Shown here piece after piece: positions 1 through 64,000 of a stretch of DNA of 64,000 nucleotides (its first letter is position 1; every line of letters starts with the position of its first letter). Both the position numbers and the translations under genes were made by a program. Origin of the DNA: Pseudomonas cremoris (lineage in GTDB: Bacteria > Pseudomonadota > Gammaproteobacteria > Pseudomonadales > Pseudomonadaceae); NCBI RefSeq assembly GCF_014230465.1, contig NZ_JAAXCY010000019.1:27420-91419 (forward strand). Reading direction: 5' to 3'. Under the pieces are notes generated by a model. It made no database searches, was not told the DNA's origin, and saw only the letters and a list, made by a program, of their open reading frames with translations.

Positions 1-57
1 CGCGAACCCGCCCCCACCCCTGCCTTGCAGGCTGAAACCACGGAGGGCACCCGATGA
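1..57 (+). CDS. C-terminal end of an upstream gene (partial)
   Basis: Frame 1 is open from the first base and ends in TGA at 55-57, giving a short polar tail that finishes ETTEGTR. This stop overlaps the ATG of the next gene in an ATGA arrangement. The same coupling is used at nearly every junction of the following operon, which is the main reason to call it coding. Nothing can be said about function because the body of the gene lies outside the window. It would be the preceding cistron of the metal-transport operon. Confidence 0.45.
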   Translation, partial: REPAPTPALQAETTEGTR

Positions 58-593
58 GCAAGGTCGCCGCTGCTGCACCGCCTACGCCACTGCGGGCCTT
101 TTGGCTCAAATGGCGGTTCCACATCAATATTCTGCTGCTGCTGATACCGCTGGGGTTCATGCCCAAGTACTTTGCCGACGCCGCACTGTTTCGCGGCGAT
201 ACCGGCATCGGAGAGCGGGTCGCCGGCCAAGTGCAGGTCGGCCCTTGGAGCCTGACCCTCGCCGAGTTTCGCAATGAAGGCCCAACACCCGACCCGGCCG
301 GCCCGATGAAATTTTTCAACGCCGCCCTGTGCGAGACCTGCGCCGACCAGGTCAAGGCCACTTACCTGCGTATCGGCAAGCCTCGCAGCCTGCGGGCCGC
401 CGGGGTGATCTTCTTCGGCACGCCTTACCGCATGGGGGCTGCCCTGCCGGTGCCGGAGCGCACGCCTGCCGACGCCGAACTGTGGGTCACCATGGAGGGC
501 TGGGACGGCACCATGCACCAGGGTTCCATCCCGCTGAGCCAGGCCTCGCCTGCCACTATTGCCTGGCTGAACAAGCAAGGAGTTAAACCATGA
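54..593 (+). CDS. Membrane-anchored protein with CxxC motif, first accessory gene of a metal ABC operon
   Basis: This 179-residue protein has one hydrophobic segment near the N terminus (about residues 23-40, ILLLLIPLGFMPKYFADAA), so it is probably anchored in the inner membrane with its bulk in the periplasm. A CETC motif near residue 93 could bind a metal or form a disulfide. I do not recognise a named domain. It overlaps the next gene by 4 bp and lies in the same tightly packed operon as two ABC substrate-binding proteins, an ATPase and a permease. A role in metal handling is inferred from that context only. Confidence 0.7.
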   Translation: MSKVAAAAPPTPLRAFWLKWRFHINILLLLIPLGFMPKYFADAALFRGDTGIGERVAGQVQVGPWSLTLAEFRNEGPTPDPAGPMKFFNAALCETCADQVKATYLRIGKPRSLRAAGVIFFGTPYRMGAALPVPERTPADAELWVTMEGWDGTMHQGSIPLSQASPATIAWLNKQGVKP

Positions 594-919
594 CTTTGAT
601 GCGCCTGACTCGCGCCTGCGGCGCCCTGTTGATGGGTGCCGGTTTCAGCACCATCGCCCTGGCCCACAACCCGATGTGTGAATGCAAGGAAATCGCCGGC
701 GAGCAAATCCAGTGCACCGGCGGTTTTTCCGACGGCAGCGGCGCCCCCGGCGTGACCCTGGATGTGATCGGCTACGACGAAACCATCTTGGTGCCCGGCA
801 AGCTTGGCCAGGATTCGACCCTGACCTTCAAGAAACCCGCCGCCGAGTTCTACGTGTTGTTCGATGCGGGCCCCGGCCACGTGGTGGAAATCGACCAAGC
901 GGACATCCAGCCGCAATGA
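590..919 (+). CDS. Small secreted protein with clustered cysteines, metal operon accessory
   Basis: This 109-residue protein has a Sec-type signal peptide (charged start, hydrophobic core, likely cleavage after IALA near residue 25). The mature protein begins HNPMCECKEI and has a third cysteine about ten residues later, so a His/Cys metal site or disulfide is possible. The rest looks like a small beta-rich periplasmic domain. The start and stop codons overlap those of the neighbours by 4 bp (ATGA), so it is translationally coupled inside the metal ABC operon. The function is not known to me; a periplasmic metal-binding or chaperone role is inference. Confidence 0.7.
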   Translation: MTLMRLTRACGALLMGAGFSTIALAHNPMCECKEIAGEQIQCTGGFSDGSGAPGVTLDVIGYDETILVPGKLGQDSTLTFKKPAAEFYVLFDAGPGHVVEIDQADIQPQ

Positions 920-1476
920 GTACCACACAGGTTGTACGCCCCGCAGGTGCCGGTCACGAAACCCTCTACGTCCTGCTGCTGTGCCTGATCATCCTCGCGG
1001 TGGCAGGCTCAGTGATTGCGCTGCACGGTGAATCCCAGGAAGTCGTTGCCGTGCCCAGCCATCAGTTGGACGCCCGCCGCGACCTCAGCGCCGCCGAGCA
1101 AGGTATCTACGCGGACCTGCGGGTGACCCTCGATGAGATCCAGTTGTTGCAACAGGAACAAAGCACTCTGCCAACCCCCGAGCAACTGGCCGAAGAAGGC
1201 TTTGCGCCGTTCGCCCAGGACGCCAGCTCGGTCAGCCGTGGCAATCACCGCTGGCAGATCCTGGAACCTTCGGCCTATCTGGGCTTGAGCCAGGCCCCCA
1301 GTACCAGCGGTTCGCTGTTGATGCGGGTGCACGGTGCCGAACCCGACATCTGGCTCAACCGCAGCGCCAACCTGGCCGCCCCTTCCGACCTCTCCGACCA
1401 GGCGCTCATCGCAGCCGGCTGGCAACAGGTGGTCACGCAATTCGATGCCGGCGTGACCCGCCAGCACCGTCACTGA
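916..1476 (+). CDS. DUF6162-like single-pass membrane protein
   Basis: The 186-residue product starts at the ATG overlapping the previous stop (ATGA); a longer in-frame reading upstream only shadows the previous gene. One transmembrane helix lies at about residues 15-35 (LYVLLLCLIILAVAGSVIAL), followed by a periplasmic domain of about 150 residues with a charged helical stretch near residues 60-85. It resembles the DUF6162 family, which I recall sitting beside zinc-type ABC transporters in pseudomonads. Its biochemical role is unknown. It ends 19 bp before the substrate-binding protein gene. Confidence 0.7.
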   Translation: MSTTQVVRPAGAGHETLYVLLLCLIILAVAGSVIALHGESQEVVAVPSHQLDARRDLSAAEQGIYADLRVTLDEIQLLQQEQSTLPTPEQLAEEGFAPFAQDASSVSRGNHRWQILEPSAYLGLSQAPSTSGSLLMRVHGAEPDIWLNRSANLAAPSDLSDQALIAAGWQQVVTQFDAGVTRQHRH

Positions 1477-1495
1477 ACGAGAAGACCGATTGCCC

Positions 1496-2416
1496 ATGTC
1501 TATTTCATCGCCCCTGTCGCGCCTGTTAGTGGTTGGCCTGTTCAGCCTGATGCTCAGCCCCTTTGCACATGCCGAGGCAGCCAAACGCCTGCGTATCGGC
1601 ATCACCCTGCACCCTTACTACAGCTACGTGACGAATATCGTCGGTGACAAAGCCGAAGTCGTGCCGCTGATTCCCGCCGGTTTCAACCCCCACGCCTACG
1701 AGCCGCGCGCCGATGACATCAAGCGCATCGGCGGCCTGGACGTGATCGTACTCAACGGCGTCGGCCATGATGACTTTGCCGACCGCATGATCGCCACCAG
1801 CGAGCGCCCGGATATCCCGGTGATCGAAGCCAACGAAAATGTGCCACTGCTGGCCGCCACCGGTAACGCTGCGCGCGGTGCGGGCAAAGTGGTCAACCCG
1901 CACACCTTCCTGTCGATCAGCGCGTCGATTGCCCAGGTCAACAACATCGCCCGCGAACTGGGCAAGCTCGACCCGGACAATGCCAAGACTTACACCCAGA
2001 ACGCTCGCGCCTACGGCAAGCGCCTGCGCCAGATGCGCGCCGACGCCCTGGCCAAGCTGACCAGCGCACCTAACCCGGATCTGCGCGTGGCCACCGTGCA
2101 CGCGGCCTACGACTACCTGCTGCGCGAATTCGGCCTGGAAGTCACGGCCGTGGTCGAACCGGCCCACGGTATCGAGCCCAGCCCGAGCCAGTTGAAAAAG
2201 ACCATCGACGAACTGCGCGCCCTGGACGTGAAGGTGATCTTCTCGGAGATGGATTTCCCGTCCACCTACGTCGAGACCATCCAGCGTGAATCCGGGGTCA
2301 AGTTGTACCCGCTGTCGCATATTTCCTACGGCGAATACAGCCCCGAGAAGTACGAAGTGGAAATGACCGGCAACCTCAACACCGTGGTCCGTGCGATTCA
2401 GGAGTCGGGGGCATGA
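1496..2416 (+). CDS. Metal (Zn/Mn-type) ABC transporter substrate-binding protein, ZnuA-like
   Basis: This 306-residue periplasmic protein of the ZnuA/PsaA family captures a divalent metal and delivers it to the permease at 3156-4055. The signal peptide is MSISSPLSRL...SPFAHA. Candidate ligands sit in the family positions: His in GFNPHAYEP, His in VVNPHTFLS, His in ATVHAAYDYL, and an acidic residue in FSEMDFPS. The histidine-rich loop seen in many zinc-specific ZnuA proteins is absent. ATG 1496 is preferred to the TTG at 1490 because a purine-rich GAGAAG precedes it. The metal is probably zinc or manganese; the sequence alone does not decide. Confidence 0.85.
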   Translation: MSISSPLSRLLVVGLFSLMLSPFAHAEAAKRLRIGITLHPYYSYVTNIVGDKAEVVPLIPAGFNPHAYEPRADDIKRIGGLDVIVLNGVGHDDFADRMIATSERPDIPVIEANENVPLLAATGNAARGAGKVVNPHTFLSISASIAQVNNIARELGKLDPDNAKTYTQNARAYGKRLRQMRADALAKLTSAPNPDLRVATVHAAYDYLLREFGLEVTAVVEPAHGIEPSPSQLKKTIDELRALDVKVIFSEMDFPSTYVETIQRESGVKLYPLSHISYGEYSPEKYEVEMTGNLNTVVRAIQESGA

Positions 2417-3159
2417 CGGCTGCAGAACAACTGAAAGTGGCCAGCATTGGCCCGACGATCGAGTTCGACAAGGTGTCCCTGACCCTGGGCCGCACAGCGA
2501 TCCTTGAGGCTGTGAGTTTCCAGGTCGAGCCGGGCAGCATCCATGCGCTCGTCGGCCCCAACGGCGGCGGCAAAAGTTCGCTGATCAAGACCCTGCTGGG
2601 ACAAACACCGCACCAGGGGCAACTGCGCCTGCAGTGGCCGAGCACCGTAGGCACCATCGGCTATGTGCCCCAGGCCTTGGAGTTTGACCGGGGCTTGCCA
2701 ATGACCGTGGATGATTTCATGGCTGCGATGTGCCAGCGGCGTCCGGCGTTTCTCGGTTTGTCCAAACACTACGCCGGCGCCATGGGTGACGCGCTTGAGC
2801 GGGTGGGCATGCAGGACAAACGCAAGCGGCGCATGGGCGCACTATCGGGTGGTGAACGCCAGCGCGTGCTGCTGGCCCAGGGCCTGATCCCGGCACCGCA
2901 ACTGCTGGTCCTGGATGAGCCGATGTCGGCCCTCGATGAAGCCGGCATCCAGGTGTTCGAACGCCTGCTCAATGACTGGCGCCTGGCGGGAATTACCGTG
3001 CTGTGGATCGAACACGACCTGGAAGCCGTGGGTCGCCTGGCCGACCGCGTCACTGGCCTTAACCGTCGCGTGCTGTTCGACGCCACGCCAAAGGAGGCGC
3101 TGACCCCGGACCGCCTGCTGACCCTGTTCTCCACCCACCCTCGGAGCGCGGCGCAATGA
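2413..3159 (+). CDS. Metal ABC transporter ATP-binding protein, ZnuC-like
   Basis: This 248-residue ATPase should power the importer encoded by the neighbouring genes. The ABC motifs are intact: Walker A GPNGGGKSS, signature LSGGERQR, Walker B LLVLDEPMSALD and the switch histidine in WIEHD. It belongs to the zinc/manganese ATPase family (COG1121 type). The ATG overlaps the stop of the substrate-binding gene, and its own stop overlaps the permease start, each by 4 bp, so the three are translationally coupled. Confidence 0.9.
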   Translation: MTAAEQLKVASIGPTIEFDKVSLTLGRTAILEAVSFQVEPGSIHALVGPNGGGKSSLIKTLLGQTPHQGQLRLQWPSTVGTIGYVPQALEFDRGLPMTVDDFMAAMCQRRPAFLGLSKHYAGAMGDALERVGMQDKRKRRMGALSGGERQRVLLAQGLIPAPQLLVLDEPMSALDEAGIQVFERLLNDWRLAGITVLWIEHDLEAVGRLADRVTGLNRRVLFDATPKEALTPDRLLTLFSTHPRSAAQ

Positions 3160-4055
3160 GTTATGAAACTTTTCGCTTGATGGTCCAGGGCTGGGCCTCT
3201 TCCGGTTATCTGCCGGAAGCGCTTGCCTATGGCTTTGTGGTCAACGCCCTGCTCGCCGGCCTGCTGATCGGCCCGGTACTGGGCGGCCTGGGCACGTTGG
3301 TGGTGGTCAAGCGCTTTGCGTTTTTCTCCGAAGCGGTCGGCCATGCCGCACTGACCGGTGTGGCCGTGGGCATTCTGCTAGGCGAACCCTACACCGGGCC
3401 GTACGGCGCGCTGTTCGGCTATTGCCTGCTGTTCGGCATCCTGCTCAATTACTTGCGCAACCGCACGGGCCTGGCACCGGATACCTTGATCGGTGTGTTC
3501 CTCTCGGTGTCCCTGGCACTGGGGGCGAGCCTGCTGCTGATCCTGGCGGGCAAGATCAACGTGCATATCCTGGAAAACGTGTTGTTCGGCTCGGTGTTGA
3601 CAGTCAACGGCAATGACCTGCTGGTGCTGGCGATTGTCGGCGCGCTGGTCATGGCCCTGGCCTTGCCGCTGTACAACCGCATCATGCTCGCCAGCTTCAA
3701 CCCGCAGTTGGCGGCGGTGCGCGGCGTGGCGGTGAAGACCCTGGATTACCTGTTCGTGATCCTGGTGACGCTGATCACCGTCGCAGCGGTCAAGGTGATC
3801 GGCGCGATCCTGGTGGGCGCATTGCTGGTGATCCCAGCGGCGGCGGCACGCCTGTTGAGCCAGTCGCTCAAAGGGTTTTTCTGGGTGTCGGTGGCGATTG
3901 CCACCGTCAGCACCTTGTGCGGGATCCTGTTGCCAATCATCTTCGACCTGCCTATCCCATCCGGTGCCGCGATCATCCTGATGGCCGGTATCGCCTTCGC
4001 CCTCGCCGCCATTGCACGCGGCATCGTACCCAGTCTCAAAGGGAATCTTGGATAA
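3156..4055 (+). CDS. Metal ABC transporter permease, ZnuB-like
   Basis: This 299-residue integral membrane protein of the ABC-3 family has about eight or nine hydrophobic segments and the family feature GHAALTGVAVG near residue 65. It would form the homodimeric channel for the metal captured by one or both of the operon's substrate-binding proteins. It overlaps the ATPase gene by 4 bp upstream and the second binding-protein gene by 1 bp (TAATG) downstream, showing the ABC unit is expressed as one block. Confidence 0.9.
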   Translation: MSYETFRLMVQGWASSGYLPEALAYGFVVNALLAGLLIGPVLGGLGTLVVVKRFAFFSEAVGHAALTGVAVGILLGEPYTGPYGALFGYCLLFGILLNYLRNRTGLAPDTLIGVFLSVSLALGASLLLILAGKINVHILENVLFGSVLTVNGNDLLVLAIVGALVMALALPLYNRIMLASFNPQLAAVRGVAVKTLDYLFVILVTLITVAAVKVIGAILVGALLVIPAAAARLLSQSLKGFFWVSVAIATVSTLCGILLPIIFDLPIPSGAAIILMAGIAFALAAIARGIVPSLKGNLG

Positions 4056-5008
4056 TGCGCCCCGTCTTTCGCCCACTGGCCTTGGCCATCGCTTGTTTGA
4101 TCAGCACCTCGGCGCTGGCTGTGGATGGCTTCGAGCCCAAGGACTTCAAAGTCAACCAAGGCCTTGGCCATGCCGCCCTGACCAAAACCAAAAAACCGGT
4201 GAAAGTGTTGGCCTCGCTGCCGATCACGTATGGCCTGGCCGAAGTGCTGCTCAAAGGCAGCGATGTACAACTTGAACGCGCGGCACCGGCGAATCTGCCC
4301 GGCTCGCGGCAGGTTTCGTACTTCACTGGCCGTGGCGCACCGGCCCTCAGCAAGTTGGCCGTGGAGGCCGATGCCGCCATCGGCCTGCGCTCGCTGTGGG
4401 CGGATGACCCGCTGTACCCGGTGGCGCGACGCAGCAACATCCGCATCGTCGAAGTTGACGCGGCACGCCCGGTGGACGGGGGGTTGCCGGGCATCGCCGT
4501 GCAACCAGGCGTCACCGATGGCTTGAACAGCCAACCGTGGCAATCAAGCAACAACCTGGGGCGCATGGCCGATGTGCTGGCCGCCGACCTGAGCCGCCTG
4601 GCACCCGGCGCCAAGCCGAAGATCGACGCCAACCTCGCCGCGCTCAAACAGCGCCTGCTCAAGCTCACCGCCGACAGCGAGGCGCGGCTGGCCAAAGCGG
4701 ATAACCTCACGGTGGTCAGCCTGAGCGATCACTTCGCCTACCTGGTCAGCAGCTTGAACCTGGAAGTGGTCGGCACCGATGCACGGCCCGATGCTGATTG
4801 GACGGATGAGGATTTGCAAAAACTCAGCACGCAGTTGAAGGACAACGATGTGGCCGTAGTGCTGCATCACCGCCAGCCGAGTGAAGCCGTGAAAGCGGCG
4901 GTGACCGCAGGCGGTTCGCAGTTACTGGTGCTGAACGTCGACAGCGCAGACCCGGTAGCCGAGCTGGAAACCAATGTGGATCAGGTGATCAAGACCCTCA
5001 CCCCGTGA
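4055..5008 (+). CDS. Second ZnuA-family binding protein with altered metal site
   Basis: This 317-residue protein has a Sec signal peptide ending SALA and the overall fold pattern of metal-binding SBPs (VLASLPITYGLAEVLL, then a helical linker, then VVSLSDHFAYLVSSLNLEVVG). The usual first two histidines (NPHxYEP and PHxWLDP contexts) are not visible; those regions read GSRQVSYFTG and NSQPWQSSNN. The third histidine (SDHF) and a late HH pair remain. It may therefore bind a different ligand, for example a metal complex, or act as a helper. The start is the ATG overlapping the permease stop; an upstream in-frame extension lies inside the permease gene. Confidence 0.8.
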   Translation: MRPVFRPLALAIACLISTSALAVDGFEPKDFKVNQGLGHAALTKTKKPVKVLASLPITYGLAEVLLKGSDVQLERAAPANLPGSRQVSYFTGRGAPALSKLAVEADAAIGLRSLWADDPLYPVARRSNIRIVEVDAARPVDGGLPGIAVQPGVTDGLNSQPWQSSNNLGRMADVLAADLSRLAPGAKPKIDANLAALKQRLLKLTADSEARLAKADNLTVVSLSDHFAYLVSSLNLEVVGTDARPDADWTDEDLQKLSTQLKDNDVAVVLHHRQPSEAVKAAVTAGGSQLLVLNVDSADPVAELETNVDQVIKTLTP

Positions 5009-5012
5009 TACA

Positions 5013-5726
5013 TCACACCACGTCCACACCCACGTGGATCGCGTCATGCCGCCAGAATTCCAGGTCGCAGTCGATCAAGCGTTGATGCTGGTCATAGTTG
5101 ACCCGGGCAATGCGCAAGCCCGGGCTGCCCGACGACACGCGCAACGCGGCGGCGGCCTCTACCGGCAATGATGTCGGCACAATTTCAAAGCGCACACGCC
5201 CGTAGTGCAAGTCGTACTTGCGGGCATACAGCTCGGTCATCGACTGGTTCAGGTCGCAGTCCAGAATCCCCGGGAAATACTGCGGGTTCAGGTAATGCTC
5301 TACATACAGCACCAAGCGCCCATCAATGCGCCGGCCCCGGCAGATCTGGATCACGCTGGACAATGCCGGCAGTTGCAACCACGCACACACCGCTGCCGAC
5401 GCCGGTTGCAGCCGCGCCGAGATCACTTCGGTGGACGGCACTCGCCCCTGGTCACTGACCATCGCGTGAAAGTGGCTCCGCTGCATCAAGTTGTAAGCCA
5501 GCCGTGGCGGCGAGACAAACCAGCCGCGGCGCTCTTCTCGGTAAATCTGCCCTTGGGCTTCCAGTTGTAACAAGGCTTCCCGCACGGTAATTCGAGTGGT
5601 ACCAAACAACTCGCTGAGCTTGCGCTCGGCGGGCAGTTTGCTTGCAGGCGGCAACAGGCCGTGGTCGATCTGCTCTTGCAGCGCCAGGCCAATGGATGTC
5701 ACCGCCTTGATTGCCTCATCACGCAT
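5013..5726 (-). CDS. GntR-family (HutC/UTRA) transcriptional regulator
   Basis: This 237-residue regulator has an N-terminal winged-helix GntR domain (about residues 5-70, KLPAERKLSELFGTTRITVREAL) and a C-terminal UTRA ligand-binding domain (about 90-235). It is divergent from the ABC/hydrolase cluster that starts at 6078 and is its likely local regulator. Two CTAGACCA-bearing sites, resembling the dre operators of DasR-type regulators, lie just upstream of its own start and near the +1 of the divergent promoter. A Pho box on its own strand sits about 100 bp upstream. ATG 5726 is chosen over the TTG at 5729. Its 3' end is 4 bp from the convergent metal operon. Confidence 0.88.
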   Translation of the reverse strand: MRDEAIKAVTSIGLALQEQIDHGLLPPASKLPAERKLSELFGTTRITVREALLQLEAQGQIYREERRGWFVSPPRLAYNLMQRSHFHAMVSDQGRVPSTEVISARLQPASAAVCAWLQLPALSSVIQICRGRRIDGRLVLYVEHYLNPQYFPGILDCDLNQSMTELYARKYDLHYGRVRFEIVPTSLPVEAAAALRVSSGSPGLRIARVNYDQHQRLIDCDLEFWRHDAIHVGVDVV

Positions 5727-5739
5727 CAATGTTACCTAT

Positions 5740-5753
5740 CTGGACTAGACCAG
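5740..5753. promoter_or_regulatory. dre-like GntR operator, site 1
   Basis: The sequence CTGGACTAGACCAG is a near-perfect palindrome centred on CTAG. It closely matches the operator type bound by HutC-subfamily GntR regulators (DasR consensus ACTGGTCTAGACCACT). It lies 14-27 bp upstream of the GntR start codon, where binding would block transcription of the regulator gene, consistent with autoregulation. Binding is inferred, not shown. Confidence 0.65.
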
Positions 5754-5806
5754 CACTGTTCAGGTGCATAAACCGCTCCGTAAACGGGCTACTACTGCTG
5801 CTTGCC

Positions 5807-5840
5807 AGCCTAGGCATTGCAGATGACCGACAGATGACAG
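5807..5840 (-). promoter_or_regulatory. Pho box and -10 for the GntR gene
   Basis: On the minus strand, 5840-5823 reads CTGTCAT-CTGT-CGGTCAT. That is two Pho half-sites separated by 4 bp, one perfect and one with a single mismatch to CTGTCAT. Ten bp further on is TAGGCT (5812-5807), a plausible -10, which is the spacing expected when PhoB replaces the -35 contact. The GntR gene would then be induced by phosphate starvation. Confidence 0.6.
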
Positions 5841-5960
5841 TCCGTGTCGCCCGCCGCAAGCACACCCTGCAATACATCGGCCAAGTCCAACCATTACGGG
5901 CACTTGAGCATGGTCTACGCTCACTCTGCGACGTGCGACATCCGCGATTTAAAAACGACA

Positions 5961-5994
5961 TCGACATGAAACTGTCATCCATCGAGCCTAGATT
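5961..5994 (+). promoter_or_regulatory. Pho box and -10 for the ABC/hydrolase operon
   Basis: Positions 5961-5978 read TCGACAT-GAAA-CTGTCAT: the second half-site is perfect and the first matches at 4 of 7. TAGATT at 5989-5994 follows after exactly 10 bp and can serve as the -10. Transcription would start near 6001, about 75 bp before the substrate-binding protein gene. PhoB activation of the operon is the natural reading. Confidence 0.6.
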
Positions 5995-6006
5995 GGCTCA
6001 GGTATT

Positions 6007-6022
6007 GCTGACCTAGACCAAC
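6007..6022. promoter_or_regulatory. dre-like GntR operator, site 2
   Basis: GCTGACCTAGACCAAC shares CTAGACCA and flanking bases with site 1 at 5740-5753 and sits just downstream of the predicted transcription start of the operon. A repressor here would block elongation or initiation from the Pho promoter. A weaker relative, GCCTAGATTGG, overlaps the -10 at about 5986-5996. Confidence 0.55.
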
Positions 6023-6077
6023 ACCACCGCAATCGTTCATAAAAACGCAGCGTTGATAACGCCCAAAGGAGCTTCGG

Positions 6078-7154
6078 ATGAAACAGCTTTTCCTGGCATC
6101 ACTGTTAGGCTCGACCATTGCCATGTGCACCGCCGCCATGGCCGCTGATACCGATCTAAAAACCCTGGAAGCTGCCGCAAAGGCAGAAGGCGCAGTGAAC
6201 AGCGTCGGCATGCCCGATGACTGGGCCAACTGGAAAGGCACCTGGGAAGACCTGGCCAAGACCTATGGTCTCAAGCACATCGACACCGACATGAGCTCGG
6301 CTCAGGAAATCGCCAAGTTCAAAGCCGAAAAAGACAACGCCAGCGCCGATATCGGCGACGTCGGCGCGGCATTCGGTCCGATTGCGGTGAAGCAAGAAGT
6401 GACCCAGCCTTACAAACCGTCCACCTGGGCCCAGGTGCCGGATTGGGCAAAAGACAAAGACGGTCACTGGGCATTGGCCTACACCGGCACCATCGCGTTT
6501 ATCGTCAACAAGAAGCTGCTGCACGGCTCCGATGTGCCCACCAGTTGGGCTGACCTGCAAAAAGGCAAATACAAAGTCTCCATCGGTGACGTAAGCACCG
6601 CAGCCCAGGCAGCCAACGGTGTGCTGGCCGCAGCCATCGCCAACAAGGGCGATGAGAAAAACATTGCCCCGGGCCTGCAGTTCTTCACCAAAATCGCCCA
6701 GCAAGGCCGTCTGTCGCTGTCCAACCCGACCATCGCCACCATGGAAAAAGGCGAAGTCGAAGTGGGCGTGGTCTGGGACTTCAACGGCTTGAGCTACAAA
6801 GCCAAGATGGCCAACCCGGATGACTACGTGGTGCTGATCCCATCGGACGGCTCGGTGAAATCCGGCTACACCACCATTATCAACAAATACGCCAAGCACC
6901 CGAACGCCGCCAAGCTGACCCGCGAATACATCTTCAGCGATGCCGGCCAACTCAACCTGGCCAAGGGTAATGCGCGCCCCATCCGTGCTGAAACCGACCT
7001 GAAACTGCCGGCCGATATCGCCAAGAACCTGATCCCGGGCGAGCAGTACACCAAGGCCAACCCGCAGCCGATCAAGGATGCCGATGCCTGGGAAGCAACT
7101 TCCAAGAAGCTGCCGCAGTTGTGGAACGAGCAGGTCATTGTAGAAATGAAGTAA
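6078..7154 (+). CDS. ABC transporter periplasmic substrate-binding protein (polyamine/iron/phosphonate-type fold)
   Basis: This 358-residue extracellular solute-binding protein has a clear signal peptide (MKQLFLASLLG...TAAMA) and a strong AAAGGAG ribosome-binding site. It belongs to the broad type-2 family that carries ferric iron, thiamine, polyamines and 2-aminoethylphosphonate. Features such as DIGDVGAAFG, YTGTIAFIVNKK and VGVVWDFNG are typical of that fold. It heads a cluster with a hydrolase, two permeases, an ATPase and a HAD phosphatase, under a predicted Pho promoter. The ligand is therefore likely an organophosphate or phosphonate, but no residue I can see proves it. Confidence 0.85.
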   Translation: MKQLFLASLLGSTIAMCTAAMAADTDLKTLEAAAKAEGAVNSVGMPDDWANWKGTWEDLAKTYGLKHIDTDMSSAQEIAKFKAEKDNASADIGDVGAAFGPIAVKQEVTQPYKPSTWAQVPDWAKDKDGHWALAYTGTIAFIVNKKLLHGSDVPTSWADLQKGKYKVSIGDVSTAAQAANGVLAAAIANKGDEKNIAPGLQFFTKIAQQGRLSLSNPTIATMEKGEVEVGVVWDFNGLSYKAKMANPDDYVVLIPSDGSVKSGYTTIINKYAKHPNAAKLTREYIFSDAGQLNLAKGNARPIRAETDLKLPADIAKNLIPGEQYTKANPQPIKDADAWEATSKKLPQLWNEQVIVEMK

Positions 7155-7191
7155 GGCTGGAACCCACATTGGAGCTCCACTGGAGATCCAA

Positions 7192-7281
7192 TGTGGGAGC
7201 GGGCTTGCTCGCGAAAGCGGTGTACCAGGCAGTGCATCAGTTAGCTGGACCACCGCTTTCGCGAGCAAGCCCGCTCCCACA
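7192..7281. repeat. REP inverted pair between binding protein and hydrolase genes
   Basis: Two copies of the 'tgtgggagcgggcttgctcg' REP element face each other: tgtgggagcgggcttgctcgc at the left and its reverse complement at the right, with about 45 bp between the cores. The transcript would fold into a long hairpin. It separates the abundant binding-protein cistron from the downstream operon genes and could set their relative expression. Confidence 0.9.
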
Positions 7282-7345
7282 GTTTTGACCCCACTCATCC
7301 AATAAATTCGAGCCAAAACCAATCTGTTGCGGAGCTCCAGCCCCC

Positions 7346-8152
7346 ATGAAGCACAATGTCATCCTTGTCGTGCTCGACGGCCTGAACTTCGAGGTTGCCC
7401 GACACGCCATGGGGCACTTGCAGGCCTATGTCGGCGCAGGACGCGCAGCCCTCTACACGCTGGAATGTGAACTGCCCGCCCTGTCCCGTCCGCTGTATGA
7501 ATGCATCCTCACCGGTGTGCCGCCGATCCTGAGCGGCATCGTGCACAACCATGTCTCGCGCCTGTCCAACCAGCGCAGCATTTTCCATTACGCCACCGAC
7601 GCAGGCCTTACCACAGCGGCGGCGGCTTACCACTGGGTGAGCGAGTTGTATAACCGCACGCCCTTTCTCGCCGCACGCGATCGCCATACCGACGACAAGA
7701 CGCTGGCGATCCAGCACGGGCATTTCTACTGGAATGACCACTACCCCGATTCCCACCTGTTCGCCGACGCCGAAAGCCTGCGCCTCAAACACGCGCCGAA
7801 CTTTCTGGTGGTGCACCCGATGAACATCGACGACGCCGGCCACAAGCACGGCCTCGACACCCCGCAGTACCGCAACAGTGCACGCTCGGCCGACATCATC
7901 CTGGCCGACTACCTGCAAGGCTGGCTCGACGCTGGCTACCAGGTGCTGGTGACCGCCGACCACGGCATGAACAACGACCGCTCCCACAACGGGCTGCTGC
8001 CGGAAGAGCGCGAAGTCCCGCTGTTCGTCCTGGGCGATGCCTTCAGCCTGGATGCCAAGGCCACCCCCAAACAGACCGAGCTGTGCGGCACCGTCTGTGA
8101 ACTGCTGGGCGTGCCCCACGACAAACCTGTATGCCGGGAGCTGTTGAAATGA
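7346..8152 (+). CDS. Alkaline-phosphatase-superfamily hydrolase (phosphodiesterase/phosphonoacetate-hydrolase-like)
   Basis: This 268-residue protein carries the metal and nucleophile motifs of the phosphodiesterase branch of the alkaline phosphatase superfamily. These are VVLDGLN (Asp11), the Thr nucleophile in CILTGVPP (about residue 55), HPMNIDDAGHKHG (Asp and His), TADHGMN (Asp-His) and DRSHNG (His). It has no signal peptide, so it acts in the cytoplasm on an imported substrate. Its short length and motif set resemble phosphonoacetate hydrolase and nucleotide pyrophosphatases. The neighbouring ABC importer and HAD phosphatase support a phosphodiester or phosphonate substrate. It overlaps the next gene by 4 bp. 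Confidence 0.82.
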   Translation: MKHNVILVVLDGLNFEVARHAMGHLQAYVGAGRAALYTLECELPALSRPLYECILTGVPPILSGIVHNHVSRLSNQRSIFHYATDAGLTTAAAAYHWVSELYNRTPFLAARDRHTDDKTLAIQHGHFYWNDHYPDSHLFADAESLRLKHAPNFLVVHPMNIDDAGHKHGLDTPQYRNSARSADIILADYLQGWLDAGYQVLVTADHGMNNDRSHNGLLPEEREVPLFVLGDAFSLDAKATPKQTELCGTVCELLGVPHDKPVCRELLK

Positions 8153-8985
8153 CCCGTGGTAAATGGCTTGCGCTGCTGTGTCTGGTGCCGTTTGCGTTGT
8201 TCTTTATCGTGTTCGAAATTGCCCCGCTGGTGTGGGTGCTGATCAACAGCCTGCAAACCGAAGAAGCCGGCTGGGGCCTGGAAAACTTCACGCGGATCTT
8301 CAGCTCGAAGTTCTACCTGCAAGCCATCCAGTTCAGCCTGGAGATCAGCTTCTATTCCAGCGTCTTCGGCATCATCATCGCCACGCTGGGCAGCTATTCC
8401 CTGCGCCGGGTGGATTCGCCACTGCGCAATTTCGTCACCGCGTTTGCCAACATGACCAGCAATTTTGCCGGCGTACCCCTGGCGTTCGCGTTCATCATCC
8501 TGCTGGGCTTCAACGGCAGCATCACCCTGATGCTCAAGCAGGCGGGGATCATCCAGGACTTCAACCTGTACTCCAAAACCGGGCTGATCATCCTCTATAC
8601 CTATTTCCAGATTCCCCTCGGCGTGCTGCTGCTCTACCCCGCCTTTGACGCGCTGCGCGAGGACTGGCGCGAGTCGGCCGCCTTGCTCGGCGCCAACGGC
8701 TGGCAGTTCTGGCGGCATATCGGCTTGCCGGTGCTCACGCCAGCGCTGCTGGGTACCTTCGTGATCCTGCTGGCCAATGCATTGGGCGCCTACGCCACGG
8801 TGTATGCACTGACTACCGGTAACTTCAACGTGCTGCCGATCCGCATCGCGGGCCTGGTCTCCGGCGATGTGTCACTCGACCCGAACATGGCCAGCGCCCT
8901 GGCCGTGGTGCTGGTGGCACTGATGACGGTGGTCACCGTAGTCCATCAACTGCTGCTCAAGAGGAGCTACCATGTCTCGCGCTGA
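8149..8985 (+). CDS. ABC transporter permease (first subunit)
   Basis: This 278-residue protein has six predicted membrane helices and the binding-protein-dependent permease signature EDWRESAALLGANGWQFWRHI near residues 170-190, which contacts the ATPase. It belongs to the spermidine/iron/phosphonate permease family (PotB-like). The ATG overlaps the hydrolase stop (ATGA) with GGGAG upstream; the in-frame extension before it lies inside the hydrolase gene. It pairs with the permease encoded at 8972-9772. Confidence 0.88.
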   Translation: MTRGKWLALLCLVPFALFFIVFEIAPLVWVLINSLQTEEAGWGLENFTRIFSSKFYLQAIQFSLEISFYSSVFGIIIATLGSYSLRRVDSPLRNFVTAFANMTSNFAGVPLAFAFIILLGFNGSITLMLKQAGIIQDFNLYSKTGLIILYTYFQIPLGVLLLYPAFDALREDWRESAALLGANGWQFWRHIGLPVLTPALLGTFVILLANALGAYATVYALTTGNFNVLPIRIAGLVSGDVSLDPNMASALAVVLVALMTVVTVVHQLLLKRSYHVSR

Positions 8986-9772
8986 AGCCGGCCCAGCCTC
9001 GCTCTACCATCGGGTAGTGGTGTGGGTGTTGTTTGCGATCCTGGTACTGCCTTTGGTGGGCACCTTTGTCTACTCGATTGCCAGCAGTTGGTCAGCGACC
9101 ATCCTGCCTGCAGGGTTTACCCTGAAGTGGTACGTGCAGTTGTGGAGCGACCCGCGCTTCTTGATGGCCTTCGGGCAGTCGTTGCTGGTGTGCGTGGGCG
9201 CGTTGATCCTGTCGGTGGTGCTGATCTTGCCGCTGTTGTTCGTGGTGCATTACCACTTCCCCAAGCTCGATGCGCTGATGAACATCCTGATCCTGCTGCC
9301 CTTTGCGGTGCCGCCGGTGGTGTCTTCGGTGGGCCTGCTGCAGCTCTACGGCTCCGGGCCGATGGCGATGGTGGGCACGCCGTGGATTCTGATCGGTTGC
9401 TACTTCACCGTGGCGCTGCCGTTCATGTACCGGGCGATCACCAACAACCTGCAAGCCATCAACCTGCGCGACCTGATGGACGCCTCCCAACTGCTCGGCG
9501 CCAGCACCTGGCAGGCGGCGATCCTGGTGGTGCTGCCAAACCTGCGCAAAGGCCTGATGGTTGCGCTGCTGCTGTCGTTCTCGTTCCTGTTCGGTGAATT
9601 CGTCTTTGCCAACATCCTCGTGGGCACCCGCTACGAAACCCTGCAGGTGTACCTCAACAACATGCGTAACAGCAGTGGCCACTTCACCAGTGCCGTCGTG
9701 ATTTCCTACTTCTTCTTTGTGCTGGTGCTGACCTGGGCCGCCAATATCTTGAACAAGGACAAAAGCCAATGA
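8972..9772 (+). CDS. ABC transporter permease (second subunit)
   Basis: This 266-residue PotC-like permease has about six hydrophobic segments and the EAA loop LMDASQLLGASTWQAAILVV. The gene overlaps the preceding permease by 14 bp and the following ATPase gene by 4 bp, so the three transport cistrons are tightly coupled. It would form the heterodimeric channel with the preceding permease. Confidence 0.88.
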   Translation: MSRAEAGPASLYHRVVVWVLFAILVLPLVGTFVYSIASSWSATILPAGFTLKWYVQLWSDPRFLMAFGQSLLVCVGALILSVVLILPLLFVVHYHFPKLDALMNILILLPFAVPPVVSSVGLLQLYGSGPMAMVGTPWILIGCYFTVALPFMYRAITNNLQAINLRDLMDASQLLGASTWQAAILVVLPNLRKGLMVALLLSFSFLFGEFVFANILVGTRYETLQVYLNNMRNSSGHFTSAVVISYFFFVLVLTWAANILNKDKSQ

Positions 9773-10758
9773 GCTTCGTCAGCGTCCAACACCTGCAAAA
9801 AGGCTACGCCGGCACCCCGGTGTTCAGCGATATCAACTGCGAGATCGCCAAAGGCGAGTTCGTCACCCTGCTCGGCCCCTCCGGCTGCGGCAAGTCGACC
9901 TTGCTGCGCTGTATCGCCGGTCTCACCTCGGTGGACAGTGGGAAAATTCTGCTGGATGGCCAAGACATCGTCCCGCTGAGCCCGCAGAAACGTAACATCG
10001 GCATGGTGTTCCAGAGCTACGCCCTGTTCCCCAACATGACCGTGGAACAGAACGTCGCGTTCGGCCTGCGCATGCAGAAGGTCAACGCCGACGACAGCCA
10101 CAAGCGCGTGCAGGAAGTGCTGCAACTGGTGGAACTCAAGGACCTGGCCAGCCGTTACCCGCACCAGATGTCTGGCGGCCAATGCCAGCGCGTAGCCCTC
10201 GCCCGCTCCCTGGTCACCCGCCCACGCCTGCTGTTGCTGGATGAACCGTTGTCGGCGCTGGATGCGCGGATTCGCAAGCACCTGCGCGAACAGATCCGCC
10301 AGATCCAGCGCGAACTGGGGCTGACCACGATCTTCGTGACCCATGACCAGGAAGAAGCGCTGACCATGTCCGACCGCATCTTCCTGATGAACCAGGGCAA
10401 GATCGTGCAGAGCGGCGACGCCGAGACCCTCTACACCGCGCCGGTGGACGTGTTTGCCGCCGGTTTTATCGGCAACTACAACCTGCTGGACGCCGACAAG
10501 GCCACTCAACTGCTGCAACGCCCGATCAGCAGCCGCATCGCCATTCGCCCAGAAGCCATTGAGTTGAGCCGCCACGGTGAACTCGACGCCCTGGTGCGCA
10601 GCCACAGCTTGCTGGGCAACGTGATTCGCTACCGCATCGAAGCGCGCGGCGTGGAGTTGGTAGTGGACGTGCTCAACCGCTCGGCCGACGATCTGTACCC
10701 GGAGGGGCAACGCCTGGCACTTTCCATCGACCCAAGCGCCCTGTGTGAAGTAGCCTGA
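9769..10758 (+). CDS. ABC transporter ATP-binding protein (PotA-like)
   Basis: This 329-residue ATPase has Walker A GPSGCGKST, Q-loop FQSYALFPNM, signature MSGGQCQR, Walker B LLLLDEPLSALD and switch His in VTHDQEEA. A C-terminal regulatory TOBE-type domain follows after about residue 235. The signature has MSGGQ in place of LSGGQ, which is tolerated in the family. It energises the importer formed by the two permeases just upstream. Confidence 0.9.
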   Translation: MSFVSVQHLQKGYAGTPVFSDINCEIAKGEFVTLLGPSGCGKSTLLRCIAGLTSVDSGKILLDGQDIVPLSPQKRNIGMVFQSYALFPNMTVEQNVAFGLRMQKVNADDSHKRVQEVLQLVELKDLASRYPHQMSGGQCQRVALARSLVTRPRLLLLDEPLSALDARIRKHLREQIRQIQRELGLTTIFVTHDQEEALTMSDRIFLMNQGKIVQSGDAETLYTAPVDVFAAGFIGNYNLLDADKATQLLQRPISSRIAIRPEAIELSRHGELDALVRSHSLLGNVIRYRIEARGVELVVDVLNRSADDLYPEGQRLALSIDPSALCEVA

Positions 10759-10787
10759 TGCAACGTTTTATTGAGAGAGCATGACCG

Positions 10788-11441
10788 ATGGCATTGGTAA
10801 TTTTTGATTTGGACGACACCCTGATCCACGGCGACTGCGCCACCTTGTGGAGCGAGCAGATGGGCCGCCTGGGCTGGGTCGACGCTGAGTCGTTCATGCG
10901 CAAGAACCATGAACTGATGCACGCCTACAGCCAGGGCCAACTGAAGATGGAAGACTTCATGGACTTCAGCCTGGAACCGATGATCGGCCGTACACCGGCG
11001 GAAATCGAACACCTGGTGGAGCCGTGGGTCGAGGACGTGATCGAGCCGTTGATCTACAGCGACGCCACCAAGACCATCGCGCGTCACCGGGCCAATGGCG
11101 ACCGGATCCTGGTGATCTCGGCGTCCGGCACGCATTTGGTCAAGCCGATCGCGGCACGCATCGGAATTGATGAAGTGTTGGGGATCGAGCTGGAAGTCAG
11201 CCATGGCGTGTACAGCGGGCGTACCGTCGGCGTACTGACCTACCGCGAAGGCAAGATCACGCGCTTGCTGGAGTGGTTGGAGCAGGAAGGCGAGACGTTG
11301 GAGGGGGCGTACTTCTATTCGGATTCGCGTAATGATCTGCCGTTGCTGTTGAAGGTGGATCATCCGCAGGTGGTGAACCCTGATCCGGTCTTACGGGCGC
11401 ATGCGCAACAAGCCGGCTGGCCGATCCACCACTGGATCTGA
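10788..11441 (+). CDS. HAD-IB family phosphatase
   Basis: This 217-residue cytoplasmic hydrolase has the HAD nucleophile motif VIFDLDDTL (Asp7, Asp9), motif II Ser in VISASGTH, a conserved Lys around EGKITRLL, and motif IV SDSRNDLPLL. The layout, with a helical cap between motifs I and II, matches the SerB/CicA-like HAD-IB subfamily that removes phosphate from small metabolites. It lies 29 bp after the ABC ATPase and probably ends the operon. Together with the preceding hydrolase it could release phosphate stepwise from the imported compound. Confidence 0.83.
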   Translation: MALVIFDLDDTLIHGDCATLWSEQMGRLGWVDAESFMRKNHELMHAYSQGQLKMEDFMDFSLEPMIGRTPAEIEHLVEPWVEDVIEPLIYSDATKTIARHRANGDRILVISASGTHLVKPIAARIGIDEVLGIELEVSHGVYSGRTVGVLTYREGKITRLLEWLEQEGETLEGAYFYSDSRNDLPLLLKVDHPQVVNPDPVLRAHAQQAGWPIHHWI

Positions 11442-11456
11442 TTCAACCTAGATCCA

Positions 11457-11548
11457 AATGTGGGAGCGGGCTTGCTCGCGAATGCGGTGTGTCAGATGAA
11501 ATATTCTTCACTGACACACCGCATTCGCGAGCAAGCCCGCTCCCACAT
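11457..11548. repeat. REP inverted pair
   Basis: Facing copies of the gggagcgggcttgctcgcga element lie between the convergent HAD phosphatase and quinone oxidoreductase genes, with arms extending through aatgcggtgtgtcag / ctgacacaccgcatt. The long hairpin could act as a bidirectional transcription or mRNA-decay barrier. No classical T-tract terminator is visible here. Confidence 0.9.
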
Positions 11549-11569
11549 TGACTGTATTTCAAGCTGAAA

Positions 11570-12532
11570 TCAGGTCAGGCTTTCGTCAATTACCAATACA
11601 AGTTTCCCGCTAATCTGGTTAGTCGCCAACTCCGCAAACGCCGCCTCGGCATCCTTGATCGCAAAGGTCTTTGCCAACTGCGGGCTCAAGCGCCCCTCTA
11701 CAAACAACGGCCACACATGCTGGCTTAAATCACTGAGCAAATCGGCCTTGAACTGATCACTGCGACTGCGCAGGGTCGAGCCCAGCAGTTGCACACGCTT
11801 GCCGAGCACCTGCGCCAGATCCAGCTTGGCTTCACGTCCACCCATCAAGCCGATCAACACCCAACGACCATCCAGGGCCAGCAGTTTGAGGTCCAGGGCC
11901 GCATAGTCACCGCCCACCGGGTCGAGAATCACATCGAACGGCCCAAAGTCCCGCAGGGCCTCGATGCCGTTGGTACGTACCACGCCGCCCTGGGCGCCCA
12001 AGTCTTCGCAGTAGGCCAGGCGCTCCGCCGAGCCCACGCTGACCCAGCAGGGGCTGCCAAACGCCTTGCACAGCTGGATTGCGGCTGAACCCACACCACT
12101 GGCGCCAGCATGCAGCAACACTTTCTCACCGGGTTTGAGGCCCGCCAACTGGAACAAATTCAGCCACGCCGTGCTGTACACCTCAGGCAGCGCCGCCGCT
12201 TCGATCAGCGACAGGCCTTCCGGTACCGGCAGCACATGGCGCGCATCCACCACCACTTCTTCGGCCATGCCGCCACCGGCCAGCAGCGCGCAAACACGGT
12301 CGCCCAATTGCCACGACGAACCTGCCCCGACCTCGCTGATCACCCCGGAACACTCCAGGCCCAGCACATGGCTGGCGCCCGGTGGTGGCGGATAAAGGCC
12401 CGCTCGCTGCAATAAATCGGCCCGATTGAGGCCCGCCGCCGCCACGCGAATACGAACTTGGCCTACATCGCATGTAGGACTTGCTTCATCCAACCACTCC
12501 ACATGACCTTCAACGCCTTGCAATGCTTTCAC
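11570..12532 (-). CDS. NAD(P)H:quinone oxidoreductase, PIG3-type zinc-less MDR
   Basis: This 320-residue medium-chain dehydrogenase/reductase would reduce quinones with NADPH in the cytoplasm. Visible features are AAGLNRADLLQRAGLYPPPPG near residue 35 (a hallmark of the PIG3 subgroup), LGLECSGVISEVG, and the nucleotide-binding segment LLHAGASGVGSAAIQLCKAFG near residue 140. The catalytic zinc cysteines of alcohol dehydrogenases are absent, as expected for this branch. It is convergent with the HAD phosphatase gene and divergent from prc. Confidence 0.88.
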   Translation of the reverse strand: MKALQGVEGHVEWLDEASPTCDVGQVRIRVAAAGLNRADLLQRAGLYPPPPGASHVLGLECSGVISEVGAGSSWQLGDRVCALLAGGGMAEEVVVDARHVLPVPEGLSLIEAAALPEVYSTAWLNLFQLAGLKPGEKVLLHAGASGVGSAAIQLCKAFGSPCWVSVGSAERLAYCEDLGAQGGVVRTNGIEALRDFGPFDVILDPVGGDYAALDLKLLALDGRWVLIGLMGGREAKLDLAQVLGKRVQLLGSTLRSRSDQFKADLLSDLSQHVWPLFVEGRLSPQLAKTFAIKDAEAAFAELATNQISGKLVLVIDESLT

Positions 12533-12637
12533 AGTGCCTCCATAGTGAGTCTGGACTGAGCCCGTAGCTGTATCGCCGGGTTTTTTGCATTATGCGACCG
12601 GACCATATGGAACCGGCTCCCTCAAAGACGGCCTAAT

Positions 12638-14752
12638 ATGCGTTATCAATTGCCCCCGCGTCGAATCAGCATGAAGCATTTGTTCCCCAGCACCGCCCTC
12701 GCTTTTTTCATTGGTCTCGGCTTCGCGTCGATGTCGACCAATACGTTCGCAGCCAACAGCTGGGACAACCTTCAGCCGGATCGCGATGAGGTGATTGCCA
12801 GCCTTAACGTCGTCGAGTTGCTCAAGCGCCATCACTACAGCAAACCGCCGCTGGACGACGCGCGCTCGGTGATCATCTACGACAGCTACCTCAAGCTGCT
12901 GGACCCGTCGCGCAGCTACTTCCTGGCCAGCGATATCGCTGAGTTCGACAAGTGGAAGACTCAGTTCGACGACTTCCTCAAGAGCGGCGACCTGCAGCCT
13001 GGCTTCACCATCTACAAGCGATACCTGGACCGCGTCAAAGCGCGTCTGGACTTCGCTTTGGCTGAGCTGAACAAGGGCGTCGACAAGTTCGACTTCACCG
13101 AGAAGGAAACCCTTCTGGTGGACCGCAAGGACGCTCCTTGGCTGACCAGCACCACCGCACTCGACGACCTGTGGCGCAAACGCGTCAAGGACGAAGTGCT
13201 GCGCTTGAAGATCGCCGGCAAAGAGCCCAAGGCCATCCAGGAACTGCTGACCAAGCGCTACAAGAATCAATTGGCGCGCCTGGACCAGACCCGTGCCGAA
13301 GATATCTTCCAGGCCTACATCAATACTTTCGCGATGTCCTACGACCCGCACACCAATTATCTGTCGCCAGATAACGCGGAAAACTTCGACATCAACATGA
13401 GCCTGTCGCTGGAGGGCATCGGTGCCGTCCTGCAAAGCGACAACGACCAGGTCAAGATCGTGCGCCTGGTGCCAGCAGGCCCGGCAGACAAGACCAAGCA
13501 AGTCGCTCCGGCTGACAAGATCATCGGTGTAGCCCAGGCCGACAAAGAGATGGTCGATGTGGTCGGCTGGCGCCTGGACGAAGTGGTCAAGCTGATCCGT
13601 GGGCCGAAAGGCAGCGTGGTGCGCCTGGAAGTGATTCCGCACACCAATGCGCCAAACGACCAGACCAGCAAGATCGTGTCCATCACCCGTGAAGCGGTGA
13701 AGCTCGAAGACCAGGCCGTGCAGAAGAAAGTCCTCAACCTCAAGCAGGATGGCAAGGACTACAAGCTGGGCGTCATTGAGATCCCGGCCTTCTACCTGGA
13801 CTTCAAGGCGTTCCGCGCTGGCGACCCGGACTACAAGTCCACTACCCGTGACGTCAAGAAAATCCTGACAGAGCTGCAGAAGGAAAAAGTCGACGGTGTG
13901 GTCATCGACCTGCGTAACAACGGCGGCGGTTCCCTGCAGGAAGCCACCGAGTTGACCAGCCTGTTTATCGACAAGGGCCCGACCGTATTGGTACGCAACG
14001 CTGACGGCCGCGTCGACGTGCTGGAAGACGAGAACCCAGGCGCCTTCTACAAAGGCCCGATGGCGTTGCTGGTCAACCGCCTCTCGGCATCCGCTTCGGA
14101 GATTTTCGCCGGCGCGATGCAGGACTATCACCGTGCGCTGATCATCGGTGGACAGACCTTCGGCAAAGGCACCGTGCAGACCATTCAGCCGCTGAACCAT
14201 GGCGAGCTGAAACTGACGCTGGCCAAGTTCTACCGGGTTTCCGGGCAGAGCACCCAGCACCAGGGCGTACTGCCGGATATCGATTTCCCGTCGATCATCG
14301 ACACCAAGGAGATCGGCGAAAGCGCCCTGCCGGAAGCCATGCCGTGGGACACCATCCGCCCTGCGATCAAGCCGGCGTCGGACCCGTTCAAGCCGTTCCT
14401 GGCGCAGTTGAAAGCTGACCATGACACCCGCTCCGCCAAGGATGCCGAGTTCGTGTTCATCCGCGACAAGCTGGCCCTGGCCAAGAAGCTGATGGAAGAA
14501 AAATCCGTCAGCCTCAATGAAGTGGACCGCCGCAAACAGCACGCCGACATCGAGAATCAGCAGCTGGTGCTGGAGAACGCCCGCCGCAAGGCCAAGGGTG
14601 AAGATCCGCTCAAAGAGCTGAAGAAAGAAGATGAAGATGCGCTGCCGACCGAAGCAGACAAAACCAAGCCGGAAGACGACGCCTACCTGGCGGAGACGGG
14701 CCGGATCCTGCTGGACTACCTGAAGATCAGCAAACAGGTGGCCAAGCAGTAA
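12638..14752 (+). CDS. prc: Carboxy-terminal processing protease Prc/Tsp (AlgO-like)
   Basis: This 704-residue periplasmic serine protease degrades proteins marked by nonpolar C termini. In P. aeruginosa the orthologue (AlgO) cleaves mutant MucA and affects alginate control. It has a signal sequence (cleaved near TFAAN), an N-terminal Tsp domain, a PDZ domain (about residues 255-340, LEGIGAVLQSDND), and an S41 catalytic core with the Ser-Lys dyad in RLSASASEIFAG and TFGKGTVQ. A long charged helical C terminus completes the family length. ATG 12638 is taken as the start; ATG 12671 would also give a signal peptide. A strong terminator follows. Confidence 0.95.
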   Translation: MRYQLPPRRISMKHLFPSTALAFFIGLGFASMSTNTFAANSWDNLQPDRDEVIASLNVVELLKRHHYSKPPLDDARSVIIYDSYLKLLDPSRSYFLASDIAEFDKWKTQFDDFLKSGDLQPGFTIYKRYLDRVKARLDFALAELNKGVDKFDFTEKETLLVDRKDAPWLTSTTALDDLWRKRVKDEVLRLKIAGKEPKAIQELLTKRYKNQLARLDQTRAEDIFQAYINTFAMSYDPHTNYLSPDNAENFDINMSLSLEGIGAVLQSDNDQVKIVRLVPAGPADKTKQVAPADKIIGVAQADKEMVDVVGWRLDEVVKLIRGPKGSVVRLEVIPHTNAPNDQTSKIVSITREAVKLEDQAVQKKVLNLKQDGKDYKLGVIEIPAFYLDFKAFRAGDPDYKSTTRDVKKILTELQKEKVDGVVIDLRNNGGGSLQEATELTSLFIDKGPTVLVRNADGRVDVLEDENPGAFYKGPMALLVNRLSASASEIFAGAMQDYHRALIIGGQTFGKGTVQTIQPLNHGELKLTLAKFYRVSGQSTQHQGVLPDIDFPSIIDTKEIGESALPEAMPWDTIRPAIKPASDPFKPFLAQLKADHDTRSAKDAEFVFIRDKLALAKKLMEEKSVSLNEVDRRKQHADIENQQLVLENARRKAKGEDPLKELKKEDEDALPTEADKTKPEDDAYLAETGRILLDYLKISKQVAKQ

Positions 14753-14820
14753 ATGATGGCGAATTAATGTGATCGCTCCTTGGAGTGTCATCATATAGAC
14801 ATCATTCTGTCGTGAAATGA

Positions 14821-14856
14821 AGGACCGCAGGCTCACCGCCTGCGGTCCTTTTTTTT
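14821..14856 (+). terminator. Intrinsic terminator of prc
   Basis: AGGACCGCAGGC, a TCAC loop and the complementary CGCCTGCGGTCCT form a perfect stem followed by a run of T (14849-14856). It stands 70 bp after the prc stop and just before the EAL-domain gene. Confidence 0.92.
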
Positions 14857-14870
14857 CGATCGAGATCGCC

Positions 14871-16634
14871 ATGACCATGACCGAACAGCTGAATGCATTG
14901 GGCTCTATCCTGGCTCAAGGCAGTTTGCACAGCTTGTTCCAACCGATCATCTGCCTGTCCGAACGGCGCATTCTCGGCTATGAAGCCCTAAGCCGTGGTC
15001 CGTCCAACAGCCCGCTGCACTCCCCCGTCGCCTTGTTCTCGGTGGCCGGCCAGGCGGGACGCCTCAGTGAACTGGAAATGGCCTGTCGCGAAAGCGCCTG
15101 CCGACGTTTCAGCGAGCAAAAGCTGCCGGGCAAGCTGTTCCTGAACGTCTCGCCGGAATCCCTGATGGAAACCGCCCATCAACCGGGGCGCACCCTGCAA
15201 TTGCTGCATGACTACGGCATTCCTCCAAGCCAGGTGGTGATCGAACTCACTGAACAAACCCCCACCGACGATTTCGACCTGCTGCAAACCGCACTGCACC
15301 ATTACCGCAACATGGGCTTCTCGATCGCCCTGGACGACTTGGGCGCCGGCTATTCCAGCCTGCGCTTGTGGTCAGAACTGCGGCCGGATTACGTGAAGAT
15401 CGACCGGCACTTTATCGACGGCATCCATCAGGACGCACTCAAGCGCGAGTTTGTCGGCTCGATCCTGCAAATCGCCAAGGCGTCACGCGCGCAAGTGATC
15501 GCCGAAGGTATCGAACTGCCCGAAGAGTTGGCCGTATTGACCGAAATGGGGGTGGACCTGGTCCAGGGCTATTTGCTCTGTCGTCCACAAGAACATCCGC
15601 CGCAGGAAGTGCGCCAGATGCTGCCCAAGCCCGACAGCGCCAACGTAGCGCTGAGTGATGAAGGCAGCGACCTGAGCGCCCTGCTCAACGAGCAACCGGC
15701 GATGGATCAGGACACCGCCACCGCCCAGGTGCTGGAGGCCTTCCGCCGCCAAGCCAACCTCAACTCCTTGGCGGTGCTGGATGGGCGCGGCCAGCCGGTA
15801 GGTATCGTGCACCGGCATTCGTTGTCGGATGCGCTGCTCAAGCCGTTTGCCACCGACCTGTTTGCACGCAAGCCCATCAGTCGCCTGATGAGCACCGACT
15901 TCCTGGCGGTGGAGCTGAGCCAGTCGCTGCAACAGGTCAGTCGGTTGCTCACCAGCCGGGCGCGGCAACGTATCGAAGAAGATTTCATCATCACCCTCAA
16001 CGGCGACTATCTGGGCCTGGGTCGGGTGATCGATGTGCTCAAGCTGATTACCGAGCTGAAAATCCAACAAGCCCGCTACGCCAACCCACTCACCCTGCTA
16101 CCGGGCAACGTGCCGATTCAGCAGTGCCTGACGCGGCTGTTGCAGCAACAACGGGAGTCGGTGATCTGCTACGTGGATATCGACAGCTTCAAGCCGTTTA
16201 ACGATATCTACGGCTATGGCCGTGGGGATGAGGTGTTGCTGTGCCTGGCACAGTGCCTGAACGACCGCGTAGACCCCAGCCGCGACTTTGTCGGGCATAT
16301 CGGCGGTGATGATTTCTTGCTGGTGTTGGGCCCGCAGGATTGGCGCAAGCGGCTCAACCAGTTACTGGACGACTTCCACACCCAATGCCGGCGTTTCTAT
16401 CGCGCCGAACACCTTGAGGCCGGCTGCTTCGTGGCATTGAACCGCCAGGGCGTGCGCCAGGAGTTCGCACTGCTGTCGCTGTCCATCGGCGTGGTGCATT
16501 TATATCCACAGGCCTGTGGACAACTCGATGCCAGCCAGTTGGCGGAATTGGCTTCACAAGCCAAGCACCATGCCAAGGACATGGCGGGCTACAGCATCCA
16601 TGTGATTGACAGTATGGATAGCCTGCCCGTTTAA
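14871..16634 (+). CDS. EAL-CBS-GGDEF protein, probable c-di-GMP phosphodiesterase
   Basis: This 587-residue cytoplasmic protein has an EAL domain (about residues 10-255), a paired CBS region (about 275-400) and a C-terminal GGDEF domain (about 415-580). The EAL catalytic set looks complete: YEALSRG, FLNVSP, IELTEQ, LDDLGAGYSS, DYVKIDR, IAEGIEL and QGYLL. The GGDEF motif reads GGDDF (near 478) and is preceded by HI instead of the usual R(Y/F), so cyclase activity is doubtful and the domain may be regulatory. The two CBS motifs could sense adenine nucleotides. ATG 14871 follows the prc terminator by 14 bp. It probably lowers c-di-GMP, affecting motility and biofilm. Confidence 0.88.
   Translation: MTMTEQLNALGSILAQGSLHSLFQPIICLSERRILGYEALSRGPSNSPLHSPVALFSVAGQAGRLSELEMACRESACRRFSEQKLPGKLFLNVSPESLMETAHQPGRTLQLLHDYGIPPSQVVIELTEQTPTDDFDLLQTALHHYRNMGFSIALDDLGAGYSSLRLWSELRPDYVKIDRHFIDGIHQDALKREFVGSILQIAKASRAQVIAEGIELPEELAVLTEMGVDLVQGYLLCRPQEHPPQEVRQMLPKPDSANVALSDEGSDLSALLNEQPAMDQDTATAQVLEAFRRQANLNSLAVLDGRGQPVGIVHRHSLSDALLKPFATDLFARKPISRLMSTDFLAVELSQSLQQVSRLLTSRARQRIEEDFIITLNGDYLGLGRVIDVLKLITELKIQQARYANPLTLLPGNVPIQQCLTRLLQQQRESVICYVDIDSFKPFNDIYGYGRGDEVLLCLAQCLNDRVDPSRDFVGHIGGDDFLLVLGPQDWRKRLNQLLDDFHTQCRRFYRAEHLEAGCFVALNRQGVRQEFALLSLSIGVVHLYPQACGQLDASQLAELASQAKHHAKDMAGYSIHVIDSMDSLPV
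16501..16523. other. Inverted pair of near-consensus DnaA boxes inside the EAL-GGDEF gene
   Basis: TATATCCACA-GGCC-TGTGGACAA contains two outward copies of a DnaA-type 9-mer, each one mismatch from TTWTNCACA. It lies in coding sequence (codons for YPQACGQ), so chance under GC-rich codon use is a fair explanation. It is listed because a perfect inverted pair occurs 1.4 kb away. Confidence 0.3.
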
Positions 16635-17002
16635 GCCTCGGCGGATTCCGGGTATTCGTACTCGAATACCCGCACTACCTCAGAGGCGTGCCAGGACGCC
16701 GCGGCCACGCCATCGGATGGCCCGCTGAAACGCCCCAGGCGTTCCACACACTCAAAAAAACCGGTACGCGGCAAGCGGCTGGCGCCCTGGCTGATCACCA
16801 GGGAGCTGCGCAACGGTTGCTCGGCCTTGGCGTCCAGCGCCGCCAGGTGTTCCAGGGCCGCAGCCAGGGTTTGCATGGCCGGCGTGGGAAACTGCAAGCG
16901 CTCCAATAACGCACGGTAAGTCAGCAGATGGCGCTGGCGACGCGCCTGGTCCAGTTCGTTGAGTAACCCATCCCAGTGTTGACGACTGATACGTAGGCTC
17001 AA
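16631..17002 (-). CDS. Conserved small protein coupled to an HTH regulator
   Basis: This 123-residue, mostly helical and arginine-rich soluble protein has no signal peptide or membrane segment. I do not recognise a characterised domain; a central LVISQGASRLPRTGFFE segment looks conserved in pseudomonads. Its start overlaps the stop of the HTH gene at 16999-17340 by 4 bp, so the two are translated together. Its end overlaps the convergent EAL-GGDEF stop by 4 bp. A toxin-antitoxin or regulator-partner arrangement is possible but unproven. Confidence 0.7.
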   Translation of the reverse strand: MSLRISRQHWDGLLNELDQARRQRHLLTYRALLERLQFPTPAMQTLAAALEHLAALDAKAEQPLRSSLVISQGASRLPRTGFFECVERLGRFSGPSDGVAAASWHASEVVRVFEYEYPESAEA

Positions 17003-17340
17003 GATTCATCCCTCCAACCTGCAACGCCCAATTCCCAGGCCAGGCTGCGGCGGATCGCGGCATCCGGCTGGCGTTCACCACTTTCAATCAAACCAAGGTA
17101 CGAGGGGCTGATGCCCACCGTACGGGCTAGGGTTTCAATCGCCAAGCCCTTGTCTTCGCGCAGGCCACGCAGCTCTGCAAGCGGGCGCAGATCCTGGGCG
17201 GGTGCAGCTTGGGCAGTTGCTGAAGAAGGAGGTGGAGTGGGTTGTTGCTGACCGGCAGCTTTTAGCAGCGCCTGGTACTGGTCCCATGGCAACACCGCGT
17301 ACTCGGGTTCGCCATTGCGTGAAATGATCTGAATATCCAT
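16999..17340 (-). CDS. XRE-type HTH regulator with Phd-like N terminus
   Basis: This 113-residue protein starts MDIQIISRNGEPEYAVLPWDQYQALL, a segment resembling antitoxins of the Phd/YefM group. A Pro/Ala-rich linker follows, then a Cro/CI helix-turn-helix (about residues 55-110, LREDKGLAIETLARTVGISPSYLGLIESG). It probably autoregulates through the two palindromes at 17364-17402. ATG 17340 follows a GGGG ribosome-binding site; a GTG at 17364 is a less likely start. It is coupled to the 123-residue partner gene. Confidence 0.8.
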   Translation of the reverse strand: MDIQIISRNGEPEYAVLPWDQYQALLKAAGQQQPTPPPSSATAQAAPAQDLRPLAELRGLREDKGLAIETLARTVGISPSYLGLIESGERQPDAAIRRSLAWELGVAGWRDES

Positions 17341-17363
17341 GACTGCCCCGTAGGATAACTGCA

Positions 17364-17402
17364 CTTACTGAGTAAGCTCTTTCCTTAGGAGTGTAATCCT
17401 AA
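17364..17402 (-). promoter_or_regulatory. Two palindromes upstream of the HTH gene (candidate operators)
   Basis: CTTACT-G-AGTAAG (17364-17376) and TTAGGA-GTGTAA-TCCTAA (17385-17402) are both perfect inverted repeats. They lie 24-62 bp upstream of the HTH start codon, the expected location for autoregulation by an XRE protein. Binding is inferred from position only. Confidence 0.5.
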
Positions 17403-17433
17403 CAGCCACAAAGGTCGCAGGGGGATATCCGCA

Positions 17434-17892
17434 TCATGCATTTTTTTGCGGGTTTTCCTTGGCTAACAATGCGGGTGTGGCAGGCAAGCGTTCGACTACG
17501 GCGAGCTTTTCCGGGCGCTGCGCCTCGCGCCAGGTGCGAAAGGCGCTCAGTTCTCCATCCAGGGTCTTCATGACCCATGCCAGTACGGCGATGTCATCGA
17601 GCATGCCGAACATGGGGATAAAGTCTGGGATCGCATCAATCGGGCTGAGGAAATACATCAACCCCGCCACTACCGAGATCAGCGCCTTGGGACTGATAGC
17701 CCGGTACTCACCGCGCCAGTAGGCCAGGCACAGGGCCTGTAACAGTTTGAGATCGTCCTTGAGCTTGCCCAGCCGGCTACCCTGGTTCGAGCTCTTGGCG
17801 GCGACGGCAAACAGCAGGGTTGGCAAACGGCCACGGCCAAGCAAGCGTGCGGCCATGGGCAGGAAACGGGTGAAATTGAAGGGTGGTTTCAT
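17434..17892 (-). CDS. YkvA/DUF1232 family membrane protein
   Basis: This 152-residue protein contains the DUF1232 signature YFLSPIDAIPDFIPMFGMLDDIAVLAWVM (split across residues 78-107) and weak hydrophobic segments, suggesting association with the inner membrane. Family function is unknown. A palindromic DnaA-box pair lies 31-55 bp upstream of its start, so its transcription could respond to DnaA. It is transcribed alone on the minus strand. Confidence 0.85.
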   Translation of the reverse strand: MKPPFNFTRFLPMAARLLGRGRLPTLLFAVAAKSSNQGSRLGKLKDDLKLLQALCLAYWRGEYRAISPKALISVVAGLMYFLSPIDAIPDFIPMFGMLDDIAVLAWVMKTLDGELSAFRTWREAQRPEKLAVVERLPATPALLAKENPQKNA

Positions 17893-17922
17893 TCGTCACT
17901 CCAGTTCCAGGCGGTCGAAAAT

Positions 17923-17947
17923 GTTATCCACACAAATTGTGGATAAC
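17923..17947. promoter_or_regulatory. Inverted pair of perfect DnaA boxes
   Basis: GTTATCCACA-CAAAT-TGTGGATAAC has 10-bp arms and a 5-bp spacer, and each arm contains the exact consensus TTATCCACA. It stands between the YkvA-like gene and a 440-bp intergenic region. No dnaA, dnaN, gidA or AT-rich unwinding region is nearby, so it is not oriC. A DnaA-regulated promoter or titration site is more likely. Confidence 0.6.
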
Positions 17948-18130
17948 CTTGTGAACAGAGCCCCTTTTGCAGGCTGAAAGCCACGGTTTACAAGGCCTGC
18001 AGTTAGATCGGGCGTTTTTTGCGCACATAAAAAAAACCCAAGATTTCATTGACTTGGCGTTGATGTGCGGCTACCCGTACTCGAGTGTTATATCAGACTG
18101 TTACCCGCCACGGACGTTCGGTTGGATTCA

Positions 18131-18264
18131 TGTAGTGAGCGGGCTTGCCCCGCGCTGGGGGGCGAAGCCGCCCTAAATCCAGGCACCTCGGTCGTTCTAA
18201 GACACTGAGGCGGTCTTATTGGGGCGGCTTCGCCCCCCAGCGCGGGGCAAGCCCGCTCACTACA
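18131..18264. repeat. Long inverted REP-like element
   Basis: Arms tgtagtgagcgggcttgccc...ggcgaagccgccc and their reverse complement enclose about 45 bp, giving a long hairpin between 17.9 kb and the FKBP gene. The core agcgggcttg is shared with the other REPs here but the flanks (tgtagtgagc, ccccgcgc) define a second subfamily, seen again as a single copy at 49395. The rest of this 440-bp gap holds the DnaA pair and an A-rich stretch at 18028-18038 with no clear gene. Confidence 0.88.
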
Positions 18265-18288
18265 ACACCCGTCAGGGCTGCACAAACA

Positions 18289-18316
18289 ACAACGCCCCGT
18301 CGAGACGGGGCGTTGT
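18289..18316 (-). terminator. Terminator of the FKBP gene
   Basis: On the minus strand ACAACGCCCCGT, a CTCG loop and ACGGGGCGTTGT form a perfect stem 16 bp after the FKBP stop. The following TTGTTTG is T-rich, not a pure T-run, so termination may be partial. Confidence 0.75.
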
Positions 18317-18331
18317 GTGTTCAGGCGCCGA

Positions 18332-19072
18332 TTACTTCTTGGCGGCTGGTGCTGCAGGTGCGTCAGGGGCTTCAGCCTTGGCTGGGTCCTTGATGGCCAG
18401 CAGTTCCAGGTCGAATACCAGCACGGAGTTGGCTGGAATCGCCGGGCTCGGGCTCTGAGCGCCGTAGGCCAGGTCGGAAGGAATGTACAGCTCGACCTTC
18501 TCGCCGACGTGCATCAGTTGCAGGCCTTCGACCCAACCTGGGATCACACCGCTGACCGGCAGGTCAATCGGGCTACCGCGATCCACGGAGCTGTCAAAGG
18601 TAGTGCCGTTGGTGAGCTTGCCGGTGTAGTGAACAGTCACGACATCAGTCGGCTTAGGCTGTGCGCCGTCGGCTTTCTTGACGATCTTGTACTGCAGGCC
18701 GGAAGCGGTGGTGACGACGCCGTCTTTCTTGGCGTTGTCTTCGAGGAATTTCTTGCCGGCGGCTGCCGACTCTTCGCTCATTTTGGTCATGCGTTCTTCA
18801 GCACGTTTCTGCAGTGCTGCAAACGCTTCAACCAATTCGTCGTCTTTGAGCTTCTGCTCTTTTTTGCCGACGGCATCTTCGATGCCTTGGGCTACTGCTT
18901 TGGAATCCAGGTCATCCATGCCTTCTTGGGCAAGGCTCTTGCCCATGTTCAGGCCGATGCCGTAGGAAGCCTTCTGCGCCGGGGTTTTCAGCTCTACGCT
19001 GGTCTGCGAATCACAACCCGCAAGTACCAGGCTAACCAGGGCCACCGCCGCCGCCAACCGATGCTGTTTCAT
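18332..19072 (-). CDS. FKBP-type peptidyl-prolyl isomerase lipoprotein
   Basis: This 246-residue Mip/FkpA-like isomerase helps fold envelope proteins. It starts MKQHRLAAAVALVSLVLAGCDS, a lipoprotein signal with lipobox LAGC. An N-terminal helical dimerisation domain (to about residue 115) precedes the FKBP domain (about 125-230, VVTVHYTGKLTNGTTFDSS and LAYGAQSPSPAIPANSVLVF). An Ala/Pro-rich tail ends the protein. ATG 19072 is chosen because AAGGAA precedes it and the lipobox then sits correctly; a further upstream in-frame start would bury the signal peptide. Confidence 0.93.
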   Translation of the reverse strand: MKQHRLAAAVALVSLVLAGCDSQTSVELKTPAQKASYGIGLNMGKSLAQEGMDDLDSKAVAQGIEDAVGKKEQKLKDDELVEAFAALQKRAEERMTKMSEESAAAGKKFLEDNAKKDGVVTTASGLQYKIVKKADGAQPKPTDVVTVHYTGKLTNGTTFDSSVDRGSPIDLPVSGVIPGWVEGLQLMHVGEKVELYIPSDLAYGAQSPSPAIPANSVLVFDLELLAIKDPAKAEAPDAPAAPAAKK

Positions 19073-19319
19073 GCTATTTCCTTGTTCATGCGCCAAAAGG
19101 GCAATCGAATAAAGTCGCGAGCTTATCAGGCGGCCACGACCAATGGCTACCGGCATCTGAGCAGGAGTTTTCCGATAAGTTCACGTGTTTAAAAGCATTT
19201 TCATTCATGATGAGGGCCCGCGACGGATCGCGGGACAACCCCTGACAGCGCTCATGGCCACTTGCCGCACCTGTGGCGTGGTGGCATAACAGCGCTACAA
19301 CTCGACAAGGATAGTTATC

Positions 19320-21131
19320 TTGCGCATTTTTTCCCGTGTTTTATTCCTGATATTCACGCTGCTGGGCATCGCCCTGGCCGTGGTGATCTATTACACCCTC
19401 AACCCCAAGCTGCCGGACTACGTGCCCGTGGAGCAGGTGCACTACCAGGACCAATGGAGTGCCGCAGACCGCCAGACCTACTACTTCACGCCCCAGGGCA
19501 CTCAGGTAAAAGGCCTGCACTACGACTGGTTCACCGCCCTGGAACTGCCGTTTTCCGAGCAGCGCTTTGCCACTCCGCAATACCTGGCGCGCTTCGGTTT
19601 CCTGGTGGACCCCAAGCAAGTCCCCACGACTCAAAACCCCGGCAACCTGCCTGTGGGTTTCGCCCGGCATAAGAATGCCGGCAGCAATGCCGAGTACCTG
19701 GATATCACCTGCGCCGCCTGCCACACCGGCGAGTTGCATTTCAAAGGCCAAGCCCTGCGTATCGACGGCGGTTCGGCCCAGCATCTGCTGCCATCCAGCG
19801 TTCCTACCTTGCGCGGCGGAAGTTTCGGCCAAGCTTTGGTTGCCAGCCTTGCAGCGACTTATTACAACCCGTGGAAGTTCGACCGCTTCGCCCACGCGGT
19901 GCTTGGGCACGACTACGACGATCACAACAAGCAGCAACTGCGCGAGGACTTCAAGCGGTCGCTCAACCAGTTCCTCAAAGTCGCCTGGAACGACACCCAC
20001 CGTGGCCTCTACCCCACCGAAGAAGGCCCCGGTCGCACCGACGCATTCGGCCGCATCGCCAATGCCAGCTTTGGCGATGCGATTTCGCCGGACAACTATC
20101 GCGTCGCCAATGCCCCAGTGGACTACCCACACCTGTGGGACATCTGGACCTTCGACTGGGTGCAATGGAACGGCTCGGCCCAGCAGCCCATGGCCCGCAA
20201 CATCGGCGAAGCCCTCGGCGTCGGCGCAACCCTGACCTTCTTCGACAACGCCGGCCAGCCGCTGCAGGGCGACGCGCGCTACCCTTCCAGCGTGCGAGTG
20301 CGTGACCTCAACCTGATCGAAGAAACCCTGCAACGCCTCAAGCCGCCCACCTGGCCAGAAGACCTGTTCGGCGCCATCGACAAGCCCCTTGCCGCCCAAG
20401 GCCGTGCGCTGTTCACTGAAAACTGCGCCGGTTGCCATGTGCCCAGCGTCACGCAGGAAAACGGCCGCCCGATGCAGCAGCTGAAAATGCTGCCGGTGGA
20501 CTACATTGGCACCGACCCCGGCACCGCCAGCAACATCGCCGACCAACGCTACGACCTCAGCGCCCTGCAATGGGACCCGGCGGAATTGGCCAAGCTCAAT
20601 GTCGACCTCCACCCGACACCGACCGAGCCCCTGGACCTGAAGAAAATGTCGGTGGCCAAGGGCCTCGCCTACGTCACCGCCTTTGTCGAAGAGCACGCCT
20701 ACCGCGCCGCGGGTGTAACGCCGAGCGAACGCCCAAGCCTGGACGGCTTCGGCCTGCCCATCGGCGTGCGCGAACTGCGCGCCTACAAGGCCCGGCCATT
20801 GGCCGGCGTATGGGCTACCCCGCCGTTCCTGCATAACGGTTCGGTGCCGACGATCTACCAGTTGCTCTCGCCCCAGGACGAGCGCAGCACCACCTTCTAT
20901 AAAGGCACCTTCGCCTACGACCCGCGCCACTTGGGGTTTGAAACCGGCGCGTTCAAGAATGCCTTCCTGTTCGATACCAAGATCACCGGCAACCACAACA
21001 GCGGTCACGAATTCCGTGCTGGCAAGCAGGGCAACGGCGTGATCGGCCGTGGCTTGCTGCCGCAGGAGCGCTGGGCGCTGCTGGAATACCTCAAAGTGCT
21101 GGGCGGCCCGCTGGAGCAACAACTGCCATGA
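19320..21131 (+). CDS. Di-heme c-type cytochrome (cytochrome c peroxidase / RoxA-like)
   Basis: This 603-residue protein has a TTG start at 19320, an N-terminal membrane anchor (VLFLIFTLLGIALAVVIYY) and two heme c sites, CAACH (near residue 138) and CAGCH (near residue 370). The long spacing between hemes and the FLHNGSVPTIYQLL segment are typical of the large di-heme peroxidase/RoxA group, not of classical CcpA of about 340 residues. It should sit in the periplasm attached to the inner membrane and carry out peroxidase or oxygenase chemistry. Its stop overlaps the ATG of the SrpA-like heme protein, implying a joint function. Confidence 0.85.
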   Translation: MRIFSRVLFLIFTLLGIALAVVIYYTLNPKLPDYVPVEQVHYQDQWSAADRQTYYFTPQGTQVKGLHYDWFTALELPFSEQRFATPQYLARFGFLVDPKQVPTTQNPGNLPVGFARHKNAGSNAEYLDITCAACHTGELHFKGQALRIDGGSAQHLLPSSVPTLRGGSFGQALVASLAATYYNPWKFDRFAHAVLGHDYDDHNKQQLREDFKRSLNQFLKVAWNDTHRGLYPTEEGPGRTDAFGRIANASFGDAISPDNYRVANAPVDYPHLWDIWTFDWVQWNGSAQQPMARNIGEALGVGATLTFFDNAGQPLQGDARYPSSVRVRDLNLIEETLQRLKPPTWPEDLFGAIDKPLAAQGRALFTENCAGCHVPSVTQENGRPMQQLKMLPVDYIGTDPGTASNIADQRYDLSALQWDPAELAKLNVDLHPTPTEPLDLKKMSVAKGLAYVTAFVEEHAYRAAGVTPSERPSLDGFGLPIGVRELRAYKARPLAGVWATPPFLHNGSVPTIYQLLSPQDERSTTFYKGTFAYDPRHLGFETGAFKNAFLFDTKITGNHNSGHEFRAGKQGNGVIGRGLLPQERWALLEYLKVLGGPLEQQLP

Positions 21132-22294
21132 TGATTCGATCCCCCTACGACCGACCTTCCCTGCTCGCCCGCCTGTGGCTGCGCATCGGTGCATTTCTCG
21201 GCAAGACCCTGCTGTGGCTGCTGGGCCTTGGTCTGCTCGGCTGGCTGGGCGCCACTGCCTGGTACGCCTGGCAGCACAGCGGCCCGGTGTCGCCCAATGA
21301 ACAGGTTCCGCCCGGTGAAGCGGCGATGACCCAGGGCATCATCCAGACGGCGGTGCGCATCGTTGATCAGCATCGCGAAGGCACGCGCTACCTGCGCGAT
21401 GCTCACGCCAAGGCTCATGGTTGTGTGAAAGCTGAAGTCAGCGTGCTCACCGGTCTAGACCCCGCATTGCGCCAGGGCGTATTCGCCGAACCGGGCAAGA
21501 CCTGGCAGGCAATGATGCGGCTGTCCAACGGCAACGCCTACCCACAGTTCGACAGCATCCGCGATGCCCGAGGCATGGCGATCAAGCTACTGGACGTACC
21601 GGGCAAGCAGTTGCTGGCCGATCAGCAAACGCGCTCAGAGCAGGACTTCGTGATGTTCAGTCACCCGAACTTCTTCGTCAGCGATGTGGCCGAATATGCG
21701 CAGAACATCGGCGCTCAGGCAGATGGCAAAAAAGTGCTGGCGTTCTTCCCCAAGGTCGACCCACGCAGTTGGCAAGTGCGTCACTTGTTTATCGCCCTGG
21801 CAACCTTGGCACCCGCCCCGGCCAGTCCGACACAGACCACGTACTTCTCCGTATCGCCCTACAAGTTCGGTGCGGCCAACGCCAAATTCCGTGTCGCCCC
21901 AGACCCACAAAGCTGCCCGGAATACGCGCTGCCCAAACAGAACCAAGACCTGCCGAATTTCCTGCGCAGCGCCTTGAATCAACAGCTGTCCACCGACCGC
22001 GTAGCAGCGTGTTTCGTGTTGCAGATCCAGCGGCAAAACCCGCAGAAGTTCATGCCGATCGAGGACACCAGCATTGAATGGAAGGAAAGCGATGCGCCGT
22101 ATGAAACGGTGGCCAAGATAAAAATCCCGGCCCAGGACTTCGATACTCCAGAACAAAACCTGGCGTGCGATAACCAGTCGTTCAACCCGTGGTTCGGCGT
22201 CGCAGAGCACCGCCCTATCGGCGGTATCAACCGCTTGCGCAAGGCGGTGTACGAAGCGGTCAGCGATTACCGCCACAGCCGCAACGCGCCGTAA
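21128..22294 (+). CDS. SrpA-like catalase-family heme protein with membrane anchor
   Basis: This 388-residue member of the catalase-related SrpA family has an N-terminal membrane helix (about residues 25-45, LLWLLGLGLLGWLGATAWYAW). The heme-domain pieces are AKAHGCVKAEVSV (distal His), DARGMAIKLLDV, SHPNFFVSD and HRPIGGINRLRKAVYEAVSDYRH. It is shorter than true catalases. It is translationally coupled to the di-heme cytochrome and is likely also periplasmic. The pair may act on organic peroxides or lipids; the substrate is not evident. Confidence 0.83.
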   Translation: MMIRSPYDRPSLLARLWLRIGAFLGKTLLWLLGLGLLGWLGATAWYAWQHSGPVSPNEQVPPGEAAMTQGIIQTAVRIVDQHREGTRYLRDAHAKAHGCVKAEVSVLTGLDPALRQGVFAEPGKTWQAMMRLSNGNAYPQFDSIRDARGMAIKLLDVPGKQLLADQQTRSEQDFVMFSHPNFFVSDVAEYAQNIGAQADGKKVLAFFPKVDPRSWQVRHLFIALATLAPAPASPTQTTYFSVSPYKFGAANAKFRVAPDPQSCPEYALPKQNQDLPNFLRSALNQQLSTDRVAACFVLQIQRQNPQKFMPIEDTSIEWKESDAPYETVAKIKIPAQDFDTPEQNLACDNQSFNPWFGVAEHRPIGGINRLRKAVYEAVSDYRHSRNAP

Positions 22295-22404
22295 AGAGTG
22301 CGTAACAATGGGCCCGGCGCCGTAAGGTTTGCGTCGGGTCTATTGAGCCGTTTTCATACTGCCTCTACCGTGAATTCCTACCCCACAACCTGTAGGAAAT
22401 CACC

Positions 22405-22521
22405 GTGGAAAGCTCAACCCTCGGCATGCTCGTACTGACCATCATCGCCGTATTCGGCACTGCGTCTTTTTGCTTCGAGCACTTGGCAACGCGCCAGACA
22501 CGCAAGAAAAAAACCAAGTAG
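22405..22521 (+). CDS. 38-residue single-span membrane protein
   Basis: A GTG start preceded by AGGAAA opens a 38-codon frame encoding VESSTLGMLVLTIIAVFGTA and a short tail rich in Arg/Lys (RQTRKKKTK). The protein is a hydrophobic helix plus positive tail, so it should insert in the inner membrane with the tail in the cytoplasm. It lies 110 bp after the SrpA-like gene and is convergent with the MFS gene, 3 bp away. Such tiny proteins are often skipped by gene finders. Confidence 0.6.
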   Translation: MESSTLGMLVLTIIAVFGTASFCFEHLATRQTRKKKTK

Positions 22522-22524
22522 CCG

Positions 22525-23805
22525 TCACGCCTTGCTGTCGGGCGTCGGGTCGCTGATCACCAGGTCCTCAGGGATCTCATCGACCCGTGGGTCGAGCACC
22601 GCCGCCATGGCACCCATTGGATGTTCCGGCATGGCGACGTGATGCAGTGGCGCACCTTCGACCAGGTATTCACCGGTGACGTGCTTGGGTTGCACGCGCC
22701 AGATCAACAGCAGCGCGCAGGCCGAAAACAGCATGTAGAACGCGCCGTGGCCGTAGCTGTTCATCAGCGCACCACTGAGCATCGGCCCCAGGCTGGCACC
22801 GATGCCGTGGGTGGCGAGCATCATTGCGCTCAAGGGCACGCGGCGCGGTTGTTCAACATTGTCATTGGCCAGCGCTACCGCCAACGGGTACAGGGTGAAC
22901 AGCAGCAAACCGCTGAGAAAACCAAACACCAGCAACAGCGCGTATGGCAGTTGCACCAGCCCCCACAACGGAATCACCAGCAGCCCTAATGCAAGCGCAC
23001 AAAAGCGAATCAGCCGGGACCGGTCAATGCGGTCGGACAACCAGCCAATCGGCCACTGGCCACACAGCCCGGCAAAGATCGACACCGCAACAAAGGTACT
23101 GGCCTGGGCGGTACTCAAGCCGTTGCGTGTGGCGAACACCGAGGCCAGTGCGTAAAACGCACCGATCATCAGGCCGGTGACAAACACCGTGGTCAACGCC
23201 TGGGGCACTCGTCGCCAGAAGAATCCGACTTCCAGTGGCGCCGCCACCAGTTTTGCCGGGTGCAAGCGCTTGGTCATGGTCACCGGCAACAGGCAGGCGG
23301 CGAAGCAGATCGCGACAATGATCAACGGTTTGAAATCCAGCTCCGGGCGCCAGATCAACACGCCCTGCCCCAGCATCAGGCCCAGGGACACCGCCACCAT
23401 ATAGCCGGCGAACACGGCGCCGCGCTGGTTGTTTTCCGCCTGCTCGTTGAGCCAGCTTTCAATGACCATGTACTGGTTCATCATCACCAGCCCCATCACA
23501 AAGCGCAGCGCCAGCCAGAACTCCAACTGCTCGAACAGCACATGCAGCAACACGATGATGGTGGCAGCCCCCGCGCAGGCCACATACGAGCGCACATGCC
23601 CCACCCCGGCGATCATGCGGTGGCCGAACTTGGCGCCGCACACCATGCCCCCGTAATACGCGGCCGTCAGCGCGCCGATCCACAGTTCGTTGATGCCCTG
23701 GCTGCTCAGGCGCAGGCCGATAAAACTGAAGAACAGCCCGTTGCCGGTGAGCATCAGAATGGTCGCGCTGTACAGCGCGGGGAAGGTCAGGAAAGTCAGG
23801 TTCAT
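22525..23805 (-). CDS. MFS transporter (YcaD-like)
   Basis: This 426-residue major facilitator has about twelve hydrophobic segments, the loop 2-3 motif GHRMIAGVGHVRSY and the mid-loop DRIDRSRLI. It fits the YcaD/UMF family of small-molecule exporters with no assigned substrate. It starts 6 bp after the LysR gene on the same strand, so the two probably share a transcript. The C-terminal 40 residues are hydrophilic and acidic. Confidence 0.85.
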   Translation of the reverse strand: MNLTFLTFPALYSATILMLTGNGLFFSFIGLRLSSQGINELWIGALTAAYYGGMVCGAKFGHRMIAGVGHVRSYVACAGAATIIVLLHVLFEQLEFWLALRFVMGLVMMNQYMVIESWLNEQAENNQRGAVFAGYMVAVSLGLMLGQGVLIWRPELDFKPLIIVAICFAACLLPVTMTKRLHPAKLVAAPLEVGFFWRRVPQALTTVFVTGLMIGAFYALASVFATRNGLSTAQASTFVAVSIFAGLCGQWPIGWLSDRIDRSRLIRFCALALGLLVIPLWGLVQLPYALLLVFGFLSGLLLFTLYPLAVALANDNVEQPRRVPLSAMMLATHGIGASLGPMLSGALMNSYGHGAFYMLFSACALLLIWRVQPKHVTGEYLVEGAPLHHVAMPEHPMGAMAAVLDPRVDEIPEDLVISDPTPDSKA

Positions 23806-23811
23806 GGTGGC

Positions 23812-24747
23812 TCAGAGGGGGTTGTTCATGCTGCCGGCATTGGCCAGCAGCCATTGACGAAAACTGCGCGCCGCCGAAGGCGGATTGCGATGGTGAGGTT
23901 GCATCAGGTGCAGGCGGCCACGGCTGTGCATGGTGTGAGGTAACGCCATCTGCAGACGGCTGGAAGTCAGCTCACCTTCCAGTAGGCTTTTCCAGCCGAG
24001 GGCAACACCATGGCCCATGACCGCCGACTGCAGCAGCAGTTGGTAGCTGTTGGTGCGCAACGCATGGCGCGGTGTGTAGTAGTGAGCGTCGGCGTCGGCG
24101 AACCAGTCGGTCCACGTCAGCCAGTCGTGGTAATGGTCCTCCACAATCAGCAGGGTGTGGGCGTGCAGCAGATGGTGCACATCGTGAATCGGGCCGTGGC
24201 GTTCTATATAGCCTGGGCTGCATACGGTGATCACCTGCTCGCTGTCGAACACCGGCGACAATTCCAGGCCATGGGGCGCTGGCAATTCGTCGAGGTGATA
24301 GAACAGGCCCAAGTCATATTCGCTCACATCCAGATGGTTGGGGCTTTCGCTGCACAGGATGCGTATATCCAGGTCCGGGTGCTCACGCTGGAACTCCGGT
24401 AACAGGCCGGCGAGCCAGATCGAGCTGATGGTCGGCGTACTGGCCAGGGTCAATTGACGGTCGGCACCGCGGCGCCGCAACTCGGCGGACTCGCGGCCGA
24501 GTTCACGCAGCAGGCGCTGGATGGTGCGGAAGTAACGCACGCCCGCAGGCGTGAGGCTCAGCCCCTGGGCCAACCGGTAAAACAACGGGCGAGCCAGGTC
24601 TTCTTCCAGGCGCTTGACCTGGCGACTGACCGCGCTCTGGGTCAGATTCAGTTCATGGGCGGCCTGGGTAAAACTCAAATGGCGGGCCGCTGCTTCAAAC
24701 GTTTGCAGGCAATTGAGCGGGGGAAGATCGACGTTTCGGCGCGACAT
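23812..24747 (-). CDS. LysR-family transcriptional regulator (GcvA-like)
   Basis: This 311-residue regulator has an N-terminal winged helix (LQTFEAAARHLSFTQAAHEL, then LTQSAVSRQVKRLEE) and a C-terminal effector domain. ATG 24747 is preferred because GGA lies upstream and the MSRRNVDLPPLNCL start is typical of the GcvA/AmpR subgroup. It is followed after 6 bp by the MFS gene and preceded by the CocE-type hydrolase on the same strand. It could regulate either neighbour. Confidence 0.88.
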   Translation of the reverse strand: MSRRNVDLPPLNCLQTFEAAARHLSFTQAAHELNLTQSAVSRQVKRLEEDLARPLFYRLAQGLSLTPAGVRYFRTIQRLLRELGRESAELRRRGADRQLTLASTPTISSIWLAGLLPEFQREHPDLDIRILCSESPNHLDVSEYDLGLFYHLDELPAPHGLELSPVFDSEQVITVCSPGYIERHGPIHDVHHLLHAHTLLIVEDHYHDWLTWTDWFADADAHYYTPRHALRTNSYQLLLQSAVMGHGVALGWKSLLEGELTSSRLQMALPHTMHSRGRLHLMQPHHRNPPSAARSFRQWLLANAGSMNNPL

Positions 24748-24830
24748 GAGCAATTCCAATGGCAAAAGCGGGCCTGGGTTTCCCCGGGCCCGCAAAGATC
24801 ACGATGGCAGGCATCCTGCCAGTTGCTCAC

Positions 24831-26840
24831 TCACAGCGCGACCCTGGCCACGCGCTTGCTCCACTGGCGGCGGTGTTCCAACTGGCCGTTTTCCCAGGCC
24901 GTCTGCTCGGCTTCGACGTAGAACCACTCGGCATCGGCGTGCACGCTCAAGCGACTTTCCACCTCGACCATCCACTCACCGCGGCCTACACGGTAATGCC
25001 ACTGGATATCCGCTTGGGTCGACAACGGGTCCCAAGGCAACGTGCGGTATTGCTCGGTACAACACTGGTCTACCGACAGGCCGTGGTCGGCAAAACGCAC
25101 CGCACCCAGGTCGTCTTCGATTTTCACGCACACTTCGCCACTGCCCACATCTTCGATCAGCGTGCGTTTCGGCGCAGCGGCGCGCAGCACTTCCAGGTTC
25201 GCCGGCGTCGCCGATTGCGGAGCTTCGAACGGGCAGTCCACCGCCTCGCCGATAAACACCGGCAGTTGCAGGCGTTGCAGTGCGGGCTGCAAGGTCAGGG
25301 TGGTCAGCTCGCGGCTCGGCCATAGCAACGGGAAACTTGCTGTGCTCAACGCCAGACGTAAACGGTAGCCCGCAGGCAGGCGCATGCCGATGTGGTCCAG
25401 GTTTAAATTCACGTCCATCGGCGCCCCCGGGACTACAGGGGTTACCTGGGAAAAGTCTTCACGCAGCGTGAGATTCAGCACGCCATAGCTGATCTGCGTA
25501 ACGTGACCATCCGGTGCGATCGCATTCAATCGAGCGACCAATTGCCCGCACGTGGTATCGCTGGCCAAGCGTAGCGTGAGGCGAGCGTCGCCCAGCAACG
25601 CGAGAGGTTCGGTCAGCGGTTGCGAGTCGAAGCACAGCGAATTGGCGTCGTCGCGGCGTTGATCCGTCGGCCCATCGGGGCCAAACCAGATTGCACAGTA
25701 TTCGCCCTGATGCAGGCCGGTGGTCAGTGGCGAACAGATACTTTGTGGCGTGGCCAAGGGTTCTGCGTCCGGATTGAGACCGCTCTCATCGAGACTGAAG
25801 TCAGTCCACTGCACCTGAGGATCAGGCCAACCGGCCGTCTGTACCCAAATCCCCGGACGCTCGGCGTAGCTACCTTTCGGCGGCAGAATATCCTGTAGGT
25901 AAAAAGTACAGGCCGCGTCATCCATCACACCGTTATCGATGCCTTTAAGCCAGTGATCCCACCAGCGCTTGGCTTCTTGCAGGAAGCCGATGGCAGGATT
26001 GGGTACGGCGAAATGCGGGTATTTATGAATCCACGGGCCGATCATCGCTTTCTTCGGCCCAGGCAGGTTTTCCATCAGCCGCGAGACGGTATTGCGATAA
26101 GCATCACCCCAGCCGCCCACCGCGTAGACCGCCGCCTTGATCTTCGAATAGTCCTCGCACACCGAGCCATGGCGCCAGTAGTCATCGCGGGTCTGGTGCT
26201 GCAGCCAGGTTTCGGCGAGCAGCGGCATGGCGTCCAGTCGTTGGTGCCACAGGTCTTTCCAGCCTTCGCCGACCAACAACGGGTCGGGCACGGCGGCGCT
26301 GAAATTGAGCATGGTCGCGGCCCAACCGAAGTTTTCCATCAGCAAGTTGCCGCCCTTGTAATGGATGTCGTCGGCGAAGCGGTCGTCGGTGGAACACAGC
26401 GTGATAATCGCCTTGAGTGCCTCCGGCTGGCGGGCCGCAACCTGCAGGCCGTTGAAGCCGCCCCAGGAGATGCCCATCATGCCGACATTGCCGTCGCACC
26501 AAGGCTGTTGGCACAACCAGTCGATCACTTCGAGCGCGTCTTCCTGTTCCTGCAACAGGTATTCGTCGGCCATCAGCCCTTGGGATTCGCCATTACCGCG
26601 CATGTCCACACGCACACTCACATAGCCCTGCCCCGCCATCCACGGATGGGTCAATGCATCGCGTACGGCGGTGCCGTCGCGTTTGCGGTAAGGCAGGTAT
26701 TCCAGGATTGCCGGAAACGTCTGCAAACCTGCGACTTCCGGCAGCCAGATGCGCGCGGCCAGTTGGGTACCGTCCTTGAGAGGAATCAGGCAGTGCTCGA
26801 TTTCTCGGACCTTATAGGCAAACTCGGTAACGACTTCCAT
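24831..26840 (-). CDS. CocE/NonD family serine hydrolase
   Basis: This 669-residue alpha/beta hydrolase resembles X-Pro dipeptidyl-peptidases and cocaine esterase. The nucleophile elbow is GISWGGFNG near residue 125; VRVDMRGNGES and the C-terminal jelly-roll region (from about residue 400) fit the family. There is no signal peptide, so it is cytoplasmic and likely acts on an imported ester or amide. GGAGCT precedes ATG 26840. It lies 84 bp after the BCCT transporter gene on the same strand, which suggests that the transporter brings in its substrate, perhaps a quaternary-amine ester. Confidence 0.87.
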   Translation of the reverse strand: MEVVTEFAYKVREIEHCLIPLKDGTQLAARIWLPEVAGLQTFPAILEYLPYRKRDGTAVRDALTHPWMAGQGYVSVRVDMRGNGESQGLMADEYLLQEQEDALEVIDWLCQQPWCDGNVGMMGISWGGFNGLQVAARQPEALKAIITLCSTDDRFADDIHYKGGNLLMENFGWAATMLNFSAAVPDPLLVGEGWKDLWHQRLDAMPLLAETWLQHQTRDDYWRHGSVCEDYSKIKAAVYAVGGWGDAYRNTVSRLMENLPGPKKAMIGPWIHKYPHFAVPNPAIGFLQEAKRWWDHWLKGIDNGVMDDAACTFYLQDILPPKGSYAERPGIWVQTAGWPDPQVQWTDFSLDESGLNPDAEPLATPQSICSPLTTGLHQGEYCAIWFGPDGPTDQRRDDANSLCFDSQPLTEPLALLGDARLTLRLASDTTCGQLVARLNAIAPDGHVTQISYGVLNLTLREDFSQVTPVVPGAPMDVNLNLDHIGMRLPAGYRLRLALSTASFPLLWPSRELTTLTLQPALQRLQLPVFIGEAVDCPFEAPQSATPANLEVLRAAAPKRTLIEDVGSGEVCVKIEDDLGAVRFADHGLSVDQCCTEQYRTLPWDPLSTQADIQWHYRVGRGEWMVEVESRLSVHADAEWFYVEAEQTAWENGQLEHRRQWSKRVARVAL

Positions 26841-26924
26841 CGGTAGCTCCAAACATTTATTGCGAACAAACGACTCCCCCGCGCCCAGTGGGGAGCGCGT
26901 GAGGAGACACACAGGTTTCAGGTT

Positions 26925-28508
26925 CTAGCGGGCGAGTTCCGCGACCGGGATGGCGCCACGCAGGTCGGGTTCAGTCGTTGGCTGTGGGCTTTTCACATCC
27001 AGCAGCGTCGGACTTTTCAGCCAGAAGATCAGCGAGGTGCTGGCCAGCAAGACCAGGATCATCCCCGGCAACCCTCCGAGATTGGAAAGCATCTTCACCC
27101 CGTCGATACCGATGAACGAGACCATCACCCACGACACCGTGCCAATGATCACGCCCCAGACAATCTTCAGCGCCGGGTTGCCGTCCAGATCGGAATCGGC
27201 GGTCACGCCTTTGCTGCACAGGTTGGCGATCACGTCGGTGCTGGAGTCCGCCGCCGTGACAAACGAGATGAAAGCCACGAACAACAGGAACGCGATCATC
27301 AGGCCAGTGGCCGGCAGTTGCTGGAACATCTGGTACAGCACGTGCTCTACGCCCTGCTCGTTCAACACGCGGTTGAGGCTGCCATCGCCCAGCGCATCGA
27401 AGTACAGGCTGGTACCGGAGAAAATGCAGATCCACACCGCCGTGAATAGCGCCGGGTAAAGCATGTTGATGTGAATGAATTCGCGGACGGTGTAGCCACG
27501 GCCAATCTTGCCGAGAAACAGCGCACTGACCGGCGCCCAGGCAAACCACACCGACCAGTAGAACACCGTCCAGCTATGGGGCCAGGTATCGCCACTGGCA
27601 GCGCCAGTAGACAGGCTGCGACTGAAGAAGGTGTCGAGATAAACCCCGAGGGATTCGACGCCAAGGCTGAACATGTACAGCGTCGGCCCACACAACAGCA
27701 CGAACAATCCCAGGGCCAGCATGATCCAGGTGTTGAACGACGACAGCATCACGATGCCGCGCTGTAAGCCGCTGGCAGCCGAGGCAACAAAGGTAATGAC
27801 GATGATCGCGATGATGATCGCAAGGCGAAACGGTGTGGTCTCGCCGCCGATGTACTGGCTAAGACCACCGGAAAGGGTCAGCGCGCCAGTGCCCAGGGAC
27901 GAGGCCATGCCGGCCACCAGGGCGAACATCGCCAGGGTGTCGATCAGCCCGGCATAACGTTTGACCCGTGCTTCGCCGAGCAGCGGCTCCAGCATGGCGC
28001 CAATCGAGAAGTTGCTGCGACGGTTATAGAACACCAGCGCAAAGACCAGGGACGGGACCAGGTAGATCGCGTAGGGGGTGATGGTCCAGTGCAGGAACAT
28101 CGTCGACATCGCAAAACTTTTGGCCGCCGAACTGCCCGCTTCGATGGGCAGGCTGGAGGGTGGGCCATACAGGTGATAGAGCGGTTCGGCGGTAGTCCAG
28201 AACAACACGCCGACGGCCAGCGTGGTGCACAGCGCCACCATGAACCAGCGCCATTTGCTGAGCAATGGCTGGGCATCTTCGCCGCCAATACGCACCTTGC
28301 CCAGCGCGGAGAAATAGACGATTGCGGTCAGCACCACCATGGCAAACGAGCCGGCGCTGAACAGCCACGAGAAATTTTTGAGGATCACGCTGTTGAGCTG
28401 TTTGCTGACCGTTAGGAATGCATTCAGGTCGACGTAGCTGGCGATCACCGCTGCCAGCAGAATCAGGAAAGTTGGCCAGAACACCAACGGACGCAATGGA
28501 TATTTCAT
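26925..28508 (-). CDS. BCCT-family transporter (choline/betaine/carnitine type)
   Basis: This 527-residue transporter has twelve predicted helices, a family signature region VLFWTTAEPLYHLYGPPS near residue 100, and FYWSVWFAWAPVSALFLGKI near 310-330. It takes up trimethylammonium compounds or related zwitterions with sodium or protons. The lack of a long C-terminal osmosensor tail suggests a nutrient importer more than an osmotic one. It probably forms an operon with the CocE-like hydrolase. The 255 bp upstream of it hold no gene that I can see. Confidence 0.88.
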   Translation of the reverse strand: MKYPLRPLVFWPTFLILLAAVIASYVDLNAFLTVSKQLNSVILKNFSWLFSAGSFAMVVLTAIVYFSALGKVRIGGEDAQPLLSKWRWFMVALCTTLAVGVLFWTTAEPLYHLYGPPSSLPIEAGSSAAKSFAMSTMFLHWTITPYAIYLVPSLVFALVFYNRRSNFSIGAMLEPLLGEARVKRYAGLIDTLAMFALVAGMASSLGTGALTLSGGLSQYIGGETTPFRLAIIIAIIVITFVASAASGLQRGIVMLSSFNTWIMLALGLFVLLCGPTLYMFSLGVESLGVYLDTFFSRSLSTGAASGDTWPHSWTVFYWSVWFAWAPVSALFLGKIGRGYTVREFIHINMLYPALFTAVWICIFSGTSLYFDALGDGSLNRVLNEQGVEHVLYQMFQQLPATGLMIAFLLFVAFISFVTAADSSTDVIANLCSKGVTADSDLDGNPALKIVWGVIIGTVSWVMVSFIGIDGVKMLSNLGGLPGMILVLLASTSLIFWLKSPTLLDVKSPQPTTEPDLRGAIPVAELAR

Positions 28509-28762
28509 GTAGAGCCGTTCCCCTTGCAGACTATTTTTTTATCGGCCCTAAAGGCCATTGTTAGAAAGCGGGCACCGCAGCGTCCTGCTGCCGGTCGCTC
28601 GCCTGGAAGTCTTCGCGTGGCTATAGATAACCGTTTAAGCGGCAAGGGGCGCAATCGACCAATGAGCATGGGGGTATTCCGCCACGTCATGACGCACCAG
28701 CACAGTTCAGGGCGAACATGCAGTGCGCGACGGTAACGCGTAAAGAGGATAAATCGCAGACG

Positions 28763-28790
28763 AAAAAAAGCCCGCTCAATGAGCGGGCTT
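28763..28790 (-). terminator. Terminator of the first tRNA cassette
   Basis: Read on the minus strand, AAGCCCGCTCA-TTGAGCGGGC followed by seven T residues forms a strong hairpin terminator 42 bp beyond the tRNA-Asp 3' end. Confidence 0.9.
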
Positions 28791-28831
28791 CTTGTGGTGA
28801 CCTGGCGTTCAGTGTTCCAGGTTACCGAATA

Positions 28832-28908
28832 TGGCGCAGCGGACGGGACTCGAACCCGCGACCCCCGGCGTGACAGGCCGGTATTCTAACCGACTGAACT
28901 ACCGCTGC
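28832..28908 (-). tRNA. tRNA-Asp (GTC)
   Basis: The minus strand gives a 77-nt cloverleaf: acceptor GCAGCGG pairing with CCGCTGC, the D arm in GTTCAGTCGGTTAGAAT, anticodon loop CCTGTCACG with anticodon GTC, T arm GCGGGTTCGAGTCCCGT, and an encoded CCA end. It is followed on the same transcript by a terminator. Confidence 0.97.
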
Positions 28909-28927
28909 GCGTAACACTTGAAGCGAA

Positions 28928-29003
28928 TGGTGGGTGATGACGGGATCGAACCGCCGACCCTCTGCTTGTAAGGCAGATGCTCTCCCAGCTGAGCTAATCA
29001 CCC
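28928..29003 (-). tRNA. tRNA-Val (TAC)
   Basis: The 76-nt cloverleaf on the minus strand begins GGGTGATTAGCTCAGCTGGG, has anticodon loop CTTACAA (anticodon TAC), T arm with GGTTCGATCC, and an encoded ACCA end. It is upstream of tRNA-Asp by 19 bp in a two-tRNA transcript. Confidence 0.97.
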
Positions 29004-29164
29004 TTCGTTTCGGTGTGGGCGGCATCATACACCAAAAATCCGCAATGTCTTGATTTAAATGCAATTTATTTAAAATAATTTCTCTTGAACCGCGCAAACC
29101 CCGTAAACACGGGCTTCTACCCCCGCAAACGCGAGTCTATTGCGTTTACCTGACACTTGGCTTC

Positions 29165-29183
29165 ACAATTAAAAACCATTCTC
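29165..29183. promoter_or_regulatory. Possible Fur box upstream of the ECF sigma gene
   Basis: The 19-mer ending AACCATTCTC matches the Fur consensus at about 11 of 19 positions, with the right half (ATTCTC/CATTATC) best. It lies 22 bp before the ECF sigma start codon, where iron repression of a FecI-type regulator is usual. The match alone is modest. Confidence 0.45.
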
Positions 29184-29204
29184 AATAACGCCTGAGCCAC
29201 GCCT

Positions 29205-29723
29205 ATGTCAGTGGGTGAACCTCCATTCCAACGGGAAATAGCCCTGCTCTACAGCGAGCATCACGGCTGGCTGCTCACTTGGCTGCGGCGCAAGCTGGGC
29301 TGCCGACAAAACGCAGCCGACCTGGCGCAGGACACGTTCGCGCGCATCCTCAATGCACGTGAATCGGTGGCCACCATTCGTGAGCCCCGGGCGTACCTGA
29401 GCACCACTGCCCGGCGCTTGCTTATCGACCAGGCTCGGCGCAAGCAGATCGAACAGGCTTACCTGCACGAGTTGGCGCTGACGGTCGATGCACTTGAAGG
29501 GTTCCAATCCCCGGAGCAGATCCACACCACCCTCGAAGCGCTGGAGCAGATCGCCTTTATCCTGGAAGGCATGCACGCGTATTCGCGCCAGGCGTTCGTG
29601 CTGTATTACCTCGAAGACATGACGCAGCAGCAAATCGCCCGACAGCTCAAGCTGTCGGAGCGCACCGTGCGCAAGTACCTGATCCAGGCGCTTATGCATT
29701 GCGGCCATAGTGTGGATACGTGA
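29205..29723 (+). CDS. FecI-type ECF sigma factor
   Basis: This 172-residue sigma factor has region 2 (LYSEHHGWLLTWLRRKLG, DLAQDTFARIL) and region 4 (YLEDMTQQQIARQLKLSERTV), without region 3. It belongs to the iron-starvation group that responds to a FecR-like anti-sigma and a signalling TonB receptor. It is the first gene of the fecI-fecR-receptor set; the FecR gene starts 6 bp after its stop. It should direct polymerase to the receptor promoter at about 30720-30790. Confidence 0.92.
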   Translation: MSVGEPPFQREIALLYSEHHGWLLTWLRRKLGCRQNAADLAQDTFARILNARESVATIREPRAYLSTTARRLLIDQARRKQIEQAYLHELALTVDALEGFQSPEQIHTTLEALEQIAFILEGMHAYSRQAFVLYYLEDMTQQQIARQLKLSERTVRKYLIQALMHCGHSVDT

Positions 29724-29729
29724 TTGCCC

Positions 29730-30713
29730 ATGTCCGACGCCCGCCAACATATCGAAGAACAAGCCGCCGAATGGATGCTGCGCCTGCACGAAGGTGAACT
29801 GAGCGAAGCCCAGCGCCTGGCGTTCGAATGCTGGAAGCAACAAGGCCCGCACTACGCCGCTGCTGCTGCCCGCATGGAAGAAGTGATTGCACGGATGCAG
29901 GCCCTGCGCGGTAAAAAGTCGCCGGCGCGGGCCGCACTGAATGCAGCGTTTGCCCATCAGAAATCCCATCGCCGCAAGAACGCGATACGCGCACTGCTGC
30001 TGGCGTGCAGCCTGGCGATTCCGGCAACGGCGCTGTTGGTCAGCCCCTATCCGCAGCAATGGATGGCCGATGTACGCAACGGTCCTGGCCAGTGGCAAAC
30101 CCTACGCCTGGCCGACGGATCGACGCTGACCTTAAATGGCATCAGTGCGGCCAACCTGCAGTTCGATGGGCAACAGCGCCGCATCACACTGCTGCAAGGG
30201 GAGATCCTGGTGGAAGTCGCCCATGACAGCACGCGGCCGTTTATCGTGCAGACACCGCAAGGCACTTTGCGCGCATTGGGCACTCGATTTGTGGTCAAGC
30301 GTGAGGGTGAGACCACCGTACTGACCATGCTCCAGTCGCGGGTGGCAGCGCAAAGCGCGAAAACCGGGCAAGTGCTGGAAGTCGATGCCGGCTCCCAAGC
30401 CCTGCTCCGCGACCAGGATGTGCGCCTGGCTGGCCGCGTCGACCCGGCCAGCATCAACGAAGCCTGGCGCCGCCATCAGTTGGTGGTGGAAAACCGGCCG
30501 CTGTCCGAGGTGCTGGATGAAATCTCGCGGCACCGCTCCGGCATGCTGCATTTCGACCGCGCCGCGCTGCAAAACCTTCGGGTGTCGGCCGTAATCCCGC
30601 TGGATGACAGCGAACATGCCCTGCAATTACTGGCGCGAACACTGCCTATCAACGTGCGCACGTTCACGCCTTGGCTGATCGTTGTAGACCCCGCCTCGGC
30701 ACCCAATGAATAA
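29730..30713 (+). CDS. FecR-type anti-sigma / sigma regulator
   Basis: This 327-residue protein has a cytoplasmic N-terminal DUF4880-like region (AAEWMLRLHEGELSEAQRLAFECW), one membrane span near residues 90-105 (ALLLACSLAIPATALLV), and a periplasmic FecR domain (LADGSTLTLNGISAANL, GTRFVVKREG) with a C-terminal STN-like part (VSAVIPLDDSEHALQLL) that contacts the receptor. It relays receptor occupancy to the sigma factor just upstream. ATG 29730 is preferred to TTG 29724. Confidence 0.92.
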   Translation: MSDARQHIEEQAAEWMLRLHEGELSEAQRLAFECWKQQGPHYAAAAARMEEVIARMQALRGKKSPARAALNAAFAHQKSHRRKNAIRALLLACSLAIPATALLVSPYPQQWMADVRNGPGQWQTLRLADGSTLTLNGISAANLQFDGQQRRITLLQGEILVEVAHDSTRPFIVQTPQGTLRALGTRFVVKREGETTVLTMLQSRVAAQSAKTGQVLEVDAGSQALLRDQDVRLAGRVDPASINEAWRRHQLVVENRPLSEVLDEISRHRSGMLHFDRAALQNLRVSAVIPLDDSEHALQLLARTLPINVRTFTPWLIVVDPASAPNE

Positions 30714-30791
30714 TTATTCGCATTTGCTTCCGGTTTTTTCGGAGCTGCCCGTCAAGGAAGGTAATTCGACACATAAAGGACCGCCTTCACC

Positions 30792-33224
30792 ATGCACTCC
30801 CCTTCCTTGCCACGCGGGCGCTTTCAACTGCTGAAAAGCGCGCCGCTGTCCCTGGCCATCCTGACCGCCACCACGCTGCCTGCCCAACTCGCGCAGGCAG
30901 ATACCGCCAGTGTTGCCGCCCACACCTACGACATTCCCGCCGGGCCGCTGGGCAGTTCGCTCAATCGGTTTGCCCAGCAAGCAGGCGTGGCAATCGTGTT
31001 TGAATCCCGCGAGCTGGAAGGCCTCAAGGGCCCAGGCCTGAAAGGCAATTACGCCATCCAGGACGGCTTCGACAGATTGCTGCAAGGCAGCGGCTACCGC
31101 GCGGTCAAGGGCGACCAGGTGTACGCGTTGCAACCTGTTCCCGTCGCCAGCGGCGACACCCTGGAACTGAGCCCGACCCAAGTCAGCGCCAACCAATTGG
31201 GCAACGTCACCGAAGGCACCGGTTCCTACACGCCCGGCACCATCGCAACGTCGACGCGCCTGGTGCTGACACCCAAGGAGACACCGCAATCCGTGTCGGT
31301 AGTGACCCGCCAGCACATGGACGACTTCGGCCTGAACAACGTCGACGACGTGATGCGCCATACGCCGGGCATCACCGTTTCGGCCTTCGACACCGAGCGC
31401 AGCAACTATTACGCGCGCGGTTTCTCGATCAATAACTTCCAATACGACGGCATCCCGTCCACGGCGCGCAACGTTGCCTATTCAGCCGGCAACACCCTGA
31501 GCGACATGGCGATCTACGACCGCGTCGAAGTGCTAAAGGGCGCGACCGGCCTGCTCACGGGGGCAGGCTCCCTCGGCGCGACCATCAACCTGGTGCGCAA
31601 GAAACCCACGGCAGATTTCCAGGGGCATGCCACGCTTGGCGCGGGCTCCTGGGATAACTACCGCAGCGAACTGGACGTCAGCGGGCCAATGACCGACAGC
31701 GGCAACGTGCGCGGCCGGGCGGTCGCGGCGTACCAGGACAAGCATTCGTTCATGGACCACTATTCGCGCAAGAGTCCGGTGTACTACGGCATCATGGAGT
31801 TCGACCTGTCGCCCGATACGTTGCTGACCGTCGGCGGCGACTACCAGGACACCCTGCCAAAAGGCTCGTCCTGGTCGGGCAGCTTTCCGCTGATCAACTC
31901 CCAGGGCAATCGCAACAGCGTGAAGCGCTCGTTCAACGACGCTGCCGAATGGAGCAGTTGGGAGCAATACACCCGCACCGTCTTCGCCATGCTCGAACAT
32001 GACCTGGGCAATGGCTGGGTAAGCAAGTTGCAATTGGACCACAAGATCAACGGCTACCACGCCTTGATGGGCTCGATCCAAGGCGACCAACCGCAGCCAG
32101 ATGGCACCGCGCAACTGACCTCGGGCAAGTACACCGGGGAAACCGTCAGCGACTCTGCCGACCTGTATGTGAGCGGCCCCTACACCCTTGGCGGGCGTGA
32201 ACATGAGTTGGTGCTGGGCGGTTCGATCAGCGCGTCGGAATGGAAAGGCAAAGGCTATTGGAACCTGGAACCCAACCTGGTCGACTTCAATAACTGGCAC
32301 GGCCACGGCGCGATGCCGGATTGGGGCAAGGCGCAATCGCTGATTGACGACACCGTACGCCAGACCGGCGCCTATGTGACCACTCGCCTGAATCTGGCCG
32401 ATGACCTGAAAGTGTTAATGGGCGGACGCGTGGTCAACTATCAGGTCACCGGCTACAACCCCAATTATCGAGAGTCCGGGCGCTTTGTGCCGTACGTCGG
32501 TGCGGTGTATGACCTGAACGACACCTACTCGGTCTACGCCAGCTACACCGACATCTTCATGCCCCAGGAAAACTACAACCGCGACCGCGACAACAAACTG
32601 CTTGAACCGGACGAAGGCCAGAACTGGGAAGTGGGCCTCAAGGCTGACTTCCTCGACGGCCGGGTGAACGCCAGCGCGGCGTACTTTGAGATTCATGAGT
32701 CCAATCGCGCACTGTCCGACGACGAGTACAACAACCTCAAACCCACACCGAACAACTATGCCTATAAGAGCAGCAAGGCCGTGACCAAAGGTTATGAAGT
32801 GGAGATGTCCGGTGAGATCGCCCCGGGCTGGCAACTGCAGGCCGGCTACACCCACAAGATTGTGCGCGACGACCAGGGGGTGAAGATCTCCACGTTTGAG
32901 CCCGAAGACCAGGTCAAGCTGTACACCACTTATAAACTCAAGGGCGACCTGGACAAGTTGACCGTCGGCGGCGGCGTACGCTGGCAGAGCGTGGGCTGGC
33001 AGGACATCTACAACTCTCCGCGCGGCGGCTATGAAGAGTTTTCCCAGGATGCCTATTGGTTGGTGGACCTGATGAGCAAATATCAGATCAGCAAAAACCT
33101 GTCGGCAACGTTGAACGTCAACAACCTCTTCGACAAGTCCTACTACACCAACATCGGCTTCTATAATTCCGCAGCCTACGGCGAGCCACGCAACTTCATG
33201 GTGACCACGCGCTGGGATTTCTGA
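30792..33224 (+). CDS. TonB-dependent siderophore receptor with signalling domain (FpvA/FoxA type)
   Basis: This 810-residue outer-membrane receptor has a long signal peptide (cleaved after AQA near residue 36) and an N-terminal STN signalling domain (about 45-118, YDIPAGPLGSSLNRFAQQ). A likely TonB box region (DTLELSPTQV), a plug domain (TPKETPQSVSVVTRQ...VLKGATGLLTGAG) and a 22-strand barrel ending in aromatic TTRWDF follow. The plug type is that of ferric-siderophore receptors. With the sigma and FecR genes it forms a cell-surface signalling system, probably for a foreign siderophore, since no biosynthesis genes are near. A perfect terminator follows the stop. Confidence 0.92.
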   Translation: MHSPSLPRGRFQLLKSAPLSLAILTATTLPAQLAQADTASVAAHTYDIPAGPLGSSLNRFAQQAGVAIVFESRELEGLKGPGLKGNYAIQDGFDRLLQGSGYRAVKGDQVYALQPVPVASGDTLELSPTQVSANQLGNVTEGTGSYTPGTIATSTRLVLTPKETPQSVSVVTRQHMDDFGLNNVDDVMRHTPGITVSAFDTERSNYYARGFSINNFQYDGIPSTARNVAYSAGNTLSDMAIYDRVEVLKGATGLLTGAGSLGATINLVRKKPTADFQGHATLGAGSWDNYRSELDVSGPMTDSGNVRGRAVAAYQDKHSFMDHYSRKSPVYYGIMEFDLSPDTLLTVGGDYQDTLPKGSSWSGSFPLINSQGNRNSVKRSFNDAAEWSSWEQYTRTVFAMLEHDLGNGWVSKLQLDHKINGYHALMGSIQGDQPQPDGTAQLTSGKYTGETVSDSADLYVSGPYTLGGREHELVLGGSISASEWKGKGYWNLEPNLVDFNNWHGHGAMPDWGKAQSLIDDTVRQTGAYVTTRLNLADDLKVLMGGRVVNYQVTGYNPNYRESGRFVPYVGAVYDLNDTYSVYASYTDIFMPQENYNRDRDNKLLEPDEGQNWEVGLKADFLDGRVNASAAYFEIHESNRALSDDEYNNLKPTPNNYAYKSSKAVTKGYEVEMSGEIAPGWQLQAGYTHKIVRDDQGVKISTFEPEDQVKLYTTYKLKGDLDKLTVGGGVRWQSVGWQDIYNSPRGGYEEFSQDAYWLVDLMSKYQISKNLSATLNVNNLFDKSYYTNIGFYNSAAYGEPRNFMVTTRWDF

Positions 33225-33233
33225 TCGCCCATT

Positions 33234-33273
33234 AAAAAGCCGCCGATCATCGGAAATGATCGGCGGCTTTTTT
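33234..33273 (+). terminator. Bidirectional terminator after the siderophore receptor gene
   Basis: GCCGCCGATCAT and ATGATCGGCGGC form a perfect 12-bp stem with a 5-nt loop, preceded by five A and followed by six T, so it can work on both strands. Confidence 0.93.
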
Positions 33274-33297
33274 GGAGCTTCATAAAGCCCAGACAGC

Positions 33298-33323
33298 AAA
33301 AAGCCCGCTCAATGAGCGGGCTT
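33298..33323 (-). terminator. Terminator of the second tRNA cassette
   Basis: The minus-strand hairpin AAGCCCGCTCA-TTGAGCGGGC is followed by five T residues (plus-strand A-run 33298-33302). It is the same terminator as in the first cassette with a shorter T-run. Confidence 0.87.
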
Positions 33324-33364
33324 CCTGTGGCGACCTGGCGTTCAGTGTTCCAGGTTACCGAATA

Positions 33365-33441
33365 TGGCGCAGCGGACGGGACTCGAACCCGCGACCCCCG
33401 GCGTGACAGGCCGGTATTCTAACCGACTGAACTACCGCTGC
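33365..33441 (-). tRNA. tRNA-Asp (GTC), second copy
   Basis: This gene is identical in sequence to the tRNA-Asp at 28832-28908, with anticodon GTC and encoded CCA. Confidence 0.97.
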
Positions 33442-33460
33442 GCGTAACACATGAGGCGAA

Positions 33461-33536
33461 TGGTGGGTGATGACGGGATCGAACCGCCGACCCTCTGCTT
33501 GTAAGGCAGATGCTCTCCCAGCTGAGCTAATCACCC
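33461..33536 (-). tRNA. tRNA-Val (TAC), second copy
   Basis: This gene is identical in sequence to the tRNA-Val at 28928-29003, with anticodon TAC and encoded ACCA. It lies upstream of the second tRNA-Asp. Confidence 0.97.
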
Positions 33537-33695
33537 TTCGTCTCGGTGTGGCGCGCATTCTACGGAGCGACCCAGGGTCTGGCAAGCACTTTCTTAAATC
33601 TTTTTTTTGAGGCCTTCCAATGGCTTAGGCAGGGTTGGCCTCAGGCGTTATCAAGACAATAATGCCCCCCTTTGTATAAAGGAGAGACTCACCCC

Positions 33696-34616
33696 ATGTG
33701 GTTCAAGAACCTGCTTATCTATCGCCTGACCCAAGATCTGCCTGTTGATGCCGAGGCGTTGGAAGCGGCCATGGCCACCAAACTGGCGCGCCCTTGTGCT
33801 AGCCAGGAGTTGACCACTTACGGTTTCGTCGCACCTTTTGGTAAAGGTGAAGACGCTCCCCTGGTTCACGTCAGCGGTGACTTCCTGCTGATCGCCGCGC
33901 GCAAGGAAGAACGCATCCTGCCAGGTAGCGTGGTGCGCGATGCCCTTAAAGAGAAAGTCGAAGAGATCGAGGCCGAGCAGATGCGCAAGGTCTATAAGAA
34001 GGAACGCGACCAGATCAAGGATGAAATCATCCAGGCCTTCCTGCCCCGTGCCTTTATTCGTCGTTCGTCGACCTTTGCCGCCATCGCACCGAAACAGGGC
34101 CTGATCCTGGTGAACTCGGCCAGCCCAAAGCGCGCCGAAGATTTGCTGTCGACACTGCGTGAAGTGATCGGCACCTTGCCGGTTCGCCCGCTCACAGTAA
34201 AAACAGCTCCGACTGCAATCATGACCGACTGGGTTACTACCCAGAAGCCGGCAGATGACTTCTTCGTCCTCGACGAATGCGAACTGCGCGACACCCACGA
34301 AGACGGCGGCATCGTGCGCTGCAAGCGCCAGGACCTGACCGGCGAAGAGATCCAACTGCATCTGACCACCGGCAAAGTCGTGACTCAATTGTCCCTGGCC
34401 TGGCAGGACAAGCTGTCCTTCATGCTCGACGACAAGATGACCGTCAAGCGTCTGAAGTTCGAAGACCTGCTGCAAGACCAGGCAGAACAGGACGGCGGCG
34501 ACGAGGCACTGGGCCAGTTGGACGCGAGCTTTACCCTGATGATGCTGACGTTCGGCGACTTCATCCCGGCGTTGGTTGAAGCGCTCGGCGGCGAAGAGAC
34601 CCCGCAAGGCATCTAA
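33696..34616 (+). CDS. rdgC: Recombination-associated protein RdgC
   Basis: This 306-residue DNA-binding protein forms a ring on DNA and modulates RecA. The start [16 protein letters not shown] is the conserved RdgC N terminus, so ATG 33696 is chosen over the in-frame ATG at 33672. Further family features are [42 protein letters not shown] and the C-terminal [17 protein letters not shown]. It is a single-gene unit ending in a REP pair. Confidence 0.95.
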
Positions 34617-34633
34617 CCCCTGTGAAAATCAAA

Positions 34634-34725
34634 ATGTGGGAGCGGGCTTGCTCGCGAATGCAGTGGATCAGTCACCTAATTTATCGACTGACACACTGCT
34701 TTCGCGAGCAAGCCCGCTCCCACAT
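34634..34725. repeat. REP inverted pair
   Basis: Facing atgtgggagcgggcttgctc copies between rdgC and the BASS transporter gene are separated by an imperfectly paired middle (aatgcagtggatcagtca / tgacacactgcttt). Confidence 0.9.
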
Positions 34726-34773
34726 TTGATCGCATTTACAATTCAAAAAATCTAACAACAAAGGCCATTTACC

Positions 34774-35739
34774 ATGCGCGCACTCGCCGCACTCAGCCGC
34801 TTCGTCGGCAATACCTTCGCCTACTGGGTGCTGATTTTCGCGGTGCTCGCCTTCTTTGAGCCAAGCTGGTTCATCGGCCTGAAAACCGCCATCGTGCCGC
34901 TGTTGGGCCTGGTGATGTTCGGCATGGGGCTGACCCTCAAGATTGATGACTTCGCCGAAGTTGCCCGCCATCCGTGGCGCGTGGCCTTGGGCGTGGTCGC
35001 ACACTTCGTGATCATGCCGGGCGTGGCGTGGTTGCTGTGCCAGGCGTTCCATCTGCCACCGGAAATTGCCGTCGGCGTGATCCTGGTCGGTTGCTGCCCA
35101 AGCGGCACCTCGTCCAACGTCATGACCTGGCTGGCCCGAGGCGACCTGGCGTTGTCGGTGGCCATCGCCGCCGTCACCACCCTCCTCGCCCCGCTGCTCA
35201 CTCCGGCGTTGATCTGGCTGCTGGCCTCCGCCTGGTTGCCGGTCTCGTTCATGGAGTTGTTCTGGTCGATCCTGCAAGTGGTGCTGTTGCCGATCATCCT
35301 GGGCGTTGTTGCGCAACGCGTGCTCGGTGAGCGAGTGCGCCATGCGGTAGATGTATTGCCACTGGTGTCGGTGGTGAGCATCGTGATCATCGTCGCGGCG
35401 GTGGTTGCCGCCAGCCAGGCGAAGATCGCCGAGTCGGGCCTGCTGATCATGGCCGTGGTGATGCTGCACAACAGCTTCGGCTACTTGCTGGGCTACTTCA
35501 CCGGCCGCGTGTTCAAGTTGCCGTTGGCGCAACGCAAGTCGCTGGCACTGGAAGTGGGCATGCAGAACTCCGGTTTGGGTGCCGCCTTGGCCAGCGCGCA
35601 CTTCTCGCCGCTGGCGGCGGTGCCGAGTGCGCTGTTCAGCGTCTGGCACAATATTTCCGGGGCGTTGCTGTCGACGTACTTCCGCCGCATGAGCGAAAAG
35701 GAAGACCGCCGCGCACTGGAAAATACCCCGCAAACTTGA
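34774..35739 (+). CDS. BASS-family (bile acid:sodium symporter-like) transporter
   Basis: This 321-residue membrane protein has ten predicted helices. The family motifs are LLGLVMFGMGLTLK near residue 50, VGCCPSGTSSNVMTWLARGD near 110 (the Na+-site region) and ALEVGMQNSGLGAALA near 260. Bacterial members carry pantoate, 2-keto acids, glucosinolates and other organic anions, so the substrate cannot be named. It is followed by the guanidine-II riboswitch on the same strand, but that element belongs to the next gene. Confidence 0.88.
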   Translation: MRALAALSRFVGNTFAYWVLIFAVLAFFEPSWFIGLKTAIVPLLGLVMFGMGLTLKIDDFAEVARHPWRVALGVVAHFVIMPGVAWLLCQAFHLPPEIAVGVILVGCCPSGTSSNVMTWLARGDLALSVAIAAVTTLLAPLLTPALIWLLASAWLPVSFMELFWSILQVVLLPIILGVVAQRVLGERVRHAVDVLPLVSVVSIVIIVAAVVAASQAKIAESGLLIMAVVMLHNSFGYLLGYFTGRVFKLPLAQRKSLALEVGMQNSGLGAALASAHFSPLAAVPSALFSVWHNISGALLSTYFRRMSEKEDRRALENTPQT

Positions 35740-35772
35740 TCGCCCGATCAATATTCGGCACTCTACCGAGCT

Positions 35773-35842
35773 TCGCGGGGACGACCTCGCGACGCTCTCA
35801 AGCGCCTAATCCGGGGACGACCCCACGTCTATAGAGAGGGTC
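35773..35842 (+). promoter_or_regulatory. Guanidine-II riboswitch (mini-ykkC)
   Basis: Two short hairpins each display the loop ACGA on a GC stem: TCGCGGGG-ACGA-CCTCGCGA (35773-35792) and GGGG-ACGA-CCCC (35813-35824), joined by a 20-nt linker. Paired ACGR-loop hairpins are the defining architecture of mini-ykkC, which binds free guanidinium. The ribosome-binding site GAGAGGG (35835-35840) follows the second hairpin, fitting translational control. The downstream gene is the family's classic target, a Gdx exporter. Confidence 0.9.
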
Positions 35843-35845
35843 ATC

Positions 35846-36160
35846 ATGTCCTGGATCATTCTGTTCTTTGCGGGTTTGTTTGAAGTCGGCTGGGCCGTCG
35901 GCCTGAAGTACACCGATGGTTTCAGCAAGCCACTGCCTACTGCCCTGACGATTGCCGCCATGGCCATCAGCCTTGGCCTGTTGGGGCTGGCCATGAAGGA
36001 ACTGCCGCTGGGCACCGCCTATGCCATCTGGACCGGAGTCGGCGCCGTGGGCACCGTGATTGCCGGGATTATCCTGTTTGGGGAGTCCATGGCGTTGTTT
36101 CGGTTGGCCAGTGTGGCGCTGATTATTTGCGGGCTTATCGGGCTCAAGATCAGCGCTTAA
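35846..36160 (+). CDS. gdx: Guanidinium exporter Gdx (SugE), SMR family
   Basis: This 104-residue small multidrug resistance protein has four membrane helices. It starts [20 protein letters not shown] with the essential Glu13, and has [20 protein letters not shown], the conserved SMR centre. The Gdx type exchanges guanidinium for protons. The guanidine-II riboswitch directly upstream supports this identity over a quaternary-amine exporter. It is monocistronic, followed by a REP pair. Confidence 0.95.
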
Positions 36161-36171
36161 GCCACTACCGC

Positions 36172-36255
36172 CTTCGCGAGCAAGCCCGCTCCCACATTCG
36201 ACCGAATTCCACCTTTGGAATGCGGGCGAATGTGGGAGCGGGCTTGCTCGCGAAG
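36172..36255. repeat. REP pair in opposite order
   Basis: The left copy is ctcgcgagcaagcccgctcc oriented minus and the right copy gggagcgggcttgctcgcga oriented plus, so the 'gggag' ends face inward. The other pairs in this window are arranged the other way round. It lies between the convergent gdx and MFS-acyltransferase genes. Confidence 0.9.
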
Positions 36256-36279
36256 AGGCCGGTACATCCAACACAAAAA

Positions 36280-38148
36280 CTACCTGACACTTCCCCGCAA
36301 CTCACCCACCACCTCTTGCAACCTGGCAGGCGTCGGGCCTTCCACCGGCGCCCCCGCCACCAACACCACCCGCGACCAGATCCGGTGAAAGAACCCCTTG
36401 TTCGGATCGCGACTGAAAAAACTTCCCCACAGCCCCTGCAACGCCAGCGGAATCACCGGCACCGGCGTTTCCTCCAGGATCCGCGTCACCCCACCGCGAA
36501 ACTCATTCATCTCACCATTGGCGGTCAATTTGCCTTCGGGGAAGATGCACACCAACTCCCCTTCCTTCAGATACTGGGCGATGCGCGTGAAGGCCTTTTC
36601 GTAAATCTGAATATCCTCATGGCGCCCGGCAATCGGAATCGCCCCGGCGGTACGGAAGATGAAATTCAGCACCGGCAAGCGGTAGATCTTGTAGTACATG
36701 ACAAAGCGAATCGGTCGACGCACTGCGCCGCCAATCAACAGCGCATCGACAAACGAAACGTGGTTGCACACCAGCAACGCCGCGCCTTCGTCCGGGATCA
36801 CTTCAAGGTTGCGATGCTCCACGCGGTACATGGAATGGCTCAGCAGCCAGATCATGAAACGCATGGTGAACTCGGGAACGATCCTGAAGATATAGGTGTT
36901 CACCGCGATGTTAAGCAGTGACACCACCAGGAACAGCTCGGGAATCGACAGCTTGGCCACGCTGAGCAGCAGGATCGACACGATGGCCGATACCACCATG
37001 AACAATGCATTGAGGATGTTGTTGGCGGCGATGACCCGCGCCCGCTCGTTCTCGGCAGTGCGCGACTGGATCAACGCATACAGCGGCACGATGTAAAAAC
37101 CGCCAAACACGCCCAACCCGAGAATATCGAATAGCACCCACCAGGCTTGACCGTAGCTGAGCACCGCCAGCCAGTCGTTGGCCTGCACATTCTGCGGGAA
37201 GCCACCGGAGTGCCACCACAGCAACAGGCCGAACACCGTCAGGCCAAAGGAGCCGAACGGCACCAGGCCGATTTCCACCTTGCGCCCGGAGAGTTTTTCG
37301 CAAAGCATCGAACCCAGTGCGATACCCACCGAGAAGACGGTGAGAATCAGCGTCACCACGGTTTCGTCGCCGTACAACCATTCCTTGGCGTAAGCCGGGA
37401 TTTGCGTCAGGTAGATCGCGCCGACAAACCAGAACCACGAGTTGCCGACGATGGAGCGCGACACCGCAGGCGTCTGCCCCAGGCCCAGGCGCAAGGTGGC
37501 CCAGGATTCACTGAAAATGTTCCAGTTCAAACGCAACTCGGGGGTCGACGCTGCCGCCCGCGGAATACTGCGGCTGGCCAGGTAGCCGAGCACTGCCACG
37601 CCGACAATCGCCACCGCCACCACCGGTGCGTAATGGGTGGACGACATCATGATCCCGGCGCCAATGGTGCCGGCCAGGATCGCCAGGAACGTGCCCATTT
37701 CCACCAGTCCGTTGCCACCCACCAGCTCATCTTCATGCAGGGCCTGGGGCATGATCGAGTACTTCACCGGGCCGAACAACGCCGAGTGCGTACCCATGGC
37801 AAACAGCGCCAGCAGCATCAGTTCCAAGTGGTTGAACATGAACCCGGTGGCGCCCACCGCCATGATCACGATCTCGCCGATCTTGATCGCGCGGATCAAT
37901 GCGTCCTTGTTGAATTTCTCGCCAAACTGCCCGGCCAGCGCCGAGAACAGGAAGAACGGCAGGATAAACAGCAGCGCGCACAGGTTGACCCAGATCGAGC
38001 GGTCACCGTCGATGGTCAGCTTGTAGAGAATGGCGAGGATCAGCGATTGCTTGAAGATGTTGTCGTTGAAAGCGCCCAATAACTGGGTGATGAAAAACGG
38101 CAGGAAGCGCCGCGTGCGCAGCAAGGTGAATTGCGAGGGGTGGCTCAT
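36280..38148 (-). CDS. MFS flippase - PlsC acyltransferase fusion (lysophospholipid recycling)
   Basis: This 622-residue protein joins an N-terminal MFS domain (about residues 10-410, twelve helices) to a C-terminal 1-acyl-glycerophosphate acyltransferase domain (about 430-600). The latter has NHVSFVD (the HX4D catalytic motif) and FPEGKLT (acceptor-binding motif). The architecture matches LplT fused to the acyltransferase half of Aas, without the acyl-ACP ligase domain. It probably flips lysophospholipids inward and re-acylates them at the inner membrane. It is on its own in the minus direction, with a hairpin 15 bp before its start. Confidence 0.9.
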   Translation of the reverse strand: MSHPSQFTLLRTRRFLPFFITQLLGAFNDNIFKQSLILAILYKLTIDGDRSIWVNLCALLFILPFFLFSALAGQFGEKFNKDALIRAIKIGEIVIMAVGATGFMFNHLELMLLALFAMGTHSALFGPVKYSIMPQALHEDELVGGNGLVEMGTFLAILAGTIGAGIMMSSTHYAPVVAVAIVGVAVLGYLASRSIPRAAASTPELRLNWNIFSESWATLRLGLGQTPAVSRSIVGNSWFWFVGAIYLTQIPAYAKEWLYGDETVVTLILTVFSVGIALGSMLCEKLSGRKVEIGLVPFGSFGLTVFGLLLWWHSGGFPQNVQANDWLAVLSYGQAWWVLFDILGLGVFGGFYIVPLYALIQSRTAENERARVIAANNILNALFMVVSAIVSILLLSVAKLSIPELFLVVSLLNIAVNTYIFRIVPEFTMRFMIWLLSHSMYRVEHRNLEVIPDEGAALLVCNHVSFVDALLIGGAVRRPIRFVMYYKIYRLPVLNFIFRTAGAIPIAGRHEDIQIYEKAFTRIAQYLKEGELVCIFPEGKLTANGEMNEFRGGVTRILEETPVPVIPLALQGLWGSFFSRDPNKGFFHRIWSRVVLVAGAPVEGPTPARLQEVVGELRGSVR

Positions 38149-38162
38149 CGTCCGTGTACCTG

Positions 38163-38199
38163 CGTGGCCTGTTAGGCTTTTATTGAAAAACAGGCCACG
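38163..38199. other. Hairpin upstream of the MFS-acyltransferase gene
   Basis: CGTGGCCTGTT and AACAGGCCACG are perfect 11-bp arms around a 15-nt AT-rich loop. It ends 15 bp from the MFS-acyltransferase start codon and 18 bp after the TDT stop. No T-run follows on either strand, so it may be a weak terminator for the TDT gene or a leader structure for the next. Confidence 0.5.
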
Positions 38200-38216
38200 A
38201 CTTTACCTAATCCCGC

Positions 38217-39365
38217 TTACTTATTCCCTAGTCCCGCAATACAGGGTGAAACAAAAAGCTCACCTTTATAGGCGCCCTGCACGGTGCGCTTGGCAACAAT
38301 CAGCCACATCAGCGCCAACGCCACCACCAGTACGCTGCCAAATACACTGAAGAAACCCAGGTGCAACAGGCTCGCCAGCTTCAATGTGGCCAGGGCGTAT
38401 ACCCCCAGCGGGAAGGTGAAGCCCCACCAGCCGAGGTTGAACGGGATACCGGAACGCAGGTACCGCAGAGTGATCAACACGGCGATCAACATCCACCACA
38501 GGCCAAAGCCCCACAGCGTAATGCCCGCCACCAGGCCCAGACCGTTGGCCATTTCGCCGACGCCAGGCAAGCCGTTGGCGGCGAAGATCGCCGGCGCATC
38601 ACCGCCGAGCAACAACATGCCCAACGCACCGGTGCCGATGGGCCCCAGGGCCAGCCAGCTCGACGCGGCCATATTGGCGTGGGGCAATTTATGCAGGGCC
38701 ATGCGCAGCATCAAGATGGTGAGGATGCTAAATGCCACTGGCAGGGAAAACGCCCACAGCACGTAGCTGGTCACCAGCATCACCAGTTGCGAATGGGCGT
38801 CGGCCAAGTGTGGCGCCAACAGGCCACCACTGGCGGCGGCGACTTCGGCGGCAACCACCGGCAGCAGCCATACGGCGGTCATCTGGTCGATGCTGTGTTC
38901 CTGGCGCGTAAACATCATGAACGGGATCAGCACGCCGCACGCCAAGGCCATGGCCACGTCCAGCCACCACAAAGCTTCGGCCAGCGGTATGACATCGCTG
39001 CCCCAGCGCGGCAGACCAAACAGCAGCAAACCGTTGAGAATGGTCGCGAGCCCCATGGGAATGGTGCCGAAGAACATCGAGACCGTAGAGTGCCCGAAGA
39101 TCCGTCGCGCCTCATGGAAAAACATCACCCAACGGGCGGCGTACAGGATGCTGAACAACACAAACAGGCCGATGGTAAACAACCACAGCCCTTCGGTAAT
39201 GGCATGCACGCCGGGCAGGTTGATCGGCAGTTGCGCCAGGGCCAGCGCGAGCACGCCGGTGCCCATGGTCGCAGCGAACCAGTTGGGGGTGAACTGGCGA
39301 ATCACTTCCCGTGGACGGGTCAGGTGACTGAATGGCTTGTAGCTGATGGTATTCGAACAGGTCAT
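38217..39365 (-). CDS. TDT-family exporter (TehA/SLAC1-like)
   Basis: This 382-residue membrane protein has ten predicted helices of the tellurite-resistance/dicarboxylate transporter family (FTPNWFAATMGTGVLALAL near the N terminus and a repeated GWWGFTFPLGVYALATLKL pattern). Members export sulfite, malate or other anions. The length and start resemble bacterial sulfite-exporter-type proteins, but the substrate is uncertain. It has its own promoter region (39366-39462), which is AT-rich. Confidence 0.85.
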   Translation of the reverse strand: MTCSNTISYKPFSHLTRPREVIRQFTPNWFAATMGTGVLALALAQLPINLPGVHAITEGLWLFTIGLFVLFSILYAARWVMFFHEARRIFGHSTVSMFFGTIPMGLATILNGLLLFGLPRWGSDVIPLAEALWWLDVAMALACGVLIPFMMFTRQEHSIDQMTAVWLLPVVAAEVAAASGGLLAPHLADAHSQLVMLVTSYVLWAFSLPVAFSILTILMLRMALHKLPHANMAASSWLALGPIGTGALGMLLLGGDAPAIFAANGLPGVGEMANGLGLVAGITLWGFGLWWMLIAVLITLRYLRSGIPFNLGWWGFTFPLGVYALATLKLASLLHLGFFSVFGSVLVVALALMWLIVAKRTVQGAYKGELFVSPCIAGLGNK

Positions 39366-39462
39366 GTGGAAATTCCTCCTCCTCGCATGAGGTTGAGATC
39401 ATGGTAGAACCTTATCGAATATCTATATAACGGGTAATTTCTCTAACTGTTATCTGTTTTCC

Positions 39463-40650
39463 CTATATACGAACGTTGCGACTGGCCGAATCCCTTGTCA
39501 ACTGCCCCGCCAAGGCACCCAGCGCCAGTAAGATCAGCACGGCGCCATAACCGTCGGTGGTTGCAATCAAGCCATACACACGGCTCAGATTTCCCGCCAG
39601 CAACGCCGGTAGGCAAAATGCCAGGTAGCTCAGCACATAGAACGCCGACATCAAGCCGGCCCGCTCATGGGGCAATGCCAGCCCGACAATACTGCGCACG
39701 CTGCCCATAAAACCGCCGCCAAAGCCGAAGCCGGCGATCACACTGGCGATAAAAAACAGCCCTAAGCTGGCGGTTTGAACCGCCACCAGCAGCAAGGCCA
39801 CACCTGCGGCCAGCAACACCGCCGACAGGCGCATGACCTTATCCGCCGGGCGCTCCCGCAGGCTGTAGATCATCACCGCACCGCTCAAGGTTACGACCGC
39901 CACCAATCCGCCACCGATCAGATGGGATGTGGAGCCGGTCGCAGCCCGCACCAGCGATGGCGCCAGCGAAGAAAAGAACCCGCCCAACGCCCACACCGCC
40001 ACATTCAATGGCATGGCCAACCATAACGCCCGGCGCGCTTGTTCCGGCACATGCAGGGTCGGCGCCAGCGACTTCAAGGCACCCGGTATGCGGCTGACGG
40101 TTTCCGTCAGGCGCCCTACGTACAGCGCTTGCAGCACCATCAACCCCAGCATCACCACATAAATCAGTTGGGTCGGCCGAGGCGCAAACTCCACCAGCAG
40201 GCCACTGCCCAGGCCACCGCTGGCCATGCCCAGCAGCGGCGCCAAACTATTGAGAATCGGGCCGCGTACACGGTCGGTGTCCAGCAGCGTCGCACTCAAT
40301 ACCGCCGTCGCCATGCCGGTGGCAAAACCTTGTAGCGCACGGGCGGCAATCAGGTAAGCGGTGCTGTCGGCGTTGATAAACAGCAGCATCGCCACGATAT
40401 TCAGTAGCAAGGCTACAAAAATAACCGGCTTGCGCCCCAAGTAATCCGACAGCGACCCCACGGTCAGCAACGCCGCCAGCAGGCTGACGGCGTATACGCC
40501 GAAGATGACTGTGAGCATGGCTGCGGAAAAGTGCAGGTTGTCCTGATACACCTGATACAGCGGCGTCGGCGCGCTGGAGGCGGCAAGAAAGGTCAACACC
40601 GTGACGACCAGGAATGTCAGGCTCGAACGGTTGGAAGAAGGAAGGGACAT
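39463..40650 (-). CDS. MFS transporter (sugar/drug efflux type)
   Basis: This 395-residue protein has twelve hydrophobic segments, GSLSDYLGRKPVIF (the loop 2-3 signature GxLxDrxGRkp) and ALQGFATGMATAVLSA in helix 5 (motif C-like), which is typical of drug:proton antiporters. ATG 40650 follows GGAG at good spacing; GTG 40656 is a weaker alternative. It is divergent from a TetR regulator that begins 91 bp away, the common arrangement for a repressed efflux pump. Confidence 0.87.
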   Translation of the reverse strand: MSLPSSNRSSLTFLVVTVLTFLAASSAPTPLYQVYQDNLHFSAAMLTVIFGVYAVSLLAALLTVGSLSDYLGRKPVIFVALLLNIVAMLLFINADSTAYLIAARALQGFATGMATAVLSATLLDTDRVRGPILNSLAPLLGMASGGLGSGLLVEFAPRPTQLIYVVMLGLMVLQALYVGRLTETVSRIPGALKSLAPTLHVPEQARRALWLAMPLNVAVWALGGFFSSLAPSLVRAATGSTSHLIGGGLVAVVTLSGAVMIYSLRERPADKVMRLSAVLLAAGVALLLVAVQTASLGLFFIASVIAGFGFGGGFMGSVRSIVGLALPHERAGLMSAFYVLSYLAFCLPALLAGNLSRVYGLIATTDGYGAVLILLALGALAGQLTRDSASRNVRI

Positions 40651-40741
40651 GGGCACGCTCCGCTAAAGCTAATATTTTGCTTTTGCGGAGTGTGCTACCA
40701 GCGCGCGCTTAAAGCAAATTCTTTGTGTTAAGGTTTTACGC

Positions 40742-41281
40742 ATGGCAATTAAAGAAGGCCTTCGCCCGGGGGGCCGCAGTGCCCGGGTCCAAGAATCAGT
40801 GCACACCGCCACGCGCGAATTGCTGGAAGCCCATGAGCGTTCCAGCGTTACCGTGCCGATGATTGCTGCGCGCGCGGGCGTTACGCCCTCCACCATCTAT
40901 CGGCGCTGGGGCGACCTCTCTGCCCTGCTCGCCGACGTGGCGCTGGAGCGCATGCGCCCCGACAGCGAGCCGGCCAACACCGGCAGCTTGCGTGGCGACC
41001 TGCAAGCCTGGGCCGAGCAGTACTTGGATGAGATGAGTTCGGAGCCGGGGCGCAACATGATGCGCGATGTGCAAAGCAGCCAGACACCAGGGTATTGCAT
41101 GACCCTGATTGGTGGGCAATTGCAGACGATTGTGGACCGCTATCCTGATAGCCCAGCACCCAACGTGGACCGGTTGATCAATCTGCTGGCGGCGCCGACG
41201 GTGTTCAGGATTTTGTTTGGGAGTGCGCCGCTGCAGGTCGAAGAACTGCACGAACTGATCGAATTGGCGCTGAAAGGCTAA
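40742..41281 (+). CDS. TetR-family transcriptional repressor
   Basis: This 179-residue regulator has an N-terminal helix-turn-helix (TVPMIAARAGVTPSTIYRRWGDLSALLADV, about residues 38-67) and a C-terminal TetR_C_11-like ligand domain. It is divergent from the MFS gene and is likely its repressor. The shared 91-bp region contains imperfect palindromes AGCTAATATTTTGCT and CAAATTCTTTG as candidate operators. A terminator follows the gene. Confidence 0.88.
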   Translation: MAIKEGLRPGGRSARVQESVHTATRELLEAHERSSVTVPMIAARAGVTPSTIYRRWGDLSALLADVALERMRPDSEPANTGSLRGDLQAWAEQYLDEMSSEPGRNMMRDVQSSQTPGYCMTLIGGQLQTIVDRYPDSPAPNVDRLINLLAAPTVFRILFGSAPLQVEELHELIELALKG

Positions 41282-41313
41282 AGCCAGCTACCACATTGTC
41301 CTGAATACGCTCC

Positions 41314-41345
41314 AAAAAAAACGGCCTCAATTGAGGCCGTTTTTT
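41314..41345. terminator. Bidirectional terminator between TetR and YadH-like genes
   Basis: ACGGCCTCAA-TTGAGGCCGT is a perfect stem flanked by eight A on the left and six T on the right, serving both convergent genes. Confidence 0.93.
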
Positions 41346-41360
41346 ATTGCGAACTGTCGC

Positions 41361-42140
41361 TTACGTACGCATCCCGCGCCCGCTCACCAACAACTTCGCG
41401 CAGCCGACATACAGCACCACCGTCGCCACCAGCATGAACGTGATCGCCACGCTGATCTTGATATCCGACACCCCCAGGATGCCGTAGCGGAAGGCGTTGA
41501 CCATGTGCAACACCGGGTTGGCCAGCGACACGGTCTGCCAGAACGGCGGCAACAGAGTGATGGAATAGAACACCCCGCCCAGGTAGGTCAGCGGCGTCAG
41601 CACGAACGTTGGGATGATCGAAATATCATCGAAGTTGCGCGCAAACACGGCGTTGATAAACCCCAGCAGCGAGAAGATCGTCGCCGTCAGCACCACCACC
41701 AGCAAGGTAACCCCCAGGTGATGCACCTGCAGGTGGGTGAAGAACAGCGAGAGCAACGTCACAATCACCCCCACCATCAGCCCGCGCAGTACGCCGCCCA
41801 GGGTGTAGCCGATCAGGATGGTGTGCGGCGACACCGGCGACACCATCAGTTCTTCGATGGAACGCTGGAACTTGCTGCCGAAGAAACTCGACACCACGTT
41901 GCCGTAGGAGTTGGTGATCACCGACATCATGATCAGCCCCGGCACGATGTACTCCATGTAGGTGAAGCCACCCATGTCGCCGATCTGGCGACCGATCAGG
42001 TTACCGAAGATCACGAAGTACAAGACCATGGTGATCGCCGGCGGCAGCAATGTCTGCGGCCAGATCCGGGTAAAGCGCTTCACTTCGCGATAGACGATGG
42101 TTTGCAGCGCGACGAGGTTGGGTTGCAGTTCGGAACTCAT
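41361..42140 (-). CDS. yadH: ABC-2 type permease (YadH-like)
   Basis: This 259-residue permease has six predicted helices and the ABC-2 signature FFGSKFQRSIEELMVSPVSPH near residue 90. It pairs with the ATPase encoded upstream; the two genes overlap by 4 bp. The E. coli YadGH counterpart is an exporter of unknown substrate. From memory the gene pair corresponds to PA2811/PA2812. Confidence 0.88.
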   Translation of the reverse strand: MSSELQPNLVALQTIVYREVKRFTRIWPQTLLPPAITMVLYFVIFGNLIGRQIGDMGGFTYMEYIVPGLIMMSVITNSYGNVVSSFFGSKFQRSIEELMVSPVSPHTILIGYTLGGVLRGLMVGVIVTLLSLFFTHLQVHHLGVTLLVVVLTATIFSLLGFINAVFARNFDDISIIPTFVLTPLTYLGGVFYSITLLPPFWQTVSLANPVLHMVNAFRYGILGVSDIKISVAITFMLVATVVLYVGCAKLLVSGRGMRT

Positions 42141-43069
42141 ACCGCCACCTTCGCCAGATTTTTCTCCACCAGGGACACGAACAACTCCTCGAGGCGATTG
42201 GTTTTATTACGCAAGCTCAACACTTCGATGTTCTGGGTTGCCAACTGCGTGAACAACGCCGTGATGCCCATGGCCTTGTCCACCTGGACTTCCAGCGTGT
42301 GGCTGTCGACCAGGCGGCTCGGGTAGCCGAGCAACTGCGGCGCTACCGACAGGTTGTTTTTCAGGTCGAGCACGAAGGTTTCCACATGCAACTGGCCCAG
42401 CAGGTTACGCATGCTGGTGTTCTCGACAATGGTGCCGTGGTCGATGATGCCGATGTTGCGGCACAGCTGCTCAGCCTCTTCCAGGTAGTGGGTGGTGAGG
42501 ATGATGGTGATGCCCTTCTCGTTCAGCTCGGTGAGGAAGGTCCACATCGAACGACGCAGCTCGATGTCCACGCCAGCGGTGGGCTCATCGAGGATCAGCA
42601 GGCGCGGCTCGTGCACCAGCGCGCGAGCAATCATCAGGCGCCGCTTCATCCCGCCGGACAGCGAACGCGAAGGCACGTCGCGCTTGTCCCACAGGCCCAA
42701 CTGGGTCAGGTACTGCTCGGCGCGTTCCTTGGCGATTTTCGCCGGGATGCCGTAGTAACCGGCCTGGGTCACGACGATGTCGAAGGTCTTTTCAAACTGG
42801 TTGAAGTTGAATTCCTGGGGCACCACGCCGATGGAACGCTTGAGCGCCGCCGGGGATTTGTCCAGGTCATGTCCGAAGATATTCACCGTGCCGCTGGTTT
42901 TGTTGACCAGGGTCGAGAGGATACCGATGGTGGTGGATTTGCCGGCGCCGTTAGGCCCAAGCAAGGCGAAGAAGTCACCTTCGGCAACGTCCAGATCGAT
43001 ACCACTCAGGGCCTGGAAACCGTTGCCGTAGGTTTTGGTTAGCTGCCGGATGGACAGAGCGGAACTCAT
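42137..43069 (-). CDS. yadG: ABC exporter ATP-binding protein (YadG-like)
   Basis: This 310-residue ATPase has Walker A GPNGAGKST, signature LSGGMKRR, Walker B LLILDEPTAGVD and switch His in LTTHYLEEAE. The C-terminal extension of about 70 residues is typical of ABC-2 exporters. It should drive the YadH-like permease encoded next on the same strand. Confidence 0.92.
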   Translation of the reverse strand: MSSALSIRQLTKTYGNGFQALSGIDLDVAEGDFFALLGPNGAGKSTTIGILSTLVNKTSGTVNIFGHDLDKSPAALKRSIGVVPQEFNFNQFEKTFDIVVTQAGYYGIPAKIAKERAEQYLTQLGLWDKRDVPSRSLSGGMKRRLMIARALVHEPRLLILDEPTAGVDIELRRSMWTFLTELNEKGITIILTTHYLEEAEQLCRNIGIIDHGTIVENTSMRNLLGQLHVETFVLDLKNNLSVAPQLLGYPSRLVDSHTLEVQVDKAMGITALFTQLATQNIEVLSLRNKTNRLEELFVSLVEKNLAKVAV

Positions 43070-43203
43070 ATCGGATTACGCACCAAAGAAGGGAATAGAA
43101 AGAATAGATGAGGGCGCAGCCCACGTAGTTCAACGGCGGCGCATGACAAGCATGGTGCTTGCCCGCGCCGCACAAGTACAGTCACCTGTATTAATAGTCA
43201 GTA

Positions 43204-43821
43204 TTAAGTCAACGCAGTCATGACCGCTTTGCGGTAGGCCGGACGTTGCTGCAGGCGCGCATACCAGGCCTCTAGATTGGGCATCGCAGGCCGTTCGATG
43301 GGCATTTCAAACCAGGCGTAGGCAAAACAGCCCAGGGGGATATCGCCCATGCCGATCTCGTTGCCTGACAGATACGGCTGTTCGGCGAGGGCTTTTTCCA
43401 CCGTACTCAGTGCTTCGATGCAGGCTTGGCGCCCGGCATGGATGTTGTCCCAGTTCTGTTTTTCCGCCGGGGTGCGCAAGATGCCCCAGAACACAATCTT
43501 GAACGGTTCGGCCAGGGTCGAGGTGGTCCAGTCCATCCACTTCTCCGCACTGGCCCGGGCTTTCAGGTCTGTCGGGTACCAGCTGGAGCCCTGCTTGGCG
43601 CACAGGTAACGCACGATGGTGTTGGACTCCCACAGCACGAAGTCGCCGTCCTCGATCATCGGCACCCGACCGTTGGGGTTCAACGCTCGGTACTGCGGCG
43701 TGTCAACCACGCCAAACGCCCCGCCCGCATCAATTGCTTCATAGTCCAGGCCGAGTTCCTCGGCGCACCACAGTGCTTTCCTGACGTTTGATGAATTTTT
43801 ACGACCCCAGATTTTCAGCAT
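43204..43821 (-). CDS. Glutathione S-transferase
   Basis: This 205-residue protein has an N-terminal thioredoxin-fold domain (MLKIWGRKNSSNVRKALWCAEEL, NPNGRVPMIEDGDFVLWESNTI with the cis-Pro and the Glu-Ser glutathione site) and a helical C-terminal domain. A serine near residue 11 is the probable catalytic residue. By position it corresponds, from memory, to PA2813. It is cytoplasmic, substrate unknown. Confidence 0.9.
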   Translation of the reverse strand: MLKIWGRKNSSNVRKALWCAEELGLDYEAIDAGGAFGVVDTPQYRALNPNGRVPMIEDGDFVLWESNTIVRYLCAKQGSSWYPTDLKARASAEKWMDWTTSTLAEPFKIVFWGILRTPAEKQNWDNIHAGRQACIEALSTVEKALAEQPYLSGNEIGMGDIPLGCFAYAWFEMPIERPAMPNLEAWYARLQQRPAYRKAVMTALT

Positions 43822-43864
43822 GACCGTGCCTTATCGTTTGGTGAGCGCAGCAGCATACGCCGGA

Positions 43865-44524
43865 TCACGCGCGGCTTAAATCGGTCTGCATGTCCCCCAG
43901 CAACTCGGGCATGTCCTCGCCAAACAAATGCGGGTAACACTGGCGAATATGCGCGAAGAAAAACGCCTCGGGCACGTCATTAAACTGACCGTGGTCCACC
44001 ACGTACTCCATCGAGCGCTGGCCCTGGCGGTTGAAGGCATGGAAGACGCTGTCGTTGATCCCATCGAATTCCAACGGCGGAACATCAAACAGGTCGCACA
44101 GTTGCTGGTTGAACGCCGGCGTGGCCTTGACCCAACGCCCGTGCAGATACAGCTCGGTGTAACCGTGCATGGCGAACACATCGCTTTTGAGCAACGCGAT
44201 CAAGCGCGGCGTCGACAAATGATTACGCACATCCGCCAGGCCGATGCGCGCCGGGATGCCGCAATGGCGTGCACAAGCGGCGAGCAGCGTGGCCTTGGGC
44301 ACGCAGTAGCTTTCGCGAACGCTCAGGGCGTAGCTGGCGTTCAAGGTCTCTGGGTCGCGGCTAAAGGTGTAGGGGTTATAGCGAATCGCCTCACGCACCG
44401 CGTAATAAAGACTGACTGCCTGGTCACATAAATCTGCGCTGGGCCCGCGGTGTTTTTCGGCGAACTCCACCACCGCAGGGTGGTCACTATCGATGAAGCG
44501 GCTGGGACTCAAGTACGTATCCAT
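43865..44524 (-). CDS. Transglutaminase-like cysteine protein
   Basis: This 219-residue protein has the transglutaminase-like core: the Cys in RESYCVPKATLLAACARHCG (near residue 74), a conserved His in FAMHGYTELYLHGRWV (near 119), and a following acidic region. Bacterial members act as proteases or amidases. There is no signal peptide. It lies between the GST and fadE genes in the same order as in P. aeruginosa. Confidence 0.85.
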   Translation of the reverse strand: MDTYLSPSRFIDSDHPAVVEFAEKHRGPSADLCDQAVSLYYAVREAIRYNPYTFSRDPETLNASYALSVRESYCVPKATLLAACARHCGIPARIGLADVRNHLSTPRLIALLKSDVFAMHGYTELYLHGRWVKATPAFNQQLCDLFDVPPLEFDGINDSVFHAFNRQGQRSMEYVVDHGQFNDVPEAFFFAHIRQCYPHLFGEDMPELLGDMQTDLSRA

Positions 44525-44681
44525 GCGCGTTATCTCCGAAGGAAGCCTGGAGTCTAACCACAGGCCTGCCGGGTAGATAACGACGATTCGGCCAATTCTC
44601 GTTACACCCTGATCACCCGCTTGCTCGGATGCCGACTAAGCTCCTTGGTGGTTTCGCCCCTGGTTTCACGGAGGATTGAAT

Positions 44682-47129
44682 ATGCTGTTGTTGTGGATAC
44701 TGGTTCTGGTGGTCGGCATTGCCTACCTGGCACACCGCCGTACTGCGCCCCTGCCCGCCCTGGGCGTGGTCGCCGTCTACCTCTTGGCGATGGGCGCGTG
44801 GAGTCACGCGCCAGGCTGGCTGCTGCTGATCTTCTGGGTGCTGATCGCTGCCGTCGCCGCGCCTTTGCTGCTGCCTGACCTGCGCCGCCAATACTTCACC
44901 AAACCGCTATTTAGCTGGTTCCAGAAAGTCCTACCGCCGATGTCCGAAACAGAGCGCGATGCCATCGATGCCGGCACGGTGTGGTGGGATGGCGAGCTGT
45001 TCAGCGGCCGCCCTGACTGGGAAAAGTTGCTGGCCTACCCCAAGGCCCAACTGACCGAAGAAGAACAGGCGTTTATCGACGGCCCCACCGAAGAACTCTG
45101 CGCGATGGTCAGCGACTGGGAAATCGGCCAGGCCATGGACCTGCCGCCCGCCGCCTGGGAACACATCAAGACCCACGGGTTCTTCGCCCTGATCATTCCC
45201 AAGGAATACGGTGGCAAGGGTTTCTCGGCCTACGCCCACTCCCAGGTGGCGATGAAACTCGCTACCCGCAGCGGCGACCTGGCGTCTACCGTCATGGTGC
45301 CCAACTCCCTCGGTCCCGCCGAACTGCTGCTGCACTACGGCACGGACGAACAACGCAACCATTACCTGCCACGCCTGGCCCGTGGCGATGACATCCCCTG
45401 CTTTGCCCTCACCGGCCCACTGGCCGGCTCCGATGCCGGCGCCATGCCGGACACCGGGGTGATCTGCAAGGGTGAATGGGAAGGCAAGGAAACCCTCGGC
45501 CTGCGCCTGAACTGGGAAAAACGCTACATCACCCTCGGCCCGGTCGCGACCTTGCTGGGCCTGGCCTTCAAGGCTCATGACCCCGACCACCTGCTGGGCG
45601 ACGAGGAAGACCTGGGCATCAGCCTGGCACTGATTCCTACGGACACCCCCGGCGTGGACATCGGCCGTCGCCATTTGCCCCTCGGCGCCGCCTTCATGAA
45701 CGGCCCCAATTCCGGCAAGGACGTTTTCATCCCGCTGGAATTTCTCATCGGCGGCCAGGAAATGCTCGGCAAGGGTTGGATGATGTTGATGAACTGCCTG
45801 TCGGTAGGCCGTTCGATCTCCCTGCCGGCCGTGGGCACCGGCGCGGCCAAGTTCACCAGCCTGGTAACCGGCCAGTACGCCCAGGTGCGTGAGCAATTCA
45901 ACGTACCGCTGTCGGCCTTCGAAGGTATCCAGGAAGCCTTGGCACGTATCGGCGGCAACGCCTGGCTGATGGACAGTGCGCGCATGCTCACCGCCAACGC
46001 AGTCGACCTGGGGGAAAAACCCTCGGTATTGTCGGCGATCCTCAAGTACCACCTCACCGAGCGCGGCCGTGAATGCATCAGCCACGCCATGGATGTGCAC
46101 GGCGGCAAGGGCATCATCATGGGCCCGAACAACTACTTGGGCCGCAGTTGGCAGGGTGCGCCGATCTTCATCACCGTGGAAGGCGCGAATATCCTGTCGC
46201 GCAACCTGATGATCTTTGGCCAGGGCGCCATCCGTTGCCATCCGTTCGTGCTCAAGGAAATGGCCCTGGCCGGTCGTGAAGACCATGACCAGGCGTTGAA
46301 GGAGTTCGATGGCCTGCTGATGCAACACATCGGTTTTGCCGTGAGCAACGCCGCCAGCACCCTGGTGCTGAACCTCGGGATCGGCCACTTCGAGAAAGCC
46401 CCCGGCAATCGCTTGAGCCAAGGCTACTTCCGTGCACTCAACCGCCAAGCCGCAGCGTTCGCACTGCTTGCCGACTTGAGCATGATGTTGCTGGGTGGCG
46501 AGCTGAAGCGCCGCGAACGCCTGTCCGCCCGCCTGGGCGATGTGCTGAGCCACATGTACCTGGCCTCGGCGGCGCTCAAGCGCTATCACGACCTGGAGTC
46601 GCCAGACCATCTGGAGCCGCTGTTCGCCTGGGCCATGGAAGAAAGCCTCGGCAAATCGGAGCAGGCGCTGGATGAACTGCTGAGCAACTTCCCGAACAAA
46701 GTGCTGGGCTGCCTGCTGCGGGTGATCGTGTTCCCGTTCGGACGCCGCCATACCGGCCCGTCCGACGCACTGGACGCCGAAGTCGCGGCAGTGATCGGCC
46801 GTGCCAAAGGCGACCCGACCCTGGAAGAATTGCTGGCAGGCTGCTACCGCCCGCAATCGGCGGAAGATCCAGTGGGCGCTCTGCAACACGCCTACGACCT
46901 GCTCGGCGCCAGCCATCCGTTGCAGAAAAAACTGCACACAGCGCTTAAAAGCGGCCAAGTCAAACCGAAGGCCGGCGAGCACGCCATCGACGCAGCACTG
47001 GAAGCCGGCGTGCTGCAACCGGGCGAAGCACAAACCCTGCGTGACGCCGAAGCGGCGCGACGCAAGGTGATCGACGTGGATGATTTCAGCAAGGAAGAGC
47101 TGACCCACACCGAGGGTAAAATCCGCTGA
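44682..47129 (+). CDS. fadE: Acyl-CoA dehydrogenase FadE
   Basis: This 815-residue protein catalyses the first oxidation of fatty acid beta-oxidation at the inner membrane. It has two N-terminal membrane helices (LLLWILVLVVGIAYL and the next), an acyl-CoA dehydrogenase core (CFALTGPLAGSDAGAMPDTG near residue 245), and the FadE-specific C-terminal region. Its length is that of E. coli FadE (814). GGAGG precedes ATG 44682; TTG 44676 is rejected. From memory it is the PA2815 orthologue. A terminator hairpin separates it from the next gene. Confidence 0.94.
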   Translation: MLLLWILVLVVGIAYLAHRRTAPLPALGVVAVYLLAMGAWSHAPGWLLLIFWVLIAAVAAPLLLPDLRRQYFTKPLFSWFQKVLPPMSETERDAIDAGTVWWDGELFSGRPDWEKLLAYPKAQLTEEEQAFIDGPTEELCAMVSDWEIGQAMDLPPAAWEHIKTHGFFALIIPKEYGGKGFSAYAHSQVAMKLATRSGDLASTVMVPNSLGPAELLLHYGTDEQRNHYLPRLARGDDIPCFALTGPLAGSDAGAMPDTGVICKGEWEGKETLGLRLNWEKRYITLGPVATLLGLAFKAHDPDHLLGDEEDLGISLALIPTDTPGVDIGRRHLPLGAAFMNGPNSGKDVFIPLEFLIGGQEMLGKGWMMLMNCLSVGRSISLPAVGTGAAKFTSLVTGQYAQVREQFNVPLSAFEGIQEALARIGGNAWLMDSARMLTANAVDLGEKPSVLSAILKYHLTERGRECISHAMDVHGGKGIIMGPNNYLGRSWQGAPIFITVEGANILSRNLMIFGQGAIRCHPFVLKEMALAGREDHDQALKEFDGLLMQHIGFAVSNAASTLVLNLGIGHFEKAPGNRLSQGYFRALNRQAAAFALLADLSMMLLGGELKRRERLSARLGDVLSHMYLASAALKRYHDLESPDHLEPLFAWAMEESLGKSEQALDELLSNFPNKVLGCLLRVIVFPFGRRHTGPSDALDAEVAAVIGRAKGDPTLEELLAGCYRPQSAEDPVGALQHAYDLLGASHPLQKKLHTALKSGQVKPKAGEHAIDAALEAGVLQPGEAQTLRDAEAARRKVIDVDDFSKEELTHTEGKIR

Positions 47130-47144
47130 GTCGAGCGGTCATAT

Positions 47145-47185
47145 AAAAACGGGCGCGTGAGCTATATACTCTCGCGCCCGTTTTT
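47145..47185. terminator. Terminator between fadE and the PA2817-family gene
   Basis: AAAAACGGGCGCG and CGCGCCCGTTTTT pair around a 15-nt loop, with T-runs in both directions. It stands only 20 bp before the next start codon, so that gene must rely on read-through or on a promoter inside the loop region. Confidence 0.85.
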
Positions 47186-47204
47186 GCTTTAGAGGACTTA
47201 TCTC

Positions 47205-47612
47205 GTGTCCAACGTCGTTGCCGATCATCTCGTCTTGCTCGACCACCTGCGCAGCATCCTGGTAGCCGTCGGCGAAGCCGAACAGGTTCCCGAGGAAAGC
47301 CACTCGCTGTTCCTGGAGCGTTTCGACGAATTGCGCGCCCTGCTGCCGATCGACCCGATCGAAAGCCAGTATCTGGGCCAGGACCTGATGAGCCAGGTCA
47401 TCCTGCGCTACCCACAAATTGCCCACCTGGTACCGCGCGACCTGCTGTGGTTCTTTGGTGGTGACTGCCTGCACTTCATGCCCGATGAAGAACTGGACCT
47501 GTACCAGGCCCTGGAAGAACGTCGCTTCGAAGCCGAACAGAACGACGAACCGTTCGACTGGAACCAGGAAAAGCAACTGCTGGCCATGCCAGACGACCAA
47601 AGCAAGCACTGA
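47205..47612 (+). CDS. PA2817-family protein
   Basis: This 135-residue acidic, soluble, mostly helical protein has no signal or membrane segment. I recognise it as the PA2817 family, conserved next to fadE in pseudomonads, without known function. Conserved-looking patches are PRDLLWFFGGDCLHFMPDEE and FDWNQEKQLL. GAGG precedes the GTG/ATG region; the start begins MSNVVADHLVLLDHL. Confidence 0.85.
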   Translation: MSNVVADHLVLLDHLRSILVAVGEAEQVPEESHSLFLERFDELRALLPIDPIESQYLGQDLMSQVILRYPQIAHLVPRDLLWFFGGDCLHFMPDEELDLYQALEERRFEAEQNDEPFDWNQEKQLLAMPDDQSKH

Positions 47613-47637
47613 TTCTTCCAGACACTGCTGAACTAAA

Positions 47638-47730
47638 ATGTGGGAGCGGGCTTGCTCGCGAATGCGGTGGATCAGTCATCACATCGAGTGACTGACACTG
47701 CGCATTCGCGAGCAAGCCCGCTCCCACATT
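47638..47730. repeat. REP inverted pair
   Basis: Facing copies of tgtgggagcgggcttgctcg with arms extending through aatgcggtg and its complement lie between the convergent PA2817-family and LysR genes. Confidence 0.9.
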
Positions 47731-47742
47731 TGCACCGCGTTT

Positions 47743-48675
47743 CTACCGGTGGCGAAGGGTCGGCTCCTTGGCCATGCACTCCACCAGATAATCTATAAAC
47801 ACCCGCAACTTGGCTGGCAGATACCGCGTCGGCGAATGCAACAACCACACTTCGCCGTGGTACGACGCAATAAAATCCCACTGCGCCAACACCTGCACCA
47901 CCGTCCCCGCCTCCAGCGCATGCCGCGCCGTAAAGTACGGCAAGCTGCCTATCCCCACATGCTGCAACACCGCGTCCAGGCGCACTCCGGTGTGGTTCGC
48001 CGCATAACGCCCGCGTACCCCCACCGTCACCGTCTTGCCGGCCTGGCGAAATTTCCAACGGGCATCCGCTGGCGTTTCCCCCAGGTAAATGCAGCTGTGT
48101 TCCTGCAAATCATGCGGGTGCTGCGGCGTGCCGTGCTCGGCCAAATACTGAGGCGTGGCACACAGCAGATGCTCGATGGGGAACAATGGCCGCCCCACCA
48201 AACCCGGCGGTGGGCTTTCGGAAATGCGCAGGATCAGATCCAGGTTGTCATCGATCAAATCCACCGGCCTGTCTTCAAGAATCAACTGCACGTCCACCTT
48301 GGGATAGCGCTGCAGAAACGCCGGCATATGCGGGTGAATCACAAACCGTCCCACCGCCTTGGGCACGCTGACGCGCACCAAACCTTCGGCTTCATGGGTG
48401 TATTGGCCACTGATTTCCATCACCGAGCGCGCCGCGTTGACCATCTCCTGGCAGCGCTTGAACACCTCTTCACCCCCCTCACTCAGGCGCAGCTTGCGCG
48501 TGGTGCGTTGCAATAACCGCGTCGCCAAGGCCTTTTCCAGGCGCGAAATACTGCGGCTCACCGATGACGGCGAAGCGCCCAGCTGCCGGGCGGCTTCGGA
48601 GAAACTGCCGGCTTCCACAACTTTGACGAAAATCGCCATTTCAGCCAGCAGCGGCAAAGGAAGATTGATGCTCAT
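47743..48675 (-). CDS. LysR-family transcriptional regulator
   Basis: This 310-residue regulator has an N-terminal helix-turn-helix (FVKVVEAGSFSEAARQLGASPSSVSRSISRLE, residues about 14-45) and a C-terminal effector domain of the CrgA/AaeR subgroup. ATG 48675 is preferred to ATG 48690. It is divergent from the AlaX-like gene, 86 bp away, and could regulate it or itself. Confidence 0.88.
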   Translation of the reverse strand: MSINLPLPLLAEMAIFVKVVEAGSFSEAARQLGASPSSVSRSISRLEKALATRLLQRTTRKLRLSEGGEEVFKRCQEMVNAARSVMEISGQYTHEAEGLVRVSVPKAVGRFVIHPHMPAFLQRYPKVDVQLILEDRPVDLIDDNLDLILRISESPPPGLVGRPLFPIEHLLCATPQYLAEHGTPQHPHDLQEHSCIYLGETPADARWKFRQAGKTVTVGVRGRYAANHTGVRLDAVLQHVGIGSLPYFTARHALEAGTVVQVLAQWDFIASYHGEVWLLHSPTRYLPAKLRVFIDYLVECMAKEPTLRHR

Positions 48676-48761
48676 GACGCACAGGTCCATTGATAATTGA
48701 GCGGATTATCACCGATCCGAGCACTATTTATACTGCCCACAGAACCCTGATGCGGATGTAA

Positions 48762-49391
48762 ATGATGACCGAGCGCCTGTTTTTCACCCATGACCACCTG
48801 ACGGCCGAGTTGGAAGTGCTCAGTTGCACAGCCCACGAAGGTCTTTTTGCAGTCGTCTTGCAATCGACGATCTTCCATCCCCAAGGTGGCGGGCAGCCCT
48901 TCGACACTGGCTGGCTGGGCGACAGCCAGGTCGTGCGGGTCACCCAGGAAGCCGACCGCGTGGTGCACTACGTCGACCAACCGGTGGCACCAGGCCCGAT
49001 CACGGCGCGGGTCGATGAACCACGCCGCACCCTGCACACGCGGTTGCACTCGGCTGGACATTTGATTGGCAACGCCGGCGAAACCCTGGGGTGGATGCCA
49101 ATCAAGGCGCACCACTGGCCGGGTGAGGGCAAGATCACGTTTATTCGCGGTGAAGCGGCGCAAGCGATCGATGCCGAGGCGATCCAGCAGCAAATCAACC
49201 AATGGATCGCTGCCGACCACCCTCGCCACATGACCTTGGAAGACGGCACCCGCGAGGTAGGTTTCGGCGAGCTGCCCGCGTATGCGTGTGGCGGTACGCA
49301 TGTGCAGGCGCTGAGCGAATTGGGCCAGGTGACGATCCTGGCCCTGTCGGAGAAAAAAGGCGCGCTGTCGGTGCGCTACGAAATCACCTGA
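48762..49391 (+). CDS. AlaX-like alanyl-tRNA editing protein
   Basis: This 209-residue stand-alone editing protein deacylates mischarged Ser-tRNA-Ala or Gly-tRNA-Ala. The zinc-site motifs are both present: HSAGH (near residue 96) and CGGTH (near 172). FHPQGGGQPFDTG is the typical N-terminal signature. There is no synthetase domain. ATGATG at 48762 offers two adjacent starts. Confidence 0.9.
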   Translation: MMTERLFFTHDHLTAELEVLSCTAHEGLFAVVLQSTIFHPQGGGQPFDTGWLGDSQVVRVTQEADRVVHYVDQPVAPGPITARVDEPRRTLHTRLHSAGHLIGNAGETLGWMPIKAHHWPGEGKITFIRGEAAQAIDAEAIQQQINQWIAADHPRHMTLEDGTREVGFGELPAYACGGTHVQALSELGQVTILALSEKKGALSVRYEIT

Positions 49392-49394
49392 CAC

Positions 49395-49426
49395 GCCGCC
49401 GCGCGGGGCAAGCCCGCTCACTACAA
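49395..49426. repeat. Single REP-like element
   Basis: A single copy of the gcggggcaagcccgctcact subtype (as in the 18.1 kb element) lies between the convergent AlaX and PhoD genes and touches the PhoD stop codon. Confidence 0.75.
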
Positions 49427-50995
49427 AGCAATTGCTCCGGGCCTTCCGGGCTCTACGGCAAATGACTTGAGGGTCGACACCGTAGCCACTGGATCACGCG
49501 GATCAGTGATCACCCGAAAGTGTGTCAGCATCTTCTGCTCCGCGATCTCCACCGACACATACCCACGCTGGCGGCTGTCGAAAAACTGCACATGGGGGTT
49601 GAGCGGCAGCAGCGTCTTGAATGCCTCGAAGGGTGGACCATCGGACGTGACGGACGACCCTACAAACTCGGTAGCGACAATCGGCGAGTCCAGGTCATTG
49701 GCGTCAGCGTGCAAGTCCGTGGTCCAGAACGAATGGATATCACCGCCCCAGAACACCGGGTTCTTCAGCTGCCGGCGCTGGATGGACGCCAGCATCCGTT
49801 CACGGTTGGCCATGTAGCCGTCCCAACCATCGGTCCAGCGCCCGGGCTTGTGATTGGTCAGGTCACGCTGGTTCAGCGGCGCCACCAACACGTCCTGGGC
49901 AATCACGTTCCATTGCGCCTTTGACTCGGCAAACCCGCGATCCAGCCAGGCCTCCTGCTCCCAACCGAGCAGGGTGCGGCGAGGGTCGCGCAAGTCGCTG
50001 CAGGTGTTGTCGGCGATATGCCCCTGGTGGCTACCATTGGCCAGGATGCACGGCTGTTCGGAGCGATATTGCCGACCGTCGAGCACATGAAAACGTGCGA
50101 GTCGGCCGTAGTCCAAACGCCGATAAATACGCATGTCCGGCCCCTTGGGCACGCTGCTGGCTCGCAGTGGCATGTGTTCGTAAAACGCCTGGTAGGCCGC
50201 CGCCCGTTGCTGGAGAAACTGTGCCACCGGAATCTTCGGATCTTGGGACCACTGGTTGGCATAGTCGTTTTGCACCTCGTGATCGTCCCAGGTGGCCACA
50301 CTGGGCGCAGCCGCGTGCAACGCCTGCAAATCCGGATCGGTTTTGTACAGCGCGTAGCGATTGCGGTAGTCCCTCAGGCTCACCGCATTACCACTGCCAT
50401 GGGAACGAAACACCTTGCCAGACTCCGGCGCAAAGGAGCTGTCGTAGATATAGTCACCGAGGAAAAACACCAGGTCGGGCTGCTCCGCCGCCAGGTGGCG
50501 ATAGGCACTGAAGTAACCGCGCTCCCAGTGCGAGCACGACACAAAACCTACTCGAGCCGAGGCCATGGCCTGCACCGGCGGCGTCGTGCGTGCCTGGCCC
50601 ACAGGGCTTTGCGCGCCGAGGCCGTCGAACTGGTACCAGTACGGCCGACCGGCATCCAGCCCCGCCACTTCGACATGCACGGAATGCGCAAAGCGCTCCG
50701 TCGCCATCACCTCGCCCTGCCTGACGATGCGCGTCATCGCTGCATCGCTGGCCACTCGCCAACGTACCGGCACCGCGCGACGCAAGCCACCACGGCCATC
50801 GGCGTCATTGAACAGCGGCGCCAGTCGGGTCCAGATCACAAAACCATCGGGCAGTGGATCTCCGGAAGCCACGCCGAGCGTGAACGGATAGTCCACCCCG
50901 GCACTGCGCGCAAACGGGCTGAGGATCGAGAACGCGCCAGCCACCGCCAGCCCCGTGAGGATCCGTCGGCGGTCATGGTCCACCGCGCCACTCAT
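49421..50995 (-). CDS. phoD: PhoD-type alkaline phosphatase/phosphodiesterase
   Basis: This 524-residue metallophosphatase hydrolyses phosphomonoesters and diesters in the periplasm. It has a twin-arginine signal (DRRRILTGLAVAGAFS), an N-terminal Fn3-like domain, and the catalytic domain with GDYIYDSSF, WDDHEVQNDY and GGDIHSFW. The TAT signal fits export after cofactor loading (Fe/Ca). It overlaps the GNAT gene upstream by 4 bp, so both come from a promoter before 51546, shared back-to-back with the exbD operon. Confidence 0.93.
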   Translation of the reverse strand: MSGAVDHDRRRILTGLAVAGAFSILSPFARSAGVDYPFTLGVASGDPLPDGFVIWTRLAPLFNDADGRGGLRRAVPVRWRVASDAAMTRIVRQGEVMATERFAHSVHVEVAGLDAGRPYWYQFDGLGAQSPVGQARTTPPVQAMASARVGFVSCSHWERGYFSAYRHLAAEQPDLVFFLGDYIYDSSFAPESGKVFRSHGSGNAVSLRDYRNRYALYKTDPDLQALHAAAPSVATWDDHEVQNDYANQWSQDPKIPVAQFLQQRAAAYQAFYEHMPLRASSVPKGPDMRIYRRLDYGRLARFHVLDGRQYRSEQPCILANGSHQGHIADNTCSDLRDPRRTLLGWEQEAWLDRGFAESKAQWNVIAQDVLVAPLNQRDLTNHKPGRWTDGWDGYMANRERMLASIQRRQLKNPVFWGGDIHSFWTTDLHADANDLDSPIVATEFVGSSVTSDGPPFEAFKTLLPLNPHVQFFDSRQRGYVSVEIAEQKMLTHFRVITDPRDPVATVSTLKSFAVEPGRPGAIAL

Positions 50996-51546
50996 ACGCG
51001 ACGTTCCCAGTCTTCACGCACCACGGCGAACCCCAACAGGTCTTCGAATACCCCGTTCTTGAGAAACGCTTCGCGCATGCAGCCCTCAAAGCGCAGGCCG
51101 ATTTTCTCCATCACCCGCGCCGACTCCTTGTTACGACCGAAGCATTGGCTGCCGATGCGTTGCAGGCCCAACTCGGTAAAGCCGAAGTCCGTCACGGCAC
51201 TGGCCGCCTCGGCAGCGTAGCCCTGGTTACGGCAGTGCGCTGCCACCCAGCCACCCAAGTGGCCATAGCGATGCCGAGGGTTGAGCCGCAGGCTGACGAT
51301 GCCGACCAACTCGCCACTCGCATGCTCATGCATGCCCAGGCTGAGCAATTCACCCCCACGGTATTTCGCCTCCATCGCATCAATAAAAACCTGTGCGGTT
51401 TCCAGCGTGTAGGGCGATGGAATATTCGCCGTGTTGTCGGCGATTTTCGGCCCGTTGGCGAGGCGGGAAAGTGCCTCGGCCTGGCCCATTTCCAGCGCGC
51501 GCAATAGTAGTCGCGCAGTCGATAAATGCGGCAGTGAATGACTCAT
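50992..51546 (-). CDS. GNAT acetyltransferase (RimJ/RimL-like)
   Basis: This 184-residue enzyme has the acetyl-CoA loop region (HRYGHLGGWVAAHCRNQGYAAE near residue 100) and the C-terminal NKESARVMEKIGLRFEG typical of ribosomal-protein-type N-acetyltransferases. The substrate is unknown. It is co-transcribed and translationally coupled with phoD, an uncommon pairing. Confidence 0.87.
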   Translation of the reverse strand: MSHSLPHLSTARLLLRALEMGQAEALSRLANGPKIADNTANIPSPYTLETAQVFIDAMEAKYRGGELLSLGMHEHASGELVGIVSLRLNPRHRYGHLGGWVAAHCRNQGYAAEAASAVTDFGFTELGLQRIGSQCFGRNKESARVMEKIGLRFEGCMREAFLKNGVFEDLLGFAVVREDWERRV

Positions 51547-51605
51547 TCCCGGGGGCCCTCGATGTAAAGTTTTCGAGAATGTACCGTGGGTGTTTCAATT
51601 TCATT

Positions 51606-51623
51606 ACGTCATAAAACTGCAAG
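51606..51623 (+). promoter_or_regulatory. Weak Pho-box-like sequence
   Basis: ACGTCAT-AAAA-CTGCAAG aligns to two CTGTCAT half-sites at 5 of 7 and 4 of 7. It lies between the divergent GNAT-phoD and exbD operons, whose products suggest phosphate regulation. No convincing -10 follows at 10 bp, so support is limited. Confidence 0.25.
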
Positions 51624-51675
51624 GTAAATCTCCTGAAAGACGCGTCCTAGAGCCCTCAAAACGTCAATTAATGTT

Positions 51676-51697
51676 AACCAATCGGTCATTTTTGGTT
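51676..51697. promoter_or_regulatory. Inverted repeat upstream of exbD
   Basis: AACCAA-N10-TTGGTT lies 40-61 bp before the exbD start. It could be an operator or a hairpin; nothing decides between them. Together with the element at 51606 it is the main structure in the 190-bp divergent promoter region. Confidence 0.35.
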
Positions 51698-51736
51698 GTT
51701 AGCGTGTCGCCCCTAATTCAACGACGGGGTAGCGGA

Positions 51737-52144
51737 ATGAGAACCTGGGATGAACCCAAGAAACGCAAGGCACACATCGAACTGATCCCAATGATCGACG
51801 TGATGATGTTCCTCCTGGTGTTTTTCGTACTCGTGAGCCTGAACGTGATTCCCGCGCTCGGCATGAAGACCCAATTGCCTAGCGCCAGCAGCTCACAACA
51901 ACTCAAGCCGCAGAACAAATTCATCCTGACCCTGGGCCTGGAAGGCCAACTGCAACTGGATGGCAAAGACCTTACGGTCGACGCCCTGGTACCGGCGCTG
52001 AAGGCAGCAGAGAAGCCCGATACCAAGTCGACGATCATCGTCAACAGCGACAAGGGCGTAGAGGTTTCGCGCCTGGTGGAAGTGATGGACACCCTGCGCC
52101 TGGGTGGCTTCACCTCCGTGTCCATTGCCACGCGTAAGTCCTGA
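51737..52144 (+). CDS. exbD: ExbD-type biopolymer transport protein
   Basis: This 135-residue Ton-complex subunit has one N-terminal membrane helix (IELIPMIDVMMFLLVFFVLV) carrying the essential Asp in MIDVMMF, and a periplasmic domain. ATG 51737 is preceded by GCGGA and gives the usual short cytoplasmic start MRTWDEPKKRKAHIE; longer in-frame readings upstream lack support. It opens a dedicated Ton operon with tonB 2 bp downstream. Confidence 0.92.
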   Translation: MRTWDEPKKRKAHIELIPMIDVMMFLLVFFVLVSLNVIPALGMKTQLPSASSSQQLKPQNKFILTLGLEGQLQLDGKDLTVDALVPALKAAEKPDTKSTIIVNSDKGVEVSRLVEVMDTLRLGGFTSVSIATRKS

Positions 52145-52146
52145 TC

Positions 52147-52869
52147 ATGTACGTCCTGTTTCGTGCGCGTCGGCTGCTGGGCAGTGTCCCGGCCCTGATC
52201 GCCCTGGTGCTGATTGCACTGGGTATCCATTCCCAAACCCTGAAAGTCGAGCCGGTGTATGACGAGTCGGCGGTCGAGTTGGCGTTGGTCGAACCTGAGC
52301 CGGAAGTAATCCCGGAGCCGGTGGTTGAACAAGAGCCGCCACCGCCGGTGATCGAGGATGAAGAGGCCGAGCCAGCCCCGCCTCCGCCGCCGCCCAAGCC
52401 ACTGCCAAAACCCAAACCCGAGCCCAAGCCAAAACCTGTGCCCAAGCCGGTGGTAGCCAAACCGACACCGACACCGCCACCTGTGGCCGCCAAACCGGCA
52501 CCTGCCGCCGTGGCCCAGACCGCCCCGACACCGGCACCGCCCGCACCGCCGAAGGTCGACGGCCAGGCGCTGGAAGGCGGTTACCTCAAGGGTTTGCGCA
52601 ACGAGTTGGACACTTACAAGCAATACCCCACCGGACGCCAAGCTTCCCTCGAACGCCCAAGCGGCGAGGTAGTGGTCTGGTTGCTGGTAGATCGCCAGGG
52701 TCGCGTTCTGGACTCCGGCTTACAAACCCAGGCGTCAAGCATGTTGCTCAACCGGGCAGCCACCAACAGCTTGCGTCGTATCAAGCAAGTCAAGCCGTTC
52801 CCCGAGCAAGCCTTCGGGGGGCGCAATGAGCAGCGCTTCACCGCCACCTTCAACTACAGCGTGCAATAA
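52147..52869 (+). CDS. tonB: TonB energy transducer
   Basis: This 240-residue protein has an N-terminal membrane anchor (VPALIALVLIALGIHS), a long Pro/Lys/Glu spacer (about residues 45-135, dense KPxPKP and EPEP repeats) that spans the periplasm, and a C-terminal TonB domain (YPTGRQASLERPSGEVVVWL...). It would couple the ExbBD motor to the receptor encoded next. It is one of several TonB paralogues expected in a pseudomonad. Confidence 0.92.
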   Translation: MYVLFRARRLLGSVPALIALVLIALGIHSQTLKVEPVYDESAVELALVEPEPEVIPEPVVEQEPPPPVIEDEEAEPAPPPPPPKPLPKPKPEPKPKPVPKPVVAKPTPTPPPVAAKPAPAAVAQTAPTPAPPAPPKVDGQALEGGYLKGLRNELDTYKQYPTGRQASLERPSGEVVVWLLVDRQGRVLDSGLQTQASSMLLNRAATNSLRRIKQVKPFPEQAFGGRNEQRFTATFNYSVQ

Positions 52870-52893
52870 GCACCCGACACCAGGACGACAGTG

Positions 52894-55173
52894 ATGAGGT
52901 TCACACGGATTCATCTGGCACTCGTTGCCGCAAGCATGGGCCATGGAATGGTCATGGCAGACACCAGCGACAGCGACGTCGGCACGATTGGGGTTCAGGG
53001 CAAGGCCACGGCAGGTGGCGGCTACATGGTGCAAGAAGAAAGCATCAAGGGCCGCTCCACCGTGACCAAGGAAGCGCTGGATAAACAAACCGCCACCGGT
53101 AACGCGATCGACAAGCTCAAGTACACCCCGGGCCTGAACATCTCCAGCGAAGACAACACCGGTCTGTCGGGCTTCCGTTTCACCATGCGCGGTCTCAACT
53201 CCGACCAAGTGGGCATGTCGGTAGACGGCATGCCGATCAACGACTCCGGCAACTACGCGTTGTATTCCAACTTGCTGGGCGACCCGGAAAACATCGACCA
53301 GATCTTCGTCACCCAAGGCTCATCCGAAGCCGACGGCCCGCACATCGGTTCCAGCGGCGGCAACATCGGCATCGTGACGATTCGCCCGACCAAGGAAACC
53401 GGTGCGTTCGTCAAACAGGTGATGGGCAGCAACGCCACCCGCAAGACCTTTGCGCGCCTGAACACCGGTGAAGTCAACGGCCTGAGCAACTGGCTGTCGG
53501 TGTCCCATACCGAAGGTGACATGTGGCGCGGCTCGGGTGCCGTGCGTGCGGACAAGGTGGAGTGGAACAGCTTCTTCGATGCCGGCAACGGCAACACGGC
53601 CAACCTGATCCTCAAGTACCACGAGCAGGACAACAACAGTTACAGCCAGCTGACCAAGGCCCAGTACCAGCAGAATGGCCGCAAGTACGACCCCTACCCG
53701 GCCACCCCGACCGTGGGCAGCAACGGCAAGGTCAACAGCTACTACGCCCTGGCGCAGAACCCGTTCCAGACCTTTACCGGCGTACTCAACACCCAGTTCA
53801 AGCTGGCCGATAACCTGGCCCTCTCCGTCATCCCGTATTACTACTGGGGCAACGGCAGCGGCGTGGGCTCCTCCAGCTACGCACTCAACCGCGGCTCGAA
53901 CGCGGGCGGTGTATTCGACCTGAGCAACCTGCCGACCGCCGCGCAGTACAACGCCGACGGTTCTTCCACGACCGGCGTGTACTACCGCCCTTCCCGCACC
54001 CAGACCTGGCGCCCGGGCATCACCACCAAGCTGAACTGGGACCTGGACGAACACAGCCTGCAATTCGGCTACTGGTATGAGCGCGCACGCCAAAGCCAGA
54101 CCCAACCGTTCATTGCGCTCAAGAACAGCGGCAAGCCTAGCGACACCTGGCCGGATGGCAACGCCGTGGTCGACGCCAACGGCAACACCGTACAAGGTCG
54201 CGACCGCTTCACCGTGACCCCGGCGCAAAAAGTCTGGGCCCAGGACACTTGGTACATCAACCCGGACTGGACCCTGGTGGCGGGCCTCGCCTACATGAAC
54301 GTCGAGCGTGACGGCACCAACCACGGCAGCCTCACCGAGCAAGCCGAAAAACGTAACCAGACCTACAACAAGCTGCTGCCCAACGTCGGCCTCAAGTACC
54401 AACTGGATGAGCGTGACCAGTTGTTCTACAGCCTGTCGCGCAACATGCGTATCCCGCAGAACTACGTGCTGTACGACAAGGGCGTGGACTCGATCAACTC
54501 CAAGCCGGAAACCAGCTGGAACCACGAGTTGGGCTGGCGCTTCACCGGTGACGACATGACCGTCGCCGCCACCTTGTTCTACATGCAGTTCAAGGATCGC
54601 CAGGTTTCGTCCAAGGATATCAACGGCGACTTCGCCGACATCAACGCCGGCTCCGTCAACAACAGCGGCCTGGAACTGGAGTGGAGCGGCCTACTGCCCA
54701 ATCACTTCAACTACTACACCTCCTACACCTACACCAAGGCCGAGCAGCAAGACGACCTGACCGTCTACAACGCAGGCAAAGCGATCCTGTTGCCGACCAG
54801 TGGCAAGCAGTTCGCCAACGTGCCGAAAAACATGCTGGCAGCCAACATCGGTTATGACGACGGGCGCTTCTACGGCACCTTCGGCGGCAAGTACACCAGC
54901 AAGCTCTACGGCGACCTGACCAACGACGAAGCGATCTCCGGGCGCACCGTCTTCAACGCCGGCGCCGGTATCTACCTGCCGGTGGACAAGAAGGTCGTGA
55001 AGGACGCGACCCTGCGCCTGAACGTCGACAACCTGTTCGACAAGAAGTACCTGGATGGCGTGTACACCACCAAGACCAACTCGGCCACCTACAGCGGTTT
55101 CCGCGACGGCGACCCGGCGTACATCGTTGGCCTGGAACGCACCGTGACGGTTTCCCTGGAAGCCAATTTCTAA
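52894..55173 (+). CDS. TonB-dependent outer-membrane receptor
   Basis: This 759-residue receptor has a signal peptide ending MVMA, no STN signalling domain, a plug (STVTKEALDKQTATGNAIDKL, FRFTMRGLNSDQVGMSVDGM) and a barrel ending in SLEANF with a terminal Phe. The plug resembles the broad group that imports non-siderophore ligands. Placement between its own tonB and exbB and upstream of a phospholipase-D-like gene suggests an organic ligand, possibly phosphate-containing, but no ligand can be read from sequence. ATG 52894 is used; GTG 52891 is adjacent. Confidence 0.88.
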   Translation: MRFTRIHLALVAASMGHGMVMADTSDSDVGTIGVQGKATAGGGYMVQEESIKGRSTVTKEALDKQTATGNAIDKLKYTPGLNISSEDNTGLSGFRFTMRGLNSDQVGMSVDGMPINDSGNYALYSNLLGDPENIDQIFVTQGSSEADGPHIGSSGGNIGIVTIRPTKETGAFVKQVMGSNATRKTFARLNTGEVNGLSNWLSVSHTEGDMWRGSGAVRADKVEWNSFFDAGNGNTANLILKYHEQDNNSYSQLTKAQYQQNGRKYDPYPATPTVGSNGKVNSYYALAQNPFQTFTGVLNTQFKLADNLALSVIPYYYWGNGSGVGSSSYALNRGSNAGGVFDLSNLPTAAQYNADGSSTTGVYYRPSRTQTWRPGITTKLNWDLDEHSLQFGYWYERARQSQTQPFIALKNSGKPSDTWPDGNAVVDANGNTVQGRDRFTVTPAQKVWAQDTWYINPDWTLVAGLAYMNVERDGTNHGSLTEQAEKRNQTYNKLLPNVGLKYQLDERDQLFYSLSRNMRIPQNYVLYDKGVDSINSKPETSWNHELGWRFTGDDMTVAATLFYMQFKDRQVSSKDINGDFADINAGSVNNSGLELEWSGLLPNHFNYYTSYTYTKAEQQDDLTVYNAGKAILLPTSGKQFANVPKNMLAANIGYDDGRFYGTFGGKYTSKLYGDLTNDEAISGRTVFNAGAGIYLPVDKKVVKDATLRLNVDNLFDKKYLDGVYTTKTNSATYSGFRDGDPAYIVGLERTVTVSLEANF

Positions 55174-55190
55174 CTGCGAGGTAAGTGAAC

Positions 55191-55838
55191 ATGGACATGA
55201 ATGTGCTCCACGACATCACCTTCTATGTGATGTATGCCGCGATGGCCATCGCCATCTTTATCACCATCGAACGCGGGATCTTCTTCGCCTATGTGCGCCG
55301 CCAAGCGCGCGCCCTGACCGAAGTGCTGGGCGCCAATGTGCACAGCGAGCGTGACCTGCCAGAAAGCTTGACCCGTCGCGACAGCCTGCCGTTGAGCATG
55401 GTGCTGCCGGTATTGGCACAGAAAGCCACCCACGGTTCGCGCAAGGACCTGGATGACGTGATCGAAACCCAGTACCTGACCACCCGTGCCCCACTGGCCC
55501 GCAGCCTGTGGATCATCGAAACCATCACCACTGCCGCGCCACTGCTGGGCTTGCTGGGGACCATCCTCGGCATCATCGACACCTTCAAGGCGTTGGCATC
55601 GGCCGGTGTGTCCGACCCAGGCCAGATTTCCGGTGGTATCGGTACGGCCTTGTTCGCAACCGGCCTGGGGATCGCCATCGCGCTGTTCTGCGTGGTGTTC
55701 CACAACTTCTTCCAGGACAGCCTGGAGCGCATCAACGATCAGCTGAAGATCCTGCTGATCCGCGCTGCCACCGGCGCCCGCGTACAAAGCGAAGTGCCAC
55801 ACCTGGTACCGACGCCGCTGCACAGCCGCACTGCGTAA
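55191..55838 (+). CDS. exbB: ExbB/TolQ/MotA-family proton channel
   Basis: This 215-residue protein has three membrane helices; the pore segment TAAPLLGLLGTILGIIDTF and SGGIGTALFATGLGIAIAL are classic ExbB motifs. It completes the ExbB-ExbD-TonB complex of this operon. GAGG precedes ATG 55191. The position after the receptor, away from exbD, is unusual. A strong terminator follows. Confidence 0.92.
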   Translation: MDMNVLHDITFYVMYAAMAIAIFITIERGIFFAYVRRQARALTEVLGANVHSERDLPESLTRRDSLPLSMVLPVLAQKATHGSRKDLDDVIETQYLTTRAPLARSLWIIETITTAAPLLGLLGTILGIIDTFKALASAGVSDPGQISGGIGTALFATGLGIAIALFCVVFHNFFQDSLERINDQLKILLIRAATGARVQSEVPHLVPTPLHSRTA

Positions 55839-55844
55839 TCGTTC

Positions 55845-55874
55845 AGGCGGGCGCGCAATGCGCCCGCCTTTTTT
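55845..55874 (+). terminator. Terminator after exbB
   Basis: AGGCGGGCG and CGCCCGCCT form a perfect 9-bp stem with a 7-nt loop and six T. It lies only 17 bp before the phospholipase-D-like start codon, so it probably attenuates rather than fully separates that gene. Confidence 0.88.
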
Positions 55875-55890
55875 CTACAAAGAGATTCCT

Positions 55891-57108
55891 ATGCCCATCT
55901 CCTTGAAGTTGCGTGTCGCAGGCCTCGCCGGCTTGCTCCTCAGTCCGCTTGCCCAGGCGGACTTTTCAATTGCGGGGTTTGAACTGGTGCACACCGTGCC
56001 GGTGGACACCGCCCTGGGTACTGCCGATCTGCGCCAGCCAGGCCCTGTATGGATCGAGCTGTTTGACGCGGCCAAAAGCAGCATTGATATCGGCCAGTTC
56101 TACGCGGCCGATCACCCCGGCTCGGTGATGGACACCGTGATCGAGCACCTTGAAGCCGCCGGCAAACGCGGTGTGAAGATTCGCTTTTTGCTGGAAGAAA
56201 AAGGCATCAAGTTGTCAGAAGCGTCCACCCTGGAACGCTTGCGAGCAATCCCCAACCTCACCTTCCGCGTGCTCGCGTATGGGCAACTGAGCGGTGGGAT
56301 CATTCATGCCAAATACATGGTGGTCGACGGCAAGCAGGCTTTTGTCGGCAGCCAGAATTTTGATTGGCGCTCGCTGGAACACATCCACGAAACCGGGCTG
56401 CGCATCAGCGACCCAACCGTGGTTGGCCAGGTGCAGGCCATCTTCAATCAAGACTGGCAAGCCCAGGCCGCGCTTGCCGAAAACAAACCCGTGCCGCTGC
56501 CCGTCGCTGGCACGGAACCACCCCGCACCGGCAATTACCTGGTCGCCAGCCCGCAACGTTACAACCCGCCGGGCGTCGGTGATTCACAGCTGGAACTGCC
56601 ACGCCTGCTCGGCGAAGCAAAGAAGGAAGTGCGCGTGCAATTGCTGGACTATGCACCGCTGTCCTACGGACCGGACCGAACGCGTCCGTACTACGCCGTG
56701 ATCGATAACGCCGTACGCGCCGCCGCAGCACGTGGCGTGTCGATCAAGCTGATGGTATCCAATTGGAACACCGACAAACTGGAACTGCCCTACCTCAAGA
56801 GCTTGGCCGTACTGCCCAACGTGCAGGTCAAAATCGTCACGCTGCCCGAAGCCAAGCAAGGGTTTATCCCTTACGCGCGGGTGATCCACAGCAAGACGAT
56901 GGAAGTTGACGGGCAAGTGGCCTGGATCGGCACCAGCAACTGGCTGGGCGGTTACCTGGATAACTCGCGCAACCTTGAGGTGGTGATGCACAACGAACCG
57001 ATGGCCAAACGTGTAGGGGAATTGCACGAGCAACTGTGGGATGGGCCCTACGCCAAGGCCTTGAGTGTCACGGATGAATACCCTGCGCCCCACCCGGGCC
57101 AGCATTGA
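55891..57108 (+). CDS. Secreted phospholipase D-like protein
   Basis: This 405-residue protein has a Sec signal (MPISLKLRVAGLAGLLLSPLAQA) and two HKD catalytic motifs, IIHAKYMVVDG (near residue 145) and VIHSKTMEVDG (near 335), followed by FVGSQNFD and WIGTSNW. It is a periplasmic or secreted phosphodiesterase that could release phosphate-containing head groups. Its closeness to a Ton system and phoD suggests organic-phosphorus scavenging. ATG 55891 follows AAAGAG. The gene may be expressed by read-through of the preceding terminator. Confidence 0.88.
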   Translation: MPISLKLRVAGLAGLLLSPLAQADFSIAGFELVHTVPVDTALGTADLRQPGPVWIELFDAAKSSIDIGQFYAADHPGSVMDTVIEHLEAAGKRGVKIRFLLEEKGIKLSEASTLERLRAIPNLTFRVLAYGQLSGGIIHAKYMVVDGKQAFVGSQNFDWRSLEHIHETGLRISDPTVVGQVQAIFNQDWQAQAALAENKPVPLPVAGTEPPRTGNYLVASPQRYNPPGVGDSQLELPRLLGEAKKEVRVQLLDYAPLSYGPDRTRPYYAVIDNAVRAAAARGVSIKLMVSNWNTDKLELPYLKSLAVLPNVQVKIVTLPEAKQGFIPYARVIHSKTMEVDGQVAWIGTSNWLGGYLDNSRNLEVVMHNEPMAKRVGELHEQLWDGPYAKALSVTDEYPAPHPGQH

Positions 57109-57143
57109 CGATACGCACCTGAGTAATGGTAGTGTGTGGAAAT

Positions 57144-57167
57144 GTTTCTGACGTTTCGGTCAGAAAC
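57144..57167. promoter_or_regulatory. Perfect inverted repeat upstream of the dipeptidase gene
   Basis: GTTTCTGAC-N6-GTCAGAAAC has 9-bp arms and lies 37-60 bp before the dipeptidase start. It lacks a T-run, which argues against a standard terminator and for an operator or leader hairpin. Confidence 0.5.
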
Positions 57168-57203
57168 TTCTTACTCACTACCTGCAAAGGAATGCCTCTA
57201 GCA

Positions 57204-58943
57204 ATGCACTTTCCACTCAAGCAACTGGTTGCGGCCACCCTGTTCGCCGTCGGCCTTTCGGCTGTCACCACGCCCGCCCTCGCCAACATCACCCCGGACC
57301 AAAGCGCGGCGATTCTCAAGAGCTTCAACGAAACGTCTGTCACTGATTTCCGAGGTTTCCTAGGCACCCTGGCCAAGGGCGACCTGGGCAAAACCAGCGA
57401 TGTGGGCCCGGCGATCAGCGCCTTTCTCGACAACAAAACCTTGAGCGCCGATCAGCAGAACGAAATCAATCGACTGCTGGGCATTTACACACGGGTCAAG
57501 TACGGCAAGGCCGCCACCGAAACCCTGCGCGAGTTGGTGGAAATCCCGACGTTCAACGTCGACGGCCTGCCACAGTACAAGAACCCGGAATTCCTCAAGA
57601 TCGCCGGCAAGATCCAGGACCTGGCCAAAGCCTTCAACCTGAACTTCCGCAATGTCGATAACCGTGTCTATGAAATTTCCCTAGAAGGCAGCGGCGATGA
57701 AGTAGTGGGCATCCACGCCCACGCCGATGTGGTGCCGGTGACACCGGAAAACTGGGTGCTCAAAGACGGCACCAAGCTTGATCCGTTCAAGGTCACGCTG
57801 ATTGGCGACCGCATGTACGGCCGTGGCACTGAGGATGACAAGAACGGCATCGTAGTGGCGATGTATGCCATGAAAGTCATCAAGGAAGAGAAGCTGCCGC
57901 TGGCGCGCACGTTCAAGTTGCTGGTGGACACCACCGAGGAAACCTCGGGCGACGCGATCCCCTACTACTTCGAACACAACCCGACGCCGCAGTACAACTT
58001 GGCGCTGGATGGTGGCTACCCGGTGGTGATTGCCGAAAAAGGCTACGGCACCGTCATGGCCACCTTCCCCCGCCGTAAAGGTGAAGGCAAAGGCGCGGAA
58101 ATCATTTCGATGACCGGCGGCATGGCAACCAACCAGATTCCGTCGGCGTCGGTGGCGACGTTCGTGAGCGACAAGCCTGCAGAATTGGCCGCCAGCCTGC
58201 AAAAAGCCGGCGCGGAATACGTCAAGGCGAACGGCGCCGACTTCGAAGTGGCGGCCAAGGTGGTCGGCAAAGAGGTCAAGCTGACGGTGACGGGTGTATC
58301 GGCGCACTCCTCCGAGCCAGAATCGGGTATCAACCCAGTGGCACGCATGCTGGAGCTGATCCACAGCGTAGACGGCAAGATCGCACTCAAGCACAACCAC
58401 ATCACCGATGCAGCACGTTACGCCTCCGACAACTGGGGCCTGGACTACCTGGGTGGCAAATTGGGCGTGGGCTTTTCCGATGCGTTCATGGGGCCACTGA
58501 CCACGTCGCTGACGTTTGTCGGGCTGGACGACAAGGCCTTCAAGCTGGCCGTGAACCTGCGGGTACCGAAGGGCAAGTCCCCGGAAAAACTGAAAGCCGA
58601 GATTGCCGACAAACTGAGCGCCTGGGACAAAAAAACCAAGGTCAAGGTGGACTTCACGTACTCGGTCGCTGAACCGATGTACCGCAACCCCGAAGGCGAA
58701 TGGGTGAAGGCGCTGTTGGCAGTGGCCAGTGAAAACCTGGGCATGGAACATAAGTTCGGTACTTCAGCCGGCGCAACCTCGGTGCATGAACTGCCCAATG
58801 GCGTGCAGTTCGGCCTGGCGCGCCCGGAAGTGAAGTACACCGGGCACACCGACAATGAGTTCAAGACGGTGGACCAGTTCCTGCTGGACTTGCAGATCGT
58901 CACTGAAATGATGGGCCGTGTGGGGCAGTTGCCGACGCTCTGA
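57204..58943 (+). CDS. Secreted M20-family dipeptidase
   Basis: This 579-residue metallopeptidase has a Sec signal (MHFPLKQLVAATLFAVGLSA...PALA), then an extra N-terminal helical region (to about residue 105), then the M20 catalytic core with GIHAHADVVPV (metal His/Asp), GRGTEDDKNG (bridging Asp) and DTTEETSGDA (Glu-Glu). It resembles PepV/carnosinase-type dipeptidases in the periplasm. ATG 57204 is chosen so that AAAGGA at 57186 is upstream; ATG 57192 is also possible. It probably has its own promoter. Confidence 0.88.
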   Translation: MHFPLKQLVAATLFAVGLSAVTTPALANITPDQSAAILKSFNETSVTDFRGFLGTLAKGDLGKTSDVGPAISAFLDNKTLSADQQNEINRLLGIYTRVKYGKAATETLRELVEIPTFNVDGLPQYKNPEFLKIAGKIQDLAKAFNLNFRNVDNRVYEISLEGSGDEVVGIHAHADVVPVTPENWVLKDGTKLDPFKVTLIGDRMYGRGTEDDKNGIVVAMYAMKVIKEEKLPLARTFKLLVDTTEETSGDAIPYYFEHNPTPQYNLALDGGYPVVIAEKGYGTVMATFPRRKGEGKGAEIISMTGGMATNQIPSASVATFVSDKPAELAASLQKAGAEYVKANGADFEVAAKVVGKEVKLTVTGVSAHSSEPESGINPVARMLELIHSVDGKIALKHNHITDAARYASDNWGLDYLGGKLGVGFSDAFMGPLTTSLTFVGLDDKAFKLAVNLRVPKGKSPEKLKAEIADKLSAWDKKTKVKVDFTYSVAEPMYRNPEGEWVKALLAVASENLGMEHKFGTSAGATSVHELPNGVQFGLARPEVKYTGHTDNEFKTVDQFLLDLQIVTEMMGRVGQLPTL

Positions 58944-58962
58944 TCCACGTTCTGATGTAAAG

Positions 58963-58985
58963 GAGCCCGCCGCAATGGCGGGCTC
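58963..58985. terminator. Hairpin between convergent dipeptidase and fusion genes
   Basis: GAGCCCGCC and GGCGGGCTC pair perfectly with a 5-nt loop. T content after it is low on both strands (ttcag and ctttac), so it is a plausible but not strong bidirectional terminator. Confidence 0.6.
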
Positions 58986-58986
58986 T

Positions 58987-60648
58987 TCAGGCGTGCAGCA
59001 TCAACATATCCTCAAAAAATCCTCCGACAGGTTCCGTGGGATGGCACAGCTGGATCTCCAGGACCCAGGCCATTTCACTCGGTGGGATTTCCAGATCCGC
59101 CAGCTCCTTGTTTTCGAACAACGCGTGGGGGAAATCCGCAAGGCGATGACCCGCAAGGTTGCGCGCCAGCCTCCAGCCTTTTGACACGGCGCTTTGCTCG
59201 GCATAGTCATAGAGTTCGCGGCCGGTAAGGCCACCCAACCAGGCTTCGCGGGTCTCGTCGAACACCTCGTGCAGTGCGGTTTTGCATGCCAAGTGCAGCG
59301 GCGAATCTCCGAACACAAAGGTATCGCCGTAGTCGCCCTCGTAGCCGTCCCATACCGGCCCCAGGTCAACCACGACGATATCGCTGGCGCGCAGCCTGCG
59401 CTGGGGGTCAATCCCTTCGCGGGATGGGCGGATGGTGTCGTCGCCAAAGCGGATATAGGTCGGATGCCAAGTATGTGACGCGCCCATGGCCTGCAGTTGT
59501 TCAGCCGCCATATCGAGGGCCTCGCCGGTCGTCATGCCAACCCTCAATTGACTGGCGATTGCCGCCAGGGCTCGAATGGACTGCGCGCGCGCCGCCAGCA
59601 TGCCGTCCAGGGAGTAGCGCGGGCCGACCTTTTCCCAGATCGGATTCAGCGGCTTTGGCGCCTTGCCAGCGCTCGACAGGCCGCTGGGTACAAAGGCTTC
59701 CGCGACAAACCGGTGGCTGGGCAAACCCGCCTCGAGGCATTCCGTACGCACCTGATTGATCATTGCGCCATTACCACACGCATACACCTGGACCGCTTCC
59801 CAGGAATGCCCATGGCTCAGCGCAACCTCCTGCACCCGCCCCTGCGAAGCGAGCACCGGGTGCCAGTGAAAACGTGGGTGGTCGATGACGGCTTTATTCA
59901 GGAACACGCCGTCGTAAAAATCTGCCGGCTGCGTGCCACCCCAGTACAACGTCACGTCGACATCACGCGCCAACGCGGTCAGAAGAATAGGCTTGATACC
60001 CGCGTAGCCGGTGCCCGTGGCGAACAGGACCACAGGTGCATCGTCATTGTCCTGCCAGGTACAGGCACCAAAAGGCCCTTCCAGTTGCAACAAATCGCCA
60101 GCATCAAGGTCGCCCAGGATGACCTCGGAAAAAAGCCCGCCGCACACCTGGCGAATCTGAAATACCAGACGCCCATCGTCATCAGCTGGGAGGTTGGCAA
60201 TCGAGAAACACCGCGAATCGCCGTCGACCAGGCGGAACTTGAGGTACTGCCCCGCTCGCACCGCCAACGGCCTGTCCGGCATCACGACCAGTTCAACGAT
60301 ATCGGGGCTCAATGCGCGCTTGCTCACAACCTGCGCCTCAACCATCAATACCGGGGTGTCCAGGGACCAACCGGGAATTTCCAGGCGCATGTCGCCGCAT
60401 GCGTGGCTTTGGCACAGCAGCATTTCATTGGCCGCGAGGGGGTAGCATGGCGCGGGAGCGTCCGGCGCCAGGTGCTTGGCCCGGTACTCGCCTTGCGCCA
60501 CCACCACCTTGCACGATCCGCACGCACCGCGTCGGCAGGAAAAAGGTACGGACAGGCCGTTGGCGAGCATCGCGTCCAGCAACAACTCGTCACCGATTTC
60601 AAAGGTCTTCCCCGAGGGGGACAGTTCGATGACATGACGTGTATTCAT
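58987..60648 (-). CDS. [2Fe-2S] ferredoxin - FAD/NAD reductase - M24 peptidase fusion
   Basis: This 553-residue protein has three parts. Residues 1-95 are a plant-type ferredoxin with Cys38, Cys43, Cys46 and Cys79 (CRRGACGSC and LLCQ). Residues 100-325 are a ferredoxin-reductase unit with RCFSIAN (flavin), ATGTGYAGIKPIL (NAD) and YACGNGAMINQV. Residues 335-553 are an M24 pita-bread fold with metal ligand candidates Asp428, Asp442, His501 or His508, Glu531 and Glu546. The first two parts are like oxygenase reductases; the last is like creatinase/Xaa-Pro peptidases. There is no frameshift. It is divergent from a MocR regulator. The substrate is unknown. Confidence 0.88.
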   Translation of the reverse strand: MNTRHVIELSPSGKTFEIGDELLLDAMLANGLSVPFSCRRGACGSCKVVVAQGEYRAKHLAPDAPAPCYPLAANEMLLCQSHACGDMRLEIPGWSLDTPVLMVEAQVVSKRALSPDIVELVVMPDRPLAVRAGQYLKFRLVDGDSRCFSIANLPADDDGRLVFQIRQVCGGLFSEVILGDLDAGDLLQLEGPFGACTWQDNDDAPVVLFATGTGYAGIKPILLTALARDVDVTLYWGGTQPADFYDGVFLNKAVIDHPRFHWHPVLASQGRVQEVALSHGHSWEAVQVYACGNGAMINQVRTECLEAGLPSHRFVAEAFVPSGLSSAGKAPKPLNPIWEKVGPRYSLDGMLAARAQSIRALAAIASQLRVGMTTGEALDMAAEQLQAMGASHTWHPTYIRFGDDTIRPSREGIDPQRRLRASDIVVVDLGPVWDGYEGDYGDTFVFGDSPLHLACKTALHEVFDETREAWLGGLTGRELYDYAEQSAVSKGWRLARNLAGHRLADFPHALFENKELADLEIPPSEMAWVLEIQLCHPTEPVGGFFEDMLMLHA

Positions 60649-60699
60649 AACAACCTCGGGGCGAGTGAGGCCTGATTGTTGCGCTAGACTAGGCCCATT

Positions 60700-60714
60700 A
60701 AAACCTCCAGTTTT
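60700..60714. promoter_or_regulatory. Inverted repeat in the MocR/fusion promoter region
   Basis: AAAAC-N5-GTTTT lies 12-26 bp before the MocR start codon and about 50 bp from the divergent fusion gene start. The position suits autoregulation and control of the partner gene. Confidence 0.4.
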
Positions 60715-60725
60715 GGATACTTCAG

Positions 60726-62201
60726 ATGGTCCAGATGCGAAAATGGCGACCGCTGCTCAAGCTGGACGAACGTGCCGGCCAAGCGTCCTACCGCACGATT
60801 GCCGAAGGCCTCGTGACCGCGATCGTCGAGGGGCGATTGCCGCCCGGCACGTTGCTGCCGGGCACGCGGGAAATGGCGCAGTTGCTCGACGTCAACCGCA
60901 AGACCGTGATCCTGGCCTACGAAGAGGCCATGACCAAGGGTTGGCTGGTCAGCGAGCCGCGACGCGGGACCTTCGTCAATGCGCAACTGGCGCCCAAGCA
61001 TCTGCCGAGTCGCGTGCAGCAGTCCTTTGCTCCGTCCATCCTGCCCCAGCCAGTCGTGCCGTATTTCACCCAGAACGCCCAGGTGACGGCGCTGCAACAC
61101 CAGCAAAACGCACTGTTTTTCGATAACGGCACCAGCGACCACCGCTTGCTGCCCCAAGCCGTGCTGCATCGCTATTACCGCAATGCCCTGCGCAACAGCT
61201 TTACATCAAACACCGTGCGCTACGGCAGCGAGGGCACTGGTTACCATCTACGCTGCGCACTGGCCGAAATGTTGCGCAATAACCGCGGGCTGACGGTAGG
61301 CGCCGAGAACATCTGCCTGACCCAAGGCACCCAAATGTCGCTGTACCTGACCGCCAGCCTCTTGCTGAAACCCGGCGACGTGGTGCTGGTGGAGCGTCTG
61401 AGTTACCCGCCGGCCTGGGAGATTTTCCGAAAGCTGGGCGCGCAACTGGTCACGGTGGACGTAGACGAAGAAGGCTGTCGCACCGACCAGATCGATCGCC
61501 TGTGCCGCACGCATAAAGTGCGCATGATCTACCTCACGCCACACCACCAGTTCCCCACCACCGTGAGCCTGCACGCGGCGCGACGGCAACAGCTGTTGGC
61601 ATTGGCGGCGCTGCATGATTTCTGCATCATCGAAGAAGATTACGACCACGAATATCACTTCAACGGGCGGCCCTACCTGCCCCTGGCCAGCGACCGCGCG
61701 CAGCGCCATGTGATCTATGTGGGTTCATTATCCAAGGCGCTCGGCTCAACGTTTCGCTGCAGTTATGTGGTTGCCCCCGCGCAGGTGGTTGAGGCCCTGC
61801 ACAGCAACGCCGCGCTGATGCTGGGCGATGCCGATGCAGTGGCGCAGAAGATGCTCGCCGACCTGATCAACGACGGCGAACTCAAGAAACATCTGCGCCG
61901 AGTCTCGAAGGAATACCGCGCCCGTCGCGAAACCTTGCAGGGTTGCTTGCATGAGGCATTTGGCGATCGGATCAAGGTGCGGGAACCGGAAGGCGGCCTG
62001 GCGCTGTGGGTACGCTTCGACGATGAAATCAATGTTGATTCAATGGTGAGCGCGGCCGTTGGGCACGGGTTGGTCGTGCGCAGCGGTCGGCAATTCTCAC
62101 CGATGGATCAGCCGGAAAATGCACTGCGCCTGGGATTCGCCTCACTCAACCAGGATGAAATCCGCGAGGCGACGTTGCGTCTGGCCCGAGCATGTGGGTA
62201 G
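60726..62201 (+). CDS. MocR-family (GntR-aminotransferase) transcriptional regulator
   Basis: This 491-residue regulator has an N-terminal GntR winged helix (residues about 15-80, LLPGTREMAQLLDVNRKTVILAYEEA) fused to a type-I aminotransferase domain. The PLP lysine is in VGSLSKALGSTFRCSY (near residue 340). MocR proteins sense PLP-linked amino compounds such as GABA, taurine or ectoine precursors. It is divergent, 77 bp apart, from the reductase-M24 fusion and very likely controls it, hinting at an amino-compound substrate for the fusion. Confidence 0.92.
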   Translation: MVQMRKWRPLLKLDERAGQASYRTIAEGLVTAIVEGRLPPGTLLPGTREMAQLLDVNRKTVILAYEEAMTKGWLVSEPRRGTFVNAQLAPKHLPSRVQQSFAPSILPQPVVPYFTQNAQVTALQHQQNALFFDNGTSDHRLLPQAVLHRYYRNALRNSFTSNTVRYGSEGTGYHLRCALAEMLRNNRGLTVGAENICLTQGTQMSLYLTASLLLKPGDVVLVERLSYPPAWEIFRKLGAQLVTVDVDEEGCRTDQIDRLCRTHKVRMIYLTPHHQFPTTVSLHAARRQQLLALAALHDFCIIEEDYDHEYHFNGRPYLPLASDRAQRHVIYVGSLSKALGSTFRCSYVVAPAQVVEALHSNAALMLGDADAVAQKMLADLINDGELKKHLRRVSKEYRARRETLQGCLHEAFGDRIKVREPEGGLALWVRFDDEINVDSMVSAAVGHGLVVRSGRQFSPMDQPENALRLGFASLNQDEIREATLRLARACG

Positions 62202-62372
62202 GAAAACGAAACGCCCGCCGAAGACAGTCAAAACTGACAGCCTATTGCACCAGCAATTGTAGGACGACTCTTGATCGCCCCTGCCCTATTGAAGCGCCAA
62301 ATCTTGTTTGCCTAGAGTGACGCCAGCAGCGAATTTCCCTGCAGGATAGGCATAAATAGATGAGTGCACGCG

Positions 62373-63191
62373 ATGAGTGACGCCCTATCGAACAGTACCA
62401 CCCACACACAACCAACACCTGCCGCTTTGGCCGACAACACCCCTGAACCGACATCTACTGACACCAAGCCCGAACTGCTGCTCGCAGATCCCGAGTTCGT
62501 CATGCGCGGTGTGGCGTGGAACCCGCTGTGCGATGCCGCCACGCCCTTGATCGGCCTGGTGATCCGAATACGGCGCCTGGACCAGCATGCGGACGTGCCT
62601 GCGTTGTACCGCAGCGTCAGCAACCAGATCACCACGATCATGGAAGAAGTCAGCCAACTCGACTACGACGACGGCATGCTCAAGGCCTATTCCTACAGCT
62701 TGTGCCTGTTATTGGATGAAGTTGTCATGAACACCGCCTGGGGCAAGTCCTCCACGTGGAGTGCACGCTCACTGCTCAGTCAGTTTCATAAAGAGACGTG
62801 GGGTGGCGAAAAATTCTTTACCGTCATGAACAACATGATCCCCGAAGCGGCCCGGTACCAGCATGTACTGGAGTTCATGTACCAGTGCCTGGTCTCCGGT
62901 CTCAAGGGCAAATATGGCGCCCGTACCAACGGCGACGACGAAGTACAAAAAATCATCACCCAACTGCACGGCCTGCTGCGCCCCCTGCGCGGCGAAACAC
63001 CCAAGCGCCTGACCAACCCACTGGCCAACGTCGCCCCGCGCAATTACCGCATCAAACGCACGTGGCCGCTGTGGACTCCATGGGCCCTGGCCGCCGTCGT
63101 CCTGGCCACGGCTTACACGATTTACACCCTGCGCCTGAACGCTATCACCCAAGAGGTGCTTGCCTCGCTGGACAAAATTCTAAAGCTCTGA
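62373..63191 (+). CDS. tssL: DotU/TssL-type VI secretion membrane protein
   Basis: This 272-residue protein has a cytoplasmic DotU domain (FVMRGVAWNPLCDAATPLIGL, DEVVMNTAWGKSSTWSARSLL) and one C-terminal membrane helix (WPLWTPWALAAVVLATAYTIY). TssL forms the T6SS trans-envelope complex with TssJ and TssM. Here it starts a unit with PAAR and VgrG genes, away from any visible core cluster, so it may be an accessory copy. No peptidoglycan-binding extension is present. ATG 62373 is preferred to GTG 62364. Confidence 0.9.
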   Translation: MSDALSNSTTHTQPTPAALADNTPEPTSTDTKPELLLADPEFVMRGVAWNPLCDAATPLIGLVIRIRRLDQHADVPALYRSVSNQITTIMEEVSQLDYDDGMLKAYSYSLCLLLDEVVMNTAWGKSSTWSARSLLSQFHKETWGGEKFFTVMNNMIPEAARYQHVLEFMYQCLVSGLKGKYGARTNGDDEVQKIITQLHGLLRPLRGETPKRLTNPLANVAPRNYRIKRTWPLWTPWALAAVVLATAYTIYTLRLNAITQEVLASLDKILKL

Positions 63192-63221
63192 CCCCTACGT
63201 AAAAAACTATCAGGAGGCCAT

Positions 63222-63479
63222 ATGCCTGCCGTCGTATTGGTCGGTCACGACCATGCTTGTCCATCGTGTGGACCGGTCACTGTCACCAGTGGATCAGGAA
63301 GTTTCAGTGTCAACGGACGAGCCGTCGCCCGTGTTGGCGACACGCTCGGTTGCGGAGCCGTAATTTCCAGCGGCTCAGCGTTGATGATTATCGAAGGCCA
63401 ACCTGTAGCAAGGATCGGGGACACCACCGATCACGGCGGCGTCCTGGAAAACGGCGACGCTAGTTGGCTGATCAACTGA
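63222..63479 (+). CDS. PAAR-domain spike-tip protein
   Basis: This 85-residue protein has the PAAR repeat pattern (VARVGDTLGCGAVISSGSALMIIEGQPVARIGDTTDHGG) that folds into a zinc-bearing cone on the VgrG trimer. A CPSCG motif sits near residue 14. It has no effector extension. It lies 30 bp after tssL and 25 bp before vgrG; GGAGG is at 63212-63216. Confidence 0.92.
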   Translation: MPAVVLVGHDHACPSCGPVTVTSGSGSFSVNGRAVARVGDTLGCGAVISSGSALMIIEGQPVARIGDTTDHGGVLENGDASWLIN

Positions 63480-63504
63480 CCCGGACTCACCACAAGGAGG
63501 TTTC

Positions 63505-64000
63505 ATGCCCCGTCAAAGCGACCTGCGCTACACCTTCGAACCGCTGCGGGGCGATCCCTTCGAAGTGGTCTCATTTACCCTTCAAGAAGGCCTATCCCAA
63601 CCGTTCAAACTGGAACTGGAACTCGTCAGCCATCACCCGGCGATCGACTTCTACCGCATGCTCGACCTGGCGGCAGTGTTCACCATCTGGCGCGACGACA
63701 CCCCGGTACGCTACGTCCACGGCCTGGTCAGCCTGTTCCAGCAAGGTGACACCGGCTTTCGACGCACCCGCTACACCGCCATAGTTGAACCGACCCTGAA
63801 ACGTTTCGACCTGCGCTCCAACTGGCGCATCTTCCAGGGCCAGACCGTGCCCGACATCATCACCAGCATGCTGGCCGAGCAAAAGCTGACCGACATCCGC
63901 AGCGAGATCTGCTTCGAGCACCAACCCCGCGAATACTGCGTACAGGCCGGCGAAACCGACCTCGACTTCATCGCCCGCCTCGCCGCCGAAGAAGGCCTGC
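63505..64000 (+). CDS. vgrG: VgrG/TssI spike protein, N-terminal part (cut by window edge)
   Basis: After AAGGAGG, ATG 63505 opens a frame that runs to the last base (165 codons). It begins MPRQSDLRYTFEPLRGD, with FKLELELVSHHPAIDFYRML and GETDLDFIARLAAEEGL, the gp27-like start of VgrG. With PAAR it forms the T6SS puncturing tip. The rest, including any C-terminal effector domain, is outside the window. Confidence 0.93.
   Translation, partial: MPRQSDLRYTFEPLRGDPFEVVSFTLQEGLSQPFKLELELVSHHPAIDFYRMLDLAAVFTIWRDDTPVRYVHGLVSLFQQGDTGFRRTRYTAIVEPTLKRFDLRSNWRIFQGQTVPDIITSMLAEQKLTDIRSEICFEHQPREYCVQAGETDLDFIARLAAEEGL

Follow-up and report, generated by a model that had tools for sequence, protein, structure and literature searches.

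The window analysed here, a stretch of 64,000 nucleotides whose nearest named relatives belong to the fluorescens group of Pseudomonas, contains a 352 bp intergenic region that separates a GntR/UTRA regulator gene on the minus strand from a set of uptake genes on the plus strand (6078-11441). The features of the locus are listed in Table 1. The regulator has both a GntR winged helix and a UTRA domain, which places it among the GntR/HutC (UTRA) transcription factors. Its best NCBIfam match was TIGR03337 (PhnR) at 292.1 bits, narrowly below the cut-off of 296.75, and because the score is just under the cut-off we refer to the protein only as PhnR-like. The start codon kept across relatives is the ATG at 5726 rather than the TTG at 5729. 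The regulator gene was divergent to the substrate-binding protein (SBP) gene in 110/110 loci and in 99 of 100 additional sampled genomes (L111-L210); at the one exception, L184, no regulator was found upstream of the SBP gene.

The first of the uptake genes encodes an SBP of the AepS/PhnD3 type, as judged by gene order. A full-length match with at least 73% identity was present in 143 of 149 sampled genomes of the genus, and split or partial matches were present in four more. In the nearest genome sampled (G001, C1:6436045-6437117) the match is split into two overlapping frames, reflecting a frameshift or an assembly error. The solved periplasmic binding protein PDB 5t1p matches residues 11-358 of the SBP (E 6e-135) and could help to predict its substrate. 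The 2-aminoethylphosphonate (2AEP) models PhnS, PhnS2, PhnT2, PhnU and PhnV matched the transporter subunits, all below their curated cut-offs, and the phosphodiesterase-like product scored far under the cut-off of TIGR02335 (phosphonoacetate hydrolase). From the spacing of the genes, the HAD-IB phosphatase gene is possibly the last of the operon. A REP/REPIN-like hairpin with 37-nt arms that are 95% complementary lies between the SBP and phosphodiesterase genes (7192-7281); it might reduce expression of the downstream genes relative to that of the SBP. Rfam matches at 7163-7285 were to miRNA families, fell below the gathering scores and lay on a hairpin, and they were rejected. Almost all of the Pseudomonas genomes sampled have the locus, although little is known about how it is controlled.

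Table 1. Genes and predicted control sites at the locus (window coordinates).
Feature	Position	Strand	Evidence or remark
GntR/UTRA (HutC-type) regulator, PhnR-like	5013..5726	-	PF00392 59.0 bits and PF07702 128.8 bits, both above cut-off
Operator O1, CTGGACTAGACCAG	5740..5753		In regulator 5' leader; 12-bp core with 1 mismatch to TGGTCTAGACCA
-10-like hexamer TAGGCT, regulator	5807..5812	-	10 bp after Pho box; conserved
Pho box, regulator promoter, CTGTCAT-CTGT-CGGTCAT	5823..5840	-	PhoB matrix rank 2/127,966
Possible extra Pho-like site, CTGCAATACATCGGCCAA	5867..5884	+	PhoB matrix rank 6 in window
Element O3, TGGTCTACGCT	5911..5921	+	Operator half-site TGGTCTA + CGCT; alignment of 118 regions
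Pho box, operon promoter, TCGACAT-GAAA-CTGTCAT	5961..5978	+	PhoB matrix rank 5/127,966
-10-like hexamer TAGATT, operon promoter	5989..5994	+	10 bp after Pho box
Operator O2, TGACCTAGACCA	6009..6020		Just downstream of putative start point; 2 mismatches to TGGTCTAGACCA
ABC transporter substrate-binding protein (SBP_bac_6; AepS/PhnD3 type by gene order)	6078..7154	+	PF13343
Type I phosphodiesterase/nucleotide pyrophosphatase-like protein	7346..8152	+	PF01663
ABC permease	8131..8985	+	PF00528
ABC permease, nearest NCBIfam model PhnV	8972..9772	+	PF00528; TIGR03255 below cut-off
ABC ATPase, nearest NCBIfam model PhnT2	9769..10758	+	PF00005; TIGR03265 382.7 bits vs cut-off 457.7
HAD-IB phosphatase	10788..11441	+	TIGR01490 over cut-off

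The initial annotation had described a Pho box on each strand of the intergenic region, each followed 10 bp on by a -10-like hexamer, together with two CTAGACCA-containing palindromes, one on each side of the divergon. The palindromes were present as described, and the letters, coordinates and spacing of both boxes (5840-5823 with TAGGCT, 5961-5978 with TAGATT) were as given. Both boxes have the layout of Pho regulon promoters, a 7-4-7 direct repeat followed by 10 bp and a -10 hexamer. A scan of the window with the textbook Pho consensus CTGTCATNNNNCTGTCAT at up to three mismatches gave four matches against 4.1 in shuffles. The minus box has one mismatch to this consensus and the plus box has three, so that the plus box is no better than chance by that measure. 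TGGTCTAGACCA is the consensus of dre-like UTRA operators, and 12-bp sites of this type are predicted on both sides of the divergon (O1 and O2). Four matches with up to two mismatches were found in the window, compared to a shuffle mean of 1.4, and four were reached in 7 of 100 shuffles. Such consensus scans are weak alone; what carries the argument is a PhoB matrix derived from other promoters, together with conservation.

The PhoB matrix was derived from the phoX (11 sites), phoB (15 + 15 overlapping sites) and pst (5 sites) promoters of relatives, with the groups weighted equally. The sites were chosen by patterns written after the promoters had been viewed, and the two phoB boxes have a common half-site. 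The matrix took in 11 of 15 phoX loci (L301 was off-pattern and no box was seen in L303-L305), 15 of 16 phoB loci and five of six high-scoring pstC loci. All 11 phoX boxes used had the same layout of 7-4-7 box, 10 bp and TANGGT. Scoring with a Pseudomonas PhoB matrix, as the initial annotation had proposed, placed the two boxes second and fifth among the 127,966 positions in the window, and first and second among the 315 positions that have TANNNT at 10 bp. Four of the window's 25 best matrix sites lie within these 352 bp (Poisson P ~1.3e-5). The possible extra Pho-like site between the boxes is kept in close relatives and poorly kept genus-wide.

Conservation was assessed on 210 Pseudomonas intergenic regions, comprising the window, 110 loci and 99 of the 100 further sampled genomes of the genus. 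Non-conservation in orthologous regions had been named as grounds for abandoning the reading; all four sites were conserved. O1 was kept (at least 12/14 to CTGGACTAGTCCAG) in 209 regions and O2 (at least 11/12) in 210/210. The regulator Pho box with 10 bp and TANNN(T/A) was found in 207 regions and the operon Pho box pattern in 210, with TANNNT at 10 bp in 185. As these patterns were written after viewing the alignment, the figures of 210/210 and 207/210 are descriptive and the matrix ranking is the test. Matrix scores of at least 5 were obtained for the operon box in 209/210 regions and for the regulator box in 201/210, the other nine regulator-side boxes scoring below 5. The operon box of L001 is intact and scored -12 only because a ~260-bp insertion had shifted it beyond the search range. 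This insert, in the SBP leader of Pseudomonas sp. P7548, lies just downstream of O2 and has the inverted-repeat ends of a MITE-like element. Of 238 loci, 210 have a distance of 48 bp from the start of the operon box to O2, and the remaining 28 have one of 49-50 bp.

Parts of this arrangement were also seen beyond the genus. At L261, from another family of the order, each side carries an operator as well as a Pho box followed by its hexamer. At L262, from a further family of the order, an operator, Pho box and hexamer lie on the regulator side, and the plus-strand box is strong (16.4) and lacks a hexamer at 10 bp. The regulators of these two loci showed 47-48% identity. No operator was found at a third order-level relative (L263), and none of these sites was found upstream of the second-copy regulator genes L264 and L265 (66-68% identity).

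A third element, O3, which was absent from the initial annotation, showed conservation comparable to that of O1 and O2 in an alignment of 118 regions. It lies 50 bp before the operon Pho box and represents only half an operator, its CGCT part being off-palindrome. The match was 11/11 in 204 of the 210 regions, 10/11 in three, 9/11 in two and 6/11 in one. A search of 16 genomes with ATGGTCTACGCT gave 13 matches in 12 of the 16, and 11 of the 13 were at this locus; two O3-like matches lie elsewhere (L327, L328). In other genera, O3 was exact in g2 (2/2), g4 (2/2), g12 (5/5) and g9 (3/6), and the remaining three g9 loci carry TGGTCTAGGCT at this position. Four of five g15 loci have TGAGCTAGGCT (three) or TGCGCTAGGCT (one) at 109-111 bp from O2. 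O3 was missing at all six loci of g6 and at the single locus of g19. The variants TGGTCTAGGCT and TGAGCTAGGCT keep a similar spacing and resemble the CTAG operator core more closely, which speaks for the same protein at O3. O3 is most likely an auxiliary site for the PhnR-like protein.

The distances between the sites vary among relatives, and spacing changes were counted by parsimony for 238 loci on a tree of a single gene, the regulator (240 genes). Changes of 4-35 bp were counted and were called out of phase when more than 2.5 bp off a multiple of 10.5; those above 35 bp (52, 42 and 47 bp, and 40 and 54 bp in the control) were left out. From O3 to the operon Pho box, 0/12 changes were out of phase and all were of 9-12 bp. 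One of 15 changes was out of phase from the regulator box to O3, three of 25 from box to box and two of 23 from O1 to O3. The control interval, O2 to the SBP start, had 16/33 changes in phase and 17/33 out of phase. When the four phased intervals were compared with this control by Fisher tests, the P values were 0.0008 to 0.0025; they are rough because the intervals are nested, the tree is of a single gene and the larger changes (above 35 bp) were omitted. Phasing was absent between O1 and the regulator Pho box (7/12 changes out of phase), and O1 is therefore read as a road-block. The second control, regulator start to O1, had changes of 1-2 bp only and was uninformative. The four intervals change mostly in whole helical turns, as for phased operators, and the in-phase steps between O3 and the Pho boxes suggest a helically phased complex.

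The P. aeruginosa ortholog of the regulator is presumably PA3249. PA3249 has a published HT-SELEX motif and has been assayed by EMSA at the amrZ promoter (PMC8041468). PA3249, PA3250, PA3251 and PA3254 are absent from the main text of a phosphate-limitation proteome paper (PMC9769906). Expression data are available for P. putida BIRD-1, in which PPUBIRD1_3890-3895 is probably the same locus, as judged by family names and by gene and locus-tag order; there too the GntR gene adjoins the SBP gene, the ATPase gene lies four genes on and the locus is phosphate-responsive (PMC5082522). In low phosphate, the GntR protein PPUBIRD1_3890 rose by 3.57 log2 and the ATPase PPUBIRD1_3895 by 4.72 log2, and both were undetected in the phoBR mutant (PMC5082522). 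The binding protein PPUBIRD1_3891 (PhnD3) rose by 2.69 log2 in the wild type and by 2.31 log2 in the phoBR mutant; its exoproteome level was reduced in the BIRD-1 phoBR mutant and raised in the low-phosphate exoproteomes of SBW25 and BIRD-1 (PMC5082522). PhnD3 was renamed AepS and called constitutive in BIRD-1, with AepSTU assigned to auxiliary 2AEP uptake (PMC8316502). The passages available from these descriptions differ from the present locus in giving a constitutive SBP and no Pho boxes, operators or third site. The published regulation thus looks contradictory, with a PhoBR-dependent regulator and ATPase and a nearly constitutive binding protein.

Collectively, these results support dual control by PhoB and a UTRA-type regulator well. 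We consider it probable that the region is a divergent promoter at which PhoB acts both ways, the PhnR-like protein represses until its ligand is present, the circuit forms an incoherent feed-forward loop and O3 is auxiliary. In phosphate starvation, PhoB would bind the two outward-facing Pho boxes and help RNA polymerase to start on the repressor gene and on the transporter operon. The PhnR-like GntR/UTRA protein, acting as a putative repressor, would block both by binding to the start of the operon at O2 and to its own leader at O1. The trigger for its release may be a phosphonate or a similar organophosphorus compound, with 2-aminoethylphosphonate and its relatives as possible candidates; hunger would then prime the system and the ligand would open it. 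Since PhoB would also raise the repressor, the circuit would be an incoherent feed-forward loop with negative autoregulation. O3 would sit on a fixed helix face relative to the complex of PhoB and RNA polymerase and make a phased contact, possibly with looping. This site map offers a reason for the contradictory regulation, since PhoB would drive both the operon and its repressor; the repressor is also missing in the phoBR mutant, which may explain why the binding protein persists there. The element O3 and its phasing also yield a specific prediction of the way in which a UTRA repressor and PhoB share one promoter. Going further, the site arrangement would allow the UTRA repressor and two back-to-back PhoB complexes to form one phased assembly in which O3, lying between the boxes as half an operator, bridges to O2 (and O1), a reading that we put forward tentatively and hold to be somewhat short of an even chance. 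If true, the repressor would clamp a PhoB-primed promoter and the ligand would open both directions at once, and Pho control in at least five sampled genera (g1, g2, g4, g9, g12) would incorporate repression by looping or clamping through a GntR protein of the HutC type.

The initial annotation had interpreted the region as an AND gate with PhoB activating both directions. The PhoBR dependence of the regulator and the ATPase at the BIRD-1 locus supports the claim for PhoB, and the presence on each side of a predicted PhoB site and a UTRA-type operator supports the two inputs. The AND gate is weakened by the Pho box of the repressor itself and by the binding protein, which rises partly without PhoBR, and any model must also accommodate O3. 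In its strict form, in which the repressor leaves only with ligand and O3 has no role, the gate would account for two Pho boxes and two operators in fixed geometry and for a regulator and ATPase that depend on PhoBR (PMC5082522). It is nevertheless improbable, because O3 is conserved like O1 and O2 and is phased, SBP induction is partly PhoBR-independent (PMC5082522) and such a gate has no need for PhoB to raise the repressor. Chance matching of the Pho boxes, with phosphate acting indirectly, could be argued from the textbook consensus, which by itself is at chance level in the window, but we give this hardly any credence given the matrix ranks, the genus-wide conservation with a fixed 10-bp spacing to the hexamer and the proteome of the BIRD-1 phoBR mutant (PMC5082522).

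Two further alternatives concern O3 and its spacing. Another protein could bind O3, such as an activator of the class-I type located ahead of the promoter that depends on PhoB; the CGCT half does not fit the operator, and a predicted centre near -85 together with the helical steps would suit an upstream activator. A global regulator is made unlikely by the fact that ATGGTCTACGCT is nearly private to this locus, and the variants in other genera (TGGTCTAGGCT and TGAGCTAGGCT) come closer to the CTAG operator core, so that we consider a different protein unlikely while giving it appreciable weight. The spacing steps of ~11 bp could instead reflect mutational bias, through gain and loss of the 11-bp Pho repeat, rather than selection for helical phase, given that Pho half-sites repeat every 11 bp and that some regions have shifted extra half-sites. 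This account is rather doubtful, as the O3-O2 distance, which is independent of the Pho repeat chosen, shows the same steps, and changes in the O2-SBP start interval are out of phase in 17/33 cases (4-35 bp).

Phosphonate genes controlled jointly by PhoB and by a substrate regulator are already known; the three-site phased layout looks like a new form of such control, and none of the passages surveyed in open-licence papers described the Pho boxes, the operators or O3. M. smegmatis phnDCE-phnF has a divergent phosphonate-type transporter and UTRA repressor with two operators and a phosphate two-component system. It differs in its transporter class and in having RegX3 in place of PhoB, and it is not known to have a third phased site. 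In Salmonella phnSTU-phnWX, a PhnR-type regulator stands next to an ABC transporter for phosphonates that is controlled by PhoBR, whereas here the PhnR cut-off was narrowly missed, phnWX lies outside the operon and three sites are present in the divergon. The Salmonella genes with PhnR were described by Jiang et al. 1995, as cited in PMC9311074. A tested two-signal promoter is provided by BIRD-1 aepXVW and phnWX, where PhoBR and 2AEP are both needed when 2AEP is the phosphorus source; the sensor there is the LysR-type AepR and not a UTRA repressor (PMC9311074). Double operators between regulator and targets are common in HutC divergons, 60 of which were studied (PMC4494728), and the native dre sites of NagR are asymmetric, with two guanines in one half only (PMC4333415), as in O2. 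Compared to these, the present locus has an extra half-operator element and phasing with Pho boxes. Atu1419, a tetrameric GntR protein of the VanR group, has been seen to loop the DNA of a divergon between two palindromes separated by 190 bp (PMC7797058). It is likewise a repressor of the GntR superfamily but belongs to another subfamily, and looping at the present locus is conjectural.

Genome matches to CTGGNCTAGNCCA outside the locus were found in G047 (L326), G065, G042 (2681666), G122 (986707, 2930449), G011 and G015, and a further CTTGCTCTGGTCTATTCCA match was found in G008. The CTGGNCTAGNCCA matches in G018, G100, G122 and G060 (L322-L325) form the stems of terminator-like hairpins followed by T's, and the CTTGCTCTGGTCTATTCCA matches in G058 and G016 (L360, L361) lie inside a coding region; both sets were rejected. 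In part of the family, the combination of Pho box, hexamer and UTRA operator is found ahead of pcrP (PA2803 family) and Phn-HD genes as well, at L329, a pcrP promoter with a CTGGNCTAGNCCA match in G042 at 3010861, and at L345. An operator lay beside the Pho box at one of 30 Phn-HD loci (L345), and the other 29 examined had none there.

In P. aeruginosa, pcrP has been reported to be regulated by phosphate and bound by PhoB (PMC12632274). At 18 of 30 pcrP loci (L380-L409), the upstream 400 bp contained an operator matching at least 9/12; the one at L383 (9/12 at -313) was discounted, leaving 17/30 with at least 10/12. The operator started 33 bp after the start of the box, directly after the hexamer, in 16 of these 17, and by the PhoB matrix the boxes in those 16 were weak in 13 (0.9-3.7) and scored 7.4-13.5 in three. 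The remaining 13 loci (L380-L392) have a Pho box scoring 7.9-15.0 and no nearby operator. Because the pair of Pho box and operator recurs at pcrP and Phn-HD operons, these genes may belong to a small organophosphorus regulon. A regulator paralog with 40-43% identity adjoins pcrP in g9 genomes, G157, G307 and G323 among them.
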